Assembly: GCF_007830175.1 (NCBI RefSeq)
Contig: NZ_VLKH01000001.1
Location: 558,001-622,000 of the forward strand
Origin: Sedimentibacter saalensis
GTDB taxonomy: Bacteria; Bacillota; Clostridia; Tissierellales; Sedimentibacteraceae
Direction: 5' to 3'
DNA length: 64,000 nucleotides
Shown here: positions 1 to 64,000 of the stretch, in pieces
How the letters are laid out: each line of letters begins with the position of its first letter
Numbering within the stretch: the stretch's first letter is position 1
Translations under genes and position numbers: made by a program
Notes under the pieces: generated by a model
Seen by the model: the letters and a program-made list of their open reading frames with translations, nothing else
What the model was told of the DNA's origin: nothing
The model's database searches: none

Positions 1-727
1 TCTGAGGTTCAAATTCTGACAATAAATATGATCCGTTGTAAAGAAGAGCAGAGTTTGATGTTCCAAACATATCTGCCATTTCATCAAGGAATGGTCCGTA
101 TGCAGGGAAGAAGCAAACATATGTAAGCATTGATTCAAAATATGGTATTGGTTCTTTCAATGTATAAACTAATGTATAATCATCTTCTGCCTTAACTCCT
201 ACCTGGGCAAAATCTGTAATTTCTTTATTAAAATATGCTTCAGCGTTTTTAATTACACTGTAGAAAATATTTGCTGTTTCTGACTCGTTTGCAGGATCTA
301 AAAGATACTGTGCAGCGCTTACAAAATCGTTTGCTGTTGTTTCAGCAACTTCATTTCCTTCATAGTCAACCCATTTTACGCCTTTTCTCAAATGAAATGT
401 CCATGTGAGTCCATCATCTGATGATTCCCATGATTCTGCCAAAGCAGGCTGGATTATTCCATACATGTCGTAGTCAACCAATGTGTCAACCAGGTTTGCT
501 GCCAGAGCAAAGTCAACGTTTGTTGCAGTGGTCAAATAGTTTATGCTTGTTACTTCTTCAGCATAAACAGTCTTGTAAACCTGCTCTTCTGCATATTTTC
601 CGCCTTCTGTAATGTCTGCAGGTTGTTCTGATGCTGCAGGTTCTTTGGCAGGCTCTGTTGTTGTTCCGCTTGAACAAGCTGTCAGTATCATTGTCAATAC
701 TAACAATAATGATAATATTTTTTTCAT
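1..727 (-). CDS. oligopeptide ABC transporter substrate-binding lipoprotein, partial (C-terminus outside window)
   Basis: About 242 N-terminal codons are present; the gene runs out of the left edge. The start at 727 has a GGAGG-type ribosome binding site 6 bases upstream. The protein opens with a lipoprotein signal (MKKIL, a hydrophobic stretch, lipobox LTAC), then a Ser/Thr/Glu/Pro-rich linker. The mature part resembles the SBP_bac_5 (OppA/DppA) family: an early 'NYLTTATNVDF' segment, 'LAESWESSDDGLTWTFHLRK' and 'TANDFVSAAQYLLDP'. The family captures extracellular peptides for an ABC importer. The permease and ATPase genes would be expected further left. A peptide importer suits a peptide-fermenting anaerobe. 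Confidence 0.9.
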   Translation of the reverse strand, partial: MKKILSLLLVLTMILTACSSGTTTEPAKEPAASEQPADITEGGKYAEEQVYKTVYAEEVTSINYLTTATNVDFALAANLVDTLVDYDMYGIIQPALAESWESSDDGLTWTFHLRKGVKWVDYEGNEVAETTANDFVSAAQYLLDPANESETANIFYSVIKNAEAYFNKEITDFAQVGVKAEDDYTLVYTLKEPIPYFESMLTYVCFFPAYGPFLDEMADMFGTSNSALLYNGSYLLSEFEPQ

Positions 728-805
728 TTTTCCCTCCTCAAAATTATAAATAAATTGGCTTCAGCCAATATATTACTAGCATACGTTTTCATAGCGAAAT
801 AAAAA

Positions 806-882
806 TGGTGCACCTGAGAGGAATCGAACCCCCGGCACATGCCTTAGGAGGGCACTGCTCTATCCTACTGAGCTACAGATGC
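806..882 (-). tRNA. tRNA-Arg(CCT)
   Basis: The minus strand folds as a full cloverleaf. The acceptor stem is GCATCTG/CAGGTGC, the anticodon loop is CTCCTAA (anticodon CCT, reads AGG), the T loop is GTTCGATTC, and the CCA end is encoded. It is a single gene with its own promoter just upstream (905-933). Confidence 0.96.
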
Positions 883-904
883 ACATTTATTTATCTATTA
901 TTGA

Positions 905-933
905 ATATTACACTAATTTTTGATTTTTGTCAA
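905..933 (-). promoter_or_regulatory. promoter of tRNA-Arg
   Basis: On the minus strand TTGACA is followed after 17 bases by TAATAT. The -10 lies about 22 bases before the mature tRNA 5' end. The remaining bases to 1124 are AT-rich, and I see no gene in them. Confidence 0.75.
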
Positions 934-1124
934 TACGCTTATTGGGTACTTGGCCTTGTGAATTTTATAATTATGCTTTTCGCGCTTTATTTAATAAATT
1001 CTTTAAAGCGTTTATTGTTAATTATATTATGAAATTTCAACGTACGACATATTTTCACATTTTTTTCGGAGTTTTGCTGCAGAAATATTTATGCAAACGT
1101 TATTTTTAATTAATTGAAATATAA

Positions 1125-1167
1125 TCATTATGCTGAATACATTTACGTTTTATACTCAGCATAATGA
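1125..1167. terminator. 12-bp inverted repeat downstream of dacA
   Basis: TCATTATGCTGA (1125-1136) and its perfect complement (1156-1167) are separated by 19 bases. It sits 10 bases past the stop of the carboxypeptidase gene. The loop is long and the U-tract on the minus strand is weak, so termination is likely but not certain. Confidence 0.5.
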
Positions 1168-1176
1168 CTTTTTACC

Positions 1177-2337
1177 TTATTCAAATAAAGAGCTGAAAAA
1201 CCTTAAAATCCTCACAAAGATATTTGCTTTTTCAATATTTTCATTTACTGTTGCATCAACTTGTCCTACTTCCTCATCATTTACAAGTATGCTTATGGTT
1301 CCAATCTTGTCGCCCTTCGATAATGGAGCCTTCACTTCCTGGTTGTATGTTATTTTAGTTCTTACAATGTCTTCCTTGTTAACAAGTTTCGAGTAGTCCT
1401 GAGCAGGAAATATGTCAACTTTTCCTAATTTTGAATTTGTAATATAAACACTGTCCATGGACTGCGATGTATCAGCCAGTTTTTCCATAGTGAAGTTATT
1501 TTTGCCGTATTCAAGAAGCAATTTTGTTTTTTCCAGTCTTTCTTCGGCAGTTGCGCTGCCCATGAGAATTGCTACAAGCCTGTAGTCCTGTCCGTTGCCT
1601 TTTACCGGCATTGTAGACACCAGACACAAACCTGCCTTGTCCGTATAACCTGTCTTAAGACCGTCAGCACCTTCAACTATTCCAAGTATGGGATTTGTTG
1701 CTGTCTTGCTGTAATTTCTTTCGGGCACAACAAGCTGAGGCTCTTTTGTTACTTCCAGCATTTGTGGATATGTCAGAAGGATGTGCCTTACAAGTTTGTA
1801 TATGTCTGAAACTGACATGTGGTTCTGACCTGTTTCATTGTCATCAATTGGAAGTCCATGAGGATTTACAAAGCTTGCAGATAAAAGCCCCAGCTCTGAG
1901 GCTTTGGAATTCATCATGATTACAAAATTGTCCTCAGTTTTTCCAACATGCTCTGCAATAGCAGTTGCACAGTCATTGCCGGACACTATGAGCATGCCTT
2001 TAACTAGAAGGCTAAGCTTCACTGTTTCGCCAGACAATATTCCAAAGTTGCTTCCTTCAGTGGCAGCAGCATGTCCACTTATTACAACATCGTCGTCAAG
2101 GGATATCTCCCCTTTTGATACTGCATCCATCATGACAAGGTATGTCATTATCTTTGTGACACTGGCCATGGCCAGCTGTTCATTTATATTGTATTCATAT
2201 AAAACTTCACCAGTTTCCAGATCACCCAGCAACGCACCCTTTATATTTTCATTAATATTAATTTCGCCAAATGCAATTGTATTGGTGAGCATAATAATAA
2301 CAAGGCAAAGCGAAAGCAGTTTTCTGATATTTTTCAT
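1177..2337 (-). CDS. dacA: D-alanyl-D-alanine carboxypeptidase (peptidase S11, PBP5-like)
   Basis: The 386-aa protein removes the terminal D-Ala from peptidoglycan pentapeptides at the outer membrane face. It has a signal peptide (residues 1-23). All three active-site motifs are present: S59-V-T-K62, S119-G-N121 and K228-T-G230. A C-terminal beta domain follows. The last residues (VRILRFFSSLFE) form the amphipathic helix that anchors this family to the membrane. Length is normal for the family. A GGAGG box precedes the ATG. It appears monocistronic. Clostridia usually carry several S11 paralogues (dacA, dacB, dacF), so the exact symbol is less sure than the function. Confidence 0.93.
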   Translation of the reverse strand: MKNIRKLLSLCLVIIMLTNTIAFGEININENIKGALLGDLETGEVLYEYNINEQLAMASVTKIMTYLVMMDAVSKGEISLDDDVVISGHAAATEGSNFGILSGETVKLSLLVKGMLIVSGNDCATAIAEHVGKTEDNFVIMMNSKASELGLLSASFVNPHGLPIDDNETGQNHMSVSDIYKLVRHILLTYPQMLEVTKEPQLVVPERNYSKTATNPILGIVEGADGLKTGYTDKAGLCLVSTMPVKGNGQDYRLVAILMGSATAEERLEKTKLLLEYGKNNFTMEKLADTSQSMDSVYITNSKLGKVDIFPAQDYSKLVNKEDIVRTKITYNQEVKAPLSKGDKIGTISILVNDEEVGQVDATVNENIEKANIFVRILRFFSSLFE

Positions 2338-2458
2338 TTGTTTCCTCCAATCTGTAATATATCAATTATATAATAGATAAAGAAGAAATGCATTATTAAA
2401 TTTGAAAAACTTGCTGTCAATTATTAACTCTAGCCCAATACCCGTAGACATTAACTTT

Positions 2459-2472
2459 ATTTCCACGGAAAT
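2459..2472. promoter_or_regulatory. palindrome ATTTCC-AC-GGAAAT (Noc-site-like)
   Basis: This intergenic palindrome matches the known Bacillus Noc-binding consensus ATTTCCCGGGAAAT at 12 of 14 positions. A second site of the form ATTTCC-N2-GGAAAT lies at 15698. A noc-like parB gene is in the same window (33472-34260). Binding is inferred. Confidence 0.3.
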
Positions 2473-2489
2473 AATAGCGCTGCAATAAA

Positions 2490-3428
2490 TTACTTAATCT
2501 TTGCAATTCTTAAAATCCACTTTTCAATATCACGGTACACAATGTCTCGGTCTGTTTCATTCAATATTTCATGCCTGTCATCTTCATATATTTTTATGTC
2601 CAGGTTTTTCATCCCCATTTCCTTAAAGTCATCATAAACCTTCTTCACATCTTTACCGAAGTTTCCCACAGGATCTTTTGCTCCGGACAAGAAAATCACA
2701 GGAAGTTCCTTGTTCATATTATGAAGGTTATTCTTGTTGTACAAACTTTCCATTCCTTTGAACATGTTATAAAATGCATTCAAAGTGAAAACAAAATCAA
2801 TTCTTTTATCCCTTATATAATCATCCACTCTTTTTTCATCCTTGCTGAGCCAGTCAACACTTGTCCTGGCAGGTTCAAACTTTTTATTGTTATTACCTAT
2901 GGCAAGTTTGTTCACAAAGCTGCTTCTGTACCTCCAACCCTTGAACAAGGCTATTAGTCTTGTAATAATAATTCCTGACTTCAAAAGTGCATAAGGCTGA
3001 TTTCCCGTTCCCATGATTATGGCTCCATGAAGTCCTTCATTGTAAATTGTTATATATTGTCTCAGAAGAAATGAACCCATGCTATGTCCTAAGAAGAAAT
3101 ATGGCTTATGTTTAAATTCAGTTTCTATAATCTTTCTAAGCTTATGCATATCCTCTATGACAGTCTTGTTTCCGTTGTCCCGGCAAAAATATCCCCTGTT
3201 TTCTTCATTGGTAAGTGAATATCCATGGCCTAAGTGATCATTGCCTGCTACAAGTATACCATTTGAAGCAAGGTAGACGGCAAATTCGTTATACCTGTCC
3301 ATGTGTTCAAGCATTCCATGTGAAATCTGAAGAATTCCTTTTACTTCTCCATCCGGAATCCACTTTACCCCATGAATTTTTGTTGTTTTGTCTGACGAGT
3401 CATAATAAAATTCTTCTTTTTTAACCAT
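2490..3428 (-). CDS. alpha/beta hydrolase, monoacylglycerol lipase/lysophospholipase-like
   Basis: This 312-aa protein is of the serine aminopeptidase S33 / Hydrolase_4 family. The nucleophile elbow is GHSMGS with Ser116. The acid is likely the Asp of SGAKDP and the base the His of DDRHEIL near the C-terminus. The N-terminal 'ISHGMLEHMDRY' resembles the HG(M/L)xEH segment of monoacylglycerol lipases. No signal peptide is seen, so it should be cytosolic. It stands alone and diverges from the rsgA unit. Function would be hydrolysis of a short acyl ester such as a (lyso)glyceride; the true substrate cannot be read from sequence. Confidence 0.85.
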   Translation of the reverse strand: MVKKEEFYYDSSDKTTKIHGVKWIPDGEVKGILQISHGMLEHMDRYNEFAVYLASNGILVAGNDHLGHGYSLTNEENRGYFCRDNGNKTVIEDMHKLRKIIETEFKHKPYFFLGHSMGSFLLRQYITIYNEGLHGAIIMGTGNQPYALLKSGIIITRLIALFKGWRYRSSFVNKLAIGNNNKKFEPARTSVDWLSKDEKRVDDYIRDKRIDFVFTLNAFYNMFKGMESLYNKNNLHNMNKELPVIFLSGAKDPVGNFGKDVKKVYDDFKEMGMKNLDIKIYEDDRHEILNETDRDIVYRDIEKWILRIAKIK

Positions 3429-3573
3429 ATTATCCTGCCTTCATATATTATTTGTATTAATAATATTGTTATTTTGCAAAATAGTCAACATCGTGAACAT
3501 TGTCATTGAAATAATTGTTATAATAATATAGAATGAAAATACAAATCTTGGAACTCGAAAGGAGTGTTGCATT

Positions 3574-3627
3574 ATGTTAATTGTAAATTATGAAATAAAC
3601 AGCAATCCGGAGGTATATAAATACTAA
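3574..3627 (+). CDS. possible 17-aa leader ORF upstream of rsgA
   Basis: An ATG lies 8 bases after AAAGGAGTG and opens a 17-codon frame (MLIVNYEINSNPEVYKY) ending in TAA. The rsgA ribosome binding site begins about 20 bases later. A TTGTCA (3500-3505) and TAATAT (3524-3529) with an 18-base gap could form a promoter. The strong ribosome binding site is the main support. The frame could also be chance. Confidence 0.3.
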   Translation: MLIVNYEINSNPEVYKY

Positions 3628-3660
3628 GATATGCCTCCATTTAAAAACAGGAGGATTTAA

Positions 3661-4737
3661 TTGAACAAAATTGATATGAAAGAATATGGCCTCAATGAAA
3701 GGTTTATGAATGAGGCAGTCTTATATGAAGGTCTTGCTGCAGGAAGGATAATTTCCCAGTTCAAAGACCTGTACAAGGCTGTCACTGAAGACGGCGAAAT
3801 AACGGCACAGGTGTCAGGCAAATTCAGGTATAACGCAGCAACTATTTCAGATTTTCCAGCTGTAGGTGATTTTGTCATGCTTGATAAAAAGGTTATGGAT
3901 GGAAATTCTATTATACACCATGTTCTCACCAGAAAAAGCGCATTCGTTAGAAAAGCTTCCGGAACAGGAAACGATGAGCAGATTGTTGCAGCCAACATAG
4001 ATACGGTGTTTATATGCATGTCCTTAAACAATGATTTTAATTTGAGGAGGCTTGAGCGCTATATTGGAATAGGCTGGGACAGCGGAGCAGTTCCTGTTGT
4101 TGTTCTTACAAAAGCAGATCTTTGTAAAAATCTTGATGAAAGACTTTCTGAGCTTGAAGAAGTGTGTCTGGGGTTGGATGTTATAATAACATCCAGCATG
4201 AGCGAAGACGGATATTTATGTGTTACAAAATATATTGAACATGGCAAGACAGTTGCTTTCATTGGTTCTTCAGGAGTAGGAAAAACAACATTGATCAATA
4301 GGCTTTTAGGTGAAGATGTCTATGAAACAAAGGGACTTCGCAATGACGATAAGGGAAGGCACACCACAACACGAAGAGAGCTCATAATGCTTCCCGGAAG
4401 AGGTGTTGTAATTGATACTCCGGGCATGAGAGAACTTGGCATTGAAAGTGCCGACCTGGAAAAGACTTTTTCCGACATTGATGCATTGTCCGAAGACTGC
4501 AGGTTCAGGGACTGCACCCACACAAATGAACCAGGATGTGCCGTGAAAAATGCAATTGAAAATGGAAGTTTGTCAGAAGAAAGGCTTTTAAGCTATCATA
4601 AGCTCAAAAAAGAAGCAGGATACGAAGGCTTGAATTCAAGGCAGATAGAATCAAAGAAAATAAATGAAATGTTCAAGAGCGTAGGGGGCATGAAAAACGC
4701 CCGCAAAATGATAAAAGAAAAAAATAAAAACAAATAG
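3661..4737 (+). CDS. rsgA: ribosome small subunit biogenesis GTPase RsgA
   Basis: This 358-aa circularly permuted GTPase acts in 30S subunit maturation. After an N-terminal OB-fold come G4 TKAD (150-153), G1 GSSGVGKT (202-209), the switch region KGRHTTT and G3 DTPG (252-255). The zinc site is C280, C285, H287 and C293. The start is a TTG placed 6 bases after AGGAGGA; no ATG upstream is better placed. Length is somewhat above the common 290-350 range because of the Lys-rich C-terminal helix. A short possible leader ORF precedes it. Confidence 0.95.
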   Translation: MNKIDMKEYGLNERFMNEAVLYEGLAAGRIISQFKDLYKAVTEDGEITAQVSGKFRYNAATISDFPAVGDFVMLDKKVMDGNSIIHHVLTRKSAFVRKASGTGNDEQIVAANIDTVFICMSLNNDFNLRRLERYIGIGWDSGAVPVVVLTKADLCKNLDERLSELEEVCLGLDVIITSSMSEDGYLCVTKYIEHGKTVAFIGSSGVGKTTLINRLLGEDVYETKGLRNDDKGRHTTTRRELIMLPGRGVVIDTPGMRELGIESADLEKTFSDIDALSEDCRFRDCTHTNEPGCAVKNAIENGSLSEERLLSYHKLKKEAGYEGLNSRQIESKKINEMFKSVGGMKNARKMIKEKNKNK

Positions 4738-4811
4738 TTGTCAACAAGTATTTAAAAATTCATAAAAGTTGTCAACAATTTATTAAGTTATGAACAAAAA
4801 GTAAAACTTTC

Positions 4812-5003
4812 CTTAGGTTGATGACATTGCCGCTATGTAGGGGAGGGTTTCGTTGACGTCACTGAAAAAGTCTTTCCTGTCATCCTGAACGACAGTGAAG
4901 GATCTCATCTTTGTTGAAAACATGAGATTCTTACGTATCGCCTCAGAATGACAGAGAATAAATGTATAGTTTTTCAGCGGACTCGTATCGTGCCCTCCCG
5001 CTA
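4812..5003. repeat. composite nested palindromic element between convergent genes
   Basis: The 320-bp gap between rsgA and nfo holds no gene. It holds three nested inverted repeats. The outermost is TGTAGGGGAGGG (4836) against CCCTCCCGCTA (4993-5003). Inside is CACTGAAAAAGT (4860) against TTTTTCAGCG (4970). Innermost is TGTCATCCTGA (4878) against TCAGAATGACA (ends 4953), with GGATCTCAT/ATGAGATTC in between. The innermost module recurs inverted at 61194-61271, and the outer motif recurs at 54319 and 57583. The left flank TTAGGTTGATGACA is also shared with the 61166 copy (TTAGGTTGATAACA). Confidence 0.8.
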
Positions 5004-5057
5004 GTGATTAAATTTAAATATATTTTTCAATATTCTGGCTAAAGTATCTTTCCTTTT

Positions 5058-5891
5058 TTAATGTTTATAAAGTTCTTTTAACTTTTTGATTTCCTCCCCA
5101 TGGCCATCAAGCTCATTTGGAGTTTCAAGGAAGAAAGGAAGATCATATAATTTTGGATGGTTGATTATCCTTGAAATTGCTTCTATTCCTAAACTTCCCT
5201 CTCCTATGGTTTCATGTCGGTCCTTATGGCTGTTGAATGGATTTTTGCTGTCATTAAGGTGAATGGCATAAAGATTTTCGAGCCCAATAATTTTGTCAAA
5301 CTCATCTAGAACACCATCCAGGTCGTTGACAATGTCGTAACCTGCATCATATACGTGGCATGTGTCAAGGCATACTCCAATTTTTTCTCTTAACTCAATT
5401 TTATCCATAATGAGTTTCAATTCTTCAAATGTACTTCCTATTTCAGTTCCCTTTCCTGCCATGGTTTCAAGAAGCACAACGGTCGTCTGCTCAGCCTTAA
5501 GAACTTTGTTCAACAAATCAGTTATGTACCTTATTCCTTCATCTATACCCTGCTTTAAGTGGCTTCCCGGATGAAAGTTATAATAATTGTACGGAATGTA
5601 TTCCATCCTTTTCAAATCATCCTCAAGCACTTCTGCAGCAAACTCCCTTGTCTTTACATCTGCCGAGCAAATATTCAATGTGTACGGCGCATGTCCTATG
5701 AGCTTTCCAAAGTTATTTTCTTCAAGCAGTTTTCTTAATTTTTCAGCATCAAGCGGATCAATATCCTTTGCCTTGCTTCCTCTGGGATTACGAGTGAAAA
5801 ACTGAAATGTGTTGGCTCCAATTTTTAGAGCATCTTTTCCCATTGCTTCATATCCGCCAGAGACAGATAAATGACATCCTATTTTAAACAT
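5058..5891 (-). CDS. nfo: deoxyribonuclease IV (AP endonuclease, Nfo family)
   Basis: This 277-aa enzyme would cut DNA 5' to abasic sites in base-excision repair, using a tri-zinc TIM barrel. Family signatures are present: '[12 protein letters not shown]' at the N-terminus, 'NFHPGSHL', '[13 protein letters not shown]', '[15 protein letters not shown]' and 'HLNDSKNPF'. I choose the ATG at 5891 rather than one 10 codons earlier because GGAGG lies 4 bases before it. A member of a dispersed palindromic element family (5923-5967) sits in its 5' leader. Confidence 0.95.
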
Positions 5892-5922
5892 TTTTCCTCC
5901 AATTAAAAAGTTGCTGAGCAAT

Positions 5923-5967
5923 CCCCGTTTTTAATATACTAGGAAAGAGAACTTTTCTCGTATATTA
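5923..5967 (-). repeat. dispersed palindromic element, copy A (nfo leader)
   Basis: The minus strand reads ATATACGAGAAAAGTTCTCT followed by TTCCTAGTATATTAAAAACG and GGG. Copy B in the pyrB leader (20773-20820) matches it closely, including the AAAAACG(G/A)GG tail. Copy C lies by serS (9621-9656) in the other orientation. Confidence 0.7.
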
Positions 5968-5988
5968 AAAAGCCGCATTGCTGCGGTT
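5966..5988 (-). terminator. terminator between the VOC gene and nfo
   Basis: On the minus strand CCGCA-GCAA-TGCGG is followed by CTTTTT, four bases after the stop codon of the VOC gene. The hairpin is short but GC-rich. Confidence 0.6.
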
Positions 5989-5991
5989 ATG

Positions 5992-6408
5992 TTATTGCTC
6001 TGTGCAGCTGAACAGCCATGGAACTCCGAACTTGTCGGTCAGCGAGCCGTACAACTTGCTCCAGAATGTTTGCTGCAAATCCATTTCAACTGTCCCTCCA
6101 ACTTTCATCTTATCAAACCATGTTCTAATTTTTTCAGTGTCGCTTTCCAGAATTGCTATATTAATGTTGTTACCTGTCTTAAATGGCATTCCCGGAAATG
6201 TATCAGAAAACATTATTTTCATACCGCTTATGTTGAGATAAGTGTGCATGATTAAATTTTCCGCTTCCTTTGGAAGGGGGTTTTCCGGATTTTGCGGGCC
6301 TTCCTTGAAAGTCATTACTTCATTTTTTTCAACATTAAAAACATCTGCATAAAAATCAACTGCTTCTCTGCAGTTTCCGTTAAAATTCAAATATAAACTT
6401 ACAGCCAT
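5992..6408 (-). CDS. VOC family protein (PhnB / YdcE-like)
   Basis: This 138-aa single-domain protein is of the vicinal-oxygen-chelate superfamily, PhnB-like branch. It starts 'SLYLNFNGNCREAVDFYADV', typical of that branch, and has the late 'FGVPWLFSC' strand. Many PhnB-like proteins are annotated as demethylubiquinone methyltransferase-like by fold only. A methyltransferase role should not be assumed, and the substrate is unknown. An ATG preceded by AAAGGAG supports the start. Confidence 0.8.
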   Translation of the reverse strand: MAVSLYLNFNGNCREAVDFYADVFNVEKNEVMTFKEGPQNPENPLPKEAENLIMHTYLNISGMKIMFSDTFPGMPFKTGNNINIAILESDTEKIRTWFDKMKVGGTVEMDLQQTFWSKLYGSLTDKFGVPWLFSCTEQ

Positions 6409-6496
6409 AATTTCTCCTTTACAATTTACAATTTACATTTATGCTTATCATATACCAAAAAATTATTACTCTAATCATATATATTTGTAAAAAAGA

Positions 6497-7045
6497 TTAT
6501 ATTATTTGTTCTCCCTTGTAAGTTTCTCCGCCGGCATTTGGCATAATGCCATATTTTTCTGACCACAATGTTTTGTATTTAACTGCCTGCGAATGAATTT
6601 TATCTGTTTCCTCAGGAATAGTCCTCATAATTTTAGCCGGAACTCCTGCTACAAGTGAAAACGGCGGTACAACCTGGTTTTCCTTGACCACGGCTCCTGC
6701 TGCAACAATGCTTCCTCTTCCTATGACAGCATTGTTCAATACAATAGCTCCCATCCCTATGAGGCAGTGGTCTTCAATTGTGCAGCCGTGAATTATTGCT
6801 CTGTGTCCTACAGTGACAAAATCCCCGATTACAGTAGGGCAGTCATCTGCAACATGGACTACGCTTCCGTCTTGAATATTTGTGTACTTTCCTATCTTAA
6901 TGCTGTTAACATCTCCTCGTGCAACGCAGTTGTACCAGAGACTTGAGTATTCCTCCATTGTGACAGCTCCTATTACATAAGATCCGTCTGCTATGTATGT
7001 TTTTTCGTCAATAGTAGGCATTATGCCTGCAAATTCTTTAATCAT
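6497..7045 (-). CDS. gamma carbonic anhydrase-like hexapeptide-repeat protein
   Basis: This 182-aa left-handed beta-helix protein belongs to the gamma-CA/YrdA/PaaY family. The three zinc-ligand histidines are present (H64, H81 and H86, in SVVHVADD, VGHRAIIHGC). Hexapeptide repeats cover roughly residues 20-140, followed by a C-terminal helix. Homotrimers with metal at the subunit interface are usual. Carbonic anhydrase activity is proven for only some members, so I call it carbonic anhydrase-like. It is monocistronic and diverges from the next gene. Confidence 0.88.
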   Translation of the reverse strand: MIKEFAGIMPTIDEKTYIADGSYVIGAVTMEEYSSLWYNCVARGDVNSIKIGKYTNIQDGSVVHVADDCPTVIGDFVTVGHRAIIHGCTIEDHCLIGMGAIVLNNAVIGRGSIVAAGAVVKENQVVPPFSLVAGVPAKIMRTIPEETDKIHSQAVKYKTLWSEKYGIMPNAGGETYKGEQII

Positions 7046-7185
7046 ATTAACACCTTTCTAATATTGTTGCTTAAAATTTAACTAAAATTATAATTACATT
7101 ACCATATTATGATAATTTGTCAATGAGTTTATATAAATAGCCCTTATTGCATATAATAAATTAAGACTGAACCTAAAGGAGAATT

Positions 7186-7773
7186 ATGTACAACAAATAC
7201 AGCACCAGAGCACTTCTTGCAACATTAATTTTTGAAGTAGTAATCATTTATACAGGAGCAAAAAGCTATATGGCCGGGCAGGAGAAAATTTTCAAGCTGT
7301 CCATTGCTGCTGTTTTTTGCCTGTTAGTTCCCTTTCTTTTAACCCATGCTGCAAACAAGAAAAAGTTAACTTTGCCTAAGAGTTTTCAGATGATTTTTTC
7401 CCTCTTTATCTTTTCATCCCTATATCTTGGAGAAATTAACAAATTTTACAGCAAATTCTGGTGGTTTGATCTGTTTCTTCACTTTGTGTCCGGATGGTAT
7501 GCTGTTGTATCATTTCTTTTTCTCATTAAGAAATCAATCAAAAATGAACAAGGGACATCCCAAAAAAGGTTTGAGTTTATTAAATCCCTAAGCGCCTTTT
7601 CCTTTTCTGTTTCACTGGGAACATTGTGGGAAATGTATGAATTTTCCGGAGATTACTTGTTTGGTACGGAAATGGTAAAAGGAGGTCTTGATGATACTGC
7701 AACAGACCTCTTGATTATGATTGCTGCTGCGACTGCTACCTCTATTTATTATTACTTTAAAAACAGAAAATAA
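7186..7773 (+). CDS. multispanning membrane protein, YjdF/DUF2238-like
   Basis: This 195-aa protein has about six predicted membrane segments (near residues 8-25, 37-55, 68-82, 97-115, 133-150 and 170-187). Conserved polar blocks recall the DUF2238/YjdF group: 'WWFDLFLHFVSGWYA', 'GTLWEMYEFSGDYLFG' and 'GGLDDTATDLLI'. Function is unknown. The Glu/Asp/His residues next to membrane segments suggest a buried functional site. AAAGGAG precedes the ATG. The gene converges on the ProX-type gene with a 1-bp gap. Confidence 0.65.
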   Translation: MYNKYSTRALLATLIFEVVIIYTGAKSYMAGQEKIFKLSIAAVFCLLVPFLLTHAANKKKLTLPKSFQMIFSLFIFSSLYLGEINKFYSKFWWFDLFLHFVSGWYAVVSFLFLIKKSIKNEQGTSQKRFEFIKSLSAFSFSVSLGTLWEMYEFSGDYLFGTEMVKGGLDDTATDLLIMIAAATATSIYYYFKNRK

Positions 7774-7774
7774 T

Positions 7775-8326
7775 TTATAGTTCAACAACCTTGTATTCAT
7801 GTCCAGTATATGGCAGGAAAATATTAAGTATGTCTGATGTTTTAACTTTTATGGTTGATGTATTTATTAATGGATGGCAACCAAAATATTCCTGCTCAGC
7901 AGTTTCCATGTCAATAACCAAGCTGACTTCCATTTGCTTATCGTTCATAAGACCTAAAATGCTCACTGAACCAGGTGTAATATTTAAAAGTTTTTCCATG
8001 TGCTCTCCTTCAGCAAAGGAAAGCCTGGAGCTTCCTATTTGTTTTGAAAGGTTTTTTGTGAGAAACTTTTTGTCTCCGGGCATAAGCAGCAAGTAAAACT
8101 TGGACTTTGATGCATTGCACAAAAACAAATTTTTACATATCCTAGTTCCAAGAACATCTTCAACGTTTTTTAAGTCCTCTATGGATGATGCTTCTCCATG
8201 ATCTACTCTCTCAAACTGTATGCCAAGTTTTTCAAGAACTACGTATGCTTCCATTTCTTTCTCTAGCCTTCCTGCAGGATCAGGAATGGTTGAGTAAAGT
8301 GTTTTGTCTATGTAAATTTCGCTCAT
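7775..8326 (-). CDS. ProX/YbaK-type aminoacyl-tRNA editing protein
   Basis: This 183-aa free-standing YbaK/ProX domain protein probably hydrolyses mischarged tRNA(Pro) such as Ala- or Cys-tRNA(Pro). Family blocks include '[17 protein letters not shown]', '[20 protein letters not shown]', '[14 protein letters not shown]' and '[11 protein letters not shown]'. Length fits the ProXp/PrdX group, also seen near D-proline reductase genes in Stickland fermenters. The ATG overlaps the serS stop (ATGA), so the two are translationally coupled. Substrate assignment among Ala, Cys and Ser is uncertain; the pairing with serS makes a serine-related role worth testing. Confidence 0.82.
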
Positions 8327-9594
8327 ATAATTATTTCCATTCCTCTCATGTAGGGCCTTAAGACTTCCGGTATTGTCACAGTGCCGTCATCATTCTGATA
8401 GTTTTCAAGTATTGCAGCAAATGTCCTTCCCACAGCCAGTCCTGAACCGTTGAGTGTGTGAATGTACTCAACTTTTTTGTTGTCGCTTCTCCTGTATCTA
8501 ATGTTTGCGCGTCTGGCCTGAAAATCTTCGAAATTTGAGCATGAGGAAATTTCAACATAACGACCGTAGCTGGGCATCCATACTTCCAGGTCATAAGTCT
8601 TGGCAGAACTAAATCCCAGGTCACCGGTGCAAAGTTCAACAACCCTGTAGGGGAGTTTTAAATCTTTTAGAATTTCTTCAGCAAAAATTGTTAATATTTC
8701 AAGCTGCCTGTATGAATCCTCAGGAGTTGAATACATGACCATTTCAACCTTGTCAAACTGATGGTTTCTTATGAGTCCTCTTGTATCTCTTCCGGCTGAA
8801 CCTGCTTCAGCCCTGAAGCATGGGGTATATGCAGTCATGTACATGGGTAATTTTGCTCCGTCAAGCACTTCATCTCTGAAAATGTTTGTTACCGGAACTT
8901 CAGCTGTTGGTATGAGGTAGTAATCTTTGCTTTTTAACTTGAACATGTCATCTTCAAATTTGGGAAGCTGTCCTGTACCTATCATGCTTTCTTTGTTTAC
9001 CATGAAAGGTGGTGCAATTTCTGTGAACCCGTGGTCAACAGTGTGCTTGTCAAGCATGTAGGATATTATTGATCTTTCCAGGAGTGCCCCCAATCCTTTG
9101 AACATTGAAAAACGTGGTCCTGCTATTTTAACAGCCCTTTCGAAATCAAGAATATTCAATTTTGTTCCAATGTCCCAGTGAGCCATGGGCTCAAAATCAA
9201 AATTTCTGCTCTCGCCCCATCGCCTTACTTCCATGTTGTCTCTATCAGTCTTTCCTACTGCAATTTGAGGGTTAGGTACATTAGGAATTTTTAATAGCTC
9301 TTCTTCAATTCTTATATCAAGACATTTGATTTCATCATCAATTATTCTTATTTTATCAGCAATATCCTTCATTTCCTTCAATGTGTCTGAAACATCCAAA
9401 CCTTGTTTTTTCATGGAAGGCACCTGCTTAGACGCCTTGTTCTGCTCTGATTTCATGTTTTCTGATTCCACAAGCCTTTTTCTTCTTTCAGTGTCAAGTT
9501 CAAGTAAACAGCCAATGCTTAGATTTGGATTTCTTCTTTTTAAAAGACTTTCAACTTCTTCATGATTATATCTGATTCTTTTGATGTCTAACAT
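8323..9594 (-). CDS. serS: seryl-tRNA synthetase
   Basis: This 423-aa class II synthetase charges tRNA(Ser) (and tRNA(Sec)). The N-terminal coiled-coil arm spans about residues 25-100. Motif 2 is [20 protein letters not shown], and motif 3 contains [18 protein letters not shown]. Length is normal. It is preceded by a consensus promoter, a T-box-like leader with a terminator, and a GGAGG box. It is the first gene of a two-gene unit with the ProX-type editing gene. Confidence 0.97.
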
Positions 9595-9620
9595 TTAATA
9601 CCTCCATAGAACAAGTACAT

Positions 9621-9656
9621 GATTAGGAAAATTCTCTTTCCTAGTATAAAAAAATC
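9621..9656 (+). repeat. dispersed palindromic element, copy C (serS leader)
   Basis: The plus strand reads GATTAGGAAAATTCTCTTTC then CTAGTATAAAAAAATC. It matches copies A and B in the core GGAAAATTCTCTT...AGTATA...AAAA. It lies between the serS leader terminator and the serS ribosome binding site. Confidence 0.6.
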
Positions 9657-9675
9657 CCGTCTCATAGAGACGAGA
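9648..9675 (-). terminator. serS leader terminator
   Basis: On the minus strand TCTCGTCTC-TAT-GAGACGGGA (9 pairs, one G-U) is followed by seven T. It directly follows the T-box-like sequence, as in transcription-attenuating T-box leaders. Confidence 0.85.
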
Positions 9676-9776
9676 GATACTCGCGGTGCACTCAAAATTA
9701 TACCTCTAATGATTAAAATTAATGACCTAGATAGCTGATTACATCTGTATCTTTAATAAATCATTCCGTCATCACA
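9650..9776 (-). promoter_or_regulatory. T-box-like leader of serS (short stem I)
   Basis: Minus-strand RNA from about 9776. Near 9681-9694 it contains GAGTGCACCGCGA, which resembles the conserved T-box antiterminator element (UGGNACCGCG), and then the terminator. The CTC just after it can pair with GAG to make the antiterminator. Upstream, ATGAC/GTCAT and TGATT/AATCA can form a short stem I, with the Ser codon AGC immediately after AATCA as candidate specifier. The whole leader is only about 125 bases, much shorter than typical. The acceptor-pairing bulge reads GUGC rather than UGGN, so it is a variant or degenerate T-box. Confidence 0.65.
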
Positions 9777-9781
9777 ATTGG

Positions 9782-9810
9782 ATAATACCGCAGCAGTTAA
9801 AATTTGTCAA
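9782..9810 (-). promoter_or_regulatory. serS promoter
   Basis: On the minus strand TTGACA is followed after exactly 17 bases by TATTAT. It begins 5 bases after the stop codon of the upstream XRE gene, so serS has its own promoter. Confidence 0.85.
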
Positions 9811-9814
9811 GATT

Positions 9815-10369
9815 TTAGTGGACTGCCGGTGTTAATATGCAAAGCGCTTCTGCTTCTTCATCATAATTGTTGTAAATCGTGTGTCCGTTGTTTTCCGGAA
9901 CACATATGCTGTCCCCCTTTGACACTGTATACACCTTTTCCCCTACTTTGCAGTCAATTTTTCCTTTGAAAACATAAATGTATTCTTTTGCATCATTAAT
10001 AATTTTGTTTTCGCTAACTGAGGTTTTAGGTTTAAGCTTGAATAAAAAGGCTTCCATACCTGCATTTTTCTCACCCTTATTTGTCACAGGAGTAATATAT
10101 TCAAGTTCAATGTTTATATTTCCGAATTTCACTTTTGTTCTTTCATCTTCATGCATCTTAACCACGTTTTCATCACTGTCTTCCATAAACAGAACAGACA
10201 ACGGAATTTCAAGCGCCTGTGACAACCTCTTCAATACTGACAGCGAAGGAGAAATCAAATCTCTTTCTATTTGCGAAATATAGCCTGAGGTTACATCTAT
10301 TTTCTCAGACAACTCCACTATTGTTAAATTTTTGCTCTTTCTAATATTCCTAATCTTTTCTCCAATCAA
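9815..10369 (-). CDS. XRE-family transcriptional regulator with C-terminal cupin domain
   Basis: 184 aa. The N-terminal HTH_3 domain spans residues 5-60 (KIRNIRKSKNLTIVELSEKI, then 'VTSGYISQIERD'). A flexible linker follows. The C-terminal small cupin barrel covers about 100-180 ('YIYVFKGKIDCKVGEKVY', 'KGDSICVPENNGHTIYN'). Such proteins usually sense a small molecule in the cupin and repress amino-acid, polyamine or sugar genes. The start appears to be TTG after an AGGG box. No metabolic partner gene is adjacent, so the target is unknown. Confidence 0.87.
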   Translation of the reverse strand: MIGEKIRNIRKSKNLTIVELSEKIDVTSGYISQIERDLISPSLSVLKRLSQALEIPLSVLFMEDSDENVVKMHEDERTKVKFGNINIELEYITPVTNKGEKNAGMEAFLFKLKPKTSVSENKIINDAKEYIYVFKGKIDCKVGEKVYTVSKGDSICVPENNGHTIYNNYDEEAEALCILTPAVH

Positions 10370-10676
10370 TTTAGTACCCTCGTCATTGTAATACTGTTAC
10401 AACCATTATACACCAAAAAATTTGTATGTCACGTAAATGTTTTAATAAATATTAAAATTTTCCTAACAAGCTATATAATACAAGAAGCATTTTCCACTAT
10501 TTCACTTAAGCATTATTTGTTAATATTTGCGCACTATAGCAGCATAAATCAACTTTTTATATTTAGCAAGTACTTTTAATTTTTTCTTTTCATATAATGC
10601 ACAATATGATATAATTATCTATTAAATATTTATTTTAATTAATTAATATTTGTGCAGTTTTAAAAGGGGAAATATT
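10370..10676. promoter_or_regulatory. divergent intergenic region between XRE-cupin and helD
   Basis: 307 AT-rich bases without a gene. A possible helD promoter is TTTTCA (10587-10592), 17 bases, TATAAT (10610-10615). AGGGGA at 10665-10670 is the helD ribosome binding site. I see no riboswitch or strong inverted repeat. Confidence 0.4.
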
Positions 10677-12911
10677 ATGATTGAATATAACGACAAACAC
10701 TTAGAAGAAATTCAATACCTTGAAGAAATAATAAACTTATTGAAATATAAATTGGACATTGAAACAAGCAATCTTGAAGAACAAAAGATAGATCTTATTG
10801 CTGCGAGAAAAGAAATGTGGGAAAATACAACCCATTCATCAGCGGATTTTGACAAACTTTCAGACCTAAACCAGTATTTAAGTGCATTGCAGGCACAAAC
10901 TTTCACATATACGGAACTGGCCAAGAGAATCTCCAAGTATGAAAAGATGCTTGACAGCCCTTATTTTGCAAGGATTGATTTCACTGAGCAAGGTTATGAT
11001 GACACTGATAAAATATATATAGGACTTTTCAACTTGATGGATGAAGAAACCCATGACATAAAAGTCTATGATTGGCGTGCTCCAATTTCAAGCGTATATT
11101 ACAGAAATGAACTAGGTCCAGTTGAATACAAAGCTCCTGCCGGAATAATCAAAGGGACAATTACTCTAAAAAGACAGTACAAAATAACAAAAGGTGAAAT
11201 GGAATATTTTTTCGACAGCAACATCAACATACTTGATGAAATGCTCATGGAAGCACTGTCACAAAACATGACTTCCAAAATGAAAACAATTGTTGAAACT
11301 ATTCAAAAGCAACAGGACCTTATAATAAGAGATTTGGAAAATGATCTTCTTGTTGTTCAAGGAGTGGCAGGAAGCGGAAAATCATCTGTTGCACTGCACA
11401 GAATAGCATTTTTGATGTATCAGGGACTTAATTACAAGTTAAGCGCCAACAACATCATTGTAATTTCACCTAATCCCCTGTTTTCAAAGTATATCTCCAA
11501 TGTTCTTCCAGAGTTAGGAGAAGACAACATCAACGAATTCACATTTGAAAACATCTTCTTTAAACTTTATGAAAGCAGGCTGTCTGTTAAAACTAAAAGC
11601 GAAAACTTTGAAAATATAATATGTGCTGCTACAGAAGAAGAACGAAACTTCTTAAGATCCTACAACGAGTTCAAGGGATCTAAAACTTTTAAGGAAATAT
11701 TGGACCGTTTTGTGTATTATTTTGAGCACAAAATGATAAAATTTGAAGATGTGTATTTTAACGGTGAATTTCTGGAAACAAAACAGCTTTTAAAGTCGTT
11801 CTTATTAAGCGGAAAGCTCAATATGCCAACTGCAAAAAAATTAAAAATAATGGAAAACAGAATTATAGAAAAGCTCCATGAAAGGAAATTGTCAAGACGA
11901 AGCAAAATTGAAAAGGCTGTTGTGAAACTGAACCAACATGAATTTGAGTCCAAATCATTTACGAGAATGTTGGCTGCCAAAGAAACTGCTTCTTTTATTA
12001 AAAATTTGCACAATTTCACGGAATTTGACTGTTTTGAACTTTACAAGACACTTTTTGAAAACCGCAAAATTTTCAATGCAGTATCAAAAGGACTGATTCT
12101 TCCTGAAAATATTGAAAAAATAATTAATTACACAAATCAGAGCCTTCAGGATAGGTACAATATTCCCTATGCAGACGGTATGGGCCTAGTTTATCTGAAG
12201 ATAAAAGCTGAAGGTTGTGACTTGTTCAGAGACATCAAGCAAGTTGTGGTTGATGAGGCTCAGGATTATTACCCTCTTCATTACCACATATTAAAAAATC
12301 TATACAGAGATGCGCGTTTCACTGTGGTTGGCGATGTAAATCAGTCCGTTGAAAAGAAAAGCGACGTTTCAATTTATGATGATATAATTGAAATATTCGG
12401 TTTTGAAAAAAACAACAAAGTATTCCTGAACAAGAGCTACAGAAGCTCTTATGAAATCAGCAAATTCAGCTCAAAACTCCTTGAGGAAGGTACGTATACT
12501 GAGTACTTCAAAAGAAATGAGGAAGAACCTGAAATCATTCAGTGCAAAACAACAGATGAGCTTGACAACAAGCTTATTAAGGATATTGAAAATTATAAAT
12601 CACAGGGATTAAACACAGTGGCTATAATCTGCAAGAACAGAAAGACTGCTGCTGATTTATATTTCAGAATAGCAGGGCGTACAAAGGTTAAGCTAGTAGA
12701 TTACCTTGAAGAACAAAGCATAACAGGTACAATCATAGTTCCCGTATACCTTGCAAAAGGACTTGAATTTGATGCTGTAATGGTTTACGGAACCGACAAC
12801 AAAACTTACAATACAGATTATGACAAGAAGCTCCTTTACATTGCTTGTACAAGAGCCCTTCACAGGCTGTCTCTGTACTACACAGGAAAAATAACCAGGT
12901 ATTTAAAGTAG
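10677..12911 (+). CDS. helD: HelD-like UvrD/Rep-family RNA polymerase recycling helicase
   Basis: 744 aa from the ATG at 10677, chosen for the AGGGGA box; an in-frame start 9 codons earlier has none. An N-terminal coiled coil (about 1-100) is typical of HelD, which inserts arms into RNA polymerase to free it from DNA and release stalled complexes. Walker A GVAGSGKSS lies near residue 229, and Walker B VVDEAQDYYP near 523. Late motifs are 'NKSYRSSYEIS' and 'LYIACTRALHRL'. Length matches HelD (about 700-780) rather than UvrD/PcrA, which lack the N-terminal arm. It is monocistronic. Confidence 0.88.
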   Translation: MIEYNDKHLEEIQYLEEIINLLKYKLDIETSNLEEQKIDLIAARKEMWENTTHSSADFDKLSDLNQYLSALQAQTFTYTELAKRISKYEKMLDSPYFARIDFTEQGYDDTDKIYIGLFNLMDEETHDIKVYDWRAPISSVYYRNELGPVEYKAPAGIIKGTITLKRQYKITKGEMEYFFDSNINILDEMLMEALSQNMTSKMKTIVETIQKQQDLIIRDLENDLLVVQGVAGSGKSSVALHRIAFLMYQGLNYKLSANNIIVISPNPLFSKYISNVLPELGEDNINEFTFENIFFKLYESRLSVKTKSENFENIICAATEEERNFLRSYNEFKGSKTFKEILDRFVYYFEHKMIKFEDVYFNGEFLETKQLLKSFLLSGKLNMPTAKKLKIMENRIIEKLHERKLSRRSKIEKAVVKLNQHEFESKSFTRMLAAKETASFIKNLHNFTEFDCFELYKTLFENRKIFNAVSKGLILPENIEKIINYTNQSLQDRYNIPYADGMGLVYLKIKAEGCDLFRDIKQVVVDEAQDYYPLHYHILKNLYRDARFTVVGDVNQSVEKKSDVSIYDDIIEIFGFEKNNKVFLNKSYRSSYEISKFSSKLLEEGTYTEYFKRNEEEPEIIQCKTTDELDNKLIKDIENYKSQGLNTVAIICKNRKTAADLYFRIAGRTKVKLVDYLEEQSITGTIIVPVYLAKGLEFDAVMVYGTDNKTYNTDYDKKLLYIACTRALHRLSLYYTGKITRYLK

Positions 12912-12940
12912 ACAAAAGCCGCTATGCGGCGGCTTTTGTT
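12912..12940 (+). terminator. helD terminator
   Basis: ACAAAAGCCGC and its perfect complement GCGGCTTTTGT with a 6-base loop lie immediately after the helD stop. The U-tract TTTT is within the stem. Confidence 0.85.
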
Positions 12941-12950
12941 ATTATAACTC

Positions 12951-12979
12951 TTGATTTTTAGTCAATATTGTCATATAAT
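12951..12979 (+). promoter_or_regulatory. promoter of tRNA-Gly
   Basis: TTGATT, 17 bases, TATAAT. The -10 ends 16 bases before the mature tRNA. Confidence 0.75.
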
Positions 12980-12995
12980 TTAAATGATTAGTTTT

Positions 12996-13066
12996 GCGGG
13001 TGTAGCTTAGTGGCAGAGTTCCGGCTTCCCAAGCCGGCTGTGTGGGTTCGATTCCCATCACCCGCT
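12996..13066 (+). tRNA. tRNA-Gly(CCC)
   Basis: The acceptor stem is GCGGGTG/CACCCGC and the anticodon arm is CCGGC-TTCCCAA-GCCGG, giving anticodon CCC (reads GGG). The T loop is GTTCGATTC, the discriminator base is U, and CCA is not encoded. Confidence 0.95.
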
Positions 13067-13100
13067 CTTGCAGAAAATGTGCTGTTATAACAGCACATTT

Positions 13101-15398
13101 TTATATTGAATATATATCCGAAAATTCTATGTTAATTTTTTCAGATTTGTTATCCATGAACATGATAAAATTCTTATTTTCTGTTTCATCGATCAGTCTT
13201 GCCGGAAGAATTATTTTAAATGTACTTCCTTCTCCCAACATGCTTTCAACTCTTATTTCACCTCCATGCATTTCCACCAGTGATTTTACCAGAGCCAAAC
13301 CAATGCCGCTGCCTTCTGCATTTCTTGAAAGTGTTTTGTCTATCTGATGGAACCTTTCAAATATCACATCCAGATATTCTTTTTCCATTCCAACTCCATT
13401 GTCTTTGATATCTATCTCAACAAAATCTCCTTCATCCTGCACAGTTACTGTTATTTCATTGCTTTTATCGGAAAATTTAATTGCATTGGATATAAGATTT
13501 AAAATGATTCTTTCAATTTTATATGAATCCACTGCCATTATCTTTTCTTCTGTATTGGTGTCGAAAATCACATTCAGCCCCTTACCTTCAATATAATGAT
13601 ATATTGATTGCACAATGTCTTCAACAATTTCTACAATATTCACATTTTGAAGATTTAAATCCAAATGACCTGACTCAATTTTAGACAGGTCCACTATGTT
13701 ATTAACAAGTTTTGTAAGCCTGTAGCAGTTTTGTTTGATTATTTTCATATTTCTTTCAAATGATACAGTGTTTTTTTCATTCAAACCTTCCGACAGCTGC
13801 ATGCTCATGAGCTGGTTTGCGCTGAAAATTACATTTAATGGAGTTTTAAGTTCATGGGTTATATTTATAAAGAATTCTTCTTCCATTTCTAATGATTTTT
13901 TTGCCAGATTTCTTTCAGTAACTTCATTTGTTACATCAATGCACATTACTGCAAGTTCTGCAACTTCATTGTTTAACTTGAAAACAGGCTGAAAAATAAC
14001 CCTGTAATGCTTATCTTCCCCGGAAATTGAAAGCTGCTTTGTATATGAATAATTGAACATTTTATTGCACATTCTTGACTCATCATTGAGCATATTCATA
14101 AGATAATCGATGTTAACTGACTTTTCATCAAAGCACTCATAAATACTTTTCCCGGCAATTTCATTCATGTGAGGCAACTCAGGAAATACTTCCTTTAAAA
14201 TTTCATAAAACATTCTGTTTATACCAACTACTTTTAACAGTGGATAAGATACCCTCAAAAAACCCATATTCATACTGTTTATAATGCTGTTCAACGTATC
14301 ATACTGAGTCTGGAAATATAAATTTTCTTCATATTTTATCCTTTCTGTGACATCACTGAGCAGCACTATGGACTTTTCAACATTTCCGTTCTCACCATAT
14401 ATGGGCGACCCATTAGCACTGAAATGATGCTCTCCATAAGGGCTTTTACTTGAAAAAATAAAATCCTTAACTACCTCACCATTTTGTATTCGCGGCAGGG
14501 GCATTTTTTCAAGTTTTATTTCCTTGCCATCCAAATCAAAATATTTTGTGTGAACAAGTGTGTCTCCAAGCTTTTTCACTAAATCTGCCTTATATATTAT
14601 TTCCTTGGCTTTTTTATTCATTTTTACATAGTTGTTTTCATTATCTATTATAAACAGCCCATCTGACATATTTTCAAATATTGCTTCTAACTGCTTGTTT
14701 CTTTGTTCTATTTCTTTCCTCTGAACTACTCTCTTAGTCACTTCCAAAATGGACATCAAAATATATTTATTGTCATTTTCATCAGGCATAGTAACCAGTG
14801 ATATGTTCCAGAAAGATGTTCCCCTTTTCATGTTAACAACTTCATATTCTTCTTCAAAATAAGGCGTATCGGTTGAAATAACTATGTTAAAGAATGTTTT
14901 TATTTTACTGTTTTCAAAATCCGGAACAATTTCACTTATCTTTTTTCCCAGAATTGTTTCTATATTGTTGTAAGGTTCGTCCAATGTCTTGATAAATTCT
15001 TCATTTACCTTAAGAACTCTCAAATCGGGGCAGCTCATTACAATAAACCCAGTGTTTTTATCTGTGCTGAGCTTTTCAATTACGCTGAAGCTTTTGTTGA
15101 ACTTATAGTCTTTATCTGCTTCAAAAATATACAGACTTTTCTCTTTTTCCAAATCTATGCATCTTATGGCTACTTCAATAGGTTCAAGCAACTTACTAAA
15201 TATATATGAACATACACTTTTATTTCCGACTTCATGTATAAACTGAAAATCAGTTTTTAATTTTTTTTCTATATGCTTGATTGAACATCCTGTAATTTCT
15301 TCATTGCAATATCCAGTAAGTGATGTAAATTCGGCGCTTGTTTCCATAACAACGCCTTCTCTTACCAACAAAAACGGCTTGTCTGAAAAATTTTTCAT
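13101..15398 (-). CDS. multi-PAS cytosolic sensor histidine kinase (orphan)
   Basis: 765 aa from the ATG at 15398 (AGGGG upstream; longer frames lack a ribosome binding site). No membrane segment is seen, so sensing should be cytosolic. Four or so PAS-like units fill residues 1-490. HisKA follows with the phospho-acceptor in NITHELKTPLN (about residue 513). The ATPase domain carries NLISNAIKFSD (N box), DNGVGM (G1), FERFHQ (F box) and GSGIGLALVKSL (G2). No response regulator gene is adjacent. In spore-forming Clostridia, orphan kinases of this architecture often phosphorylate Spo0A directly; that role here is inference. Confidence 0.9.
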   Translation of the reverse strand: MKNFSDKPFLLVREGVVMETSAEFTSLTGYCNEEITGCSIKHIEKKLKTDFQFIHEVGNKSVCSYIFSKLLEPIEVAIRCIDLEKEKSLYIFEADKDYKFNKSFSVIEKLSTDKNTGFIVMSCPDLRVLKVNEEFIKTLDEPYNNIETILGKKISEIVPDFENSKIKTFFNIVISTDTPYFEEEYEVVNMKRGTSFWNISLVTMPDENDNKYILMSILEVTKRVVQRKEIEQRNKQLEAIFENMSDGLFIIDNENNYVKMNKKAKEIIYKADLVKKLGDTLVHTKYFDLDGKEIKLEKMPLPRIQNGEVVKDFIFSSKSPYGEHHFSANGSPIYGENGNVEKSIVLLSDVTERIKYEENLYFQTQYDTLNSIINSMNMGFLRVSYPLLKVVGINRMFYEILKEVFPELPHMNEIAGKSIYECFDEKSVNIDYLMNMLNDESRMCNKMFNYSYTKQLSISGEDKHYRVIFQPVFKLNNEVAELAVMCIDVTNEVTERNLAKKSLEMEEEFFINITHELKTPLNVIFSANQLMSMQLSEGLNEKNTVSFERNMKIIKQNCYRLTKLVNNIVDLSKIESGHLDLNLQNVNIVEIVEDIVQSIYHYIEGKGLNVIFDTNTEEKIMAVDSYKIERIILNLISNAIKFSDKSNEITVTVQDEGDFVEIDIKDNGVGMEKEYLDVIFERFHQIDKTLSRNAEGSGIGLALVKSLVEMHGGEIRVESMLGEGSTFKIILPARLIDETENKNFIMFMDNKSEKINIEFSDIYSI

Positions 15399-15504
15399 TT
15401 CTGCATAATCACCCCTTGTCTGATAGTTTATATTATTATAGCACACAATATTTAAGTATATTTTTCTTTTCTGTTAAGATTCTATTAAAAATACATTAGT
15501 ACAA

Positions 15505-15530
15505 ATAAAAAAGGATGCCAAAAGACATCC
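15505..15530 (-). terminator. terminator of tRNA-Thr
   Basis: On the minus strand GGATGTC-TTTT-GGCATCC is followed by TTTTTT, about 20 bases past the tRNA. Confidence 0.8.
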
Positions 15531-15548
15531 TGCATAACAATATGTATA

Positions 15549-15621
15549 AGCTGCCGACGGGAATCGAACCCACGACCTACGCATTACGAGTGCGTCGCTC
15601 TACCTGCTGAGCCACGGCAGC
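15549..15621 (-). tRNA. tRNA-Thr(CGT)
   Basis: The minus strand gives acceptor stem GCTGCCG/CGGCAGC and anticodon arm ACGCA-CTCGTAA-TGCGT, anticodon CGT (reads ACG). The discriminator base is U and CCA is not encoded. A TTTACA-17-TAAATT promoter may lie at 15632-15660. Confidence 0.95.
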
Positions 15622-15697
15622 ACATATATATAATTTAATACTTTTTGAAAGATTTGTAAACATTAATTTCAAATATTTGGGTATTATTTAATTTGAT

Positions 15698-15711
15698 ATT
15701 TCCTAGGAAAT
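15698..15711. promoter_or_regulatory. palindrome ATTTCC-TA-GGAAAT (Noc-site-like)
   Basis: A perfect 14-bp palindrome in intergenic DNA that matches the Bacillus Noc-binding consensus at 12 of 14 positions. The two central bases differ. See the similar site at 2459. Confidence 0.35.
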
Positions 15712-15779
15712 AATGTCGTAACACCTCGAAATTTGCTTCATATATTATAGTAAATAATTTAAAATAAAGGAGAGTCAAA

Positions 15780-16103
15780 ATGGACAAAAATAAAAAAAAT
15801 AATATTCAGAATGAGAATGGTATAAATGATAACATTGAACCTGACATGAATAACAACAGCATGTATTATATGGATAGTATGAACAATATAAACAACAATG
15901 TTTATTCTAACCGTTATAACAATGATAGATATGACAGCAACTGGCGTTATGATAACTATTATGATTATAACAGAAGAAATGACAGGCGTTATGACAGAGA
16001 TTATTATAACAGAATGAGATACTATCAATATCCTTACTGCGACAGATACGGCAGATGTGAAAACCCTATATGGTGGATGTTCTGGCCGTTATTCTTCCTA
16101 TAA
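15780..16103 (+). CDS. small Asn/Tyr/Asp/Arg-rich protein with hydrophobic C-terminal tail
   Basis: The 107-aa product matches no family I recognise. Residues 1-40 are Asn-rich. Residues 41-85 are dominated by Tyr, Asn, Asp and Arg in short repeats (RYD, NRYNND, RRYDRDYY). The last 12 residues, PIWWMFWPLFFL, are strongly hydrophobic. Two Cys lie in YCDRYGRCEN. AAAGGAG 9 bases upstream supports the ATG. Upstream CATATATTA (15739-15747), with AC 16 bases before it, fits the loose SigK -10/-35 pattern. The composition resembles Tyr-rich spore coat proteins, but this is only a hypothesis. A strong bidirectional terminator follows. Confidence 0.75.
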   Translation: MDKNKKNNIQNENGINDNIEPDMNNNSMYYMDSMNNINNNVYSNRYNNDRYDSNWRYDNYYDYNRRNDRRYDRDYYNRMRYYQYPYCDRYGRCENPIWWMFWPLFFL

Positions 16104-16111
16104 AAATGAAA

Positions 16112-16143
16112 CAAAAAAACTTAGGCTTACCTAAGTTTTTTTG
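16112..16143. terminator. bidirectional terminator between the small protein gene and pyrE
   Basis: CAAAAAAACTTAGG-CTTA-CCTAAGTTTTTTTG is a perfect inverted repeat with A and T tracts on both sides. It can stop transcription from both convergent units. Confidence 0.92.
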
Positions 16144-16144
16144 T

Positions 16145-16708
16145 TTAAAATTTTCTGCTTCCTGGTTTAACAGGTGCTGAGCCGTCTTTGCACAACGGAC
16201 AACTGCCTTCATTGTACGTTTCAAATTCAAGTTCTACAGCACTGAAAATTGGAAGTGATATTTCACTTGCTTTTCTGTCAACTATACAGCCAAGCCCTAT
16301 AATCTCTCCTCCGAGATTTTCTAAAACTCTTGCAGTTTCCATGGACGATTTTCCAGTTGTAACTACATCTTCCATAATTAAAATTCTCTCACCGGGCTTT
16401 ATTTCAAAACCACGCCTCAATGTCATCAGATTGTTTTCTCTTTCAGTGAATATAGCTCTTTTTCCAAGCTGTCTACCAAGCTCATATGCAGCAGTAATCC
16501 CTCCCATGGCAGGTCCAACTACTACGTCTATGTCCAGGTCCCTTACTTTTTCTGCAACTATTGCTATTACTTTTTCTGTTTTGTCCGGGTACTGCATAAG
16601 CTTTGCACATTGGCAATATTTGTTGCTGTGTTTTCCTGAAGAAAGAAGAAAATGTCCTTCTAGAAGCGCTTCACATTCTTTTAATATTTCCACCACATTA
16701 ATACTCAT
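16145..16708 (-). CDS. pyrE: orotate phosphoribosyltransferase
   Basis: 187 aa. It joins orotate to PRPP to make OMP. The PRPP-binding motif is RILIMEDVVTTGKS near residue 115. The N-terminal 'LLSSGKHSNKYCQCAKLMQYP' and the C-terminal 'CPLCKDGSAPVKPGSRKF' are typical of the Clostridial/Thermus-type PyrE. I place the start at the ATG of MSINVVEILK (16708), 5 bases after GGAGG. An ATG 16 codons earlier lacks a ribosome binding site. It is the last gene of the pyrBIFKDE operon. Confidence 0.95.
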   Translation of the reverse strand: MSINVVEILKECEALLEGHFLLSSGKHSNKYCQCAKLMQYPDKTEKVIAIVAEKVRDLDIDVVVGPAMGGITAAYELGRQLGKRAIFTERENNLMTLRRGFEIKPGERILIMEDVVTTGKSSMETARVLENLGGEIIGLGCIVDRKASEISLPIFSAVELEFETYNEGSCPLCKDGSAPVKPGSRKF

Positions 16709-16787
16709 CATATCCTCCATAATTTTTTCAGCATTTTTATCTTTTATTATTTTCATTCTTAATTCTTAACTCTTCACTCTTAATTTA

Positions 16788-17693
16788 TTAAATGATCCCT
16801 CTTATCTCATCAAGGGATTTAATACCTTCTCTGTCCATGTACTCTGATAGTCCGTTTATTATGTCTACGGCAATGTCGGGTTTTATGAAGTTGCCTGTAC
16901 CTATTTGAACAAGCGTGGCACCTGCCATAATAAACTCAACAACATCCTCAGCGCTCATTATTCCTCCTAGCCCGCAAACCGGAATTTTAACGGATTTAGC
17001 TGCATCTCTGACCATTCGAAGAGCTATGGGTTTAACACATGGACCGGAAAGTCCTGCATAAATGTTGTCAAATACTGCCTTTCGCTTTTTTATGTCTATG
17101 GCAAGAGCCTGTACGGTGTTGATTAGTGATATTCCATCTGCTCCTGCAGCTTCGCAGGCTATGGACATTTCAGATATATTTTCCGCATTGGGGGAAAGCT
17201 TCACCATAAGCGGTTTTTTGCATATCTTTCTAAGCTTTGACACAATATCATATGCAACAGCTGACTTTATTCCAAATGCCATTCCTCCGCTCTTTACATT
17301 TGGACATGATATGTTCAGTTCAATAAGGTCTACATCTGTTTCATTTAACTTGTAAATACCTTCATAATAATCTTCATCGCAGTGTCCTCCAAGATTTGCT
17401 GCAATTATGGTGTTGTAGCTTTTCATTCTTGGAAGCTCCTGATGGATGAAACTGTCAACTCCCGGGTTTTGAAGCCCTATGCTGTTCATGAGACCCATGG
17501 GTGTTTCCCACAACCTAATGCCTGTGTTCCCGCTTCTGCCGTTCAGTGTAAGGCCTTTGCTGCAAATTCCTCCAAGAATTGAAACGTCATAAATTTCAGA
17601 AAATTCTTCTCCAAAGCCATATGTTCCTGATGCAGTCAAAACCGGGTTTTTAAATTCCAATCCCATTGCATTGATTTTTAAGTTTGCCATCAT
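16788..17693 (-). CDS. pyrD: dihydroorotate dehydrogenase B, catalytic subunit
   Basis: 301 aa, type 1B. This FMN enzyme oxidises dihydroorotate and passes electrons to NAD+ through PyrK. Visible blocks: '[16 protein letters not shown]', '[10 protein letters not shown]', '[12 protein letters not shown]' (class 1B has the active-site Cys here) and '[20 protein letters not shown]'. Its ATG overlaps the pyrK stop (ATGA), consistent with the obligate PyrD-PyrK heterotetramer. A second ATG one codon later is equally possible. Confidence 0.96.
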
Positions 17694-18427
17694 TCACCTC
17701 TTACCAGTTCATCGCTTGAAAACACCGGACCGTCTTTGCATGCCCTTTTATTTCCGTTTTTTGTCTCAACAGTGCAGCCAAGGCACACTCCCATGCCGCA
17801 TGCCATTCTTCTTTCAAGAGATACATAGCATTTTACATTATTTTCCATACAATTATTTATTATTTTATTCATCATAATTTCAGGTCCGCATGTGAGAACC
17901 GTTCCATATTCCTTATAACTGATGAAATCTGTTACAAAACCTTTTTCACCCATACTTCCGTCTTCTGTAACTACAATTGTTCTGTCTGCGTACTTTTTAA
18001 ATTCATTAACAACATATGAATTTTCTTCATCTTTGAAACCAAGAAAAACATCTGCATTTTTACCAAGTACTTTTACAAGGTACAAAAGAGGAGCTATGCC
18101 TATTCCACCTCCAACAACTGCCGTCTTTCCGCTTAAATTGTCAATGTCAAATCCATTTCCCAAGGGTCCGAAAAGCTGAATCTCATCATTTTCTCTCAAA
18201 GTGCTGATTTTAGTTGTTCCCTTTCCTTCAGTCCTGTAAAGAAACACAACTTTATTTTCACATAAATCGTGCACGCTTATAGGACGCGGCAGCAGGTAAG
18301 AATTATCAAGGGTTTTAAGCATAAAAAATTGTCCCGGTTTTATAATGCCTGCAAATTCGCAAGAAAGCCTGTATATATTTTTTGATACTTTTTCATTTTT
18401 TATAATTTTGCTTTTAACAACCTTCAT
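17690..18427 (-). CDS. pyrK: dihydroorotate dehydrogenase B, electron transfer subunit
   Basis: 245 aa with an FAD-binding barrel, an NAD-binding domain ('[20 protein letters not shown]') and a C-terminal [2Fe-2S] site from four cysteines in [18 protein letters not shown] plus KRACKDG. FAD contact is '[10 protein letters not shown]'. The start at 18427 follows TTAGGAGGTACA; a longer frame extends into pyrF and has no ribosome binding site. It lies 8 bases after the pyrF stop and overlaps pyrD. Confidence 0.95.
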
Positions 18428-18435
18428 TGTACCTC

Positions 18436-19299
18436 CTAAATGTGAGCTCTTATGTCGTCTCTCATCCTGATAGCTTCTCTTCGGGCACACATTGCAAAAT
18501 CATGCTCCCCGTTTTCTTCATTTTTATATGCTAGCAGTATTCCTCTTGATGAATTTACTACAGCACCGTTTCCACAGATCAAATATGTTGCTATGTCTTC
18601 TGCTTTTCCCCCTTGTGCTCCGTACCCTGGTATGAGCAGAAAGACTGATTTCATCTTGTTTCTAAGAGCTAATCCTTCTTCGTTGTTCGTTGCTCCAACA
18701 ACTGCACCAATTGAACTGAAGCCGCATTTTCCCACATTTTCCTCAGCCAGTAACTGTATTCTTTCACCAACTGTTTCATACAGAGGAACACCGTCTTCAT
18801 CTCTTATATACTGGAAGTCTTTTGCCCCCTTGTTGGATGTTCTCACAAGGGCAAATATCCCCTTGTCATTTTCTTTGACATATTTTAAGAAAGGTTCAAG
18901 GCTGTCGTTAATTCCCATATAAGCATTAAGTGTTACAAAATCTGCTTCGAAATCCCCTGTAAAATGACCCATTGCGTACATTTCAGCAGTCTTGGAAATA
19001 TCTCCTCTTTTAATGTCAGCAATGGATATCATGCCTTTTTGCTTTATATACTTCAAAGTATCAGAATAGGCTTTCATACCTTCAATTCCTAATGCTTCAT
19101 AATATGCTATCTGTACCTTGTAGCAGGAAACTACATCATATGTTGCATCTATTATTTCTTTATTGAAATTATATATTGCCACTGCTTTACTTTCAAACTT
19201 ATCAGCAAAATTCTTTGGCAAATAACTATAGTCTGTATCCAGGCCCACACAAACGTGGCCTTTTTCTTCCACCAGTTTGAATAATCTGTCTGCAATCAT
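18436..19299 (-). CDS. pyrF: orotidine 5'-phosphate decarboxylase (long form)
   Basis: 287 aa, type 2 PyrF (longer than the 230-aa E. coli form). It decarboxylates OMP to UMP. The catalytic Lys/Asp array is in SIADIKRGDISKTAEMYA, the N-terminal substrate loop is 'HVCVGLDTDYSYLPK', and the phosphate loop is in the late 'LIPGYGAQGGKAED'. The ATG at 19299 follows a GGAGG box. A perfect 11-bp hairpin (19331-19356) separates it from pyrI. Confidence 0.95.
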   Translation of the reverse strand: MIADRLFKLVEEKGHVCVGLDTDYSYLPKNFADKFESKAVAIYNFNKEIIDATYDVVSCYKVQIAYYEALGIEGMKAYSDTLKYIKQKGMISIADIKRGDISKTAEMYAMGHFTGDFEADFVTLNAYMGINDSLEPFLKYVKENDKGIFALVRTSNKGAKDFQYIRDEDGVPLYETVGERIQLLAEENVGKCGFSSIGAVVGATNNEEGLALRNKMKSVFLLIPGYGAQGGKAEDIATYLICGNGAVVNSSRGILLAYKNEENGEHDFAMCARREAIRMRDDIRAHI

Positions 19300-19330
19300 T
19301 TTATACCTCCATTTAATTCAGCATATGATT

Positions 19331-19356
19331 ATAGCTGATGATATTTCATCAGCTAT
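19331..19356. other. intra-operon hairpin between pyrI and pyrF
   Basis: ATAGCTGATGA-TATT-TCATCAGCTAT is a perfect 11-bp stem. No U-tract follows on the minus strand, so it is more likely an mRNA stability or processing element, or a weak partial terminator, than a full stop. Confidence 0.5.
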
Positions 19357-19361
19357 ATTTA

Positions 19362-19787
19362 TTAATTCTGTTCGTAAGCTGTATCACAGTATACGCAGCG
19401 GTATATTTTCTTTTCTTTGTCAGTGAGCTTAAATTTATTTACAATTTCCTGCTCAATTGAAGTAATACATCTTGGATTCTTGCATTTAACTATATTTTCA
19501 ATAGCTGAAGGCAATTCAAGATTGATTTTTCTGATTATTTCTCCGTTATCTATTACGTTAACAGTAATGTTAGGATCAATGAACCCCAGGACATCAAGAT
19601 CCAGATTTATTTTGTCCTCAATTTTGATAATGTCTTTTTTACCCATCTTCTTGCTTTTGGCATTTTTAATAATTGCAACGCTGCAGTCCATCTTATCAAG
19701 ATTTAAATACTTGTAAATCTGCATTGCTTTACCTGCCTGAATGTGATCAATTACTAAACCTTTGTTTACGCTATCTATGTTCAACAT
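19362..19787 (-). CDS. pyrI: aspartate carbamoyltransferase regulatory subunit
   Basis: 141 aa. It binds nucleotides (CTP/ATP) and links PyrB trimers for allosteric control. The N-terminal domain begins '[19 protein letters not shown]'. The C-terminal zinc site is four cysteines: CKNPRC and [11 protein letters not shown]. Its ATG overlaps the pyrB stop by one base (TAATG). Feedback by nucleotides therefore acts on the enzyme in addition to RNA-level control by PyrR. Confidence 0.96.
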
Positions 19788-20713
19788 TATATCTCCACCC
19801 CCAACAATTCCATTATCAATGCCATTCTTACGAACATTCCGTACTTTGCTTGTTTGAAGTATGCTGCTCTCGGATCAGAGTCAATTTCTGTTGAAATTTC
19901 ATTGACCCTAGGAAGAGGATGCAGGACTATCATATCACTTTTTGCGCTTTTCATTTTTTCTGAGTCTAAAATGTAGCTGTCTTTCAATCTAATATAGTCA
20001 GCTTCATTGAAAAATCTTTCTTTTTGCACTCTTGTCATGTAAAGTACATCCAGTTCATCCATTACATTTTCAAGTCTTTCAACTTCTTTAAACTCAATTT
20101 TGTTCTTAATCAGTATTTCTTCTCTTATATAGTCAGGTATTCTCAATTCCTCAGGGGAAATAAGAACAAATTTTATATTATCATATCTTGAAAGTGCCTT
20201 TATAAGTGAGTGCACAGTTCTTCCGAACTTCAAATCACCGCATAATCCAATAGTAAAGTTATCAAGTCTTCCTTTTAATGTTCTGATTGTCAATAAATCT
20301 GTCAATGTCTGAGTTGGATGCTGATGACCTCCGTCTCCTCCGTTTATAACAGGCATGTCTGTGCTCATGGCTGCAACCATTGGTGCACCTTCCTTAGGAT
20401 GTCTCATTGCTGCAATGTCTGCATAGCATGCAATTGTCCTTATTGTATCTGCAACACTTTCTCCTTTTGCTGCTGAACTTGAGTCAGCCGAAGAAAATCC
20501 CATTACGCTGCCCCCAAGTCTAAGCATTGCTGCTTCGAAACTCAATCTTGTTCTTGTGCTTGGTTCATAAAATAGTGTTGCCAGTATTTTTCCCTTGCAT
20601 ACATCTGCATATGCTGACGGATTCTCGATGATTTTTCCTGCCAGATTCAACAGCTCATCAAGTTCCTCCAGTGATAAATCCATTGGTTCAATTAAACTTC
20701 TGCCCTTTAACAT
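19787..20713 (-). CDS. pyrB: aspartate carbamoyltransferase catalytic subunit
   Basis: 308 aa. It makes carbamoyl-aspartate, the committed step of pyrimidine synthesis. The carbamoyl-phosphate motif is [17 protein letters not shown]. The 80s-loop segment is '[18 protein letters not shown]', and '[18 protein letters not shown]' follows. It is the first gene of pyrBIFKDE. The ribosome binding site AAGGAGG is embedded in a PyrR-binding sequence (20718-20742), so translation initiation should be blocked when PyrR-UMP binds. A separate attenuator lies upstream. Confidence 0.97.
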
Positions 20714-20717
20714 ATTT

Positions 20718-20742
20718 CCTCCTTATTAGCCTCTCCGGACTA
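20718..20742 (-). promoter_or_regulatory. PyrR-binding site overlapping the pyrB ribosome binding site
   Basis: Minus strand AGTCCGGAGAGGCTAATAAG followed by GAGG. It matches the known PyrR loop consensus (ARUCCnGnGAGGyU...AAGG). The final AAGGAGG is the pyrB Shine-Dalgarno sequence. No terminator lies between it and the gene, so control here must be translational. Confidence 0.82.
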
Positions 20743-20772
20743 CTTTAAAGTTGTGAAAAAAATTTCCTTTGT

Positions 20773-20820
20773 AATCCTCGTTTTTATATACTTGTAAGAG
20801 AATTTTCCAGTATATAAAAA
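20773..20820 (-). repeat. dispersed palindromic element, copy B (pyrB leader)
   Basis: The minus strand reads TATATACTGGAAAATTCTCT then TACAAGTATATAAAAACGAG and GATT. It aligns with copy A by nfo and, in the opposite orientation, copy C by serS. Confidence 0.7.
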
Positions 20821-20846
20821 AATCTTCCATGCACAGCAAGGAAGAC
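20815..20846 (-). terminator. pyr operon attenuator terminator
   Basis: On the minus strand TCTTCC, an 11-base loop and GGAAGA are followed by seven T. It lies just after the first PyrR site. AGACTTAAGTCT upstream can pair with the 5' arm as antiterminator. Confidence 0.8.
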
Positions 20847-20866
20847 TTAAGTCTCTAAGATCACTT

Positions 20867-20893
20867 TTCCTTCCCAGCCTCTCTGTGCCAGAT
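20867..20893 (-). promoter_or_regulatory. PyrR-binding site of the pyr attenuator
   Basis: The minus strand contains CACAGAGAGGCTGGGAAGGA, matching the PyrR anti-antiterminator loop (GAGAGGCU...AAGGA). With UMP-bound PyrR the antiterminator should be disrupted and the terminator at 20815 should form. pyrR itself is not in this window. Confidence 0.85.
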
Positions 20894-20915
20894 TAAAGGT
20901 ATTTACTTTTTAATT

Positions 20916-20944
20916 ATATTATTACATTTCAAACCATATGTCAA
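20916..20944 (-). promoter_or_regulatory. pyrBIFKDE promoter
   Basis: On the minus strand TTGACA, 17 bases, TAATAT. It gives a leader of about 200 bases before pyrB. Confidence 0.78.
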
Positions 20945-20970
20945 CAAATATTTATTACTATTCTTATTTT

Positions 20971-21192
20971 TTATTCATCATTCTTTGGAAGATCAGATGG
21001 TGTCTGAACCTGACTGACAATCTTAGTAATTCTTCTTTCCACTTCACTTCTGGGAAGCCATACCTGTCGTTCACACGTTGTGCACTTTATTCTGAAGTCT
21101 GCACCAACCCTAAGAATTTCCCAGTCATATCCTCCGCATGGGTGTTTCTTTTTAAGTTTTACAACATCTCCCACGTTTAACTGCATTGGCAT
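20971..21192 (-). CDS. DUF951 family protein
   Basis: 73 aa. It matches the small DUF951 family: 'LNVGDVVKLKKKHPCGGYDW', then 'RVGADFRIKCTTCERQVWLPRSEVERR'. Three cysteines (one in HPCG, two in CTTC) resemble a zinc knuckle in a beta-barrel of KOW/SH3 type. Function is unknown; RNA or ribosome contact is a guess. It lies 11 bases after yedF, in the same direction. Confidence 0.85.
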   Translation of the reverse strand: MPMQLNVGDVVKLKKKHPCGGYDWEILRVGADFRIKCTTCERQVWLPRSEVERRITKIVSQVQTPSDLPKNDE

Positions 21193-21203
21193 AATATTCT
21201 CCT

Positions 21204-21812
21204 TTATATCATAACAGTATTGTCAGATTCTGATATCAAATCAACTATATCATACATATTTGATACTGATCCAACCTCTAAATCATTTGTAATTTCAAAG
21301 AAATTTAAACATGTTCCACATGAAACAATTTTAACTCCACCTTCTTCAAGCTTCTTCAGATCATCTAAAGAATCGGATCCCTTAACAGTCAGTTTAACTC
21401 CTGAATTTAAAAATACCATGAAATCCGGATATGGTTTTTTCTCGGACACTGTATATATGAAACTTTTCATCAGTATTTTACCCAAATCATCTGATCCCTT
21501 GCCTAGCTTATCTGATCCAAATACAAAACCTTTTTTCTGCGATTTATTGACTGTGTTGTTCTTCTCAGATTCCTCAGCGATTATAACTTCACATTCATTA
21601 CAAACTTCTCTGTTAAGATATACATAAATCCCATCGTCTTTATCTTCTGTTCTTGTATTAAAATTAAGTTTAGTTCCAAATTTCAGCACATTTGATTTTG
21701 CTGTTTCATTGTCTACTATTACAGTTAGTTCATTCTCGCCTGCATCTGATTCCTTCTTAGTCAAAATAACAGGCTGTGGGCATAACTTGCCCCTTGCGTC
21801 AACTACTTTCAT
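21204..21812 (-). CDS. yedF: sulfurtransferase-like selenium metabolism protein YedF
   Basis: 202 aa. The N-terminal TusA-like domain (1-72) has the signature DARGKLCPQPVI with C11-P-Q-P. The C-terminal DsrE-like domain has 'GGVKIVSCGTCLNFFEI'. The two-domain YedF form is found in organisms that use selenium, usually near selD or a NifS-like lyase. A NifS-like gene is three genes upstream in the same direction. No in-frame TGA or SECIS-like element was seen. A role in sulfur/selenium delivery is inferred. Confidence 0.88.
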   Translation of the reverse strand: MKVVDARGKLCPQPVILTKKESDAGENELTVIVDNETAKSNVLKFGTKLNFNTRTEDKDDGIYVYLNREVCNECEVIIAEESEKNNTVNKSQKKGFVFGSDKLGKGSDDLGKILMKSFIYTVSEKKPYPDFMVFLNSGVKLTVKGSDSLDDLKKLEEGGVKIVSCGTCLNFFEITNDLEVGSVSNMYDIVDLISESDNTVMI

Positions 21813-21820
21813 ATTTCCTC

Positions 21821-22486
21821 CTAATTATTGTAGAAACCTTTATAAGATAAATAATTCAACAATATATTGTTATCATAGAATATTTTACTTGATTCCGAAT
21901 TTAAAACACTTTGTGATAAGGAACTGTCCTGCATAAAACTTATTATGGGCGAACTCAGTGCAAATACAAGATACAATATTACAGCACTCTTAAGTATACC
22001 TGTTGCCCCTCCAAAAATTCTGTTTGTTAAATTAAGCAATGGAAGCTTAAATATAACATTTATCAGGTTTGATAATACAACCAGCGCCACATATATAATC
22101 AAAAATGTGATTATAAAACTAATTGACCTTATGGTTATGAGGCTTATATTGTCTACAAACAATGAAAATGTGTCTACTTGTTTAACTGTTCCTGAATTCA
22201 ATATATTGCTCACAACATTTTGCAGTTCTGCCGGCAGATGATCCGGATTCTTAAATGTTTCAACTATACTGCTTGACAGCTTGCTTTCAAAGAAATCATG
22301 AATTTTCACAAATAATTTAGTGTTGTTCAAAAGAAAACTTTCAACTATGTAATAAAACTCTTTGCTTACAAAAAATGCAACGATTGTGCCAAGTGTGTCA
22401 AAAAGAGTCTTTATGAATCCTCTTCTATAACCTTGAAAACATGAGTAAACTACAAAAATCACAATTAGAATATCAATAAAATTCAT
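21821..22486 (-). CDS. CvpA family membrane protein
   Basis: 221 aa. The CvpA/colicin V production family is shown by 'FIDILIVIFVVYSCFQGYRRGFI' at the N-terminus, four hydrophobic segments, and the conserved block 'NLTNRIFGGATGILKSAV' before the last one. The region between segments 2 and 3 is longer than usual. The molecular role is unknown. It is 8 bases from yedF and 24 from the upstream gene, so it probably belongs to one operon. Confidence 0.82.
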   Translation of the reverse strand: MNFIDILIVIFVVYSCFQGYRRGFIKTLFDTLGTIVAFFVSKEFYYIVESFLLNNTKLFVKIHDFFESKLSSSIVETFKNPDHLPAELQNVVSNILNSGTVKQVDTFSLFVDNISLITIRSISFIITFLIIYVALVVLSNLINVIFKLPLLNLTNRIFGGATGILKSAVILYLVFALSSPIISFMQDSSLSQSVLNSESSKIFYDNNILLNYLSYKGFYNN

Positions 22487-22510
22487 TTGTTCCCTCCTTT
22501 TATAACATAT

Positions 22511-23581
22511 TTATTTGATTATGCCAGATACTAGCTTGTCCTTGAATAATATTTTTATAGTACTTCCTTCCAACACATAGTCTTTAATGCTGTCTTGGTT
22601 ATCCTCAAATATTTTATCCAATTTGCTTCCATGAATAAGAAATATTGCATTTTCATTGCTGACAATTATTTTGTTATCAATTACCTCAACATTTTTCATG
22701 CCAGCAGGTGTATTTATAATTTCCTTAATCTTTCCCTCAAAATTATATGTAATTAACTCGGTACTATCATCGTGATCATACAGCATGTATATTTTTTGAC
22801 TTTCCTTATGGATTTCTATATCTGAAATCCTATTGTATATGCTGTTCTTCCACATTAATTTGCCATTTGTGTTATAGTAATATATATTCTTATCACCTAT
22901 GGCTATTATATTATTATTTACAATCTGAGTTTTAACCAATAATTCATTTTCGATTGTAGTGTTCCAAAGCTCAACATCATCAAGAAGATTGAAATAAAGT
23001 GTATTCTCGGGAATACCCTTCTCAAAGTTCAGCGTTATTAATGAATAACCTTCAGATTTATCCCCGATGGCTACCCCAGTAATAATTTCATCAAATTTTT
23101 TATTGTCAACAACAACTTCATTGTTATCATTCATTATGTACAGCGAGTTTTGCCCTGTATCTGTCTTGACAACCATATATGTTTCATCATTTTCACGTGA
23201 AACATTTAAGATATCACCTGGAATTTCAGCTACTACATACCTTTGATTATTCTTGTCAATCACTTCTGTGCTGTTTTCCATCTGTCTAAAAATGTAATTG
23301 TCAGTTACGAAGATTTTTTTAGAAAAGACTGCATTCTCACTTTCCCAAATGCTTGAGTTGTCATAATTGATAAACTTCATCTTTTGATTGTTGTAAGTAA
23401 TTATACCTCTATCAAAGAATTTGTATTCATCCAGAGTGTCAAGATGAGTACTTTTTATATTTACAATGCTGTAAACTTTTTTCTCATCCAGTGCTGAAAA
23501 AAATTCTTCTCCATAGGTTGAATACAATATTCCAACTACAATTATTAAAACCACAGAAATAAATATAATTGTCTTTTTCAT
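22511..23581 (-). CDS. membrane-anchored extracytoplasmic protein, DUF5711-like beta-propeller
   Basis: 356 aa. One N-terminal membrane anchor (residues 5-22) is followed by an extracytoplasmic domain made of repeated beta strands. These include several units of the form 'YNTNGKLMWKNS', 'YNFEGKIKEIIN' and 'INYDNSSIWESENA', which suggest a WD/PQQ-like propeller. I believe it is DUF5711-like; no enzymatic motif is seen. The coding sequence contains a near-consensus parS site (23189-23204). Confidence 0.6.
   Translation of the reverse strand: MKKTIIFISVVLIIVVGILYSTYGEEFFSALDEKKVYSIVNIKSTHLDTLDEYKFFDRGIITYNNQKMKFINYDNSSIWESENAVFSKKIFVTDNYIFRQMENSTEVIDKNNQRYVVAEIPGDILNVSRENDETYMVVKTDTGQNSLYIMNDNNEVVVDNKKFDEIITGVAIGDKSEGYSLITLNFEKGIPENTLYFNLLDDVELWNTTIENELLVKTQIVNNNIIAIGDKNIYYYNTNGKLMWKNSIYNRISDIEIHKESQKIYMLYDHDDSTELITYNFEGKIKEIINTPAGMKNVEVIDNKIIVSNENAIFLIHGSKLDKIFEDNQDSIKDYVLEGSTIKILFKDKLVSGIIK
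23189..23204. other. parS-like ParB-binding site
   Basis: ATTTTCACGTGAAACA matches the conserved parS consensus TGTTTCACGTGAAACA at 14 of 16 positions, including the complete TTTCACGTGAAA core. It lies about 8.6 kb from parB and 18 kb from dnaA, well within the usual origin-proximal zone. Confidence 0.75.
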
Positions 23582-23656
23582 AGTCTATCCTTGTTAAAAT
23601 ATGTTAACTAATTATAACAAATATAAAAATACATTGCATTAAAAAATTATTAAATG

Positions 23657-23695
23657 TTTTGACAAGAAAATTGGTTTACAATTTTCTTGTCAAAA
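23657..23695. terminator. perfect 17-bp hairpin after the cysteine desulfurase gene
   Basis: TTTTGACAAGAAAATTG (23657-23673) and its exact complement (23679-23695) flank a 5-base loop. It begins 5 bases after the stop of the NifS-like gene, with AT-rich sequence downstream on the minus strand. Termination is likely; a protein-binding role is also possible. Confidence 0.6.
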
Positions 23696-23699
23696 CACC

Positions 23700-24839
23700 T
23701 TATCTTTCTGAAATTTCATTTAGTGCTTTTACTGCTGCAATTACGTCTGATCTTTTTGTGAATGGTCCTATGCCAAATCTTACTGCACCTATATTTTCAG
23801 TACCTATTGTCTTATGAGCCAATGGAGCACAATGAAGTCCCGGTCTGACTGCAATGTTGTATTCCGTGTCAAGAATATATGCAACTTCTGAAGAATCCAT
23901 TCCTGCAATATTGACCGGAACAACGCCGCTTCTGTCATTTATGTCCTCTGGGCCATAAATTACAATTTTAGGATTTTTTCTCATCTCATTGATGAATGTC
24001 TCAAGAATATTTTTTTCGTGGCTTAAAATCGATTTTGTGCCCTTGTTTAAAATATACTTTAACCCTGCATTGAGACCTGCAATGCCCGGTAGGTTATGAG
24101 TACCTGCTTCTAATTTGTCCGGATAAAAATTTGGCTGATGAGGGTTGCTTGATTCGCTTCCTGTTCCACCCTCTTTGAGTTCCTTTATTTCAGCATCGCT
24201 GTTAATCAACAAAGCTCCTGTACCTTGCGGACCAAGAAGGCCTTTGTGTCCGGGTACAGCTAAAAAATCTATGTGTTGTTTCTGCATGTCTATCTCTAGT
24301 ACGCCTGCACTTTGAGAACCGTCTACCAAGTAAAGAACATTTCTCCTCTTGCACATTTCTCCGATTTTTTCAATTGGAAATATAGTTCCTGTCAAGTTCG
24401 ATACATGAGTTGTGACAACCATCCTTGTGTTGGTCTTTATGGCTGCTTCTATGTCCTGCACATTTATTTTTCCTTCATGAGAACAGGATACTATTGTATT
24501 TTCAACTCCAATATTTTCCAGTTCTTTTATAGGTCTTAAGACCGAATTATGCTCCATTGCTGTTGTTACAACATGGTCGCCTGGTCTTAGTATACCCTTT
24601 ATTGCCATATTTAATCCATCTGTTGCATTGAATGTAAGAATAACCTTCATGGGATCATCGAGATTGAACAGTTCTGCCAGTAGTTCTCTTGTTTCATATA
24701 TTACTCTTGCACCCTCTATGGCCATGGCATGACTGCCTCTTCCAGGGTTAGCCCCGTACTTTGTCATGGCGTCCATCACATTTTTATAAACTGATTTAGG
24801 CTTTGGGTATGTGGTGGCTGCATTATCTAAATAAATCAT
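23700..24839 (-). CDS. cysteine desulfurase / selenocysteine lyase-like aminotransferase V
   Basis: 379 aa PLP enzyme. The start is the ATG of MIYLDNAATTYPKP (24839), 9 bases after AGGTG; the longer frame has no ribosome binding site. The PLP lysine is in FLAVPGHKGLLGPQG. The sulfur-acceptor Cys is in RPGLHCAPLAHKTIG. The early 'DNAATTYPKPKSV' is typical of the Csd-like group near YedF. It should release S (or Se) from cysteine (or selenocysteine). It sits 75 bases downstream of pyrC and is followed by a strong hairpin. Confidence 0.88.
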   Translation of the reverse strand: MIYLDNAATTYPKPKSVYKNVMDAMTKYGANPGRGSHAMAIEGARVIYETRELLAELFNLDDPMKVILTFNATDGLNMAIKGILRPGDHVVTTAMEHNSVLRPIKELENIGVENTIVSCSHEGKINVQDIEAAIKTNTRMVVTTHVSNLTGTIFPIEKIGEMCKRRNVLYLVDGSQSAGVLEIDMQKQHIDFLAVPGHKGLLGPQGTGALLINSDAEIKELKEGGTGSESSNPHQPNFYPDKLEAGTHNLPGIAGLNAGLKYILNKGTKSILSHEKNILETFINEMRKNPKIVIYGPEDINDRSGVVPVNIAGMDSSEVAYILDTEYNIAVRPGLHCAPLAHKTIGTENIGAVRFGIGPFTKRSDVIAAVKALNEISER

Positions 24840-24914
24840 TATATCACCTGCTTCTTGTATTTGTAATATTATATGTGGCTTTTGCTCTTTGGGTATAACT
24901 ACATCCATAACTGA

Positions 24915-26183
24915 TCATTTATCTTCGTATACTATTTTGCCCCTGCATATGGTAAATTTAACTTTTCCCTGCAGTTCCCTTCCGTAATAAGGTGAGTTCC
25001 TTGATTTAGAATAAAATTCATTAACTACCCAGCTTTCCACAGGATTAAAAATCACCATATCAGCAGGATAATTTTCCTTCAATATACCGGTATTAAGATT
25101 GTACAACCTTGCAGGGTTAATTGTCATTTTCTCCAACAATTTTAAAATGCTCAAATGCCCTCCATTCACAAGGTATTTAATACCTACTGACAATGCTGTT
25201 TCAAGACCTGTAATCCCGCTTGGAGCCTTGGAAAACTCTTTTTCTTTCTCCTCACTGCTGTGAGGGGCATGATCCGTTGCAATGATTTCTATGGTATCAT
25301 CCTTGAGTCCTTCAATTATTTTCATCCTGTCAGCTTCAGTCCTAAGCGGAGGATTCATTTTTGCATTTGCTCCATATGTGAGAACATCATCCTCTGTCAT
25401 TGAAAAATGATGAGGTGAAGCTTCTGCCGTTACAAATGCACCCATTTTTTTTGCACATCTTATTATTTCCACCGCATTACCTGAGCTTACGTGCTGTATG
25501 TTCACTTTTGCTCCCATGGAAACAGCTAATGCACAATCTCTTGCTACCATTACATCTTCAGCCAGATGGGAGGCTCCCCCCATACCAAGTTTTTCAGATA
25601 TTATCCCTTCATTAACACCTGCACTTTTTATGAGATTTGGATCTTCTTCGTGAAAGCTGACTGGAACGTTTAGGCGTCTGGCTTCTTCCATGGCTTTAAG
25701 CACTATGGCTGTGTTCATAATAGGGTACCCGTCATCAGTGAATCCCACTGCACCATTGTTCTTGAGTAATTCCATGTCAACTATTTCATTACCCTTCATG
25801 CCTTTTGTAATAGATGCTGCCTGCAGTACATTTATAGGAGATTTTTTTGATTGATTCATAATGTATTTCAATGTTTCAGGATTGTCCACGACCGGATTAG
25901 TATTAGCCATACAAACAACCGTTGTAAATCCTCCCCTCGCTGCTGCATATGCACCTGTAAGAATATCTTCTTTGTAGGTAAAACCAGGGTCCCTGAAATG
26001 AACGTGAACATCTATGAGCCCCGGAGCAACAACCATTCCTGAAGCATCTATTACTATGCAGCATTCGTGAGCATCAATATTTTCAGCTATTTTAATTATT
26101 TTATCATCATCAGTCAATATGTCTGCAACTTCATCCCTTCCGGAATAAGGATCAATTATTCTTCCATTTTTAATAAGCAACAT
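24915..26183 (-). CDS. pyrC: dihydroorotase (class I)
   Basis: 422 aa zinc amidohydrolase that closes carbamoyl-aspartate to dihydroorotate. The N-terminal metal motif is DVHVHFRDPGFTYKEDI. 'ATDHAPHSSEEK' holds the late metal Asp. 'EASPHHFSMTEDDV' and 'KMNPPLRTEADR' are typical of class I. The start is the ATG at 26183 after AGGTGAT; an in-frame GTG three codons earlier overlaps that box. It is the only pyr step outside pyrBIFKDE, 4 kb away, grouped with NifS-like, CvpA and YedF genes. Confidence 0.95.
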   Translation of the reverse strand: MLLIKNGRIIDPYSGRDEVADILTDDDKIIKIAENIDAHECCIVIDASGMVVAPGLIDVHVHFRDPGFTYKEDILTGAYAAARGGFTTVVCMANTNPVVDNPETLKYIMNQSKKSPINVLQAASITKGMKGNEIVDMELLKNNGAVGFTDDGYPIMNTAIVLKAMEEARRLNVPVSFHEEDPNLIKSAGVNEGIISEKLGMGGASHLAEDVMVARDCALAVSMGAKVNIQHVSSGNAVEIIRCAKKMGAFVTAEASPHHFSMTEDDVLTYGANAKMNPPLRTEADRMKIIEGLKDDTIEIIATDHAPHSSEEKEKEFSKAPSGITGLETALSVGIKYLVNGGHLSILKLLEKMTINPARLYNLNTGILKENYPADMVIFNPVESWVVNEFYSKSRNSPYYGRELQGKVKFTICRGKIVYEDK

Positions 26184-26320
26184 TTTAATCACCTGCTAAA
26201 TTGTTTTTAATCATTATATCATATCTGACAGATGTCATAAAGCAAATATTTGGCTTAATAATGCTTCAATTAAGGAACTTAATGTGTTACTATGTAATTA
26301 ACAATTATATGGAGGATCTT

Positions 26321-26980
26321 ATGTTTAAAGCTGCAATATTTGATTTGGACGGCACATTGATGGATTCTGCAGAGGATTTAGAAGCAGCATGCAATTATGC
26401 CCTTGATAAATTTAATCTGCATCACGTAGATTCACAGAAGTACAAATTGCTTCTTGGAACAGGAAGGCGAAAGGTTGTTGAAAGCATCCTAGATGAGTAT
26501 TTTGAAAATTATGATGAGAATACAATAGAAGAATTTCTTTTTCATTACAACACATATTATAATAAGCATATGCTTGACCACACGAAACCTTATGAAGGAA
26601 TACTGGATATGCTTGATTATCTTAATAAAAAAAGCATATTGACGGCAATTTTATCAAACAAACCTGATGATTTTACAAAAAAAATAGTTTCTCAAACTTT
26701 TGGAGATAAAATTCAATATGTGAGCGGCCTAAAGGACGGCTACCAGGCAAAACCAGATCCTGCTTCTCTCCTTGACATAATATGTGAACTCAAAGCAGAA
26801 AAAAATCAATGCGTGTACATAGGAGACACTGAAATAGATATACGAACTGCAAAAAATGCAGGAATAAAGTCCATTGGAGTTTTATGGGGCTTCAGAAATT
26901 CTTCAGTTCTGCAAGATGAAGGCGCTGATTACATTGTATCAACAGCCGATGAAATAAAAAAAATAGTTGTCCACAATTGA
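26321..26980 (+). CDS. HAD-superfamily phosphatase, Gph/PpaX-like
   Basis: 219 aa from the ATG at 26321, 6 bases after GGAGG; a longer frame has no ribosome binding site. Motif I is DLDGTLMDS, motif II 'AILSNKPDD', the Lys is in 'GYQAKPDPASLL', and motif III/IV is 'VYIGDTEIDIRTAKNAG'. The helical cap between motifs I and II makes it subclass I, like phosphoglycolate phosphatase. The substrate is not certain. It is monocistronic and ends at a strong shared terminator. Confidence 0.87.
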   Translation: MFKAAIFDLDGTLMDSAEDLEAACNYALDKFNLHHVDSQKYKLLLGTGRRKVVESILDEYFENYDENTIEEFLFHYNTYYNKHMLDHTKPYEGILDMLDYLNKKSILTAILSNKPDDFTKKIVSQTFGDKIQYVSGLKDGYQAKPDPASLLDIICELKAEKNQCVYIGDTEIDIRTAKNAGIKSIGVLWGFRNSSVLQDEGADYIVSTADEIKKIVVHN

Positions 26981-26996
26981 ATGGTTTTCTGATGAA

Positions 26997-27030
26997 AAGA
27001 AGAGATTTTCCTTAGGGAAAATCTCTTCTT
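26997..27030. terminator. bidirectional terminator between the HAD gene and the hydrogenase operon
   Basis: AAGAAGAGATTTTCC and GGAAAATCTCTTCTT form a perfect 15-bp stem with a 4-base loop, followed by TTTT on the plus strand. Confidence 0.9.
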
Positions 27031-27033
27031 TTA

Positions 27034-28848
27034 TTATTTATCTAATTTTTCAAGCATCTTTGCAAATTCTTCTTCCTGCTCAATTTCGTAAGAATCTCTC
27101 TTTGTATAGTGAGTGTGAAGAAGTTTGTGTGATAAATGACCGTTAGGTTCCTTCAGATAATCTTCATAAAGTTTCATAACTTCAGGATTCTTGTGTGATT
27201 TTCTCATAGGAAGCGATCGGTCAAGCTCATAGAGTGCATTTGCTCTGCTAACTTTAGGATTAACATCCAACCTTGCCTTTGCAGAAACATGAGATTGTCC
27301 TCCGCCGTGAACACATCCCCCCGGACATGCCATAACTTCTATGAAATGATACTCCTTTTCACCTGCTTTCACTGACTCAAGCACTTTTGCTGCATTTGCA
27401 GTACCGTGAGCTACAGCTACTTTAACTTCAGTGTCAACTCCACCTATAGGAAGAACCACGCTTGCTTCCTTAACGCCTTCTATACCTCTGACTGCCTGAT
27501 ATTCGATTGATTCGAGGTCTTTGCCTGTCAATATGTCCGCAACCGTACGAAGAGCTGCTTCCATAACACCGCCGGTTGCTCCGAATATTGCGCCGGCTCC
27601 TGTGTAATCTCCAAGAATACTGTCTGTATGCTCATCAGGAAGTTTTGTAAAGCTTATTCTCGCGCGCTTAATCATATCACCCAGCTCTCTTGTAGTAAGT
27701 GAATAATCAACATCTCTGTATCCGTCAACTTCCATTTCCGGTCTGTTAGCTTCAGTCTTCTTTGAAGTGCAAGGCATTACAGAAACTGATACTATCTTGC
27801 TTGGGTCAATTCCTTCTTTTTCTGCATAATATGACTTCACAATAGCTCCAAACATCTGCTGAGGTGACTTGCATGTAGACAGATTATCCAAAAATTCTGG
27901 ATAGTTCAACTCGCAGTAACGAATCCATCCTGGTGAACAAGATGTGATCATTGGAAGTTTTCCTCCGTTTGTCACTCTGCTCAAAAGCTCAGTTCCTTCT
28001 TCAAGTATTGTAAGATCTGCAGAAAAGTTTGTGTCGAATACCTTATCAAATCCAAGCCTTTTTAAGGCTGAAACCATTTTTCCTGTAACATCTGTTCCTA
28101 CGGGATATCCGAACTCTTCACCAAGTGATGCCCTTACTGCAGGAGCAGTTTGAACTACAACAAATTTTTCCGGATCATCTATTGCATCCCATACATCATC
28201 TATATAAGATCTTTCTCTCAGCGCTGCAACAGGACATGCCTGAATGCACTGACCGCAGTATACGCATGGAACATCCTTCATGCTGTAATCGAATGCAGGA
28301 GCAACTTCTGTTTTAAAGCCTCTTTTTGTAAAATCAAGTATACCTATTCCCTGTACGTCTCTGCATGTGGACACACATCTTCCGCACAATATACACTTGC
28401 TTGAATCTCTTACTATTGAATATGACAGATTGTCTATTTTAGCTTCTCTTTTAGCTCCCTGGAACTCAATATCATCAATACCAAGCTCATCGCAAAGCTT
28501 TTGAAGTTCGCATGTGCCGTTTCTCAAGCATGTTAGACACTCTCTGTTATGGTTTGCAAGAATCAATTCCACATTCATCTTTACGGCATTTCTTACCTTT
28601 GGAGTGTTTGTTCTTACATTCATTCCGTCCTGAACCTGAAGTACACAGGATGCAGGAAGATTACGCATTGGTACACCCTTAATGTCTACTTCTACAACGC
28701 ATACCCTGCAAGCAGCTATTTCATTGATATCCTTTAAAAAACAAAGTGTTGGTATATCAATTCCCGCTTCTCTTGCAGCCATCAATACCGTATAATCTTT
28801 TGGGACATTTACCGTTATTCCATTTATAGTTACATTTACTTTATCCAA
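27034..28848 (-). CDS. hydA: [FeFe] hydrogenase catalytic subunit, NAD(P)-linked multimeric type
   Basis: 604 aa. The N-terminal [2Fe-2S] domain has C36, C47, C50 and C68. The His-ligated cluster has H100, C104, C107 and C113. Two [4Fe-4S] sites follow (CILCGRCVSTC, CVYCGQCIQAC). The H-cluster motifs are L1 TSCSPGW, L2 MPCTSKK and L3 ACPGGCVHGG. This is the layout of group A3-like enzymes that work with HydB and HydC. The full set upstream suggests electron bifurcation: H2 from NADH plus reduced ferredoxin, or the reverse. It is the last gene of the operon. Confidence 0.95.
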   Translation of the reverse strand: MDKVNVTINGITVNVPKDYTVLMAAREAGIDIPTLCFLKDINEIAACRVCVVEVDIKGVPMRNLPASCVLQVQDGMNVRTNTPKVRNAVKMNVELILANHNRECLTCLRNGTCELQKLCDELGIDDIEFQGAKREAKIDNLSYSIVRDSSKCILCGRCVSTCRDVQGIGILDFTKRGFKTEVAPAFDYSMKDVPCVYCGQCIQACPVAALRERSYIDDVWDAIDDPEKFVVVQTAPAVRASLGEEFGYPVGTDVTGKMVSALKRLGFDKVFDTNFSADLTILEEGTELLSRVTNGGKLPMITSCSPGWIRYCELNYPEFLDNLSTCKSPQQMFGAIVKSYYAEKEGIDPSKIVSVSVMPCTSKKTEANRPEMEVDGYRDVDYSLTTRELGDMIKRARISFTKLPDEHTDSILGDYTGAGAIFGATGGVMEAALRTVADILTGKDLESIEYQAVRGIEGVKEASVVLPIGGVDTEVKVAVAHGTANAAKVLESVKAGEKEYHFIEVMACPGGCVHGGGQSHVSAKARLDVNPKVSRANALYELDRSLPMRKSHKNPEVMKLYEDYLKEPNGHLSHKLLHTHYTKRDSYEIEQEEEFAKMLEKLDK

Positions 28849-28866
28849 TTATAACACCTGCCTTCC

Positions 28867-30657
28867 TTACTTTTTAATGATAGCATGGAATGTACAAGCA
28901 TCCATACAAGCGCCGCATTTAATACATTTATCCTGATTGATAACATGAATTTCCTTCACTTTACCTTCAATTGCACCAACAGGGCATATTCTCGCACACT
29001 TTGTACATCCCTTGCAATCCATGGTGATAATATATCTTAAGAGTGACTGGCAAACTCCAGCAGGACATCTTTTCTCCAAAACGTGAGCTTCATATTCATC
29101 TCTAAAATATCTCAACGTTGACAAAACAGGGTTAGGAGCTGTTTGTCCCAAACCGCACAATGATGTTTCCTTTATATTAACAGCAAGCTTTTCAAGCTTA
29201 TCCAGGTCTTCCATAGTGCCTTTGCCTTCTGTTATCTTATCTAGAATTTCAAGCATTCTCTTTGTTCCCTCACGGCATGGTGTACATTTTCCGCAGGACT
29301 CATCAACTGTAAAATCGAGGAAAAATCTTGCTATATCAACCATGCAGTTGTCTTCATCCATAACAATCATTCCGCCTGAGCCCATCATTGAGCCTACAGC
29401 AGTAAGATTGTCATAGTCTATAGGAATATCCAGGTGATCTTTAGTCAAACATCCTCCTGATGGTCCTCCTGTCTGAACAGCCTTGAACTCTTTATTGTTC
29501 GGACATCCGCCGCCTATATCGTATATAACTTCTCTCAGAGATGTTCCCATAGGAACTTCAACGAGACCTGTGTTATTGATTTTTCCGCCAAGTGCAAATA
29601 CTTTTGTTCCGGGGGATTTTGCAGTACCGAAGCTCTTGAACCAGTCCGGACCGTTTAAAATAATTTGAGGAACATTGGCCAATGTTTCAACATTGTTTAT
29701 GATTGTAGGTTTACCCCACAATCCCTTGTTTGCCGGGAATGGAGGCTTGTTCCTTGACATTCCTCTCTTGCCTTCTATTGACTGCATAAGGGCTGTTTCT
29801 TCACCGCATACGAATGCTCCTGCACCAAGTCTTATTTCAACATCAAAATCAAAACCCGTGTTAAAAAGATTCTTTCCTATAAGGCCTACTTCTTTAGCTT
29901 GTTTTATTGCAATTTCCAATCTGTGAACAGCAATAGGGTATTCTGCTCTCACATAAATAAAACCTTTTGTAGCTCCAATAGCATATCCTGCAATAGCCAT
30001 TGCTTCTAAAACAGCATGGGGGTCTCCTTCAAGAACGCTTCTGTCCATGAATGCACCAGGGTCTCCTTCGTCAGCATTACAGATTACATACTTTTGGTCA
30101 GCTTGGTTTGGAGCTGCAAAACTCCATTTCATTCCTGTAGAGAAACCAGCTCCCCCTCTACCTTTTAAACCGGAATCCTTTACAAGCTGTATTACCTCTG
30201 TGGGAGTCATTTCTGTCAAAACTTTTCCTAATGCCATGTAGCCGTCTCTTGCAATATATTCACTTATATCTTCTGGATTTATAACTCCGCAGTTTCTTAA
30301 AGCAACTCTTTTTTGTTTTTTATAAAATTCTACTTCGCTGAGAGGCTTGATTTTTTCTTCTCTTGCACTTTCATCAAACAGGTATTTTCTTACAATTCTT
30401 CCCTTCAACAGATGTTCTTCGCAAATTTCATCTACTCTTTCTACAGTCATTCTTGCATAGAACGAGCCTTCAGGATATATTATAACTACAGGTCCTTCTT
30501 CGCACAGACCGAAACATCCGGTAGCAACAACCTGTACTTCTTCATCCAACTTTAATTCTTTAATTTTTTCTTCAAATCTTTGCTTAATCAAAGCAGAATT
30601 TGAAGAACTGCACCCAGTTCCGCCACATACCAAAACATGAGATCTGAAAATCTTCAT
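28867..30657 (-). CDS. hydB: hydrogenase beta subunit (NuoF-like, FMN/NADH-binding)
   Basis: 596 aa. The N-terminal thioredoxin-like [2Fe-2S] domain (1-90) has 'GGTGCSSSN' and 'GCFGLCEEGP'. The central NuoF domain holds the NADH/FMN glycine-rich motif GRGGAGFSTGMKWSFA and 'GAGAYVCGEETAL'-type sequence (here GAGAFVCGEETALM). The [4Fe-4S] site is ESCGKCTPCREG. The C-terminus adds two [4Fe-4S] ferredoxin repeats (CKGCTKCARICP, CIKCGACMDAC). This five-cluster form is typical of bifurcating hydrogenases. It lies 18 bases upstream of hydA. Confidence 0.95.
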   Translation of the reverse strand: MKIFRSHVLVCGGTGCSSSNSALIKQRFEEKIKELKLDEEVQVVATGCFGLCEEGPVVIIYPEGSFYARMTVERVDEICEEHLLKGRIVRKYLFDESAREEKIKPLSEVEFYKKQKRVALRNCGVINPEDISEYIARDGYMALGKVLTEMTPTEVIQLVKDSGLKGRGGAGFSTGMKWSFAAPNQADQKYVICNADEGDPGAFMDRSVLEGDPHAVLEAMAIAGYAIGATKGFIYVRAEYPIAVHRLEIAIKQAKEVGLIGKNLFNTGFDFDVEIRLGAGAFVCGEETALMQSIEGKRGMSRNKPPFPANKGLWGKPTIINNVETLANVPQIILNGPDWFKSFGTAKSPGTKVFALGGKINNTGLVEVPMGTSLREVIYDIGGGCPNNKEFKAVQTGGPSGGCLTKDHLDIPIDYDNLTAVGSMMGSGGMIVMDEDNCMVDIARFFLDFTVDESCGKCTPCREGTKRMLEILDKITEGKGTMEDLDKLEKLAVNIKETSLCGLGQTAPNPVLSTLRYFRDEYEAHVLEKRCPAGVCQSLLRYIITMDCKGCTKCARICPVGAIEGKVKEIHVINQDKCIKCGACMDACTFHAIIKK

Positions 30658-30673
30658 CGCTTCTCCTCCACTT

Positions 30674-31045
30674 CTACTGTTTTTCAGCTGAACCTATAGT
30701 ATACTCAACAACAATATTGTTGTTTGCCAAATGTTCCGACACAATTCTTTTTGCTTTTTCCGGATCAATATGAACATAGGTTACTTTTTCTTTATCAGCA
30801 GTATATACTTCCACAATAGGTTCCAAAGTGCACATTCCAATACATCCTGTCTGCACTACCTGCACATTGCCTAAATTTCTTTTAGCAACCTCTTCAACCA
30901 AAGTTGTAAGAACCGGTCTTGCACCTGCAGATATTCCACATGTTGCCATGCCAACAACAACTCTAATATCCTTATCTGTATTTCTCATTTCAATATTCTT
31001 AATTGACTCTTCTCTTAACTTTTTCAATTCTTCCAAAGATTTCAT
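30674..31045 (-). CDS. thioredoxin-like [2Fe-2S] ferredoxin subunit of the hydrogenase operon
   Basis: 123 aa. The [2Fe-2S] cysteines are in VGMATCGISAG and VVQTGCIGMCTLEP. It resembles the free-standing small subunit often encoded between hydC and hydB in Clostridia. After about 50 residues it also resembles the N-terminal domain of hydB. It probably carries electrons within the complex. It lies 11 bases after hydC and 16 before hydB. Confidence 0.88.
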   Translation of the reverse strand: MKSLEELKKLREESIKNIEMRNTDKDIRVVVGMATCGISAGARPVLTTLVEEVAKRNLGNVQVVQTGCIGMCTLEPIVEVYTADKEKVTYVHIDPEKAKRIVSEHLANNNIVVEYTIGSAEKQ

Positions 31046-31056
31046 AAGCGTCCCCC

Positions 31057-31545
31057 TTAATCTTTATACTTGGCCAAAATTTCTGGAATTTTTTTAGGTT
31101 CCAACTTACCGTATACATCACCGTCTATCATCATAACAGGAGCAAGACCACAGCAACCCAGACATCTTGTAGCCTCAAGTGTGAACTCGTTATCTTCAGT
31201 TGTGCCGCCAACACTTATGTTTAACTCTTTTGACAACTTGTCCAAAACCAGCTGTGAACCCTTAACATAACATGCTGTTCCAAGGCATACTCCTATTTTA
31301 TGTTTTCCCTTTGGCGTGATAGAAAATTGTGTGTAAAAAGTAGCAACTCCATAAACTTCAGCCAGCGGAACATCTACCTCATGAGCAATAAATTTCTGCA
31401 CTTCAATTGGAAGATAGCCGAAAATTTCCTGAGCCTTGTGCAGAGTCTGCATCAATATGCCCTGTGATTGTCTGATTGAGTCAATGTACTCTTTAAGCTC
31501 AATAAACTGCCTTTCATTAGCTCTAACATCAAGTCCTTTAATCAA
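31057..31545 (-). CDS. hydC: hydrogenase gamma subunit (NuoE-like)
   Basis: 162 aa thioredoxin-fold [2Fe-2S] protein. The ligands lie in VCLGTACYVKG and TRCLGCCGLAP. The N-terminal helical part 'LMQTLHKAQEIFGYLP' is typical of NuoE/HydC. The start is TTG at 31545, 8 bases after GGGAGG; no better ATG exists. It is the first gene of hydC, the small ferredoxin gene, hydB and hydA, behind a consensus promoter. Confidence 0.93.
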   Translation of the reverse strand: MIKGLDVRANERQFIELKEYIDSIRQSQGILMQTLHKAQEIFGYLPIEVQKFIAHEVDVPLAEVYGVATFYTQFSITPKGKHKIGVCLGTACYVKGSQLVLDKLSKELNISVGGTTEDNEFTLEATRCLGCCGLAPVMMIDGDVYGKLEPKKIPEILAKYKD

Positions 31546-31843
31546 AATAATAACCTCCCTAGTTTATTTTGAACAGATATTTGTTCCCATTATATATTTT
31601 TGTTAATATAATGTCAATCAAATGAACCAATTAAATATTTTAGAAAATTTAACACTGGTTGTATTTACTTTTATTAATTCTGTAAACGTTTTTTACATTA
31701 TTATATTTATCCATTTTTTTTATAGTTGTCAAAAAGTAAAGATTTTTTGTTGTTTAGTATATTGAAGTTTGTTCAAATATTAATAAACTCCAAAATTGTA
31801 AACGTTTGTCAATAAATGAAAAGAAAAATCACCTTTTAGCTGA
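31546..31843. promoter_or_regulatory. hydrogenase operon promoter region
   Basis: 298 AT-rich bases between hydC and parB. The minus strand has TTGACA (31612-31617), 17 bases, TATAAT (31589-31594): a full consensus promoter for the hydrogenase operon. Further from the gene, GTAAACGTTT occurs twice (near 31682 and 31798). The second copy sits in a loose palindrome, TTGTAAACGTTTGTCAA. This may be a regulator site. No gene is seen. Confidence 0.8.
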
Positions 31844-32689
31844 TTAATCTTCTATTTTCAACAAATCTAATATTCTGTTCAAATCTTCATTGTTAATATA
31901 TTCTATTTCAATTTTGCCCTTATTCTTGTTTCTTTTAATATTTACTCTTGAAGAAAATCTATCTGTAAGCATTTCCTCAACATATGCCAGGTATTTGTCC
32001 TTTTCGGGCTGAACTCTTCTTTTTGGTTTCTTCGTGTCCCTTACAAGCTTTTCAACATCCCTCACGCTTAAATCTTCTTTTATGATAAGGTTAGTCATGG
32101 CAATTTGTTTTTCTGGAGATAAGCTAAGTATTGCTCTTCCATGTCCGGCAGAAATCTCATTGTTTACTATTTTTTCCTTAACATAGCTGTCAAGATTTGA
32201 AAGCCTCATTATGTTTGTAACATAAACCCTTGATTTTCCTACAATATTTGAAACTTCTTCCTGTGTTATGCCGTATCTGTCCATAATAAAATCATAAGCA
32301 TTGGCTTCATCTATGGGATTTAAATCTTCTCTTTGTATGTTTTCAATCAAGGCTATTTCCGAGGCGTTTTTATTTTCAATGTCCCTGACAATACATGGCA
32401 TTGATTTGATGTTGGCGTTCTTGCATGCCCTCCATCTTCTTTCACCTGCTATGATTGTGTATATGTCATTGTCTTTTCTGACGATAATAGGCTGGATTAC
32501 ACCATATTTTTTAATGGACTCAGTCAGTTCCTCAAGTTTATCCTGTTCAAAAACCTTACGGGGCTGATTTGGATTAGGACATATTAAATTTGTATCTATT
32601 TCTTCGATTTTTTTTATATCTTCCTTTTCCAGCTCCTCCGGTATCAATGCTGACAAACCCTTGCCCAAGGCTTTTCTTTTAATAGCCAT
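31844..32689 (-). CDS. parB: chromosome partitioning protein ParB
   Basis: 281 aa CTP-dependent clamp that loads at parS. The N-terminal ParA-activating stretch is 'KRKALGKGLSALIPEE'. The nucleotide-binding motifs include 'NPNQPRKVF' and GERRWRA. The helix-turn-helix is TQEEVSNIVGKSRVYVTNIM. A C-terminal dimerisation domain follows. It is 9 bases downstream of parA. A near-consensus parS site is at 23189. Confidence 0.94.
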   Translation of the reverse strand: MAIKRKALGKGLSALIPEELEKEDIKKIEEIDTNLICPNPNQPRKVFEQDKLEELTESIKKYGVIQPIIVRKDNDIYTIIAGERRWRACKNANIKSMPCIVRDIENKNASEIALIENIQREDLNPIDEANAYDFIMDRYGITQEEVSNIVGKSRVYVTNIMRLSNLDSYVKEKIVNNEISAGHGRAILSLSPEKQIAMTNLIIKEDLSVRDVEKLVRDTKKPKRRVQPEKDKYLAYVEEMLTDRFSSRVNIKRNKNKGKIEIEYINNEDLNRILDLLKIED

Positions 32690-32698
32690 GTTATCCTC

Positions 32699-33460
32699 CT
32701 AGTTATTCTTGATGATTTCTTCGGAAAGTTTCATATATGCTTCGCTTCCCTTTGATTTTTCATCATAAAGCATGATGGGCTGCCCGAAGCTAGGTGCTTC
32801 AGCCAATCTTACGCTTCTTGGAATCACAGTCCTGTACACTTTATCTTTAAAATATTTCTTTACTTCTTCAACAACCTGCACTGATAGATTTGTTCTTCCA
32901 TCAAACATATTAAGAAGAACTCCTTCAATATCAAGTTTAGGATTTAAATTTTTTCTTACGAGCTTAACCGTATCAATGAGTTGTCCAACACCCTCCAATG
33001 AATAATATTCACACTGTATGGGTATTAGAACAGTATTTGAAGCAGTCAGTGCATTCAATGACAAAAGTCCCAATGAGGGGGGGCAGTCTATTATGATAAA
33101 ATCATATTTATTGTCCAGCATACTCATCTTTTCTTTAAGAGTTTTCTCCCTGTACTTTGTGTTTGTAAGCTCTATTTCAGCTCCAGCCAGCTGTATATTT
33201 GCAGGAACCAGCTCCAGATTTTCAATATTTGTCTTGCATATTATTTTGTTAATATCATAATCTTCAATCAATACATCATAAATGGTATACTCAAGTTCAT
33301 TTTTATTGACACCGAACCCGCTGGTTGAATTGCCCTGGGGATCTATGTCGATGCTGAGAACTTTTTTGCCTTTCAGAGCCAGCGCAGCACATAGGTTAAC
33401 ATTAGTTGTTGTTTTTCCCACTCCGCCTTTTTGATTGAATATGCTTATGACTTTAGCCAT
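32699..33460 (-). CDS. parA: chromosome partitioning ATPase ParA (Soj)
   Basis: 253 aa, full chromosomal Soj length. The deviant Walker A is KGGVGKTTTNVNL at residues 10-22. 'DIDPQGNSTSGFG' and Walker B 'FIIIDCPPSLGLLSLNA' follow. It binds DNA as an ATP dimer and segregates origins with ParB; Soj also controls DnaA. It lies between the noc-like gene and parB. Confidence 0.96.
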   Translation of the reverse strand: MAKVISIFNQKGGVGKTTTNVNLCAALALKGKKVLSIDIDPQGNSTSGFGVNKNELEYTIYDVLIEDYDINKIICKTNIENLELVPANIQLAGAEIELTNTKYREKTLKEKMSMLDNKYDFIIIDCPPSLGLLSLNALTASNTVLIPIQCEYYSLEGVGQLIDTVKLVRKNLNPKLDIEGVLLNMFDGRTNLSVQVVEEVKKYFKDKVYRTVIPRSVRLAEAPSFGQPIMLYDEKSKGSEAYMKLSEEIIKNN

Positions 33461-33471
33461 ACTTTCACCCT

Positions 33472-34260
33472 CTACATGCTTTTTTTAGGAATTTTCACCT
33501 TTATTTCAATGAACTCTTCCGATTCTTCCTGCTCAAATCTCGCTTCTATGCCTGTTTTAACTATTTCGTTATAAGCATTCTTTATTGTGTTGATATAAAT
33601 TTTATAATTAATAAAATTTCTGACATAGCGCTTGTCCTTAATTTTCTTGAGGTTCACATCCTCTGCTATGGAACTTACAAGCTTTTCAGTTTCACTTACA
33701 TTAAGGTCTTTCTTTATTATTTTTTCCACTATGCTTAAAAGCAGCTCCTCATCATCTAATTTCAAAAGAGCTCTTGCATGTCTTTCACTTAAACTTCCTT
33801 CTCTGATTTTTTGTTTTACTGATTCCGGAAGCTTTAATATACGCATTTTGTTAGCTATTGTAGACTGTGATTTACCAAGTTTTTCTGCCAGCTGTGTCTG
33901 ATTCAGCTCAAAGTCTTCAATAAGTCTTTCGTAAGCCATGGCTTCTTCAATAAAATCCAAATCTTCACGCTGCAAATTTTCAATAAGTGCCATTGCAGCT
34001 GATTCTTCTTCCTTTACTTCAATGATTACTGCAGGAATAGTCTCCCTGCCTAGAAGCTTTACAGCTTTAAAGCGTCTTTCACCGGCAATAATCTCATAAA
34101 TATCATCATAAATTTTTCTTACAGTTATGGGCTGTATAATGCCATAGTTTTTGATGGATTGACTCAACTCTTCCAGAGCCCTGTCATCAAAAATTTTTCT
34201 TGGTTGATTTTTATTAGGAATTATTTTGTTAACATCTATATTTACTATACTGCTTATCAA
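33472..34260 (-). CDS. noc: Noc-like ParB-family protein
   Basis: 262 aa, a second ParB-family protein next to rsmG, the position of noc in Bacillus. It has the ParB nucleotide motifs (NKNQPRKIF, AGERRFKA) and an HTH (NQTQLAEKLGKSQSTIANKM). It lacks the ParA-activating N-terminal stretch found in the other ParB. Noc prevents division over the nucleoid by binding ATTTCCCGGGAAAT-type sites and the membrane. The start is TTG after GGGGGAG. In some Clostridia this paralogue's role is not proven. Confidence 0.8.
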   Translation of the reverse strand: MISSIVNIDVNKIIPNKNQPRKIFDDRALEELSQSIKNYGIIQPITVRKIYDDIYEIIAGERRFKAVKLLGRETIPAVIIEVKEEESAAMALIENLQREDLDFIEEAMAYERLIEDFELNQTQLAEKLGKSQSTIANKMRILKLPESVKQKIREGSLSERHARALLKLDDEELLLSIVEKIIKKDLNVSETEKLVSSIAEDVNLKKIKDKRYVRNFINYKIYINTIKNAYNEIVKTGIEARFEQEESEEFIEIKVKIPKKSM

Positions 34261-34273
34261 AATTATCTCCCCC

Positions 34274-34987
34274 TCATATTAATGGATCTTTACTTGGTTT
34301 TCCCGCTTTTCTCGGGTACTTGCTGTTTGTCTGTTCTATTTTTTCAATAATTACTATTTTTCTTAAAATTTCTGAACCGGGGAGATTAATTTCCTTAATT
34401 TCTTTAATTTTGCCCCCAAGCTTGTTTATGGCACTTTCAGAATCCGTTATTTCCTTGGAAATATTTTCGCTTTTATATGCTGCAAAATATCCGCCCACCT
34501 TAACAAATGGAAGGCAGTATTCACCTAAAACATTGAGAGGCGCCACAGCTCTTGAAACACATATATCAAATTGTTCTCTGTACTTTGGATTTTGACCGAA
34601 GTCTTCTGCCCTTCCATGAATGAGTTCCACTCCTTCAAGATTCAATTCCTTCCTGACCATATCAAGAAAATCTATTCTTTTTCTCAGACTGTCCAAAAGA
34701 GTAACACTCAGTTCGTCATTGACAATTTTTAAAGGGTATCCGGGAAAGCCTCCTCCTGTACCTATGTCGATTAAACTTTTCTTTTCGCAGAAATTTCCTT
34801 CGTCCAGAAGAACAATGCTGTCTAAAAAGTGCTTCACATATATTTCTTCATCATCTTCAATGGACGTAATGTTGATTTTTTGATTCCATTCTTTCAAAAG
34901 ATCTCTGTACTTTACGAACTTCTTTTCAATTTCTGAGCTGTAGGGCAACTTCAGTTGTCTGAAACCCTCTTCCATTGTTTTAATCAA
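34274..34987 (-). CDS. rsmG: 16S rRNA (guanine527-N7)-methyltransferase
   Basis: 237 aa SAM enzyme. The SAM-binding motif is [14 protein letters not shown], followed by '[14 protein letters not shown]' and the '[12 protein letters not shown]' block. The start is a TTG at 34987, 6 bases after GGAG and overlapping the last 8 bases of mnmG. The next in-frame ATG is four codons later, too far from the box. It is followed by the noc-like gene after 13 bases. Confidence 0.95.
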
Positions 34988-36896
34988 GATTTTCTCCTTT
35001 GTCGTGAGATTTGGCTGCGTTTGTCATCATGTACACCAAAAGTACGTTGATGTCAGATGGTGACACTCCGGATATTCTCGAAGCCTGACCTATAGAATCA
35101 GGTCTTATTCTGTTAAGTTTCTGCTTAGCTTCAAGCCTTAAGTTTCCTATGCTGTCATAATCAATGCTGCTTGGAATTCTTCTGTTTTCAAGCTTTTTAA
35201 ACTGCTCTACCTGCTTAATCTGCTTTGAAATGTATCCATCATATTTTATGACTGTTTCAACATAATCCTTTGTTTCTTTGTTGAGCAGCGGTCTTTCTTC
35301 ATCAAGAGCCGCAGTGTTGTCGTAGTCAAGCTCTGTCCTTCTCAACAAATCATATAAGCTCAAAGGCATTTTTAAAGATGCGCTTCCAAGACTCTCCAAT
35401 ATTTCATTTACTTCTTTTTTCGGAGTAATTTTTATGTTTTTCAAGCGTTCAATTTCTTCTTCTATTTTTTGTTTCTTTGTTTTAAATCTGTTATATCTTT
35501 CTTCTGTAACAAGACCCACTTCATAACCCTTTTCTGTAAGTCTTTCATCTGCATTGTCCTGTCTTAGAATTAGCCTGTATTCAGCCCTTGATGTCATCAT
35601 GCGGTATGGTTCATTTGTCCCCTTAGTCACAAGGTCGTCAATCAATACACCGATGTATGCTTCTGAACGGTCAAGAACAAGGGGTTCTCTGTTTTTCAAA
35701 CTCATGGCTGCATTTATTCCTGCTATGAGACCCTGAGCTGCTGCTTCTTCGTAACCTGAACTTCCATTCACCTGTCCGGCAAAAAATAAATTTTTAATGC
35801 TTATGAGTTCCAAACTTGTTTTAAGCTGAGTGGGGTCAATGCAGTCATATTCTATTGCATAAGCAGGTCTCATGATTTTGGCATTTTCTAATCCAATCAT
35901 GGATTTGTACATCTGAATCTGCACTTCGTATGGAAGAGAAGATGACATTCCCTGAATGTACATTTCCTTTGTGTCAAGACCTTCAGGTTCAACAAACAGC
36001 TGGTGTCTGTCCTTGTCTGAAAATTTAACAACCTTATCTTCAATGGAAGGGCAGTACCTGGGTCCAATGCTTTTTATAACTCCTTCATAAAGAGGAGATC
36101 TGTCCAGGTTTTTTCTTATTATTTCATGTGTTTCTTCTGTAGTGTATGTTATATAGCACGGTACTTGTTCAATATTTATTCCATCAGTCATGAATGAAAA
36201 AGGAATTATCTCTTCATCTCCTGACTGAATTTCCATTTTTTCATAATCCAGAGAATCAGAGTGTATTCTAGCCGGTGTTCCAGTCTTAAATTTTCTGAGT
36301 TCTATTCCCAAATCCATCAATGATTCCGATAGCTCATTTGCAGGAGCCAAACCATTTGGTCCTGAAGAATAATTAAGTTCTCCAATATATACTCTGCCCT
36401 TAAGGTATGTTCCAGTTGTGATTATTACTGATTTAGCCCTGTAATATGCTCCTACCTTTGTATAGACATTAAATGTTTTGTCATCATTCACTGTGAGTCT
36501 TGTAACTTCAGCCTGCACAACTTCAAGGTTTTTTTGATTTTCTATCACTTTTTTCATTTCAGAGTGATACTTGTTTTTGTCGGCCTGAGCCCTGAGGGAA
36601 TGAACTGCCGGTCCCTTTGAACGGTTCAGCATCTTACATTGTATCATAGTTTTATCTATATTTAAAGCCATTTCTCCACCCAGAGCATCAATTTCCCTCA
36701 CCAGGTGTCCCTTAGCTGTTCCGCCAATGTTAGGATTGCACGGCATCATGGCTATTGAATCAAGCGTCATGGTTATCATGATAGTTTTTAAATTAAGCCT
36801 TGAAGCTGCAAGAGCTGCTTCACATCCTGCATGCCCTGCTCCCACAACAGCCACATCTATTTCTTCTGCAAGAAAATCTCTTACTTTGTCTTCCAT
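34980..36896 (-). CDS. mnmG: tRNA U34 carboxymethylaminomethyl synthesis protein MnmG (GidA)
   Basis: 638 aa FAD protein that works with MnmE on wobble uridine of tRNAs reading NNA/NNG codons. The FAD motif is [14 protein letters not shown]; further blocks are '[20 protein letters not shown]' and '[18 protein letters not shown]'. The start at 36896 follows AGAGG by 7 bases. A frame 10 codons longer would overlap the mnmE stop. It is 14 bases after mnmE. Confidence 0.97.
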
Positions 36897-36910
36897 TTCG
36901 TTTCCTCTTC

Positions 36911-38290
36911 CTATTTTCCTATGCAAAATTCATTGAATATTTTGTCAACTAAATCATCGCTTACGGACTTGCCAACTATGAGACCTAAATTTTCCATTGT
37001 TTCCTTAAGGTCTATTTCCACAAAATCTATGGTCATGCCGTTGTTAATTGACTTTAACACCTCATCAAGGCTGTTTTTTGCATTTATCAGCAAATTCTTG
37101 TGCCTTGCGCTGTTTATAATAAGCTCGTTTTCAATATTTATTGCTCCTTCAAAAAACATGCTGCTTAATTTTTCAATTATTTCATCAAGACCCTGATTGT
37201 TCACCACGGAAATATTGATTGCTTCTTTTTCTATGTCTTCATAACCAGACAAATTAAGCTTGTTTTCCAAATCCGTCTTATTCTTTATATAAATTGTTTT
37301 TTTATTCTGTATATACTGCAGTATTTTCTCATCTTCAGCTTCAAGTTCTCTTGAAGAATCAAATAGCATCATAACAAGATCTGCTTCATCCACTTTGCTT
37401 AGAGCCTTTTCAACACCAATTTTTTCAACCGTGTCTTCTGTGTCTCTTATGCCTGCAGTGTCAATAATTCTTAAAGGTATTCCCTTTATGTTCACATATT
37501 CTTCTATTGTATCTCTTGTGGTGCCGGGGATTTCCGTAACAATAGCACGGTTTTCATTCAACAGAAAATTCATGAGTGATGATTTGCCTACATTGGGTTT
37601 TCCCAATATTACAGTCTTGATTCCTTCTTTGAATATTTTTCCTGTATCAGCCGTAGAGATTAATTTATCTATTTTATTTAAAATTTCCTCGCAAAATTCT
37701 TTTGCATCTGAAATTGTGATTTCATCTTCATCATATTCAGGAAAATCAATGTTTACTTCTATGTTAGCAAGTATGTCCATGATTTTTTCTATTATGTTGT
37801 TTATTTCCTTGGAAAGCCTGCCTTCAAGGTGATTCATGGATATGGCATGGCTTGAATCTGTCTTTGAATTAATAATATCTATGACGGCTTCAGCCTGGGT
37901 CAGGTCTATTCTACCGTTAAGAAATGCTCTTTTTGTGAATTCGCCTCTTTCTGCAGGACGACATCCCATTAGAAGTACTGTCTCAAGTATTTTTTTTGCA
38001 GAAATAACTCCTCCATGGCAGTTTATCTCCACTACATCTTCTCTTGTGTAGGTATTCGGACCCTTCATGTAAGAAAGCAGCACTTCATCTATAATTTTGC
38101 CCTGATTGTCTTGCACATGGCCGTAATGAAGGTATCTTGGCTTTAAATTATTGCCTTCACCCGTTTTTCTGCCTTTTTTGACAAAAATTTTTTCAGCTAT
38201 ACTAAGTGCATCATCACCGCTTATTCTTATTATATTGATACCAGCATTGCCTGGAAATGTTGCTATTGCAGCTATCGTATCACTGTTCAT
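36911..38290 (-). CDS. mnmE: tRNA modification GTPase MnmE (TrmE)
   Basis: 459 aa, the usual family length when started at the ATG 38290 after GGTGAT. The N-terminal formyl-tetrahydrofolate domain is followed by a helical domain that holds the G domain. G1 is [13 protein letters not shown] (near residue 218), G2 '[11 protein letters not shown]', G3 DTAG, G4 NKTD. It ends in the catalytic FCIGK. First gene of a mnmE-mnmG-rsmG-noc-parA-parB unit. Confidence 0.97.
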
Positions 38291-38392
38291 CCTATCACCG
38301 TTTCTTTCTTTATAATTCACATATATTTTACATTATTTTTTCACAAATGTACATAAATATTTAATGCTGCATGTGGTATTATCATGTAATTC

Positions 38393-38404
38393 CTAGTATA
38401 TAAA
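38393..38404 (+). repeat. half copy (D) of the dispersed palindromic element
   Basis: TCCTAGTATATA abuts the jag terminator. It matches the right half of copies A-C (TTCCTAGTATAT). Only half is recognisable. Confidence 0.35.
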
Positions 38405-38430
38405 ATATAACCCGGTTGTCCGGGTTATAT
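38405..38430 (-). terminator. terminator after jag
   Basis: ATATAACCCGG-TTGT-CCGGGTTATAT is a perfect 11-bp stem 7 bases past the jag stop. On the minus strand it runs into ATTTTATA. It separates the rpmH-jag unit from the mnmE unit. Confidence 0.82.
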
Positions 38431-38437
38431 GATATGA

Positions 38438-39064
38438 TTATTTTAAGTCTATTACAACTTTTCTGAAAGGCTCATCACCTTCAGAATAAGTGATTATGTC
38501 CTTTTCGTCCTGTAAAGTAGAATGAATTATTCTTCTTTCATAAGGATTCATTGGTTCGAGTCTGACCTTGTGCTTGTAGTACCTGCACTTGTCTGCCATT
38601 TTTGCTGCAAGTTTCTTTAATGTCTCTTCTCTTTTGGCTCTGTAATCTTCAACATTGAAAATAACTCTCACATAATTTTCTCTGCCTTTATTCACTATCA
38701 AATTAAGAAGAAATTGAATTTCGTCTAAATTTTTACCTCTTTTGCCTATGATTATGCCTTTATCGTCTTCTCCGATTTTAACTATGTCAACTTTTAAAAC
38801 GTTGTCGGAAAAATCCACCTGGTAATCAGCTTCTATCTCCATTTTTTTAAGCAAGACGTCAAAGAATTTTTTTGTTCTTTCTTCCGGACCATTTGTAACG
38901 GTTACTTTGACCTTTGCATCCTTGCTTCCTATCAAGCCGAAAAAACCTTTTGAAGGCTCATTGATAACTTCAATCTGCACTTCTTCTTTCTCAGCATGCA
39001 GTTCTTCCAAGGCAGCAGCAATAGCTTCTTCAACTGTAGATCTTTCAATAGTTACATTTTTCAT
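38438..39064 (-). CDS. jag: RNA-binding protein Jag / KhpB
   Basis: 208 aa. The N-terminal Jag domain (1-55) is followed by a KH domain with 'GIIIGKRGKNLDEIQFLLN' (GxxG loop) and a C-terminal R3H domain ending in 'RRIIHSTLQDEKDIITYSEG'. KhpB binds RNA with KhpA and affects cell elongation and, in Bacillus, sporulation. Its ATG follows the yidC stop with no gap (TAGATG). Confidence 0.94.
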   Translation of the reverse strand: MKNVTIERSTVEEAIAAALEELHAEKEEVQIEVINEPSKGFFGLIGSKDAKVKVTVTNGPEERTKKFFDVLLKKMEIEADYQVDFSDNVLKVDIVKIGEDDKGIIIGKRGKNLDEIQFLLNLIVNKGRENYVRVIFNVEDYRAKREETLKKLAAKMADKCRYYKHKVRLEPMNPYERRIIHSTLQDEKDIITYSEGDEPFRKVVIDLK

Positions 39065-39847
39065 CTATTTTAATTCCTCCTTCGGATTTTTGGACGAATT
39101 CATAATAACATATTGTTGTATCAACTGAAATACATTTGAAACAACCCAGTATAATCCTAATCCTGCAGGGAACTGTACACCAAAAACAAATATCATGACA
39201 GGCATCATCATATTCATTGATTTTTGTGTAGCCATAGCCTGTTCATTTCCTGCTGGCTGAGTGGACATTGTCATTTTACTTGTCAGATATGTTGTAAATG
39301 CTGATATTGCAGCAAATATAGGAACAGCTGCACCAATGAACGGAAGTGTCATTCCACCCATTGACAATCCATTTACAATTCCGCCTTCAAAAATAAAATT
39401 TTCAGTGTATCTCAAGTCATTGATCCAAAAAAATGCTTTATTTATTAAATCATATGCTTCCAGATTCTTAAAAACATATACTTCAGGTGATCTGATAACA
39501 TAAAAAAACGCAATTAATATAGGGAATTGAATCAACATAGGCAGACACCCTGCAAAAGGACTGTATTCAGCTTCTTTGTACAATTCCATCTGTTTTCTTT
39601 GAAGCGTCTGAGGATCTTTTCCGTACTTTTCCTGCAATTCCTGTATTTTTGGATTTAATTCCTGCATTTTTTTCATAGATTTAGTCTGCTTTAACGTCAA
39701 CGGCATTACTATCAACTTAAATATTATGGTTGACAAAATTATTGAAATTGCATAAGCAGAAAGATATTGGGTATCAAAAACAGATACCATGTCGTATAAC
39801 AATTTAACAAGCATACCCATTGGCTTTGCTAAAAAATCTAAATTCAT
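39065..39847 (-). CDS. yidC: membrane protein insertase YidC (Oxa1 family)
   Basis: 260 aa, the short Gram-positive form with five membrane segments and no large extracytoplasmic domain. The conserved groove region starts 'LVMPLTLKQTKSMKKMQELNPK' (split here as LTLKQTKSMKKMQELN). The cytoplasmic hairpin with 'KYGKDPQTLQRKQMELYKE' follows. Late segments are 'PVMIFVFGVQFPAGLGLYW'. No lipobox Cys is seen, unlike SpoIIIJ. Confidence 0.95.
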   Translation of the reverse strand: MNLDFLAKPMGMLVKLLYDMVSVFDTQYLSAYAISIILSTIIFKLIVMPLTLKQTKSMKKMQELNPKIQELQEKYGKDPQTLQRKQMELYKEAEYSPFAGCLPMLIQFPILIAFFYVIRSPEVYVFKNLEAYDLINKAFFWINDLRYTENFIFEGGIVNGLSMGGMTLPFIGAAVPIFAAISAFTTYLTSKMTMSTQPAGNEQAMATQKSMNMMMPVMIFVFGVQFPAGLGLYWVVSNVFQLIQQYVIMNSSKNPKEELK

Positions 39848-39861
39848 GTTTATCCTCCGTA

Positions 39862-40071
39862 TTATTTCAAAGGATCATACCCACCGGGATGAAATGGATG
39901 ACATCTGAGAATTCGTTTTATTCCTAAGTATGAGCCTTTTATAAAACCGTATTTTTGTAACGCTTCAACAAAATATTGCGAACATGTGGGGTAAAATCTG
40001 CAATGTCTTACTCCCGAGTTCGAAGAAAATTTCTGATATATTCGTATAATAAAAATTAACAGCTTACTTAT
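39862..40071 (-). CDS. yidD: membrane protein insertion efficiency factor YidD, with ATA as only upstream start
   Basis: 69 aa, clear YidD: '[20 protein letters not shown]', then '[18 protein letters not shown]' and the hallmark '[17 protein letters not shown]'. YidD helps YidC insert membrane proteins. The frame follows a stop (TAA) directly with ATA at 40071, exactly where homologues have ATG (M/I-x-KLLIF). No ATG, GTG or TTG exists before the conserved core. AAGGGTGAT ends 5 bases upstream, inside the end of rnpA, so ATA initiation with strong coupling is the best reading. A CTG two codons later is the alternative. Confidence 0.88.
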
Positions 40072-40405
40072 TTAGATCACCCTTTAACATTTTCTTTTTC
40101 TTCATCAGTTTAAAAAATGATTTTTCCAGACTCTTGTAATCTGAATCAGCAGCATTAACACGGGCCATCAAAACAAAATCATAGCCTTCTTTTAAATTAC
40201 ACTCGTTTAACCTTACTATTTCTTTCAGTCTTCTTCTTATGATGTTCCTTTTTACTGCCAGTTTAATTTTTTTTGCAGCAGTAAAACCAAACCTGTTATA
40301 ACCTAAATTGTTTTTTTTTACAAACAAAACAATATTGTAATCAGATATGGAATCCTTACAATTATAGACAGATTTGTATTCTTTGTTGTTTTTTATGATT
40401 ATCAT
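40064..40405 (-). CDS. rnpA: ribonuclease P protein component
   Basis: 113 aa basic protein. The RNR signature appears as [17 protein letters not shown]. The early '[20 protein letters not shown]' is typical. It binds RNase P RNA to process pre-tRNA 5' ends. Its 3' end overlaps yidD by 8 bases. It follows rpmH, as in most bacteria. Confidence 0.95.
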
Positions 40406-40453
40406 TGTTTTTCCCTATGTTTGAAAATGGAATAAAAGGCCACATACGCGGCC

Positions 40454-40588
40454 TTATGCTGACAATTTCTTTCTACCTTTTGCCCTTCTTCTCTTCAAAA
40501 CATTTCTTCCGGATTTTGTGCTCATTCTTTTAATAAATCCATGTTCGCTGCTTCTTTGTCTTCTTTTTGGCTGATAAGTTCTTTTCAT
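40454..40588 (-). CDS. rpmH: 50S ribosomal protein L34
   Basis: 44 aa: [20 protein letters not shown] followed by [20 protein letters not shown] and KLSA. All hallmark residues are present. AAGGAGG precedes the ATG. It is the first gene of the leftward origin operon. Confidence 0.97.
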
Positions 40589-40991
40589 CAGAAAAACACC
40601 TCCTTGTACTACAGATATCTATATAAATATCTTAAATTTTCATGTTTTTAAATTATAATATTTTTAAATTTCGATGTCAACAATTAAAAATATTATAGCT
40701 ATTGTAATATACTACATTTTTTTAAAGAATGCAATTATTTTTTAAAATAAATAAAATTAAATTGAAATTGTGGATAAAAAATGATAGTATGATATGTATC
40801 TGTGGATAACTTTTTATTTATGTTTAATCTATGGACAAACTGTTATTAAATTTTAAAAAATGTTGAATAATCAATTTTATAAATTGTTAACATTTTTAGT
40901 TAACAATTGTTTACAACATATAATTTAACATATATTTTCATTTATTATAAACAACATGTTAATTTTTTTTATCAACAACCGGAGGAATTAT
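40589..40991. other. oriC: chromosome replication origin region, left part (rpmH-dnaA)
   Basis: 403 very AT-rich bases. Two perfect DnaA boxes (TGTGGATAA at 40769-40777 and 40801-40809) and one weak one (TATGGACAA, 40830-40838) have the same orientation. A perfect 10-bp inverted repeat AATTGTTAAC/GTTAACAATT lies at 40882-40908, followed by an AT-rich stretch suited to unwinding. Promoters for rpmH and dnaA must also lie here. GGAGG at 40981 is the dnaA ribosome binding site. Confidence 0.85.
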
Positions 40992-42329
40992 ATGAACTTT
41001 GAAGAATTATGGAACGAAGTCCTGGAAATTGTAAAAGAAGATACAAATCAAGTGAGTTTTAACACTTGGTTTAAGCCTCTTAAAATAGTTGCTTATAAAA
41101 ATAATACAATTTATTTGGAAACAGCAGATGATTTTTTAAAAAACACATTAAAGAAAAGACACTACAACTTTCTTAAAAATGCATTCACATATGTATTAAA
41201 GAAGGATACGGAACTTGTTTTCACGGTTCCCGGCGAAAATATCGACAAGGAAGATTCAAAACGAACTGCTACAAACAGCACATCCGAAGAAACTGACGCA
41301 ATAAACGTAGACAGAAAATTAAATCCCAAGTACCGTTTTGACAACTTCATAATAGGAAATTCCAACAGATTTGCCCATGCCGCTTCCCTGGCTGTTGCAG
41401 AAGCTCCATCCACTGCATACAACCCTTTATTTTTATACGGCGGAGTTGGTCTTGGAAAAACTCACTTGATGCACGCCATTGGACACTATATTCTGGACAA
41501 CAACCCGGATGCCTATGTTCTTTATGTAACTTCTGAAAAATTTACAAACGACCTTATTAATTCCATAAAGGACGGCAAAAATGAGGAGTTTAGAAACACA
41601 TACAGAAAAGCTGATGTACTTCTGGTGGATGATATTCAGTTTATTGCAGGTAAAGAAAGTACTCAGGAAGAATTTTTCCACACATTCAACGCTCTTCATG
41701 AAGCAAACAAACAGATTATAGTTTCAAGCGATAATCCTCCAAGCGAAATTCCAACATTGGAAGACAGGCTTCGCTCCCGTTTCGAGTGGGGACTTATTGC
41801 AGACATACAGCCGCCGGATTATGAAACAAGAATTGCAATATTGAGAAAAAAAGCTGAAGCTGAAAATTACAACGTTCCTGACGAGGTAATCACATACATT
41901 GCACAGCACATTCAATCAAATATTAGAAAACTTGAAGGAGCTCTCATACGTATTTATGCCTATGCTTCTCTCACTAATAAAAAGGAAGTTTCACTTGAGC
42001 TTGCCCAGGAGGCCTTAAAGCATTTGATCTCCAGCAACAAGAAAATCACTCTTGTTGATATAAAGGAAGTTGTTGCAAATTACTACAACATATCAATGGA
42101 CGACCTCGTATCAAAAAAGAAAACGAAAAACATTGCATATCCAAGGCAAATTGCTATGTATATAGCCAGAAAATTAACGGATTATTCTCTTCCTAAGCTT
42201 GGAGAAGAATTTGGAGGAAGAGATCACTCAACTGTGCTTCATGCATGCAACAAGGTTGAAGAAGACATGGAAAATTCTCAGGAAATTAAAAAAAATGTAG
42301 ACGATTTAATTTCCATGCTGAATAATTAA
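40992..42329 (+). CDS. dnaA: chromosomal replication initiator protein DnaA
   Basis: 445 aa from the ATG after GGAGGAATTAT; a 12-codon longer frame lacks a box. Domain I is '[20 protein letters not shown]'. Domain III AAA+ has Walker [13 protein letters not shown] near residue 150 and Walker B '[19 protein letters not shown]'. Domain IV ends with the DNA-binding signature [17 protein letters not shown]. DnaA boxes lie on both sides of the gene. Confidence 0.98.
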
Positions 42330-42569
42330 CTACTCTGTTGATAAACTGTTAGGGGTTGTTCATAACATTATTTTTTATTTTTAAGCTTTTGGATAAAAAA
42401 TTAATCTGTCAACAGCCATAAATTTTTTAAAGATTTAAAATTCAGTGCTTCAACAACTTTTCAACAAATTAACAGTGCCTACTAATATTACTAATAATTA
42501 TTTTATATATTTCTATTAAATGTTTTTTCAGTTTCAATTGTTAACAAACCAATTATAAAGGAGTAAAAG
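42330..42569. other. origin region, right part (dnaA-dnaN)
   Basis: 240 AT-rich bases. Near-consensus DnaA boxes are TGTTGATAA (42336-42344) and TTTGGATAA (42388-42396), each with one mismatch. With the left cluster this gives a bipartite origin like that of Bacillus. AAAGGAG is the dnaN ribosome binding site. Confidence 0.6.
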
Positions 42570-43670
42570 ATGAAAATTAGAATTAACCAAAATGAACTAA
42601 ATAAATCAATTAATATTGTACAAAAAGCAGTTTCTTCAAGAACACCTCTTCCAATATTGTCAGGCATACTAATAGAAGCAAAAAACAACATGCTCATTAT
42701 GACTGCCACAGACCTGGACCTTGGAATAAAAACTTATTCTCCCTGCGACATAGAGGAAGAAGGATCAATAGTTGTGCAATCAAGACTTATTGGAGATTTT
42801 GTAAGAAAACTGCCGTCTAATTCCTATGTGAACATAGAAACAATGGAAAACAACAACATGGAAATAAAATGTCTTAATTCAGAAATTAACATACTTGGAA
42901 ATTCTGCAGCAGAATATCCTGACAACACATTTGACAATGAAGGAAATTCATTCTCAATAAAATCTGAATCTTTGAAAAATCTTATAAAGTATACTTATTT
43001 TGCAGCTGCACAGGAAAATATTAAACCTATTTTCACAGGCTGCCTCATTGAAATTAAAAATAATCTTTGTACATTTGTTGCTCTTGACGGATACAGAATG
43101 GCAGTAAAAAAAGAAAAAATAGATTTCAGCGGTGAAGTTTCAGTTGTTGTTCCTTCAAAAACAATGCTTGAAATTTTAAGAATAATAGAGGAAAACAAAG
43201 CAAACACAGACATAGTTATTTCTGAAAGCCATATTTCTTTCAAAGTAGACAACACTATAATAATATCAAACCTGCTAGATGGTAAATTCATTGATTATGA
43301 AGGAATAATAAAAGATAATTATGTTACAACAGTGAATGTAAGCACAACTGAAATAAGAGAATCTGTTGAAAGAGCTTCACTTCTTGCAAAAGATGACAAA
43401 AACAACCTCATAATTCTTGACATAAAAGAAAACAACATGCAGATAAATTCTGCATCCGAATACGGCAATGTAGAAGAAAATGTGACTGTTGAAAAAGAAG
43501 GAGAAGACATAAAAATAGGTTTCAACTCAAAATATCTCCTTGATTTTTTAAAGGTTATAGAAAATGAAAAAATTAAATTGAATTTAATTGGGAAAAATAA
43601 CCCTTGCTTTATAAATGAAGATAACAAGGAAGATTATATTTACATGGTACTGCCTGTTAGAATATCATAA
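42570..43670 (+). CDS. dnaN: DNA polymerase III sliding clamp (beta)
   Basis: 366 aa, normal clamp length with three repeated domains. Typical blocks are 'INIVQKAVSSRTPLPILSG' at the N-terminus, 'FTGCLIEIKNNLCTFVALDG' followed by YRMAVKKE, and C-terminal 'VLPVRIS'. It tethers polymerases and repair factors to DNA. Confidence 0.97.
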   Translation: MKIRINQNELNKSINIVQKAVSSRTPLPILSGILIEAKNNMLIMTATDLDLGIKTYSPCDIEEEGSIVVQSRLIGDFVRKLPSNSYVNIETMENNNMEIKCLNSEINILGNSAAEYPDNTFDNEGNSFSIKSESLKNLIKYTYFAAAQENIKPIFTGCLIEIKNNLCTFVALDGYRMAVKKEKIDFSGEVSVVVPSKTMLEILRIIEENKANTDIVISESHISFKVDNTIIISNLLDGKFIDYEGIIKDNYVTTVNVSTTEIRESVERASLLAKDDKNNLIILDIKENNMQINSASEYGNVEENVTVEKEGEDIKIGFNSKYLLDFLKVIENEKIKLNLIGKNNPCFINEDNKEDYIYMVLPVRIS

Positions 43671-43755
43671 TATTTTAAGGTCATTATAGAAAATATAAAA
43701 TAAATATTATTATGGTCATTTACAAAAATAAATTATTTTAAAAATGAGGTGCAAA

Positions 43756-43974
43756 ATGGAAAATATTTATATTAGCACAGAATATATAAAACTTGACCAG
43801 CTTTTGAAATTTGTCAATGCAGTAGAAGGCGGCGGTATGGCAAAAAATGTAATTCTTGACGGACTTGTAAAAGTTAACGGCGAAGTTGAACTTCAAAGAG
43901 GAAAGAAGTTGAGAGAAGGGGACATCGTTGAATTTAACGGTGAAGAGTATATCATTTCAACAGAGGAAAAATGA
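43756..43974 (+). CDS. yaaA: S4 domain protein YaaA/YlmH-type, conserved between dnaN and recF
   Basis: 72 aa from the ATG after GAGGTG; four extra codons upstream lack a box. The RNA-binding S4 fold shows as 'YIKLDQLLKFVNAVEGGGMA', 'LVKVNGEVELQRGKKLREG' and 'DIVEFNGEEY'. The homologue in this locus of Bacillus is linked to 50S assembly. Its stop overlaps the recF start (ATGA). Confidence 0.92.
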   Translation: MENIYISTEYIKLDQLLKFVNAVEGGGMAKNVILDGLVKVNGEVELQRGKKLREGDIVEFNGEEYIISTEEK

Positions 43975-45092
43975 TAATAAATAAGTTAAAAATAAAGAAT
44001 TACAGAAATTTCAAGGATGCAGAAATTGAACTCAACAACTCTCTGAACATTTTCATAGGAGACAACGGCCAGGGAAAGACAAATCTAATGGAGTCTATTT
44101 ACCTTTCTTCAATAGGAAGGACGTTCAGATTAAACAGTGAAAATGAATTGATCAATTTCAGTGAAAATAAAAGTTCTGTAGAAATTTCTCTTATAAAAAA
44201 TAACTATAACATGAAAATCGACCTTCTTTTGGAGAAAAACAAAAGGAAGACAGTCCACATAAACGGAGTAAAGCTGGATAAAACTTCGGAAATGATAGGA
44301 ATATTGAACAATGTTATTTTTACTCCTGACGATATGAGAATTATAAAGGGAAGTCCTGTTGAAAGAAGAAAATTCATAAATATTGACATTTCTCAAATTA
44401 AGCCTAAATATAAGTATTTGCTTAATAAATACAAAAAAGTTGTGACTGAAAGAAATATAATTTTAAAAAATTACTATACAAATCCACAAAATAAGGATAT
44501 TATAAATATTTGGAATGATTACCTGGTTAATACAGGTTCAGACATAATATTTTTAAGAAATGAATATATTGAAAAGTTAAAACATTATGCAGCGGATATT
44601 TATGCAGATATTTCCGGTAAAAAAGAAAAATTTGAAATGAGCTACTGCTGCAACATAGGCAGATCTGAATACTTGGACAATGAAATCATAAAAAAGTCAT
44701 TTCATGAAAAAGTAAACAACAACATAAAAAATGAAATAATGAGGGGAACAACTTTGTATGGACCTCACAAAGATGACATAGTAATTAAAATTGACGGAAA
44801 TGAATGCAAGTATTTTGGTTCACAGGGTCAGCAGCGTTCAGCAATTCTTTCAATAAAGCTTGCTGAAATAGAAATTATAAAAGAAGAAACAGGAGAATAT
44901 CCGATTTTGTTGTTGGATGATGTGTTGTCAGAGCTTGACAACAAAAGAAAAGGGTATCTCATGAACTACATAAAAGGGATACAGACTGTCATTACAACAA
45001 CAGATGACCATGATTTAAAAGAGTTGACCAAATTTTACAACAAGAAAATTTTTTATATAAACGAAGGAAAAATTGGCAATATTACAAATTAG
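43971..45092 (+). CDS. recF: DNA replication and repair protein RecF
   Basis: 373 aa SMC-like ATPase acting at gaps with RecO/RecR. Walker A is FIGDNGQGKTNLMESI. The signature is in 'FGSQGQQRSAILSIKLAE'. Walker B is 'PILLLDDVLSELDNKRK'. 'TLYGPHKDDI' is typical. It overlaps yaaA and is 14 bases from gyrB. Confidence 0.96.
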   Translation: MIINKLKIKNYRNFKDAEIELNNSLNIFIGDNGQGKTNLMESIYLSSIGRTFRLNSENELINFSENKSSVEISLIKNNYNMKIDLLLEKNKRKTVHINGVKLDKTSEMIGILNNVIFTPDDMRIIKGSPVERRKFINIDISQIKPKYKYLLNKYKKVVTERNIILKNYYTNPQNKDIINIWNDYLVNTGSDIIFLRNEYIEKLKHYAADIYADISGKKEKFEMSYCCNIGRSEYLDNEIIKKSFHEKVNNNIKNEIMRGTTLYGPHKDDIVIKIDGNECKYFGSQGQQRSAILSIKLAEIEIIKEETGEYPILLLDDVLSELDNKRKGYLMNYIKGIQTVITTTDDHDLKELTKFYNKKIFYINEGKIGNITN

Positions 45093-45106
45093 AGGAGTTT
45101 AAATAA

Positions 45107-47017
<1,911 letters not shown>

Positions 47018-47034
47018 GCTGTTGGAGGATACAA

Positions 47035-49497
47035 ATGAGTGAAATTGAAAATAACAGTAAAATTATAGAGACGAATATTACCCAGGAAATGAGAAAGTCT
47101 TATCTGGACTATGCAATGACAGTTATAGTGTCAAGAGCACTGCCGGATGTCAGAGACGGTCTCAAACCTGTTCACAGAAGAATTCTTTATTCAGCTAATG
47201 AACTTGGACTTACTCCTGACAAACCGCACAAAAAAAGTGCACGTATTGTCGGAGATGTTCTCGGTAAGTACCATCCTCACGGAGATACTGCAGTATATGA
47301 TGCAATGGTAAGACTTGCACAAAGTTTTTCCATGCGTTACCCGCTCATAGACGGACATGGAAACTTTGGTTCTGTTGATGGAGACGGAGCTGCAGCAATG
47401 CGTTACACAGAAGCAAGAATGTCAAAGATGGCACTGGAGCTTTTGAGAGATTTCAACAAAGACACAGTTGACTTCAGACCTAACTTTGATGAAACATTGA
47501 AAGAACCTGTTGTATTGCCAAGCCGTTTTCCAAACCTTCTTGTAAACGGTTCATCAGGTATAGCCGTTGGTATGGCTAGCTCAATACCTCCTCATAACCT
47601 TGGGGAAGTAATAAACGGAATCATTGCATATATTGATGATCCTGAAATAGATGTACTGGGACTCATGAAGTACATCAAGGGCCCTGATTTTCCAACAGGA
47701 GCAATAATTGAAGGCAAGGAAAACATAAAAGAAGCATACCTTACAGGAAGAGGTATGGTAAGAGTAAAATCAAAGGTTGAAATTGAAGAAGCAAAAAACA
47801 ACAAAAGCCGCATAATTGTATCAGAAATTCCATATGTGGTGAACAAGGCAAGATTAATAGAAAAAATTGCTGAACTTGTAAAGGATAAAAGAATTGACGG
47901 TATTTCTGACTTAAGAGATGAAAGCGACAGGACAGGAATGAGAATAGTAATTGAAATCAAAAGAGATTTCAATCCAAACATTGTTCTTAACAATTTGTAT
48001 AAACATACACAGCTTCAGGATAATTTCAGCATCATAATGATTGCACTTGTAAACAATGAGCCTAAGGTTTTAAACCTTAAGGAAATGATTCATTACTATG
48101 TCCTTCATCAAAGAGAAATAATTGTAAGAAGAACAAAGTACGATTTGGAAAAGGCTGAAGCAAGAGCACACATTGTTGAAGGTTTAATAAAGGCCATAGA
48201 CAACATCGATGAAGTTATCAGAATAATAAGAGCTTCATACGATGATGCAGAACAAAGACTTATGGCTGCGTTCACATTGTCTGATATCCAGGCAAGGGCA
48301 ATTGTAGACATGAGATTAAGACGTTTGCAAGGTCTGGAAAGAGAAAAATTAAGTCAAGAATATGAAGAATTGATGCAGATGATAGCAAAATTCAAAGAAA
48401 TACTTGCCAACATGCACCTGGTTGATAACATAGTAAAAGAGGAACTTCTTGAAATCAAAAACAATTACAACGATGAAAGAAGAACAGAAATCATTGCCGA
48501 CGAAGGAGAAATAAATTTTGAAGATTTGATTGAAGAAGAAAATGTAGCCATTACATTGACTAACTTCGGTTATATAAAAAGACTGCCGGAAGATACGTAC
48601 AAAGCACAAAACAGGGGAGGCAAGGGAGTTACAGCCCTGACAACCAGAGAAGAAGACTTCGTGAAGGATTTATTCATAACTTCAACGCACGATTACTTGC
48701 TTTTCCTTACAAACAAAGGAAAAATGTACAGAATAAAGGCTTATGAAGTACCGGAAGCAAGGCGTCAGGCAAAGGGAACAGCTGCCATCAACCTCATTCA
48801 CATAGACACGGATGAACAGATAAGAGCAATAATTCCAATCAGAAGTTTCGATAATGAAAATGAATTTTTGATTCTTGCAACAAAAAAAGGTATAATCAAA
48901 AAGACAAAGCTCAAGGAATTTGATACATCAAGGAAGACGGGCCTTGTTGCAATTAAAATAGCAGATGATGATGAACTCATAAGTGTAAACAAGACTGATG
49001 GTACAAAGGACATATTTGTAGTTACTAAAAATGGAAAAGGTATAAGATTCAGTGAAAATGATGTAAGAGAAACAGGTAGAAACACAATGGGTGTTAAAGC
49101 CATAACTACATCAGAAGATGATGAGCTTGTATCAATGAGCATCATCAAAGAAAGCGATGAAAACAAATATATACTCACTGTTACCGAAAATGGATATGCT
49201 AAAATTACCCTGTCTGAGGAATTCAGATGCCAGAACAGGGGCGGTAAGGGTATGAGAGCACACAGCATCAATGAAAAAACCGGTTTAATAGTTGGTTCAT
49301 TGATTGTTGAAAAAGAAGATGACTTGATGATTCTAAGCACAAACGGTTCTATAATAAGAATGCATTCATCAGGAATTTCCATAATGGGCAGAGATGCTCA
49401 AGGAGTTATTGCAATGAGACTCAACGGAGAAGATAAAGTTGCTTCAATTGCAAAAATATTCTCTGAGGATGACATTGTAGAAGAAGATGAAGAATAA
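47035..49497 (+). CDS. gyrA: DNA gyrase subunit A
   Basis: 820 aa. The catalytic Tyr is in [14 protein letters not shown]. The quinolone-region loop reads [14 protein letters not shown], with Thr at the E. coli Ser83 position, as in several Clostridia. The C-terminal six-bladed beta-pinwheel contains the GyrA box QNRGGKG twice (in [12 protein letters not shown] and [12 protein letters not shown]). The tail is acidic. A strict GyrA box supports gyrase rather than ParC. Confidence 0.97.
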
Positions 49498-49512
49498 ATC
49501 GGAGGGTATATT

Positions 49513-49827
49513 ATGTCTTTAGAAATACAATACAGCATAACTTCAGAAAATAATTTGGAAGTGAAACCAATAGGAGAAGTAGACATATATACTTCTCCCG
49601 ACCTTAAAAATAAAGTGTTTGAGCTTATTGAAAACAAAAAGCTCAACATGGTAATTAACGGTGAGAAATTAGAGTACATTGACAGCACAGGTCTTGGTAT
49701 TCTCATGAGCATTTACAAGAAAATGCAGGAAAACAGTTTGAATATAAAAATATTGAACTTGAAGCCGAATATTTACAAGCTGTTTGACATAACAGGCTTA
49801 AGCAAAGTATTCGATATTCAGGGGTGA
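49513..49827 (+). CDS. STAS-domain anti-sigma factor antagonist
   Basis: 104 aa. SpoIIAA/RsbV-like fold with the phospho-acceptor loop YIDSTGLGIL (Ser58). 'KPIGEVDIYTSPDLKNKV' is the typical first strand. When unphosphorylated it should bind the anti-sigma partner and free the sigma factor. It is 4 bases upstream of the ATPase-like gene. Not certainly SpoIIAA, because the partner below is unlike SpoIIAB. Confidence 0.9.
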   Translation: MSLEIQYSITSENNLEVKPIGEVDIYTSPDLKNKVFELIENKKLNMVINGEKLEYIDSTGLGILMSIYKKMQENSLNIKILNLKPNIYKLFDITGLSKVFDIQG

Positions 49828-49830
49828 AAA

Positions 49831-50205
49831 ATGGACAAGATTAACTTAAATATCCCAAAAAAATCTGAATATATGAGCACCATAAGACTTACGACATCTG
49901 CATTGTCAAATTTGAACGGTTTCAACATTGACGATATTGAAGATTTGAAGGTTATTATTTCAGAAGTATGCACATTTTTCATAAGCAACATTGAAGAAAA
50001 CAATAAACCTTTAAGCATTGAGTACCAGGTTGAGGAAAAAAGGCTGATTGTTGAAGTTTCAGACCTGAACGATGGTAAAATAGATGAAAAAAACAAGGCA
50101 AACAGTGAAATGTGCATTATGATCATTGAAAGCCTAGCTGATAATTACAATTTTGATCTAGAAAATAAAAAAATTATATTTGAAAAGAATTTAATTTGCG
50201 AATAG
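49831..50205 (+). CDS. RsbW-like anti-sigma protein with degenerate ATP-binding motifs
   Basis: 124 aa. Its place between an STAS gene and a sigma gene, and the fold-like pattern 'DLKVIISEVCTFFI', identify it as a GHKL anti-sigma relative. Key residues are missing. The N-box Asn (normally EAxTNA) is Phe49, the G1 DxGxG motif is replaced by SDLNDGKID, and the G2 glycines (GLGLY...E) are replaced by SEMCIMIIES. It may bind the sigma factor without being a kinase. Length is slightly under RsbW (about 140-160). Confidence 0.75.
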   Translation: MDKINLNIPKKSEYMSTIRLTTSALSNLNGFNIDDIEDLKVIISEVCTFFISNIEENNKPLSIEYQVEEKRLIVEVSDLNDGKIDEKNKANSEMCIMIIESLADNYNFDLENKKIIFEKNLICE

Positions 50206-50216
50206 GCGAAGATAAT

Positions 50217-50978
50217 ATGAGCGAAATTAGTCAAAATTCCAAAAGCATAAAAAATCATGATTTATTTGTTTTATACCATGAAACACACGATGTTGAAGTC
50301 AGAAATCAAATTTTTGATAAATACAGGTACATGGCAGAAATAATATCAAGAAAATACAGCAACAAGGGAATAGAACATGATGATATTTATCAAATAGCAT
50401 GCATGGGCTTGATTTATGCCATTGAAAGATTTGACATTTCAAAGGGATTTGAATTTACAAGTTTTGCAACTCCCACAATCCTTGGTGAAATAAAAAAATA
50501 TTTCAGGGACAAGGGATGGGCAATTAAGGTACCAAGGAAAATTCAAGAAGTATCAAAGAAAGTCAATGATTACAACAACCTTTTGGCAAGCCAGTTAAAC
50601 CGTGCTCCTACAATCAAAGAAATCGCCGAATATATTAACAGCTCTGAAGAAGAGGTGCTTGAAGCATTTGAAGCCGGAAAGATGTTTAATTCACAGTCTC
50701 TGGATGAAAAATTTGATTCAAGCAACGATGACAATGATATATCGCTGATGGATGTAGTGGGTTCTGATGATAAGTACTTTGTTAAAATTGAAAACGAAGA
50801 TTTTATCAAGAAATCCATGGAAAAATTAAATGATCTTGAAAGAAAAATAATAATAAGAAGATTTTATTCTAACAAAACTCAAAGTGAAATTGCAAAAGAA
50901 TTAAATATATCTCAAATGACTGTTTCCAGAATAGAAAAAAAATCTTTGGAAAAATTAAGAATAGAGTTCAATAAATAG
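50217..50978 (+). CDS. SigB/SigF/SigG-family RNA polymerase sigma factor
   Basis: 253 aa from the ATG 50217, 7 bases after AGGCGA; a TTG frame seven codons longer is possible. Region 2 has 'HDDIYQIACMGLIYAIERFD' and 'GFEFTSFATPTILGEIKKYFRDKGW'. Region 3 starts 'IKVPRKIQE'. Region 4 ends with an HTH, 'KTQSEIAKELNISQMTVSRIEK'-type. Its location after STAS and RsbW-like genes suggests partner-switch control. A stress or developmental role cannot be decided; spoIIA-type naming is not justified. Confidence 0.88.
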   Translation: MSEISQNSKSIKNHDLFVLYHETHDVEVRNQIFDKYRYMAEIISRKYSNKGIEHDDIYQIACMGLIYAIERFDISKGFEFTSFATPTILGEIKKYFRDKGWAIKVPRKIQEVSKKVNDYNNLLASQLNRAPTIKEIAEYINSSEEEVLEAFEAGKMFNSQSLDEKFDSSNDDNDISLMDVVGSDDKYFVKIENEDFIKKSMEKLNDLERKIIIRRFYSNKTQSEIAKELNISQMTVSRIEKKSLEKLRIEFNK

Positions 50979-51026
50979 TATTTATTATTGTAAAATGGAA
51001 ATAAATTAATTTTTCAAGGAGGAAAA

Positions 51027-53897
51027 ATGAAACAAAAAGGAAGATTTTTTATTATTGGAATTGGTATTATTTTATTTTTTGCAGTCAATTCCTTCGGCAG
51101 TGCCATAAAATTTTCCACGGATTTTTTGTGGTTTAATGAAGTTGGATATACAGAAACATTTTTAACAAAAATAAAAGCACAAATAACCATAGGTGTTCCA
51201 ATTTTCGTATTGCTATGGTTTCTTTTGAATATTTACATAAATAAGCTTAAAAAGAAATATGACCAGGAGTCTGATGTTGTGGATACACAATCCAACAAAA
51301 AGGCTAGATTGTGGATAAGATTGATTTCTGCTGTCATAAGCTTCATTATAACTGCAAACATTGTATCTACAATGTGGTTTGAAATTCTGCAGTTTATAAA
51401 CGGAGGTACATTTGGATATGCTGATCCTATTTTCAACAACGACATGGGCTTTTACATATTCAAGCTGCCCCTCATAAATACACTTGTTGATTTCATAATA
51501 AACATATTGTTCATGCTCATAGTTGTAACTGTGTTGTTTTACGGTTATCTGGCCATAAAGGACAGTATAAAAAATGTTTCAGAACAGTTTGAAAACATAA
51601 CTCAATTTCCAAACCAGCTTGATTTAAGTTCCATAATGAACAAAAAATTTGCAGTTAAAATAATAAATCAGCTTGCCTTAATAGGAGTGTTTGTTTTCAT
51701 ATTCCTTGGATTAAGATTTATTTTAAAAAGCTACGATTTGCTTTATTCACAGCTTGGAAAAGTTTTTGGAGCAGGGTATACTGATGTCCACGTAACATTG
51801 AATTTGTACAGAATATTGGCTGCAGGATGCCTTGTTTCAGCAATAACATTTTTTATTGGAGCAAAACGAAGAAATCTAAAGTTTGCTCTTGCAGCACCGG
51901 CAGCATTAATTGCCATATCTGTTGCAGGAACAGCTCTGGCAATAGGAGTGGAAAATTTTATTGTTGAACCTGACCAGCTTTCTAAAGAGAGAGAATTTAT
52001 GGAATACAGCATAGAAAGCACTCAGAAAGCATATGGCCTTGACAATGTGAAATCAATAGATTTTCCGGCGAACAATAATCTCACAATAGAAAATATACAA
52101 AACAACCAGGAAGTAATAGAAAATATAAGAATAAACGACCAGGAGCCACTTATTCAGGTTTACAACCAGCTGCAGGGTATAAGGCCATACTATGTTTTCA
52201 ATGATGTGGATGTGGACAGATATGTAATAGACGGTAAGTATACTCAGGTATTCCTTTCAGCAAGGGAGCTTGATCAGAACAAACTTAATGAACAGGCAAA
52301 GACTTGGCTGAATCAATATTTGAAATATACACATGGTTATGGGGTTACACTTTCTCCCGTAAACAAGGTAACTGCACAGGGACAGCCTGAAATGGTTGTA
52401 AAAAACATACCTCCTACTACAAATACTGATTTTAACATAAATAGACCTGAAATTTATTTTGGTGAAAAAACAGATGATTACATAATTGTCAACACAGATG
52501 AAAAAGAATTTGACTACCCTTCAGGTTCTGACAACATGGAAGCCATTTATGAAGGTACTGCGGGTATAAAGCTTAACTTTATGAACAGACTGTTGTTCAG
52601 TCTGAGAGAAGCAAGCTACAGACTTTTAATTTCAAACAACATAGATTCTGACAGCAGAATTATTATGTACAGAAACATAATAGAGAGAGTTTCTGAAATT
52701 GCTCCTTTTATATATTATGATCCTGATGCATATATTGTTGTGAATCAGGATGATGGAAAGCTGTATTGGATAATTGAAGGATTTACAGCAAGCAACAGGT
52801 TCCCATACTCACAGCCAACTGATTTGTTTGCTGAAGGATGGAATACCAACTACATAAGAAACTCAGTTAAAGTTGTTGTAGATGCTTATGATGGTTCAAC
52901 TGATTTTTACGTAACTGATGAAAGCGACCCTATAATAAACACTTACGAAAAAATATTTACGGATTTGTTCAAGCCAATAAGCGAAATGCCGGAAGGAATA
53001 AGAAGTCACGTAAGGTATTCACAGGTATATTTTGATGTCCAATCCGACATGTACAGACTTTATCACATTGAAAATCCTACGGTATTCTTCGGAAGAGAAG
53101 ATTACTGGGACATTGCAAATGAAAAATACATGGATAACGGCGAAGAAACAGTTGGTTCAAGCTACCTCATGTTCAAACTTCCTGATGAGGAAAATGTTGA
53201 GTTTTTACTTACAACACAGTACACTCCTCAAAACAAGGACAACATGATATCACTTCTTGCTGCCAGAAATGACGGAGAAAACTACGGAGAACTTGTGCTG
53301 TACGAGTTTCCCAAGACCAAGACTATTGCCGGACCTAACATGATTGAAACAAAAATAGATCAGGATACGGTTATATCTTCTCAGCTCACATTGTGGAGCC
53401 AGGTTGGTTCAACGGTTTTAAGAGGAAATACTCTTGTTGTTCCAATAGAAGATTCACTGTTTTATGTTGAACCTATTTATTTGAAATCCGACACTGAAAG
53501 CAACTTCCCTGAAATGAAGATGGTTGTTGTTTCATTTGGAGAAAAAATACTTATGGAACCAACGCTGGAAGAAGCAATTGAAAGACTGTTTGGAATTATT
53601 GAGGATAAACCTGAGACACCAGACAATCAATATGATGATACAAATGTAAATGATTTAATTGAACAGGCTAACAAAGTGTTTATTGAAGCCAGTGAAGCAT
53701 CTAAAAACGGACAATGGGCACTGTATGGAGAGAAACTCCAAGAGCTTGAAAGACTGTTGAATCAGCTTAACTTTGTAATTAATGGAACTGCAGGCAATAA
53801 TACAAACAATGAAGGAACAGAAGGAACAGTTGAAATAAATTCAGAAAATTCAGATTCCGTTCAAACAGAAAACAATACAACTGAAGAAAATCAATAA
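51027..53897 (+). CDS. UPF0182 family large membrane protein
   Basis: 956 aa. About seven membrane segments fill residues 7-302. A large extracytoplasmic domain (about 310-900) with 'GIRPYYVFNDVDVDRYVIDG' and 'NRFPYSQPTDLFAEGWNTNYI' is typical of UPF0182. The last 50 residues are low-complexity (Asn, Glu, Thr), as in homologues. The function of the family is not established. AAGGAGG precedes the ATG. It starts 49 bases after the sigma gene and may be read with it. Confidence 0.9.
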   Translation: MKQKGRFFIIGIGIILFFAVNSFGSAIKFSTDFLWFNEVGYTETFLTKIKAQITIGVPIFVLLWFLLNIYINKLKKKYDQESDVVDTQSNKKARLWIRLISAVISFIITANIVSTMWFEILQFINGGTFGYADPIFNNDMGFYIFKLPLINTLVDFIINILFMLIVVTVLFYGYLAIKDSIKNVSEQFENITQFPNQLDLSSIMNKKFAVKIINQLALIGVFVFIFLGLRFILKSYDLLYSQLGKVFGAGYTDVHVTLNLYRILAAGCLVSAITFFIGAKRRNLKFALAAPAALIAISVAGTALAIGVENFIVEPDQLSKEREFMEYSIESTQKAYGLDNVKSIDFPANNNLTIENIQNNQEVIENIRINDQEPLIQVYNQLQGIRPYYVFNDVDVDRYVIDGKYTQVFLSARELDQNKLNEQAKTWLNQYLKYTHGYGVTLSPVNKVTAQGQPEMVVKNIPPTTNTDFNINRPEIYFGEKTDDYIIVNTDEKEFDYPSGSDNMEAIYEGTAGIKLNFMNRLLFSLREASYRLLISNNIDSDSRIIMYRNIIERVSEIAPFIYYDPDAYIVVNQDDGKLYWIIEGFTASNRFPYSQPTDLFAEGWNTNYIRNSVKVVVDAYDGSTDFYVTDESDPIINTYEKIFTDLFKPISEMPEGIRSHVRYSQVYFDVQSDMYRLYHIENPTVFFGREDYWDIANEKYMDNGEETVGSSYLMFKLPDEENVEFLLTTQYTPQNKDNMISLLAARNDGENYGELVLYEFPKTKTIAGPNMIETKIDQDTVISSQLTLWSQVGSTVLRGNTLVVPIEDSLFYVEPIYLKSDTESNFPEMKMVVVSFGEKILMEPTLEEAIERLFGIIEDKPETPDNQYDDTNVNDLIEQANKVFIEASEASKNGQWALYGEKLQELERLLNQLNFVINGTAGNNTNNEGTEGTVEINSENSDSVQTENNTTEENQ

Positions 53898-53917
53898 CAA
53901 TAGATAGCGAGGAATAT

Positions 53918-54286
53918 ATGAAATTTAAATTTAACCATTTCAATTTCAATGTACTTGATTTGAACAAAAGCATTAAATTTTATGAGGAAGCATTGGGATT
54001 AAAGGAAGTCAGAAGAAAAGAAGCAAGTGATGGCAGTTTTATCCTTGTTTATATGGGAGACGGCATTTCTGATTTTACATTGGAGCTCACATGGATGAGA
54101 GACCGCGTTGAATCATATGACCTGGGAGATGAAGAATTTCACCTGGCAGTGACTGTAGATAACTATGAAGAGTCCTTCAAGAAACATGAAAAAATGGGAT
54201 GTATAGAATATGTCAATGAATCAATGGGAATTTATTTCATAACAGATCCTGACGGATACTGGACAGAAATAGTTCCTTTAAGATAA
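53918..54286 (+). CDS. VOC family protein, lactoylglutathione lyase-like
   Basis: 122 aa glyoxalase-fold protein. Paired beta-alpha-beta units: 'FNHFNFNVLDLNKSIKFYEE' with 'GLKEVRRKE', and 'EEFHLAVTVDNYEESF' with 'ITDPDGYWTEIVPLR'. Candidate metal ligands are H6, E69 (ELTW), H89 and E118. Clostridia lack glutathione in general, so the true substrate is unknown. It lies 20 bases after the UPF0182 gene. Confidence 0.85.
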   Translation: MKFKFNHFNFNVLDLNKSIKFYEEALGLKEVRRKEASDGSFILVYMGDGISDFTLELTWMRDRVESYDLGDEEFHLAVTVDNYEESFKKHEKMGCIEYVNESMGIYFITDPDGYWTEIVPLR

Positions 54287-54318
54287 TAAATTAAACTGAA
54301 ACCTAATTTGCAACAAAT

Positions 54319-54397
54319 TGTAGGGGCGGACCTTGTGTCCGCCCGATGTTATTAATACAAAAAATATCTACGGGAGGGCACGAGACCCTCCCCTACA
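54319..54397. repeat. TGTAGGGG double-hairpin element
   Basis: TGTAGGGGCGGACCTTGTGT followed by CCGCCCG is one hairpin; CGGGAGGGCACGAGACCCTC followed by CCCTACA is the other. The outer ends form terminal inverted repeats (TGTAGGGG/CCCCTACA). It lies between the convergent VOC and permease genes. Related element at 57583. Confidence 0.8.
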
Positions 54398-54475
54398 GAG
54401 TTTAATAAATTTGTAATTAATAGGATAGGAATATTGTTTTATTGTCAATTGTCTCACAAGGATAACTTGTATTTT

Positions 54476-55798
54476 TTATTTTATACTATTGTAATAAAAC
54501 AATGAAGCTATGATTACAGCTGCGCAGAATGCTGCATAGTATATGAACAGGGGATTTTGCATTCCTCCGTATAGAATGAACAACGAACCTGCAATTGCCA
54601 GGAGAGGAAAGAGGTAGCCTTTAACGCTGCTTTTTATTTCTCCGTTTATTTTTAATTTTATAACTGCTACATACATTAAAATAAAGCCTATATAGTTTAT
54701 AACTATTGATATTTCTGAAACATCAGAATTTGGAAGTATGTTGAACTTCTGGGTAATGTAATGTGCCAGCATCCAGAATATACAAATAAAATATGATAAT
54801 ATTCCCGAGTTTAATGGAATGCTGTATTTATCTGAAATCTTGACAAATTTTTCGCTGGATGGAAACATGTTTCTGATTGCCAGGGAATAAGGAAGTCTCA
54901 TAATTCCAATAATCACACCATTGACCGTTCCCAGCACTGATATTACTACAAATGTCAATATCATTCTGGCTCCCAGAGAACCAAAAAGCCTTATGGCAGC
55001 TTCATTAACGTGTGAGTCTCCCATTTTCATTACAGTATCTGCACCCATGAAAGCTGATATTCCAACAAAGTACAAAATGTATACACAAAGAATTATAATA
55101 GGTGAAATAATCAATGCAAGAGGAAGATTTCTTTTGCTGTTTTTTATTTCATGACCTATTGAAGTTGCAATTATCCATCCGTCGAATGAAAATGCAATGG
55201 GACCTACTGCTGCAATCCATCCAAGTCCTGCAGAGGAAGCTGAACTAAAATTGCTGCTTAGAACCGGCAGCGGATCTCCTAAAAAAATACCTGCAGCTGC
55301 AATCAGTGCAAGAGGGATCAATTTTATTACAGTTGATGCATTTTGAATGTATCCCCCCAGTCTATAGGAAAATATGTTTATGAAGTACAATGATGTAATG
55401 ACCAAAGTACCAATGAATACTTGAACTTCAAGGGTTGATTTATACCCAAAAAGCATTGTTATATAAATTCCGCATACCCAGGCTACAACGCATATTATGG
55501 TTGGATAATAAATAAATGTCTGAAACCATCCATAAGCGCAGGCTGTTTTTTTATTCCAGTACTTTTCTGAGTAATTAATTATGCCCCCTGCTTCATCTGT
55601 GCGTGATGCAAGCTCTGAAATGGACAGACTTCCGAAAATAATGCTGAAAGCAGCTATAATGAAGACTAAAATTCCAAGAAATATATTTCCTTGTGTGAAA
55701 ATCAATACGTTGTCGCTCTTGAAAAATATTCCAGAACCTATTACTATCCCAACTATCATTGCAATGGTTGTTGTAAGACTATACTTTTGCTGATTCAT
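54476..55798 (-). CDS. APC-family amino acid permease
   Basis: 440 aa with about 12 membrane segments. The first segment reads 'IVGIVIGSGIFFKSDNVL', the APC substrate-binding GSGIF motif. 'GPIAFSFDGWIIATSIGHEI' resembles the serine/threonine exchanger or LAT-like branch. It should import or exchange amino acids. The substrate cannot be read. It stands alone, divergent from lrgAB. Confidence 0.9.
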   Translation of the reverse strand: MNQQKYSLTTTIAMIVGIVIGSGIFFKSDNVLIFTQGNIFLGILVFIIAAFSIIFGSLSISELASRTDEAGGIINYSEKYWNKKTACAYGWFQTFIYYPTIICVVAWVCGIYITMLFGYKSTLEVQVFIGTLVITSLYFINIFSYRLGGYIQNASTVIKLIPLALIAAAGIFLGDPLPVLSSNFSSASSAGLGWIAAVGPIAFSFDGWIIATSIGHEIKNSKRNLPLALIISPIIILCVYILYFVGISAFMGADTVMKMGDSHVNEAAIRLFGSLGARMILTFVVISVLGTVNGVIIGIMRLPYSLAIRNMFPSSEKFVKISDKYSIPLNSGILSYFICIFWMLAHYITQKFNILPNSDVSEISIVINYIGFILMYVAVIKLKINGEIKSSVKGYLFPLLAIAGSLFILYGGMQNPLFIYYAAFCAAVIIASLFYYNSIK

Positions 55799-55902
55799 GA
55801 TGCCTCCCGATATATAATTAAACGAACTTAAATAGTTTATAACACATACTTGTTAAAATCAATACATATTGTGCTTTTATTAGGTCTAATTCTAAAAAAT
55901 AT

Positions 55903-55931
55903 TTGGTTTTTCAATTAACATCAGTTATAAT
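55903..55931 (+). promoter_or_regulatory. lrgAB promoter
   Basis: TTGGTT, 17 bases, TATAAT, about 22 bases before the lrgA ATG. Confidence 0.65.
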
Positions 55932-55953
55932 GTTAAAAAGATTAGGAGGCAAT

Positions 55954-56337
55954 ATGATTAAAAAAGTATTAAAAATAGCATTTCAAATTCTCGTAATATG
56001 TGCAATTTATTTTGCCGGAAATTTTATAAGCAGACTTATATCAGATTTCATTGTTATTCCGGGAAATATTATAGGCATGGTTATTTTGCTTATATTATTA
56101 TCCACAAATGCAATGAAACTATCCCTTATAGAAGAAACAGGAAATTTTATGCTGAAATACATGGGATTTTTCTTTGTGCCGCTCATAGCAGGGCTAATGG
56201 AATCATACAAGCTAATTGCTGACAGCATTGTTCAAATACTGATAATATTGACGGTATCCTGTATCCTGGTGATGTTTGTTTCCAGCAAGGTAACTGATAT
56301 TTTAATATCTCATATGGAAGGAAGTACAAATGATTAA
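55954..56337 (+). CDS. lrgA: CidA/LrgA family holin-like membrane protein
   Basis: 127 aa from the ATG after AGGAGG. Four membrane segments; the conserved 'IPGNIIGMVILLILL' and 'FFFVPLIAGLM' match the LrgA/CidA family. It forms oligomers in the membrane and is linked to autolysis control and, in recent work on homologues, pyruvate transport. Overlaps lrgB by 8 bases. Confidence 0.9.
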   Translation: MIKKVLKIAFQILVICAIYFAGNFISRLISDFIVIPGNIIGMVILLILLSTNAMKLSLIEETGNFMLKYMGFFFVPLIAGLMESYKLIADSIVQILIILTVSCILVMFVSSKVTDILISHMEGSTND

Positions 56338-57010
56338 AGAAATACTGACATCATTGTTTTACATAATTATTACTGTAATATTTTTTGCTGCCGGATTCAA
56401 AATTAACAAGAAGTATAAAATTACTGCATTAAATCCAATAATATTTGCAGCTCTTTCCATAGGAATATTTTTAAGCTTATTTAAAATACCATATGCGGAA
56501 TACAGCAAGGGTGGTAAGATAATTTCAAATGCTCTGGGACCAATTGTAGTGGTTCTTGCAATACCACTTTACAAAAACAGATATGAACTTAAGAAAAACC
56601 TTATTCCAATTGCTGGTGGTGTTGTTGCTAGTATAATAACATCATTTGCTTCTGTAATAATTTTGTGTCGGTTGTTTAAAATAGAAAACACAATATTATT
56701 GTCGCTGTTGTCAAAGTCAATTACAAATCCAATGGCAGTGGAGTCTACAAAACTTCTGGGAGGCAACGAAGCAATTACAATTGCATCAGTTGTAATAACA
56801 GGAATTGTAGGGGCAGCAGTTGCTCCTGCCGTAATGAAGTTTGGAAAAATAAAAAGCAATGTGGCCAAAGGAATAGGCATTGGGTCATCTTCACATGCTC
56901 TGGGAACATCTAAAGCAGTTGAAATTAATGAGGAGACAGGTGCAGCCAGTGGACTTGCCATTGGTGTTACAGGACTTATGACAATCATTGGAATAATTAT
57001 TTTTGCATGA
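56330..57010 (+). CDS. lrgB: LrgB family membrane protein
   Basis: 226 aa with about six membrane segments. Family hallmarks are 'SLLSKSITNPMAVE', 'ITGIVGAAVAPAVMKFGKI' and 'GIGSSSHALGTSKAVEINEETGA' (given in part). It works with LrgA. Its ATG overlaps lrgA; its stop region (ATGA) overlaps the frame of the acetyltransferase gene. Confidence 0.92.
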   Translation: MIKEILTSLFYIIITVIFFAAGFKINKKYKITALNPIIFAALSIGIFLSLFKIPYAEYSKGGKIISNALGPIVVVLAIPLYKNRYELKKNLIPIAGGVVASIITSFASVIILCRLFKIENTILLSLLSKSITNPMAVESTKLLGGNEAITIASVVITGIVGAAVAPAVMKFGKIKSNVAKGIGIGSSSHALGTSKAVEINEETGAASGLAIGVTGLMTIIGIIIFA

Positions 57011-57021
57011 AAAGGAGTATT

Positions 57022-57552
57022 ATGATGGGTGAAAATTTGTTTTTATCAAAAATTGAAGAAAAAGATAAGGAACATTTATATTCATGGTTTCATGACAGTG
57101 AATTTTTAAAGTTTTATGATTATTATCCTCCTGTTCCTCAGTCAAAAGATGAAGTCGACAAAAATATGAAGTATTATGAAAACAATGAAAGATCATTTAT
57201 TTTTGCAATAAGGCTTAAGGAAGACGGTCAAATAATAGGCGTTGCAGGATATGACGACATAATAAAGGAAAACAAGGTTGCAACTCTGTTTATAGGAATT
57301 GGAAGAAACGACTTAAGGGGAAAAGGGTATGGCAGGGAAGCATTAGAGCTTCTGCTGGACTATGGTTTCAACAATGAGGGCTTTCACAGGATACAACTAA
57401 ACGTTTTATCATTCAACGAACGAGCCATAGCTTTGTATCAGAAAGCAGGCTTTGTAAAGGAAGGAACATACAGGGAATTTGTGTTGAGAGACAATGAAAG
57501 ATATGATTTATATCTTTATGGATTACTTAAAAATGAATGGTTAAACAGATAA
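57022..57552 (+). CDS. GNAT N-acetyltransferase, RimJ/SpeG-like
   Basis: 176 aa. The start is the ATG at 57022, 7 bases after AAAAGGAG. The acetyl-CoA motif A is IGIGRNDLRGKGYGREALEL. Motif B is 'FHRIQLNVLSFNERAIALYQKAGF'-type with 'VKEGTYREFVLRDNERYDLY'. The pattern is that of RimJ/RimL or spermidine acetyltransferase relatives. Substrate unknown. Third gene of the lrgAB unit. Confidence 0.88.
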   Translation: MMGENLFLSKIEEKDKEHLYSWFHDSEFLKFYDYYPPVPQSKDEVDKNMKYYENNERSFIFAIRLKEDGQIIGVAGYDDIIKENKVATLFIGIGRNDLRGKGYGREALELLLDYGFNNEGFHRIQLNVLSFNERAIALYQKAGFVKEGTYREFVLRDNERYDLYLYGLLKNEWLNR

Positions 57553-57555
57553 AAA

Positions 57556-57581
57556 AAGATTCTTTCTTATGAAAGAATCTT
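57556..57581 (+). terminator. terminator of the lrgAB-acetyltransferase unit
   Basis: AAGATTCTTTC-TTAT-GAAAGAATCTT, 4 bases past the stop. The repeat element at 57583 begins directly after it. Confidence 0.8.
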
Positions 57582-57582
57582 A

Positions 57583-57635
57583 TGTAGGGGAGGACTACTG
57601 TCCTCCCGCGGGCGGATACAAGATCCGCCCCTACA
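57583..57635. repeat. TGTAGGGG double-hairpin element
   Basis: TGTAGGGGAGGACTACTGTC with CTCCCG, then CGGGCGGATACAAGATCCGC with CCCTACA. Same design as 54319-54397 but without the central spacer. Between convergent genes. Confidence 0.8.
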
Positions 57636-57641
57636 AAGCAT

Positions 57642-57971
57642 TTATGCTGTGTGCTTGTCGAGCATATTTGTAAATGAAGAAAGTGGCTTAACACCTATTT
57701 CCTTTGCTTCAACTTTGCCATTTTTGAAAAGTACGACAGTCGGGATGCTTTGAATACCATAACGAATGGATAGTTCCTGGTTTTCATCAACATCAACCTT
57801 TGCTACGGTTACTTTTCCGTCATATTTGTCTGCTATTTGTTCTATTACAGGTGCAATCATTCTGCACGGTGCACACCATGTAGCCCAGAAATCCACCAGT
57901 ACAAATTGTTCCTTTGCTAATAGCTCATCAAACTCGCTTGTGTTTTTTACATATGTTATTTTTTCTGTCAT
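57642..57971 (-). CDS. trxA: thioredoxin
   Basis: 109 aa. The active site is WCAPC (Cys33, Cys36) instead of the usual WCGPC; the Ala may alter its redox potential. The cis-Pro motif is 'SIPTVVLF', and 'KVDVDENQELSIRYGI' is typical. Last gene of ccdA-hxlR-reductase-trxA; 1 base separates it from the reductase stop. It should be reduced by the adjacent flavoprotein. Confidence 0.95.
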   Translation of the reverse strand: MTEKITYVKNTSEFDELLAKEQFVLVDFWATWCAPCRMIAPVIEQIADKYDGKVTVAKVDVDENQELSIRYGIQSIPTVVLFKNGKVEAKEIGVKPLSSFTNMLDKHTA

Positions 57972-57972
57972 T

Positions 57973-58824
57973 TTAATTCTCCTTAATTTTATCTATTTGT
58001 AATGCTGCATGTTGTGCAGCTATTAAACCTTCGCTAACTGCCTTTGAAAGCTGCAGAGGCTTTCCTGTTATATCACCGGCAGCATAAACACCTTCAATGT
58101 TAGTTTCCATGTTTCTGTCAACAGCTATGAAGTTTCCGTCTGTTTTTAAACCGTCTATTAAAGCTGTTGGGGCAACTGCATCTCTCAGCATGAACACTGC
58201 ATCTGTATCAATAACAACATCGCCTGCTTTCACGGATTTTACAACATCTTCGCCAATTACTTCTGTCAATGTTCCGTTGATATATTTTATATTGCTGTTT
58301 AAATGCTCAGAGCGTTCTTTTTTTGAAACAAATGTTACGTTGACTCCTATGCTCTGCAGATAGTTTGCTTCTTCCAAAGCTTCTTTTGACTGATCCCAAA
58401 CTACTGCATTTTTATTTCTGTAAAGCATACCATCACAGGTTGCACAGTAGCTTACTCCAGATCCAAGCAGTCTTGATTCTCCTGGTATTTCTTTCGTTTT
58501 TGAAACTCCCATTGACAAAATAACTTTTTTTGCTTCGGCTATATCGCCATTTATATTGACCATAAAACTTTCACCCATGGGAAGTATGTTTACTACCTTG
58601 CCATCTTCGACTTTTATGTTCATAGCTTCTGCATGTTCCTTGAATTTATCCATGAGCTCTTTACCGCTCACATTGTAAAAACCAAGGTGATTGTCAACTC
58701 TTTCTGCCTTTGACAAATAATTTTCCTTGTTTGAGAAAATACGAACTGTCTTTCCTCTAGTCATTGCATTGACTGCAGCAGAAAGTCCTGCTGGTCCTGC
58801 GCCGATTATGATAACATCAACCAT
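57973..58824 (-). CDS. thioredoxin reductase-like flavoprotein lacking the NADPH motif
   Basis: 283 aa (usual TrxB about 305-315). The FAD motif IIIGAGPAGLSAAV is at 6-19, the redox pair is C127-A-T-C130-D, and the C-terminal FAD motif is 'GVYAAGDITGKPLQLSKAVSEG'. The usual NADPH elements are absent: GGGDSA is replaced by VVWDQSKEAL, and the HRR(xx)R segment by SKKERSEH. This pattern fits the ferredoxin-dependent flavin thioredoxin reductase (FFTR) type described in Clostridium. The start at 58824 follows GAGG and overlaps hxlR. Confidence 0.85.
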   Translation of the reverse strand: MVDVIIIGAGPAGLSAAVNAMTRGKTVRIFSNKENYLSKAERVDNHLGFYNVSGKELMDKFKEHAEAMNIKVEDGKVVNILPMGESFMVNINGDIAEAKKVILSMGVSKTKEIPGESRLLGSGVSYCATCDGMLYRNKNAVVWDQSKEALEEANYLQSIGVNVTFVSKKERSEHLNSNIKYINGTLTEVIGEDVVKSVKAGDVVIDTDAVFMLRDAVAPTALIDGLKTDGNFIAVDRNMETNIEGVYAAGDITGKPLQLSKAVSEGLIAAQHAALQIDKIKEN

Positions 58825-59272
58825 TTTTAACCTCACTGTCCTTTATTGAATTTGTAACGGATAGCTCATCAGAATTAATATAATTGCCGCACTCAGGGCA
58901 ATAGTATCTGTGCTGAACTTTTCCGCCGCAATTTTTGTGAACCACTGTTTTATAGCATTTATTCAAATGTTTTTCTCCCCACATCATAAGGCTGTTAAAA
59001 ACATCAACCAGATCAAATCCTTTATCTGTAAGTGTGTACTTGTACCTTGGAGGATGAGACTGATATAGTTCTCTTAAAATAAGCTCATCAGTTTCCATGG
59101 ATTTAAGGCGTTCCGAAAGTAAATTTGTGGGTATTCCCTCAAGTCCGTCCTGAATCTCCTTATAAGTTTCACGTCCAATAAGCAGCTGATGAAGAATCAA
59201 AAGAGACCATTTGTCACCTATGATGTTCAGCGTCTGAGCTATGTTGCAGGGCAAATTGTATTGGATTTTCAT
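58817..59272 (-). CDS. HxlR-family winged-helix regulator with C-terminal Zn-ribbon-like part
   Basis: 151 aa. The HxlR domain is in residues 8-105 ('CNIAQTLNIIGDKWSLLILH', 'RLKSMETDELILRELYQSHP', 'YTLTDKGFDLVDVF'). Cys9 is at the position used for thiol or electrophile sensing in several HxlR proteins. Residues 115-140 (HKNCGGK, YYCPECGNY) look like a zinc ribbon. It lies inside a thiol-redox operon, so redox autoregulation of ccdA/trx is likely but unproven. Confidence 0.85.
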   Translation of the reverse strand: MKIQYNLPCNIAQTLNIIGDKWSLLILHQLLIGRETYKEIQDGLEGIPTNLLSERLKSMETDELILRELYQSHPPRYKYTLTDKGFDLVDVFNSLMMWGEKHLNKCYKTVVHKNCGGKVQHRYYCPECGNYINSDELSVTNSIKDSEVKNG

Positions 59273-59326
59273 TTTATCTCCTCGTTACTATAAATAATTA
59301 TTAGCATTATTTATTATATAATGTAT

Positions 59327-60052
59327 TTAAAATGCCAGGTATCTGCTGAGTGTAGAAAATGTTCCTGTAAAAGTCATTATACCAATTATTATAAGAATGA
59401 TACCGCCGATTTTAATTGTATACTTAACTAATTTTCTTTTTTCCTTGAAGAAGTTCAGAGCTTCCGACGTAAACATACCAAGAATTATAAATGGTATTAC
59501 AAAGCCTAACGAGTAAACAAGTACAAGCATATTTCCAAAAATAGAGCTTCCTGTGCTGGATGCAAGAATTAACACTGAAGAAAGAGCAGGTCCCACACAT
59601 GGTGTCCATGCAAAACTGAATGTAAATCCCATCACATATGCAACTATGGGATTCATTTTGCCTGTTTCAAGCTCCAGGTGAAATCTCTTTTCCATTTTAA
59701 GAAAATCAAGATGTATTATATCAAGCTGCACAAGTCCCATTATAATTATTATTGCTCCGCCAATGCGGCTGAACAGCATTCTGTGCTGGTTGAAGAATGT
59801 GCCCAGAGCTGAAAATGAAAGACCAAGGAGAAAAAATACGCTTGATATTCCTGCTGTAAAAAATAATGTATTTACAAATACTTTTTTTCGCTGGTAATAT
59901 ATGATTCCATCTTCTCCTGTTATTTTTCCGTTCCCTGCCAGATAACTTATGTACACCGGTATTAGCGGAAGTACGCAAGGAGAAAAAAATGACAATAAAC
60001 CTTCCATAAACACAAGCAAAAAACTTACATTAGCAAAATCTAATCTTCCCAA
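59327..60052 (-). CDS. ccdA: cytochrome c biogenesis protein CcdA-like thiol electron transporter
   Basis: 241 aa, six membrane segments. Two conserved redox cysteines are in LLSFFSPCVLPLIPVY and FAWTPCVGPALS. CcdA carries electrons from cytosolic thioredoxin to extracytoplasmic thiol proteins. The start is a TTG at 60052, 6 bases after AGGAGG; the ATG 12 codons earlier has no box. No cytochrome c gene is nearby, so the electron acceptor is unknown. Confidence 0.9.
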   Translation of the reverse strand: MGRLDFANVSFLLVFMEGLLSFFSPCVLPLIPVYISYLAGNGKITGEDGIIYYQRKKVFVNTLFFTAGISSVFFLLGLSFSALGTFFNQHRMLFSRIGGAIIIIMGLVQLDIIHLDFLKMEKRFHLELETGKMNPIVAYVMGFTFSFAWTPCVGPALSSVLILASSTGSSIFGNMLVLVYSLGFVIPFIILGMFTSEALNFFKEKRKLVKYTIKIGGIILIIIGIMTFTGTFSTLSRYLAF

Positions 60053-60078
60053 TGGAACCTCCTGGATTGTTTTACATA

Positions 60079-60107
60079 AACATATCATAGTAACTTCATA
60101 TTGTCAA
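60079..60107 (-). promoter_or_regulatory. promoter of the ccdA-trxA operon
   Basis: On the minus strand TTGACA, 17 bases, TATGTT, about 27 bases before the TTG start. Confidence 0.65.
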
Positions 60108-60135
60108 GTCACTTTAAAAAATAAACAAGCAATAG

Positions 60136-60163
60136 TTGAAAATTTTTTCAAATGTGGTACTAT
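60136..60163 (+). promoter_or_regulatory. promoter of the DUF2156 gene
   Basis: TTGAAA, 16 bases, TACTAT, about 50 bases before the gene. Confidence 0.5.
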
Positions 60164-60214
60164 AGTGTATGAAATAATTGATTATTAAATGTGCATTAGC
60201 ACATAGTATAGGAG

Positions 60215-61129
60215 ATGATTGACATTTTAAGTTTCAAATGCCTTGCATTAGATGACAAGGAAATAATCGAAAAATATGTTGATAAAAATCTGCTGGATTC
60301 ATATGAATATTTATTTTCATCGCTTTATATGTGGAGAAAGCTGAACAATGTTAAATATGCCATAATAGACAATGCTCTTGTAATAGAAAAAAATGAAGAA
60401 GGAAAAGGAACATTTTACGCTCAGCCCTATGGCTATAAAAAAGAAAATTTAATCAGTATAGTTGATGAACTCCTTGAACGAAATGCTGATTTTACAGACA
60501 GGGATTATTTGTTCGGGGATGTGGATGAAAATTTCCTGGAGGATTTAAAAAAATACACTGATTTCAAAATTGAAGCAGTTGAGGATGTTGATGATTTCGA
60601 ATATGTGTACAGTACTCAGGATTTAATAGAGCTTAAGGGCAAGAAGTACCACGGCAAAAAAAATCATGTTAACAGTTTTGAAAAATCATATAGTTATGAA
60701 ATAAAAAAAATCGACAACCAGCAGGTTATAAATGATTGCATGAACCTTCTTCACAAGTGGCATGAGGAAGTTGCTGTTACAGTAGACAAGGAAATGCTTA
60801 TGGAAATAGACGCAATAAAGGATTTGTTCAGGGAGCTTCATTTTTTTGATCTACAGTCAATAGCAATATACGTAGATGGGGAGCTTGCCGGTTTTGCAGT
60901 TGGGGAAAGAGTCAATGACAGATTGGCTGTAATACATGTTGAAAGAGGAGAGACAACTTTCAAAGGGGTTTATGCATTTTTAAACAAGAAATTTCTGACC
61001 GAAAGTTTTTCAGACACGATTTTTGTGAACAGGCAGGAAGACACCGGAAATGAAGGACTTAGAAAAGCAAAGCAGTCATACCATCCTTCACACATGGTGA
61101 AGAAATACCTGGTAAAGGTAAGCAGATGA
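60215..61129 (+). CDS. DUF2156 (phosphatidylglycerol lysyltransferase C-terminal-like) protein
   Basis: 304 aa, soluble, with two GNAT-like halves as in the MprF catalytic domain. 'LIELKGKKYHGKKNHVNSFE' is the typical block; C-terminal 'VNRQEDTGNEGLRKAKQSYH' resembles the aminoacyl-transfer site. The membrane part of MprF is absent. Such proteins may transfer an amino acid from tRNA to a peptide or lipid. The start is unclear: the ATG at 60215 lies inside GGAGATG with no spacing, and ATT codons 1 or 3 codons later fit the box better. Confidence 0.85.
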   Translation: MIDILSFKCLALDDKEIIEKYVDKNLLDSYEYLFSSLYMWRKLNNVKYAIIDNALVIEKNEEGKGTFYAQPYGYKKENLISIVDELLERNADFTDRDYLFGDVDENFLEDLKKYTDFKIEAVEDVDDFEYVYSTQDLIELKGKKYHGKKNHVNSFEKSYSYEIKKIDNQQVINDCMNLLHKWHEEVAVTVDKEMLMEIDAIKDLFRELHFFDLQSIAIYVDGELAGFAVGERVNDRLAVIHVERGETTFKGVYAFLNKKFLTESFSDTIFVNRQEDTGNEGLRKAKQSYHPSHMVKKYLVKVSR

Positions 61130-61146
61130 ATAAGCAATATAAAAAT

Positions 61147-61165
61147 AAGATGACATAGTCATCTT
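61147..61165 (+). terminator. terminator-like hairpin of the DUF2156 gene (first copy)
   Basis: AAGATGAC-ATA-GTCATCTT, 18 bases past the stop. An 18-base stretch of it is repeated at 61296-61313 followed by TTTTTT, on the other side of a 130-bp element. Confidence 0.65.
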
Positions 61166-61313
61166 AGGTTGATAACAAAGTAACTTACGACGTTGTCATT
61201 CTGAGGGCTTAGCCCGAAGAATCTCATTTTTATAATAAAGATGAGATCCTTCACTATCGTTCAGGATGACAGCGTCGGTGTTTGTCAGTAGCCTGAGATG
61301 AAATAGTCATCTT
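61148..61313. repeat. 130-bp miniature inverted-repeat element flanked by 18-bp direct repeats
   Basis: Direct repeats AGATGACATAGTCATCTT (61148-61165) and AGATGAAATAGTCATCTT (61296-61313) flank 61166-61295. The insert has imperfect terminal repeats (AGGTTGATAACAAA and, inverted, AGGCTACTGACAAA; 10 of 14). Its core is TGTCATTCTGAG...GAATCTCAT against ATGAGATCC...CAGGATGACA (61194-61271). The core matches 4878-4953 in the opposite orientation. It lies between convergent genes. Confidence 0.8.
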
Positions 61314-61318
61314 TTTTA

Positions 61319-62128
61319 TTACCCCAACGCAACATCAAGTACCATCATTATTAAAAATCCAAGCATTGTTCCTATAGTTCCTGCATGAGAATGTTCAACA
61401 GCCTGTGATTCTGGTATGAGTTCTTCCACAACAACATAAATCATGGCTCCTGCAGCAAATGCAAGCATCCATGGCATAATTCCGGCAACTTTGTATACAA
61501 GCAGTGCTCCTGTAACTCCGGCAATAGGTTCAACTATTCCCGAGAGTGCTCCATAAACAAAAGACTTATTCTTTGAAAATCCCTCATTTTGCAGAGGCAA
61601 TGAAATTGCTGCTCCTTCAGGAAAATTTTGAATTCCCATTCCAATAGCAAGGGCAAAGGCGCTCATAAGTGCAGGCTGTGAGTTAATATGTCCTGCAAGT
61701 CCGAATGACAAACCAACAGCCATTCCTTCAGGAATATTGTGTAGTGTTACAGCCAAGACAAGCATGGTGGTACGTTTAAATGAACTTTTCATTCCTTCAG
61801 GCTTATCCTGATCAATGTGAAGGTGAGGAAGGATTTTATCAAGCAAAAACAAGAAAACTCCGCCAATTACAAATCCGCCTGCAGCGGGTATCCAGCCTGT
61901 TACACCTTGTTCCTCAGCCATTTCTATGGCCGGTATTAAAAGTGACCACACAGAGGCTGCAATCATAACACCTGCAGCAAATCCCAGGAAGGCATGCTGC
62001 ACTTTTGGATTCACATCTTTTTTCATGAGATAAACCATTGATGCTCCGGCAGCTGTAGCCAGAAATGTGAAGGTTGTTCCCAAAAGAGCCAAAGTCAAGG
62101 GGCTAAAATTTAATATTTTTTCAATCAT
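61319..62128 (-). CDS. ZIP-family metal transporter (ZupT-like)
   Basis: 269 aa, eight membrane segments. The two metal-binding helices are HNIPEGMAVGLSFG and IQNFPEGAAISLPL. A short His/Asp segment (LPHLHIDQDKPEG) forms the cytoplasmic loop. It should import Zn2+ or another divalent metal. The signature order matches the ZupT/GufA branch. An AAGAGGTG box precedes the ATG. Monocistronic. Confidence 0.92.
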   Translation of the reverse strand: MIEKILNFSPLTLALLGTTFTFLATAAGASMVYLMKKDVNPKVQHAFLGFAAGVMIAASVWSLLIPAIEMAEEQGVTGWIPAAGGFVIGGVFLFLLDKILPHLHIDQDKPEGMKSSFKRTTMLVLAVTLHNIPEGMAVGLSFGLAGHINSQPALMSAFALAIGMGIQNFPEGAAISLPLQNEGFSKNKSFVYGALSGIVEPIAGVTGALLVYKVAGIMPWMLAFAAGAMIYVVVEELIPESQAVEHSHAGTIGTMLGFLIMMVLDVALG

Positions 62129-62239
62129 GTCAACACCTCTTTTTCCTTAATTTAACTATAACAACGGCACAATAATAAGTCAATGTGATTTTTACCGTTT
62201 CATATTTTATATTTTATTAAGAAAAATGTAAAAGTATTA

Positions 62240-62268
62240 TTGACAATTAATATTTATGGGAGTATAAT
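62240..62268 (+). promoter_or_regulatory. his operon promoter
   Basis: TTGACA, exactly 17 bases, TATAAT: a perfect housekeeping consensus. The expected start site is 15-20 bases before the leader peptide ATG. Confidence 0.92.
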
Positions 62269-62292
62269 CGGAATAATTATTAGAGGTGTGAT

Positions 62293-62361
62293 ATGAAAAA
62301 TAAATTATTATGCACAACATTCGTACAATTGCATCATCATAGATACAGAGTTTGTAAGTGA
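62293..62361 (+). CDS. his operon leader peptide (22 aa, three consecutive His)
   Basis: MKNKLLCTTFVQLHHHRYRV followed by CK and TGA. The ATG follows AGAGGTG. Three CAT codons (62332-62340) lie just before a strong hairpin (62348-62387). This is the classic design of a ribosome-mediated attenuator: stalling on His codons when charged tRNA(His) is low should change folding and prevent the terminator at 62439. The downstream genes are hisZ and hisG. Confidence 0.8.
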   Translation: MKNKLLCTTFVQLHHHRYRVCK

Positions 62362-62387
62362 ATTTGAAAATTCACAGTTACAAGCTC
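62348..62387 (+). promoter_or_regulatory. his leader pause/antiterminator hairpin
   Basis: GAGTTTGTAA pairs with TTACAAGCTC (one G-U), and inside it GTGAATTT pairs with AAATTCAC. It overlaps the last codons of the leader peptide. AGATAC (62341) can also pair with GTATCT (62413), giving a competing fold. Confidence 0.65.
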
Positions 62388-62438
62388 TATTCGTCGTTTA
62401 GAATTTAGACTTGTATCTGTGGTAGATAAATGAGACGT

Positions 62439-62469
62439 AAGCCGCTTGATATAAGTCAAGCGGCTTTTA
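62439..62469 (+). terminator. his operon attenuator terminator
   Basis: AAGCCGCTTGA and TCAAGCGGCTT form a perfect 11-bp stem with a 6-base loop followed by TT. It lies between leader peptide and hisZ. Confidence 0.85.
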
Positions 62470-62668
62470 TTATGCCCTAACCCCATTGTTGCGAGCGATA
62501 GCGAAGCAAGAATGGTTGGTAGGTCAAACGCAATGAGTTCCCAATTTATGCGACCGTAAGGAGCTGATAAATTGGTGAACGAAACTGCGATATGCCCTGC
62601 GATAACCAAAGTAAGTCGCGGTAGGTCAAAGCAAACAGCAATATAAAATAGGTTAAACCCAAATCTCA
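62470..62668. repeat. structured, GC-richer repeat-like segment between the attenuator and hisZ
   Basis: About 200 bases with base composition unlike the AT-rich surroundings and no credible gene. It holds direct repeats GGTAGGTCAAACGCAA and GGTAGGTCAAAGCAAA, and two ATGCCCT starts. GTTCCCAATTTAT pairs with ATAAATTGGTGAAC, extended by CGCA/TGCG. A small hairpin, TTGCGAGCG...AAGCAA, also occurs. It looks like a mobile or dispersed palindromic unit inserted in the leader. Confidence 0.6.
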
Positions 62669-62678
62669 AGGAGGATTT

Positions 62679-63626
62679 ATGAATTTTTTAAATATTGAAG
62701 ATGAAATGAAATTTTTTCAAAAAATGTATGTGCTTAGAAAAGATATTGAGAACTTTTTATTCGATGAAGGATATATGAACATAGAACCATCCATATTTGA
62801 AGGATATGATGATTTTATAGGAGTTAATTCAAGAATAGACAAAAAATCAACCGTGAAGCTTCTTGACAACAACAGTGAAATTTTAATCCTTACTCCTGAC
62901 ATTACAACAGGAATAGTAAATAAATTTATGCCAAGGTGGGAAATGAGTTCACTGCTTAAAATTTTCTACTACGGCAAGACATACAAGCACAACGGAGTAG
63001 GAATTAAGGAAAACAGGGAAATGGGAGTTGAAATAATCGGAGAAAAAAATCACTTCACCGATGAAAATATACTCAATACATCTGCAAGAATAATTGCCAA
63101 GTACAGCAGCAATTACTTGTTTGAAATAGGAAACAGCAAATTTTTAAAAGGAATAATGCAGTCCTGTTCCTTTAAAAAAGAAGATTATGAAAATATACTG
63201 GATATTTTGTATCTTAAAAACAGACAGGAGCTGAAGGATTATTTATCAAAGCTTCCTTACAGGGAACCCATGAGCACACTTTTAAACATATTTGACCTTG
63301 AAGGAACATTTGATGAAATAACCGAGGAACTGAAAGGGCTTTACATGAACGATCTTATGAAGCAGGGGCTTGATGAACTTAAGAAAATTGACAATTACAT
63401 GAAAAACATCACAGACAAAATAACATACGACCTTTCCATGGTTTCTGAACTTTCCTACTACGATGGAACAATATTCAGGGGATACATAGAAGGTTCAAAC
63501 AAGGCCATCATCAAGGGCGGAAGATACGATTCATTCACAGAGCAGTACGGATACAAAATTCCTGCCATGGGTTTTACTGTTGAACTGGATGAACTTATAA
63601 AAGTTCTTTACAAGGAGGAGCAGTAA
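62679..63626 (+). CDS. hisZ: ATP phosphoribosyltransferase regulatory subunit HisZ
   Basis: 315 aa, a histidyl-tRNA synthetase-like class II fold without charging function. It begins 'EDEMKFFQKMYVLRKDIENF' and has the motif 2-like 'YYGKTYKHNGVGIKENREMG'. The C-terminal glycine-rich 'AIIKGGRYDSFTEQYGYKIP' matches HisZ. It is shorter than HisS because the anticodon domain is missing. HisZ activates short-form HisG and mediates histidine feedback. AAGGAGG precedes the ATG; the stop overlaps hisG by one base. Confidence 0.93.
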   Translation: MNFLNIEDEMKFFQKMYVLRKDIENFLFDEGYMNIEPSIFEGYDDFIGVNSRIDKKSTVKLLDNNSEILILTPDITTGIVNKFMPRWEMSSLLKIFYYGKTYKHNGVGIKENREMGVEIIGEKNHFTDENILNTSARIIAKYSSNYLFEIGNSKFLKGIMQSCSFKKEDYENILDILYLKNRQELKDYLSKLPYREPMSTLLNIFDLEGTFDEITEELKGLYMNDLMKQGLDELKKIDNYMKNITDKITYDLSMVSELSYYDGTIFRGYIEGSNKAIIKGGRYDSFTEQYGYKIPAMGFTVELDELIKVLYKEEQ

Positions 63627-64000
63627 TGAGTTTAACAATAGCAATACCAAAGGGAAGACTGGGAAGCCAGGCCATAGAAATGTTAAAGGCTGCAGGAATA
63701 GGAGAATCCATCGATGAAAAATCAAGAAAACTTGTTTTCGATGATGAACAAAGAAACTTGCGCTTTATGCTTCTTAAGAATTCAGACATTATAACATATG
63801 TTGAAAACGGAGTTGCAGACATTGGAATTTCAGGAAAAGACATGATAATGGAAAACAGCGCTGACATTTACGAGCTATACAAAATGAATATAGGAAAATG
63901 TAAAATTTCAGTAGCCGGAATAAAGGGAAAGAAAATATTCAAGGACGACACCATAATAAAAGTTGCAACAAAGTTTCCTGAAACCGCAAAAAAATATTTC
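63626..64000 (+). CDS. hisG: ATP phosphoribosyltransferase catalytic subunit HisG (short form), partial
   Basis: The first 125 codons are present; the gene leaves the right edge. MSLTIAIPKGRLGSQAIEML is the HisG N-terminus. 'VENGVADIGISGKDMIMENS' is the conserved substrate-binding block. It catalyses the first step of histidine synthesis from ATP and PRPP. The presence of hisZ means it should be the short form of about 210 aa. Its start overlaps the hisZ stop (TAATG). Confidence 0.95.
   Translation, partial: MSLTIAIPKGRLGSQAIEMLKAAGIGESIDEKSRKLVFDDEQRNLRFMLLKNSDIITYVENGVADIGISGKDMIMENSADIYELYKMNIGKCKISVAGIKGKKIFKDDTIIKVATKFPETAKKYF

Follow-up and report, generated by a model that had tools for sequence, protein, structure and literature searches.

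A probable histidine attenuator before hisZ in Sedimentibacter saalensis and a Bacillota leader scaffold with exchanged specifier codons

Introduction

Leader-peptide attenuation is usually taught as a proteobacterial mechanism, with T-boxes filling its place in Firmicutes. Yet, leaders with runs of His codons before hisZ and hisS* in bacilli were already predicted in 2010, as the consulted part of PMC2965389 reports, and the available text of a 2022 study (PMC9413887) gives 17 Firmicute genomes with predicted His-leader attenuators, in the B. cereus group, the Peptostreptococcaceae with Lutispora and the Erysipelotrichales. The accessible portion of PMC8632094 contains other leader-ORF motifs, none of which equals the scaffold described below. 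Two published RNA families bear on this scaffold. The trpB motif (RF04312) is presented, in the excerpts available from PMC11109978, as a strong riboswitch candidate whose P1 contains an antiterminator, and its authors did not rule out a classic attenuator. The Enterococcus RNA sRNA_2410 is described in PMC5593968 as a small RNA of 195 nt giving two transcripts on northern blots, and the word "leader" is absent from the part of that text on sRNA_2410 that was available.

Here, we analyse the leader of the his operon of Sedimentibacter saalensis within a window of 64,000 nucleotides, i.e. the whole stretch of DNA under analysis (contig NZ_VLKH01000001.1, positions 558,001 to 622,000). A preliminary description, made from the sequence alone, had read this leader as a ribosome-mediated histidine attenuator and thought it unusual for a firmicute. 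The reading is supported by the results below; the unusualness is less than supposed, given the His-leader attenuators in print, as far as the available parts of PMC2965389 and PMC9413887 show. Histidine attenuation in Firmicutes is not new as a mechanism, and the leader in the window is an ordinary, well supported member of a predicted kind. What is new is the shared scaffold and its overlap with the orphan riboswitch candidate RF04312. In the open-licence literature, covered mostly through titles and the openings of abstracts, we found no description of this scaffold with exchanged codons.

Results

The his leader in the window

The leader has the architecture summarised in Table 1, and the promoter, the 22-codon leader ORF with its three CAT codons and the position before hisZ-hisG are as the preliminary description had proposed. 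Between 61500 and 63000 there are 8 promoter-like sites (5.3 in shuffles, sd 2.7), and only that at 62240-62268 matches the consensus at 12 of 12 positions. The GAGGTG of the leader Shine-Dalgarno is conserved across 7 aligned leaders. The terminator had been called perfect, which holds for its 12-pair stem and fails for its tail, which reads TTTTATTA. The RNA 62275-62480 has a folding energy of -64.4 kcal/mol, against -37.25 (sd 3.7) in 200 shuffles (z -7.34).

Table 1. Coordinates of the features of the his leader and the genes behind it, in window positions
Feature	Position	Strand	Remark
Promoter TTGACA-17-TATAAT, sigma-70-type	62240-62268	+	12/12 consensus positions matched
Shine-Dalgarno AGAGGTG of the leader ORF	62282-62288	+	direct reading
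Leader ORF, 22 codons, MKNKLLCTTFVQLHHHRYRVCK, then stop	62293-62361	+	same-genus relatives share frame and His run
Specifier run CAT CAT CAT, three His codons	62332-62340	+	genus range 3-4
Segment 0, AGAUACA	62341-62347	+	partner 62412-62418 when ribosome absent
Segments 1 and 2, first hairpin, AGAGUUUGUAA with UUACAAGCUCU	62347-62388	+	
Segment 2 portion able to pair with segment 3 (62410-62420, one mismatch)	62374-62384	+	
Segment 3, GACUUGUAUCUGUGGUA	62408-62424	+	switch strand common to 0:3, 2:3 and 3:4
Intrinsic terminator, 12-pair stem 62439-62466, then T tail	62439-62472	+	
Segment 4 core, GAUAUAAGUC, terminator inner 5' arm and loop	62448-62457	+	antiterminator partner of 62408-62417
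Interspersed repeat between terminator and hisZ	62473-62660	+	position and length not conserved among relatives
hisZ, first gene of the operon	62679-63626	+	TIGR00443 best NCBIfam match
hisG	63626-64000, runs past window end	+	TIGR00070 198.5 bits, cut-off 75.75

The operon has the order hisZ-G-D-C-B-H-A-F-IE and a complete his set, the part beyond the window being taken from locus L095; the score of HisZ against TIGR00443 (183.6 bits) is below the cut-off of 271.65. The start of hisZ lies 213 nt beyond the terminator stem. The repeat in this interval has 47 matches listed in the S. saalensis genome at E 0.001, of varying lengths; by eye, repeat-like words are present in the leaders L003 and L007 and absent from L004 and L005. 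On the other side of the leader, the divergent neighbour (61319-62128, minus strand) resembles the zinc transporter ZupT, with 136.1 bits and a cut-off of 252 that is not reached.

The preliminary description saw no T-box, and neither a T-box nor a riboswitch is found at the Rfam cut-off in the window, where only three tRNAs reach it; a T-box match is also absent from locus L095. A TrpR-family (HisR-type) repressor was not found in the S. saalensis genome, with positive controls in E. coli and B. subtilis. The window combines two hallmarks of leader-peptide attenuation: an ORF, predicted to be translated, with a Shine-Dalgarno sequence and a cognate codon run, and an intrinsic terminator (62439-62466) with the full his operon downstream. 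It also shows the features by which His attenuators are recognised in the available text of PMC9413887, i.e. a His-run ORF directly upstream of attenuator and terminator hairpins, and no HisR found.

Competing helices in the window RNA

Three helices compete for segment 3. In computed folds that contain no ribosome, pairing 0:3 has P 0.91 at most transcript ends, and a ribosome at the His codons or at the stop brings it to P 0; 2:3 has P 0.99 at most ends with the ribosome at the stop codon. The third is the antiterminator 3:4 (62408-62417 with 62448-62457), an alternative to the terminator that was absent from the preliminary description; it has 10 pairs and a duplex energy of -13.6 kcal/mol. 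When a ribosome is placed on any of the His codons, RNAs ending at 62455-62461 have P(3:4) 0.89-1.0, and P(terminator) stays at or below 0.04. Without a ribosome, P(terminator) is 0.98 at end 62461 and P(3:4) is 0.63-0.87 at 62457-62459, while with the ribosome at the stop P(2:3) is 0.74-0.99 and P(terminator) at end 62461 is again 0.98. From end 62463 onward the terminator gains in every ribosome state.

We then moved the ribosomal A site codon by codon along partial transcripts. At end 62461 the antiterminator has P 0.93-1.00 for A sites 62326-62338, i.e. the last two codons before the run and the three His codons, 0.72 at A site 62323, at most 0.29 at the other scanned codons, and 0 without a ribosome or with one at the stop. 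At end 62459 there is no discrimination, P being 0.84 even without a ribosome. The full-length RNA gives the terminator alone, at P 0.95-0.96 for every ribosome position tried; this is literally one of the outcomes that the preliminary description had named as refuting its reading, and it is only in partial transcripts that the alternative appears. Since the full-length fold is the terminator and end 62459 is not discriminating, discrimination by the ribosome is confined to a narrow transcript length, and since the full-length terminator always wins, the switch model depends on co-transcriptional timing. The alternative predicted in partial transcripts is what co-transcriptional control needs, yet it is no proof of it.

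Conservation within Sedimentibacter

The nearest named relatives, from Sedimentibacter, Tissierellia and Firmicutes records, provide six loci with HisZ identities of 70-96%, and all six keep the leader ORF, the His run, the hairpins and the terminator. A full-length HisZ match exists in 18 of 25 same-genus genomes, other matches being distant (20-27% identical) or scrap. The covariance model R1 was built from seven leaders, whose own matches are thus a matter of construction; it detects the leader in 20 of the 25 genomes: all 18 with hisZ, and two (G009 and G014) of the 7 without a full HisZ match. In G009 hisG follows the leader directly, and in G014 the contig ends inside the element. A His run of 3-4 codons in frame is present in all 20 leaders, 18 before hisZ, one before hisG and one cut by the contig end. 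The comparison with relatives suggested by the preliminary description thus gives a His run in 19 of 19 readable leaders and in the contig-cut twentieth, with the codons and the frame up to the run kept.

Leaders differ in the N-terminal part of their peptides by in-frame length steps, with the frame up to the His run kept. Behind the run, the S. acidaminivorans leader (L007) has its reading frame displaced against the RNA; hence, in this stretch it is the RNA, not the peptide, that is kept. In the G009 locus (L053), where the leader precedes hisG without hisZ, hisG is in two pieces with an unread residue, so that the arrangement might reflect an assembly fault or a real loss. By eye, extra sequence lies between promoter and leader ORF in L006 (5590-5700) and L005 (5750-5810). 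Rows L068, L069 and L070 of the R1 genus search, the last of them being the reverse strand of L053, were judged to be chance.

A scaffold shared beyond the genus

At E 0.01, R1 has matches in 25 of 391 genomes of the class. The seven best outside S. saalensis (to E 5.1e-6) are His-run leaders with hisZ, and L079 (E 9.8e-5) and L094 (E 0.0096) are His-run leaders with hisS; the other 15 (L078, L080-L093) lack a His-run leader and were taken as chance. Two further models were built successively, R2 from 28 leaders and R3 from 39 leaders with the codon run cut off. With R2, 22 of the 391 class genomes gave a match, as did 5 of 398 at phylum level, where two were taken as chance. This model already brought up leaders whose codons are not His but Phe (L106), Tyr (L112, L108) or Trp (L113). 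R3 matched in 24 of 391 class genomes, including the unclear G390, in 48 of 146 genomes of the family of G396 and in 33 of 118 genomes of the order of G652, which is related to the window at phylum level only. We read 60 of the R3 places, 30 of 64 in the family and 30 of 34 in the order. All 60 have a short ORF preceded by a Shine-Dalgarno sequence, with His, Phe/Tyr or Trp near its end; three of them had been used to build R3, so that 57 lie outside the model.

One locus counts against this reading: in L194 (G390, E 5.6e-5) the scaffold comes with an ORF, MLKVQFIKLNNGYNI, that lacks a clear His, Phe, Tyr or Trp run; the locus is possibly decayed or carries another signal. A candidate second copy in the S. 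saalensis genome (L177, R3, E 0.036) lies, by eye, in an apparent coding sequence, has no leader and was discarded as chance, as were the R2 rows L109, L114 and L115, and, in the R3 class search, L201 and a reverse-strand match in G078.

The loci were gathered in an alignment of 99, A8, which excludes the rows judged to be chance, L067 (contig end), the same-genus near-copies L048, L055, L062 and L063, the G078:C27 locus (L073/L096), whose reverse-strand match had entered an earlier alignment, L194, and loci repeating a place already held. The helices of the covariance model are paired in 86.3% of cells overall, with 90.2% for 1:2 over the 99 loci and, as the weakest, 72.7% for 0:3. Helices 2:3 and 3:4 are not pairs of the model, and the shuffles with which they are compared ignore relatedness. 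Helix 2:3 is paired in 92.5% of cells (shuffled 86.8, slid controls at most 46.6), with 103 double-change cells against 33.9 shuffled and 9 pairs with double changes against 6.9, a value reached in 32 of 500 shuffles. Helix 3:4 is paired in 90.6% of cells (shuffled 88.1, slid controls at most 67.3), with 30 double-change cells against 10.9 (0/500); two of its five covariation measures, the 5 pairs with double changes (143/500) and the 13 further types (239/500), are not above shuffles.

Folding was extended to 98 loci. Unconstrained, at arm+2, the mean P(3:4) is 0.21 without a ribosome, 0.34 on early codons (1-3), 0.32 on specifier codons (0.48 at the best position) and 0.07 at the stop; the stalled state exceeds both the stop and no ribosome by 0.2 in 39 of 98 loci, and the stop is higher in 1. 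At equilibrium, therefore, stop and stalled states differ, and early and specifier codons, on average, do not. A second set held hairpin 1:2 as if formed first, an assumption that favours the model and on which the clearer contrast depends. Here P(3:4) is 0.78 stalled (best 0.82), 0.47 without a ribosome and 0.09 at the stop. The stalled value is above that at the stop in 87 of 98 loci, with none reversed, a comparison in which the held pairs differ by construction because segment 1 is covered at the stop codon; it is above both other states in 45 (arm+2) to 64 (arm+6) of 98. With the full-length terminator always winning and the averages over 98 loci weak, we set equilibrium folding aside as a decisive test.

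Specifier codons and downstream genes

An ORF rule that ignores residue identity detects leaders in 98 of the 99 A8 loci, the remaining one, L079, being seen separately; for L168 the rule picked the wrong frame and the right one was read separately. His, Phe, Tyr and Trp together make up 36.6% of the last ten leader residues, compared with 9.8% in the proteins encoded downstream. Each of the 42 leaders ahead of hisZ, hisS or hisG contains a His run, identified by the rule in 40 and visually in L097 and L079. Where a TrpX-like binding protein or trpB follows (29 loci), the leader carries Trp in 25 cases, four of them with just one, and Phe/Tyr in the other 4. Ahead of a symporter, permease or BrnQ the codons are Phe/Tyr without exception (25 loci, two of them read by eye). 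His runs also occur in three further loci. In L103 the leader precedes hisD (39% identity over 420 residues), and in L104 (1276-1482, minus strand) and L110 (1653-1856, plus strand) an ORF of 67-68 residues follows, similar to the latter half of the HisRS anticodon-binding domain (positions 44-93 of PF03129) with 26 bits in L110, above the cut-off of 21, and 19.9 in L104, just below it. Among the 99 loci there is no His run before a Trp or Phe/Tyr gene, nor the reverse. These loci are related to one another, so the counts do not represent independent events.

The one Trp-leader TrpX tested passes the NCBIfam TrpX cut-off of 390 (463), whereas the one TrpX-like protein tested behind a Phe/Tyr leader fails it (314). 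The Tyr/Phe leaders of L122, L135, L140 and L198 precede proteins of the branched-chain carrier family, and that of L135 passes NCBIfam livcs (317, cut-off 243.4); their codons suggest that these carriers may take aromatic substrates.

Overlap with published RNA families

RF04312 starts in segment 2; its P1 corresponds to 2:3 and its second hairpin to the terminator. Among 20 loci scanned, the Trp leaders L148, L150, L156 and L167 pass its cut-off, and at E 0.5 it matches 16 of the 20 at the leader and nowhere else, including leaders with His (L117, L075, L096, L098, L074, L146), Phe (L116, L127, L130) and Tyr or Phe/Tyr (L123, L135, L163). A search of 18 further loci at E 5 places it at the leader in 8, among them five from the own genus (30.6-38.5 bits). 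The window itself matches in register at 62371-62476 with 27.8 bits and does not reach the gathering score of 59; its E of 0.074 alone is not significant, as the same 451-nt search gave a plainly spurious plant-virus family a better E of 0.0014 on the opposite strand. RF02863, the family of Enterococcus sRNA 2410, has a consensus that starts inside the specifier codons and includes the 0:3 pairing; its cut-off of 61 is passed by L166 (65.6), whose leader is MKPLNTKQLNNTFFYFSFFR, and the window has no match at E 10. The his leader of E. coli and Salmonella (RF00514) has no match in the window even at E 10.

Discussion

The leader in the window is very probably a ribosome-mediated attenuator sensing histidine through its three His codons, built on a scaffold that belongs to a Bacillota family with exchanged Phe, Tyr and Trp specifiers. 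Its elements, their conservation and the competing helices are documented above; the switching is predicted by folding, and dependence on tRNA charging is inferred. In the absence of a ribosome, segment 0 would hold segment 3, the terminator would form and the operon would be off. When charged tRNA-His is scarce, a ribosome stalled on the His codons would cover segment 0 and let hairpin 1:2 form, and the free segment 3 might then pair with the 5' arm and loop of the terminator, turning the operon on. A ribosome that reaches the stop codon would cover segment 1, so that segment 2 takes segment 3, the terminator forms and the operon is off.

It was of interest to weigh this against a direct sensor. 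A ligand-binding riboswitch, in which the 2:3 hairpin and the terminator sense a metabolite as proposed for the trpB motif, draws on the classification of RF04312 as a strong candidate (PMC11109978, available part) and on its coverage of segments 2, 3 and the terminator. We regard it as very unlikely. The codons of the upstream ORF track the downstream gene in 99 loci while segments 2-4 keep one plan, and a direct sensor of four amino acids should alter its core instead. The segments upstream of RF04312 are conserved and pair with segments 2 and 3, and the attenuator option was, in the same available text, left open by the authors of the motif. In our reading, RF04312 may be the lower half of a ribosome-read attenuator. 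A nascent-peptide arrest, with the leader peptide stalling the ribosome on the free amino acid rather than on empty tRNA, fits the Arg and stop codon that often lie close behind the specifier run, and arrest near a stop codon is known elsewhere. It is nevertheless highly improbable here: neither the length nor the sequence of the peptide ahead of the run is constant, the L007 frameshift leaves the codon run alone constant, and high amino acid should turn synthesis or uptake genes off, the opposite of induction driven by arrest.

Two further schemes fare worse. The textbook order of E. coli trp and his, in which the stalled ribosome masks segment 1 and 2:3 is the antiterminator, is scarcely credible for this leader, in which 2:3 leaves the terminator arm free and coexists with the terminator in stop-codon folds, and whose His codons precede segment 1 rather than forming part of it. 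A constitutive terminator behind a chance ORF has for it that short ORFs and terminators are common and that the full-length fold is always the terminator; but chance would hardly keep His with his and Trp with trpX, and the conservation and the match between codons and genes over 99 loci leave this account a negligible probability.

Ribosome-mediated attenuation thus accounts best for the locus, and its wider version, which we consider probable, is one scaffold with exchangeable specifiers across Bacillota, recorded to date with the four amino acids that carry a ring (His, Phe, Tyr and Trp), of which RF04312 and sRNA_2410 would be parts rather than a riboswitch and a free sRNA. Specificity might shift through small changes in the codon run, the end of which would also pair with the switch strand. 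Because the codon run would set specificity, the codons would predict substrates: Trp for TrpX, and Phe/Tyr for the TrpX-like protein and the BrnQ-annotated carriers. That one family has the scaffold in 48 of 146 genomes, and one order in 33 of 118, suggests a regular alternative in Firmicutes. If this is true, the function of a published orphan riboswitch candidate would be settled and the hunt for its ligand spared, and specifier codons would give direct predictions of the substrates of ambiguous amino-acid transporters.

How does this compare with known systems? The his leader of enterobacteria (RF00514) has in common with the window leader the His-run peptide and the attenuation logic, and differs in the order of its segments, the codons of the window lying upstream of segment 1. 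The attenuators of PMC9413887, in the part of that study available, are like that of the window, with a short ORF, a terminator, an antiterminator and a his operon or hisS, and have 3-5 consecutive His codons where Sedimentibacter has 3-4; Sedimentibacter has no occurrence in its main text, and the available text draws no link to Trp, Phe or Tyr leaders. His T-box riboswitches serve, according to the same available text, the same genes with the same signal in many Firmicutes, whereas neither the window nor L095 has a T-box match. The trpB motif (SRC-39-1), for which the accessible part of PMC11109978 gives more than 900 representatives in Firmicutes and Fusobacteria, is in register with segments 2, 3 and the terminator, and its RF04312 model excludes the leader ORF and segments 0 and 1, which are present in the scaffold described here.
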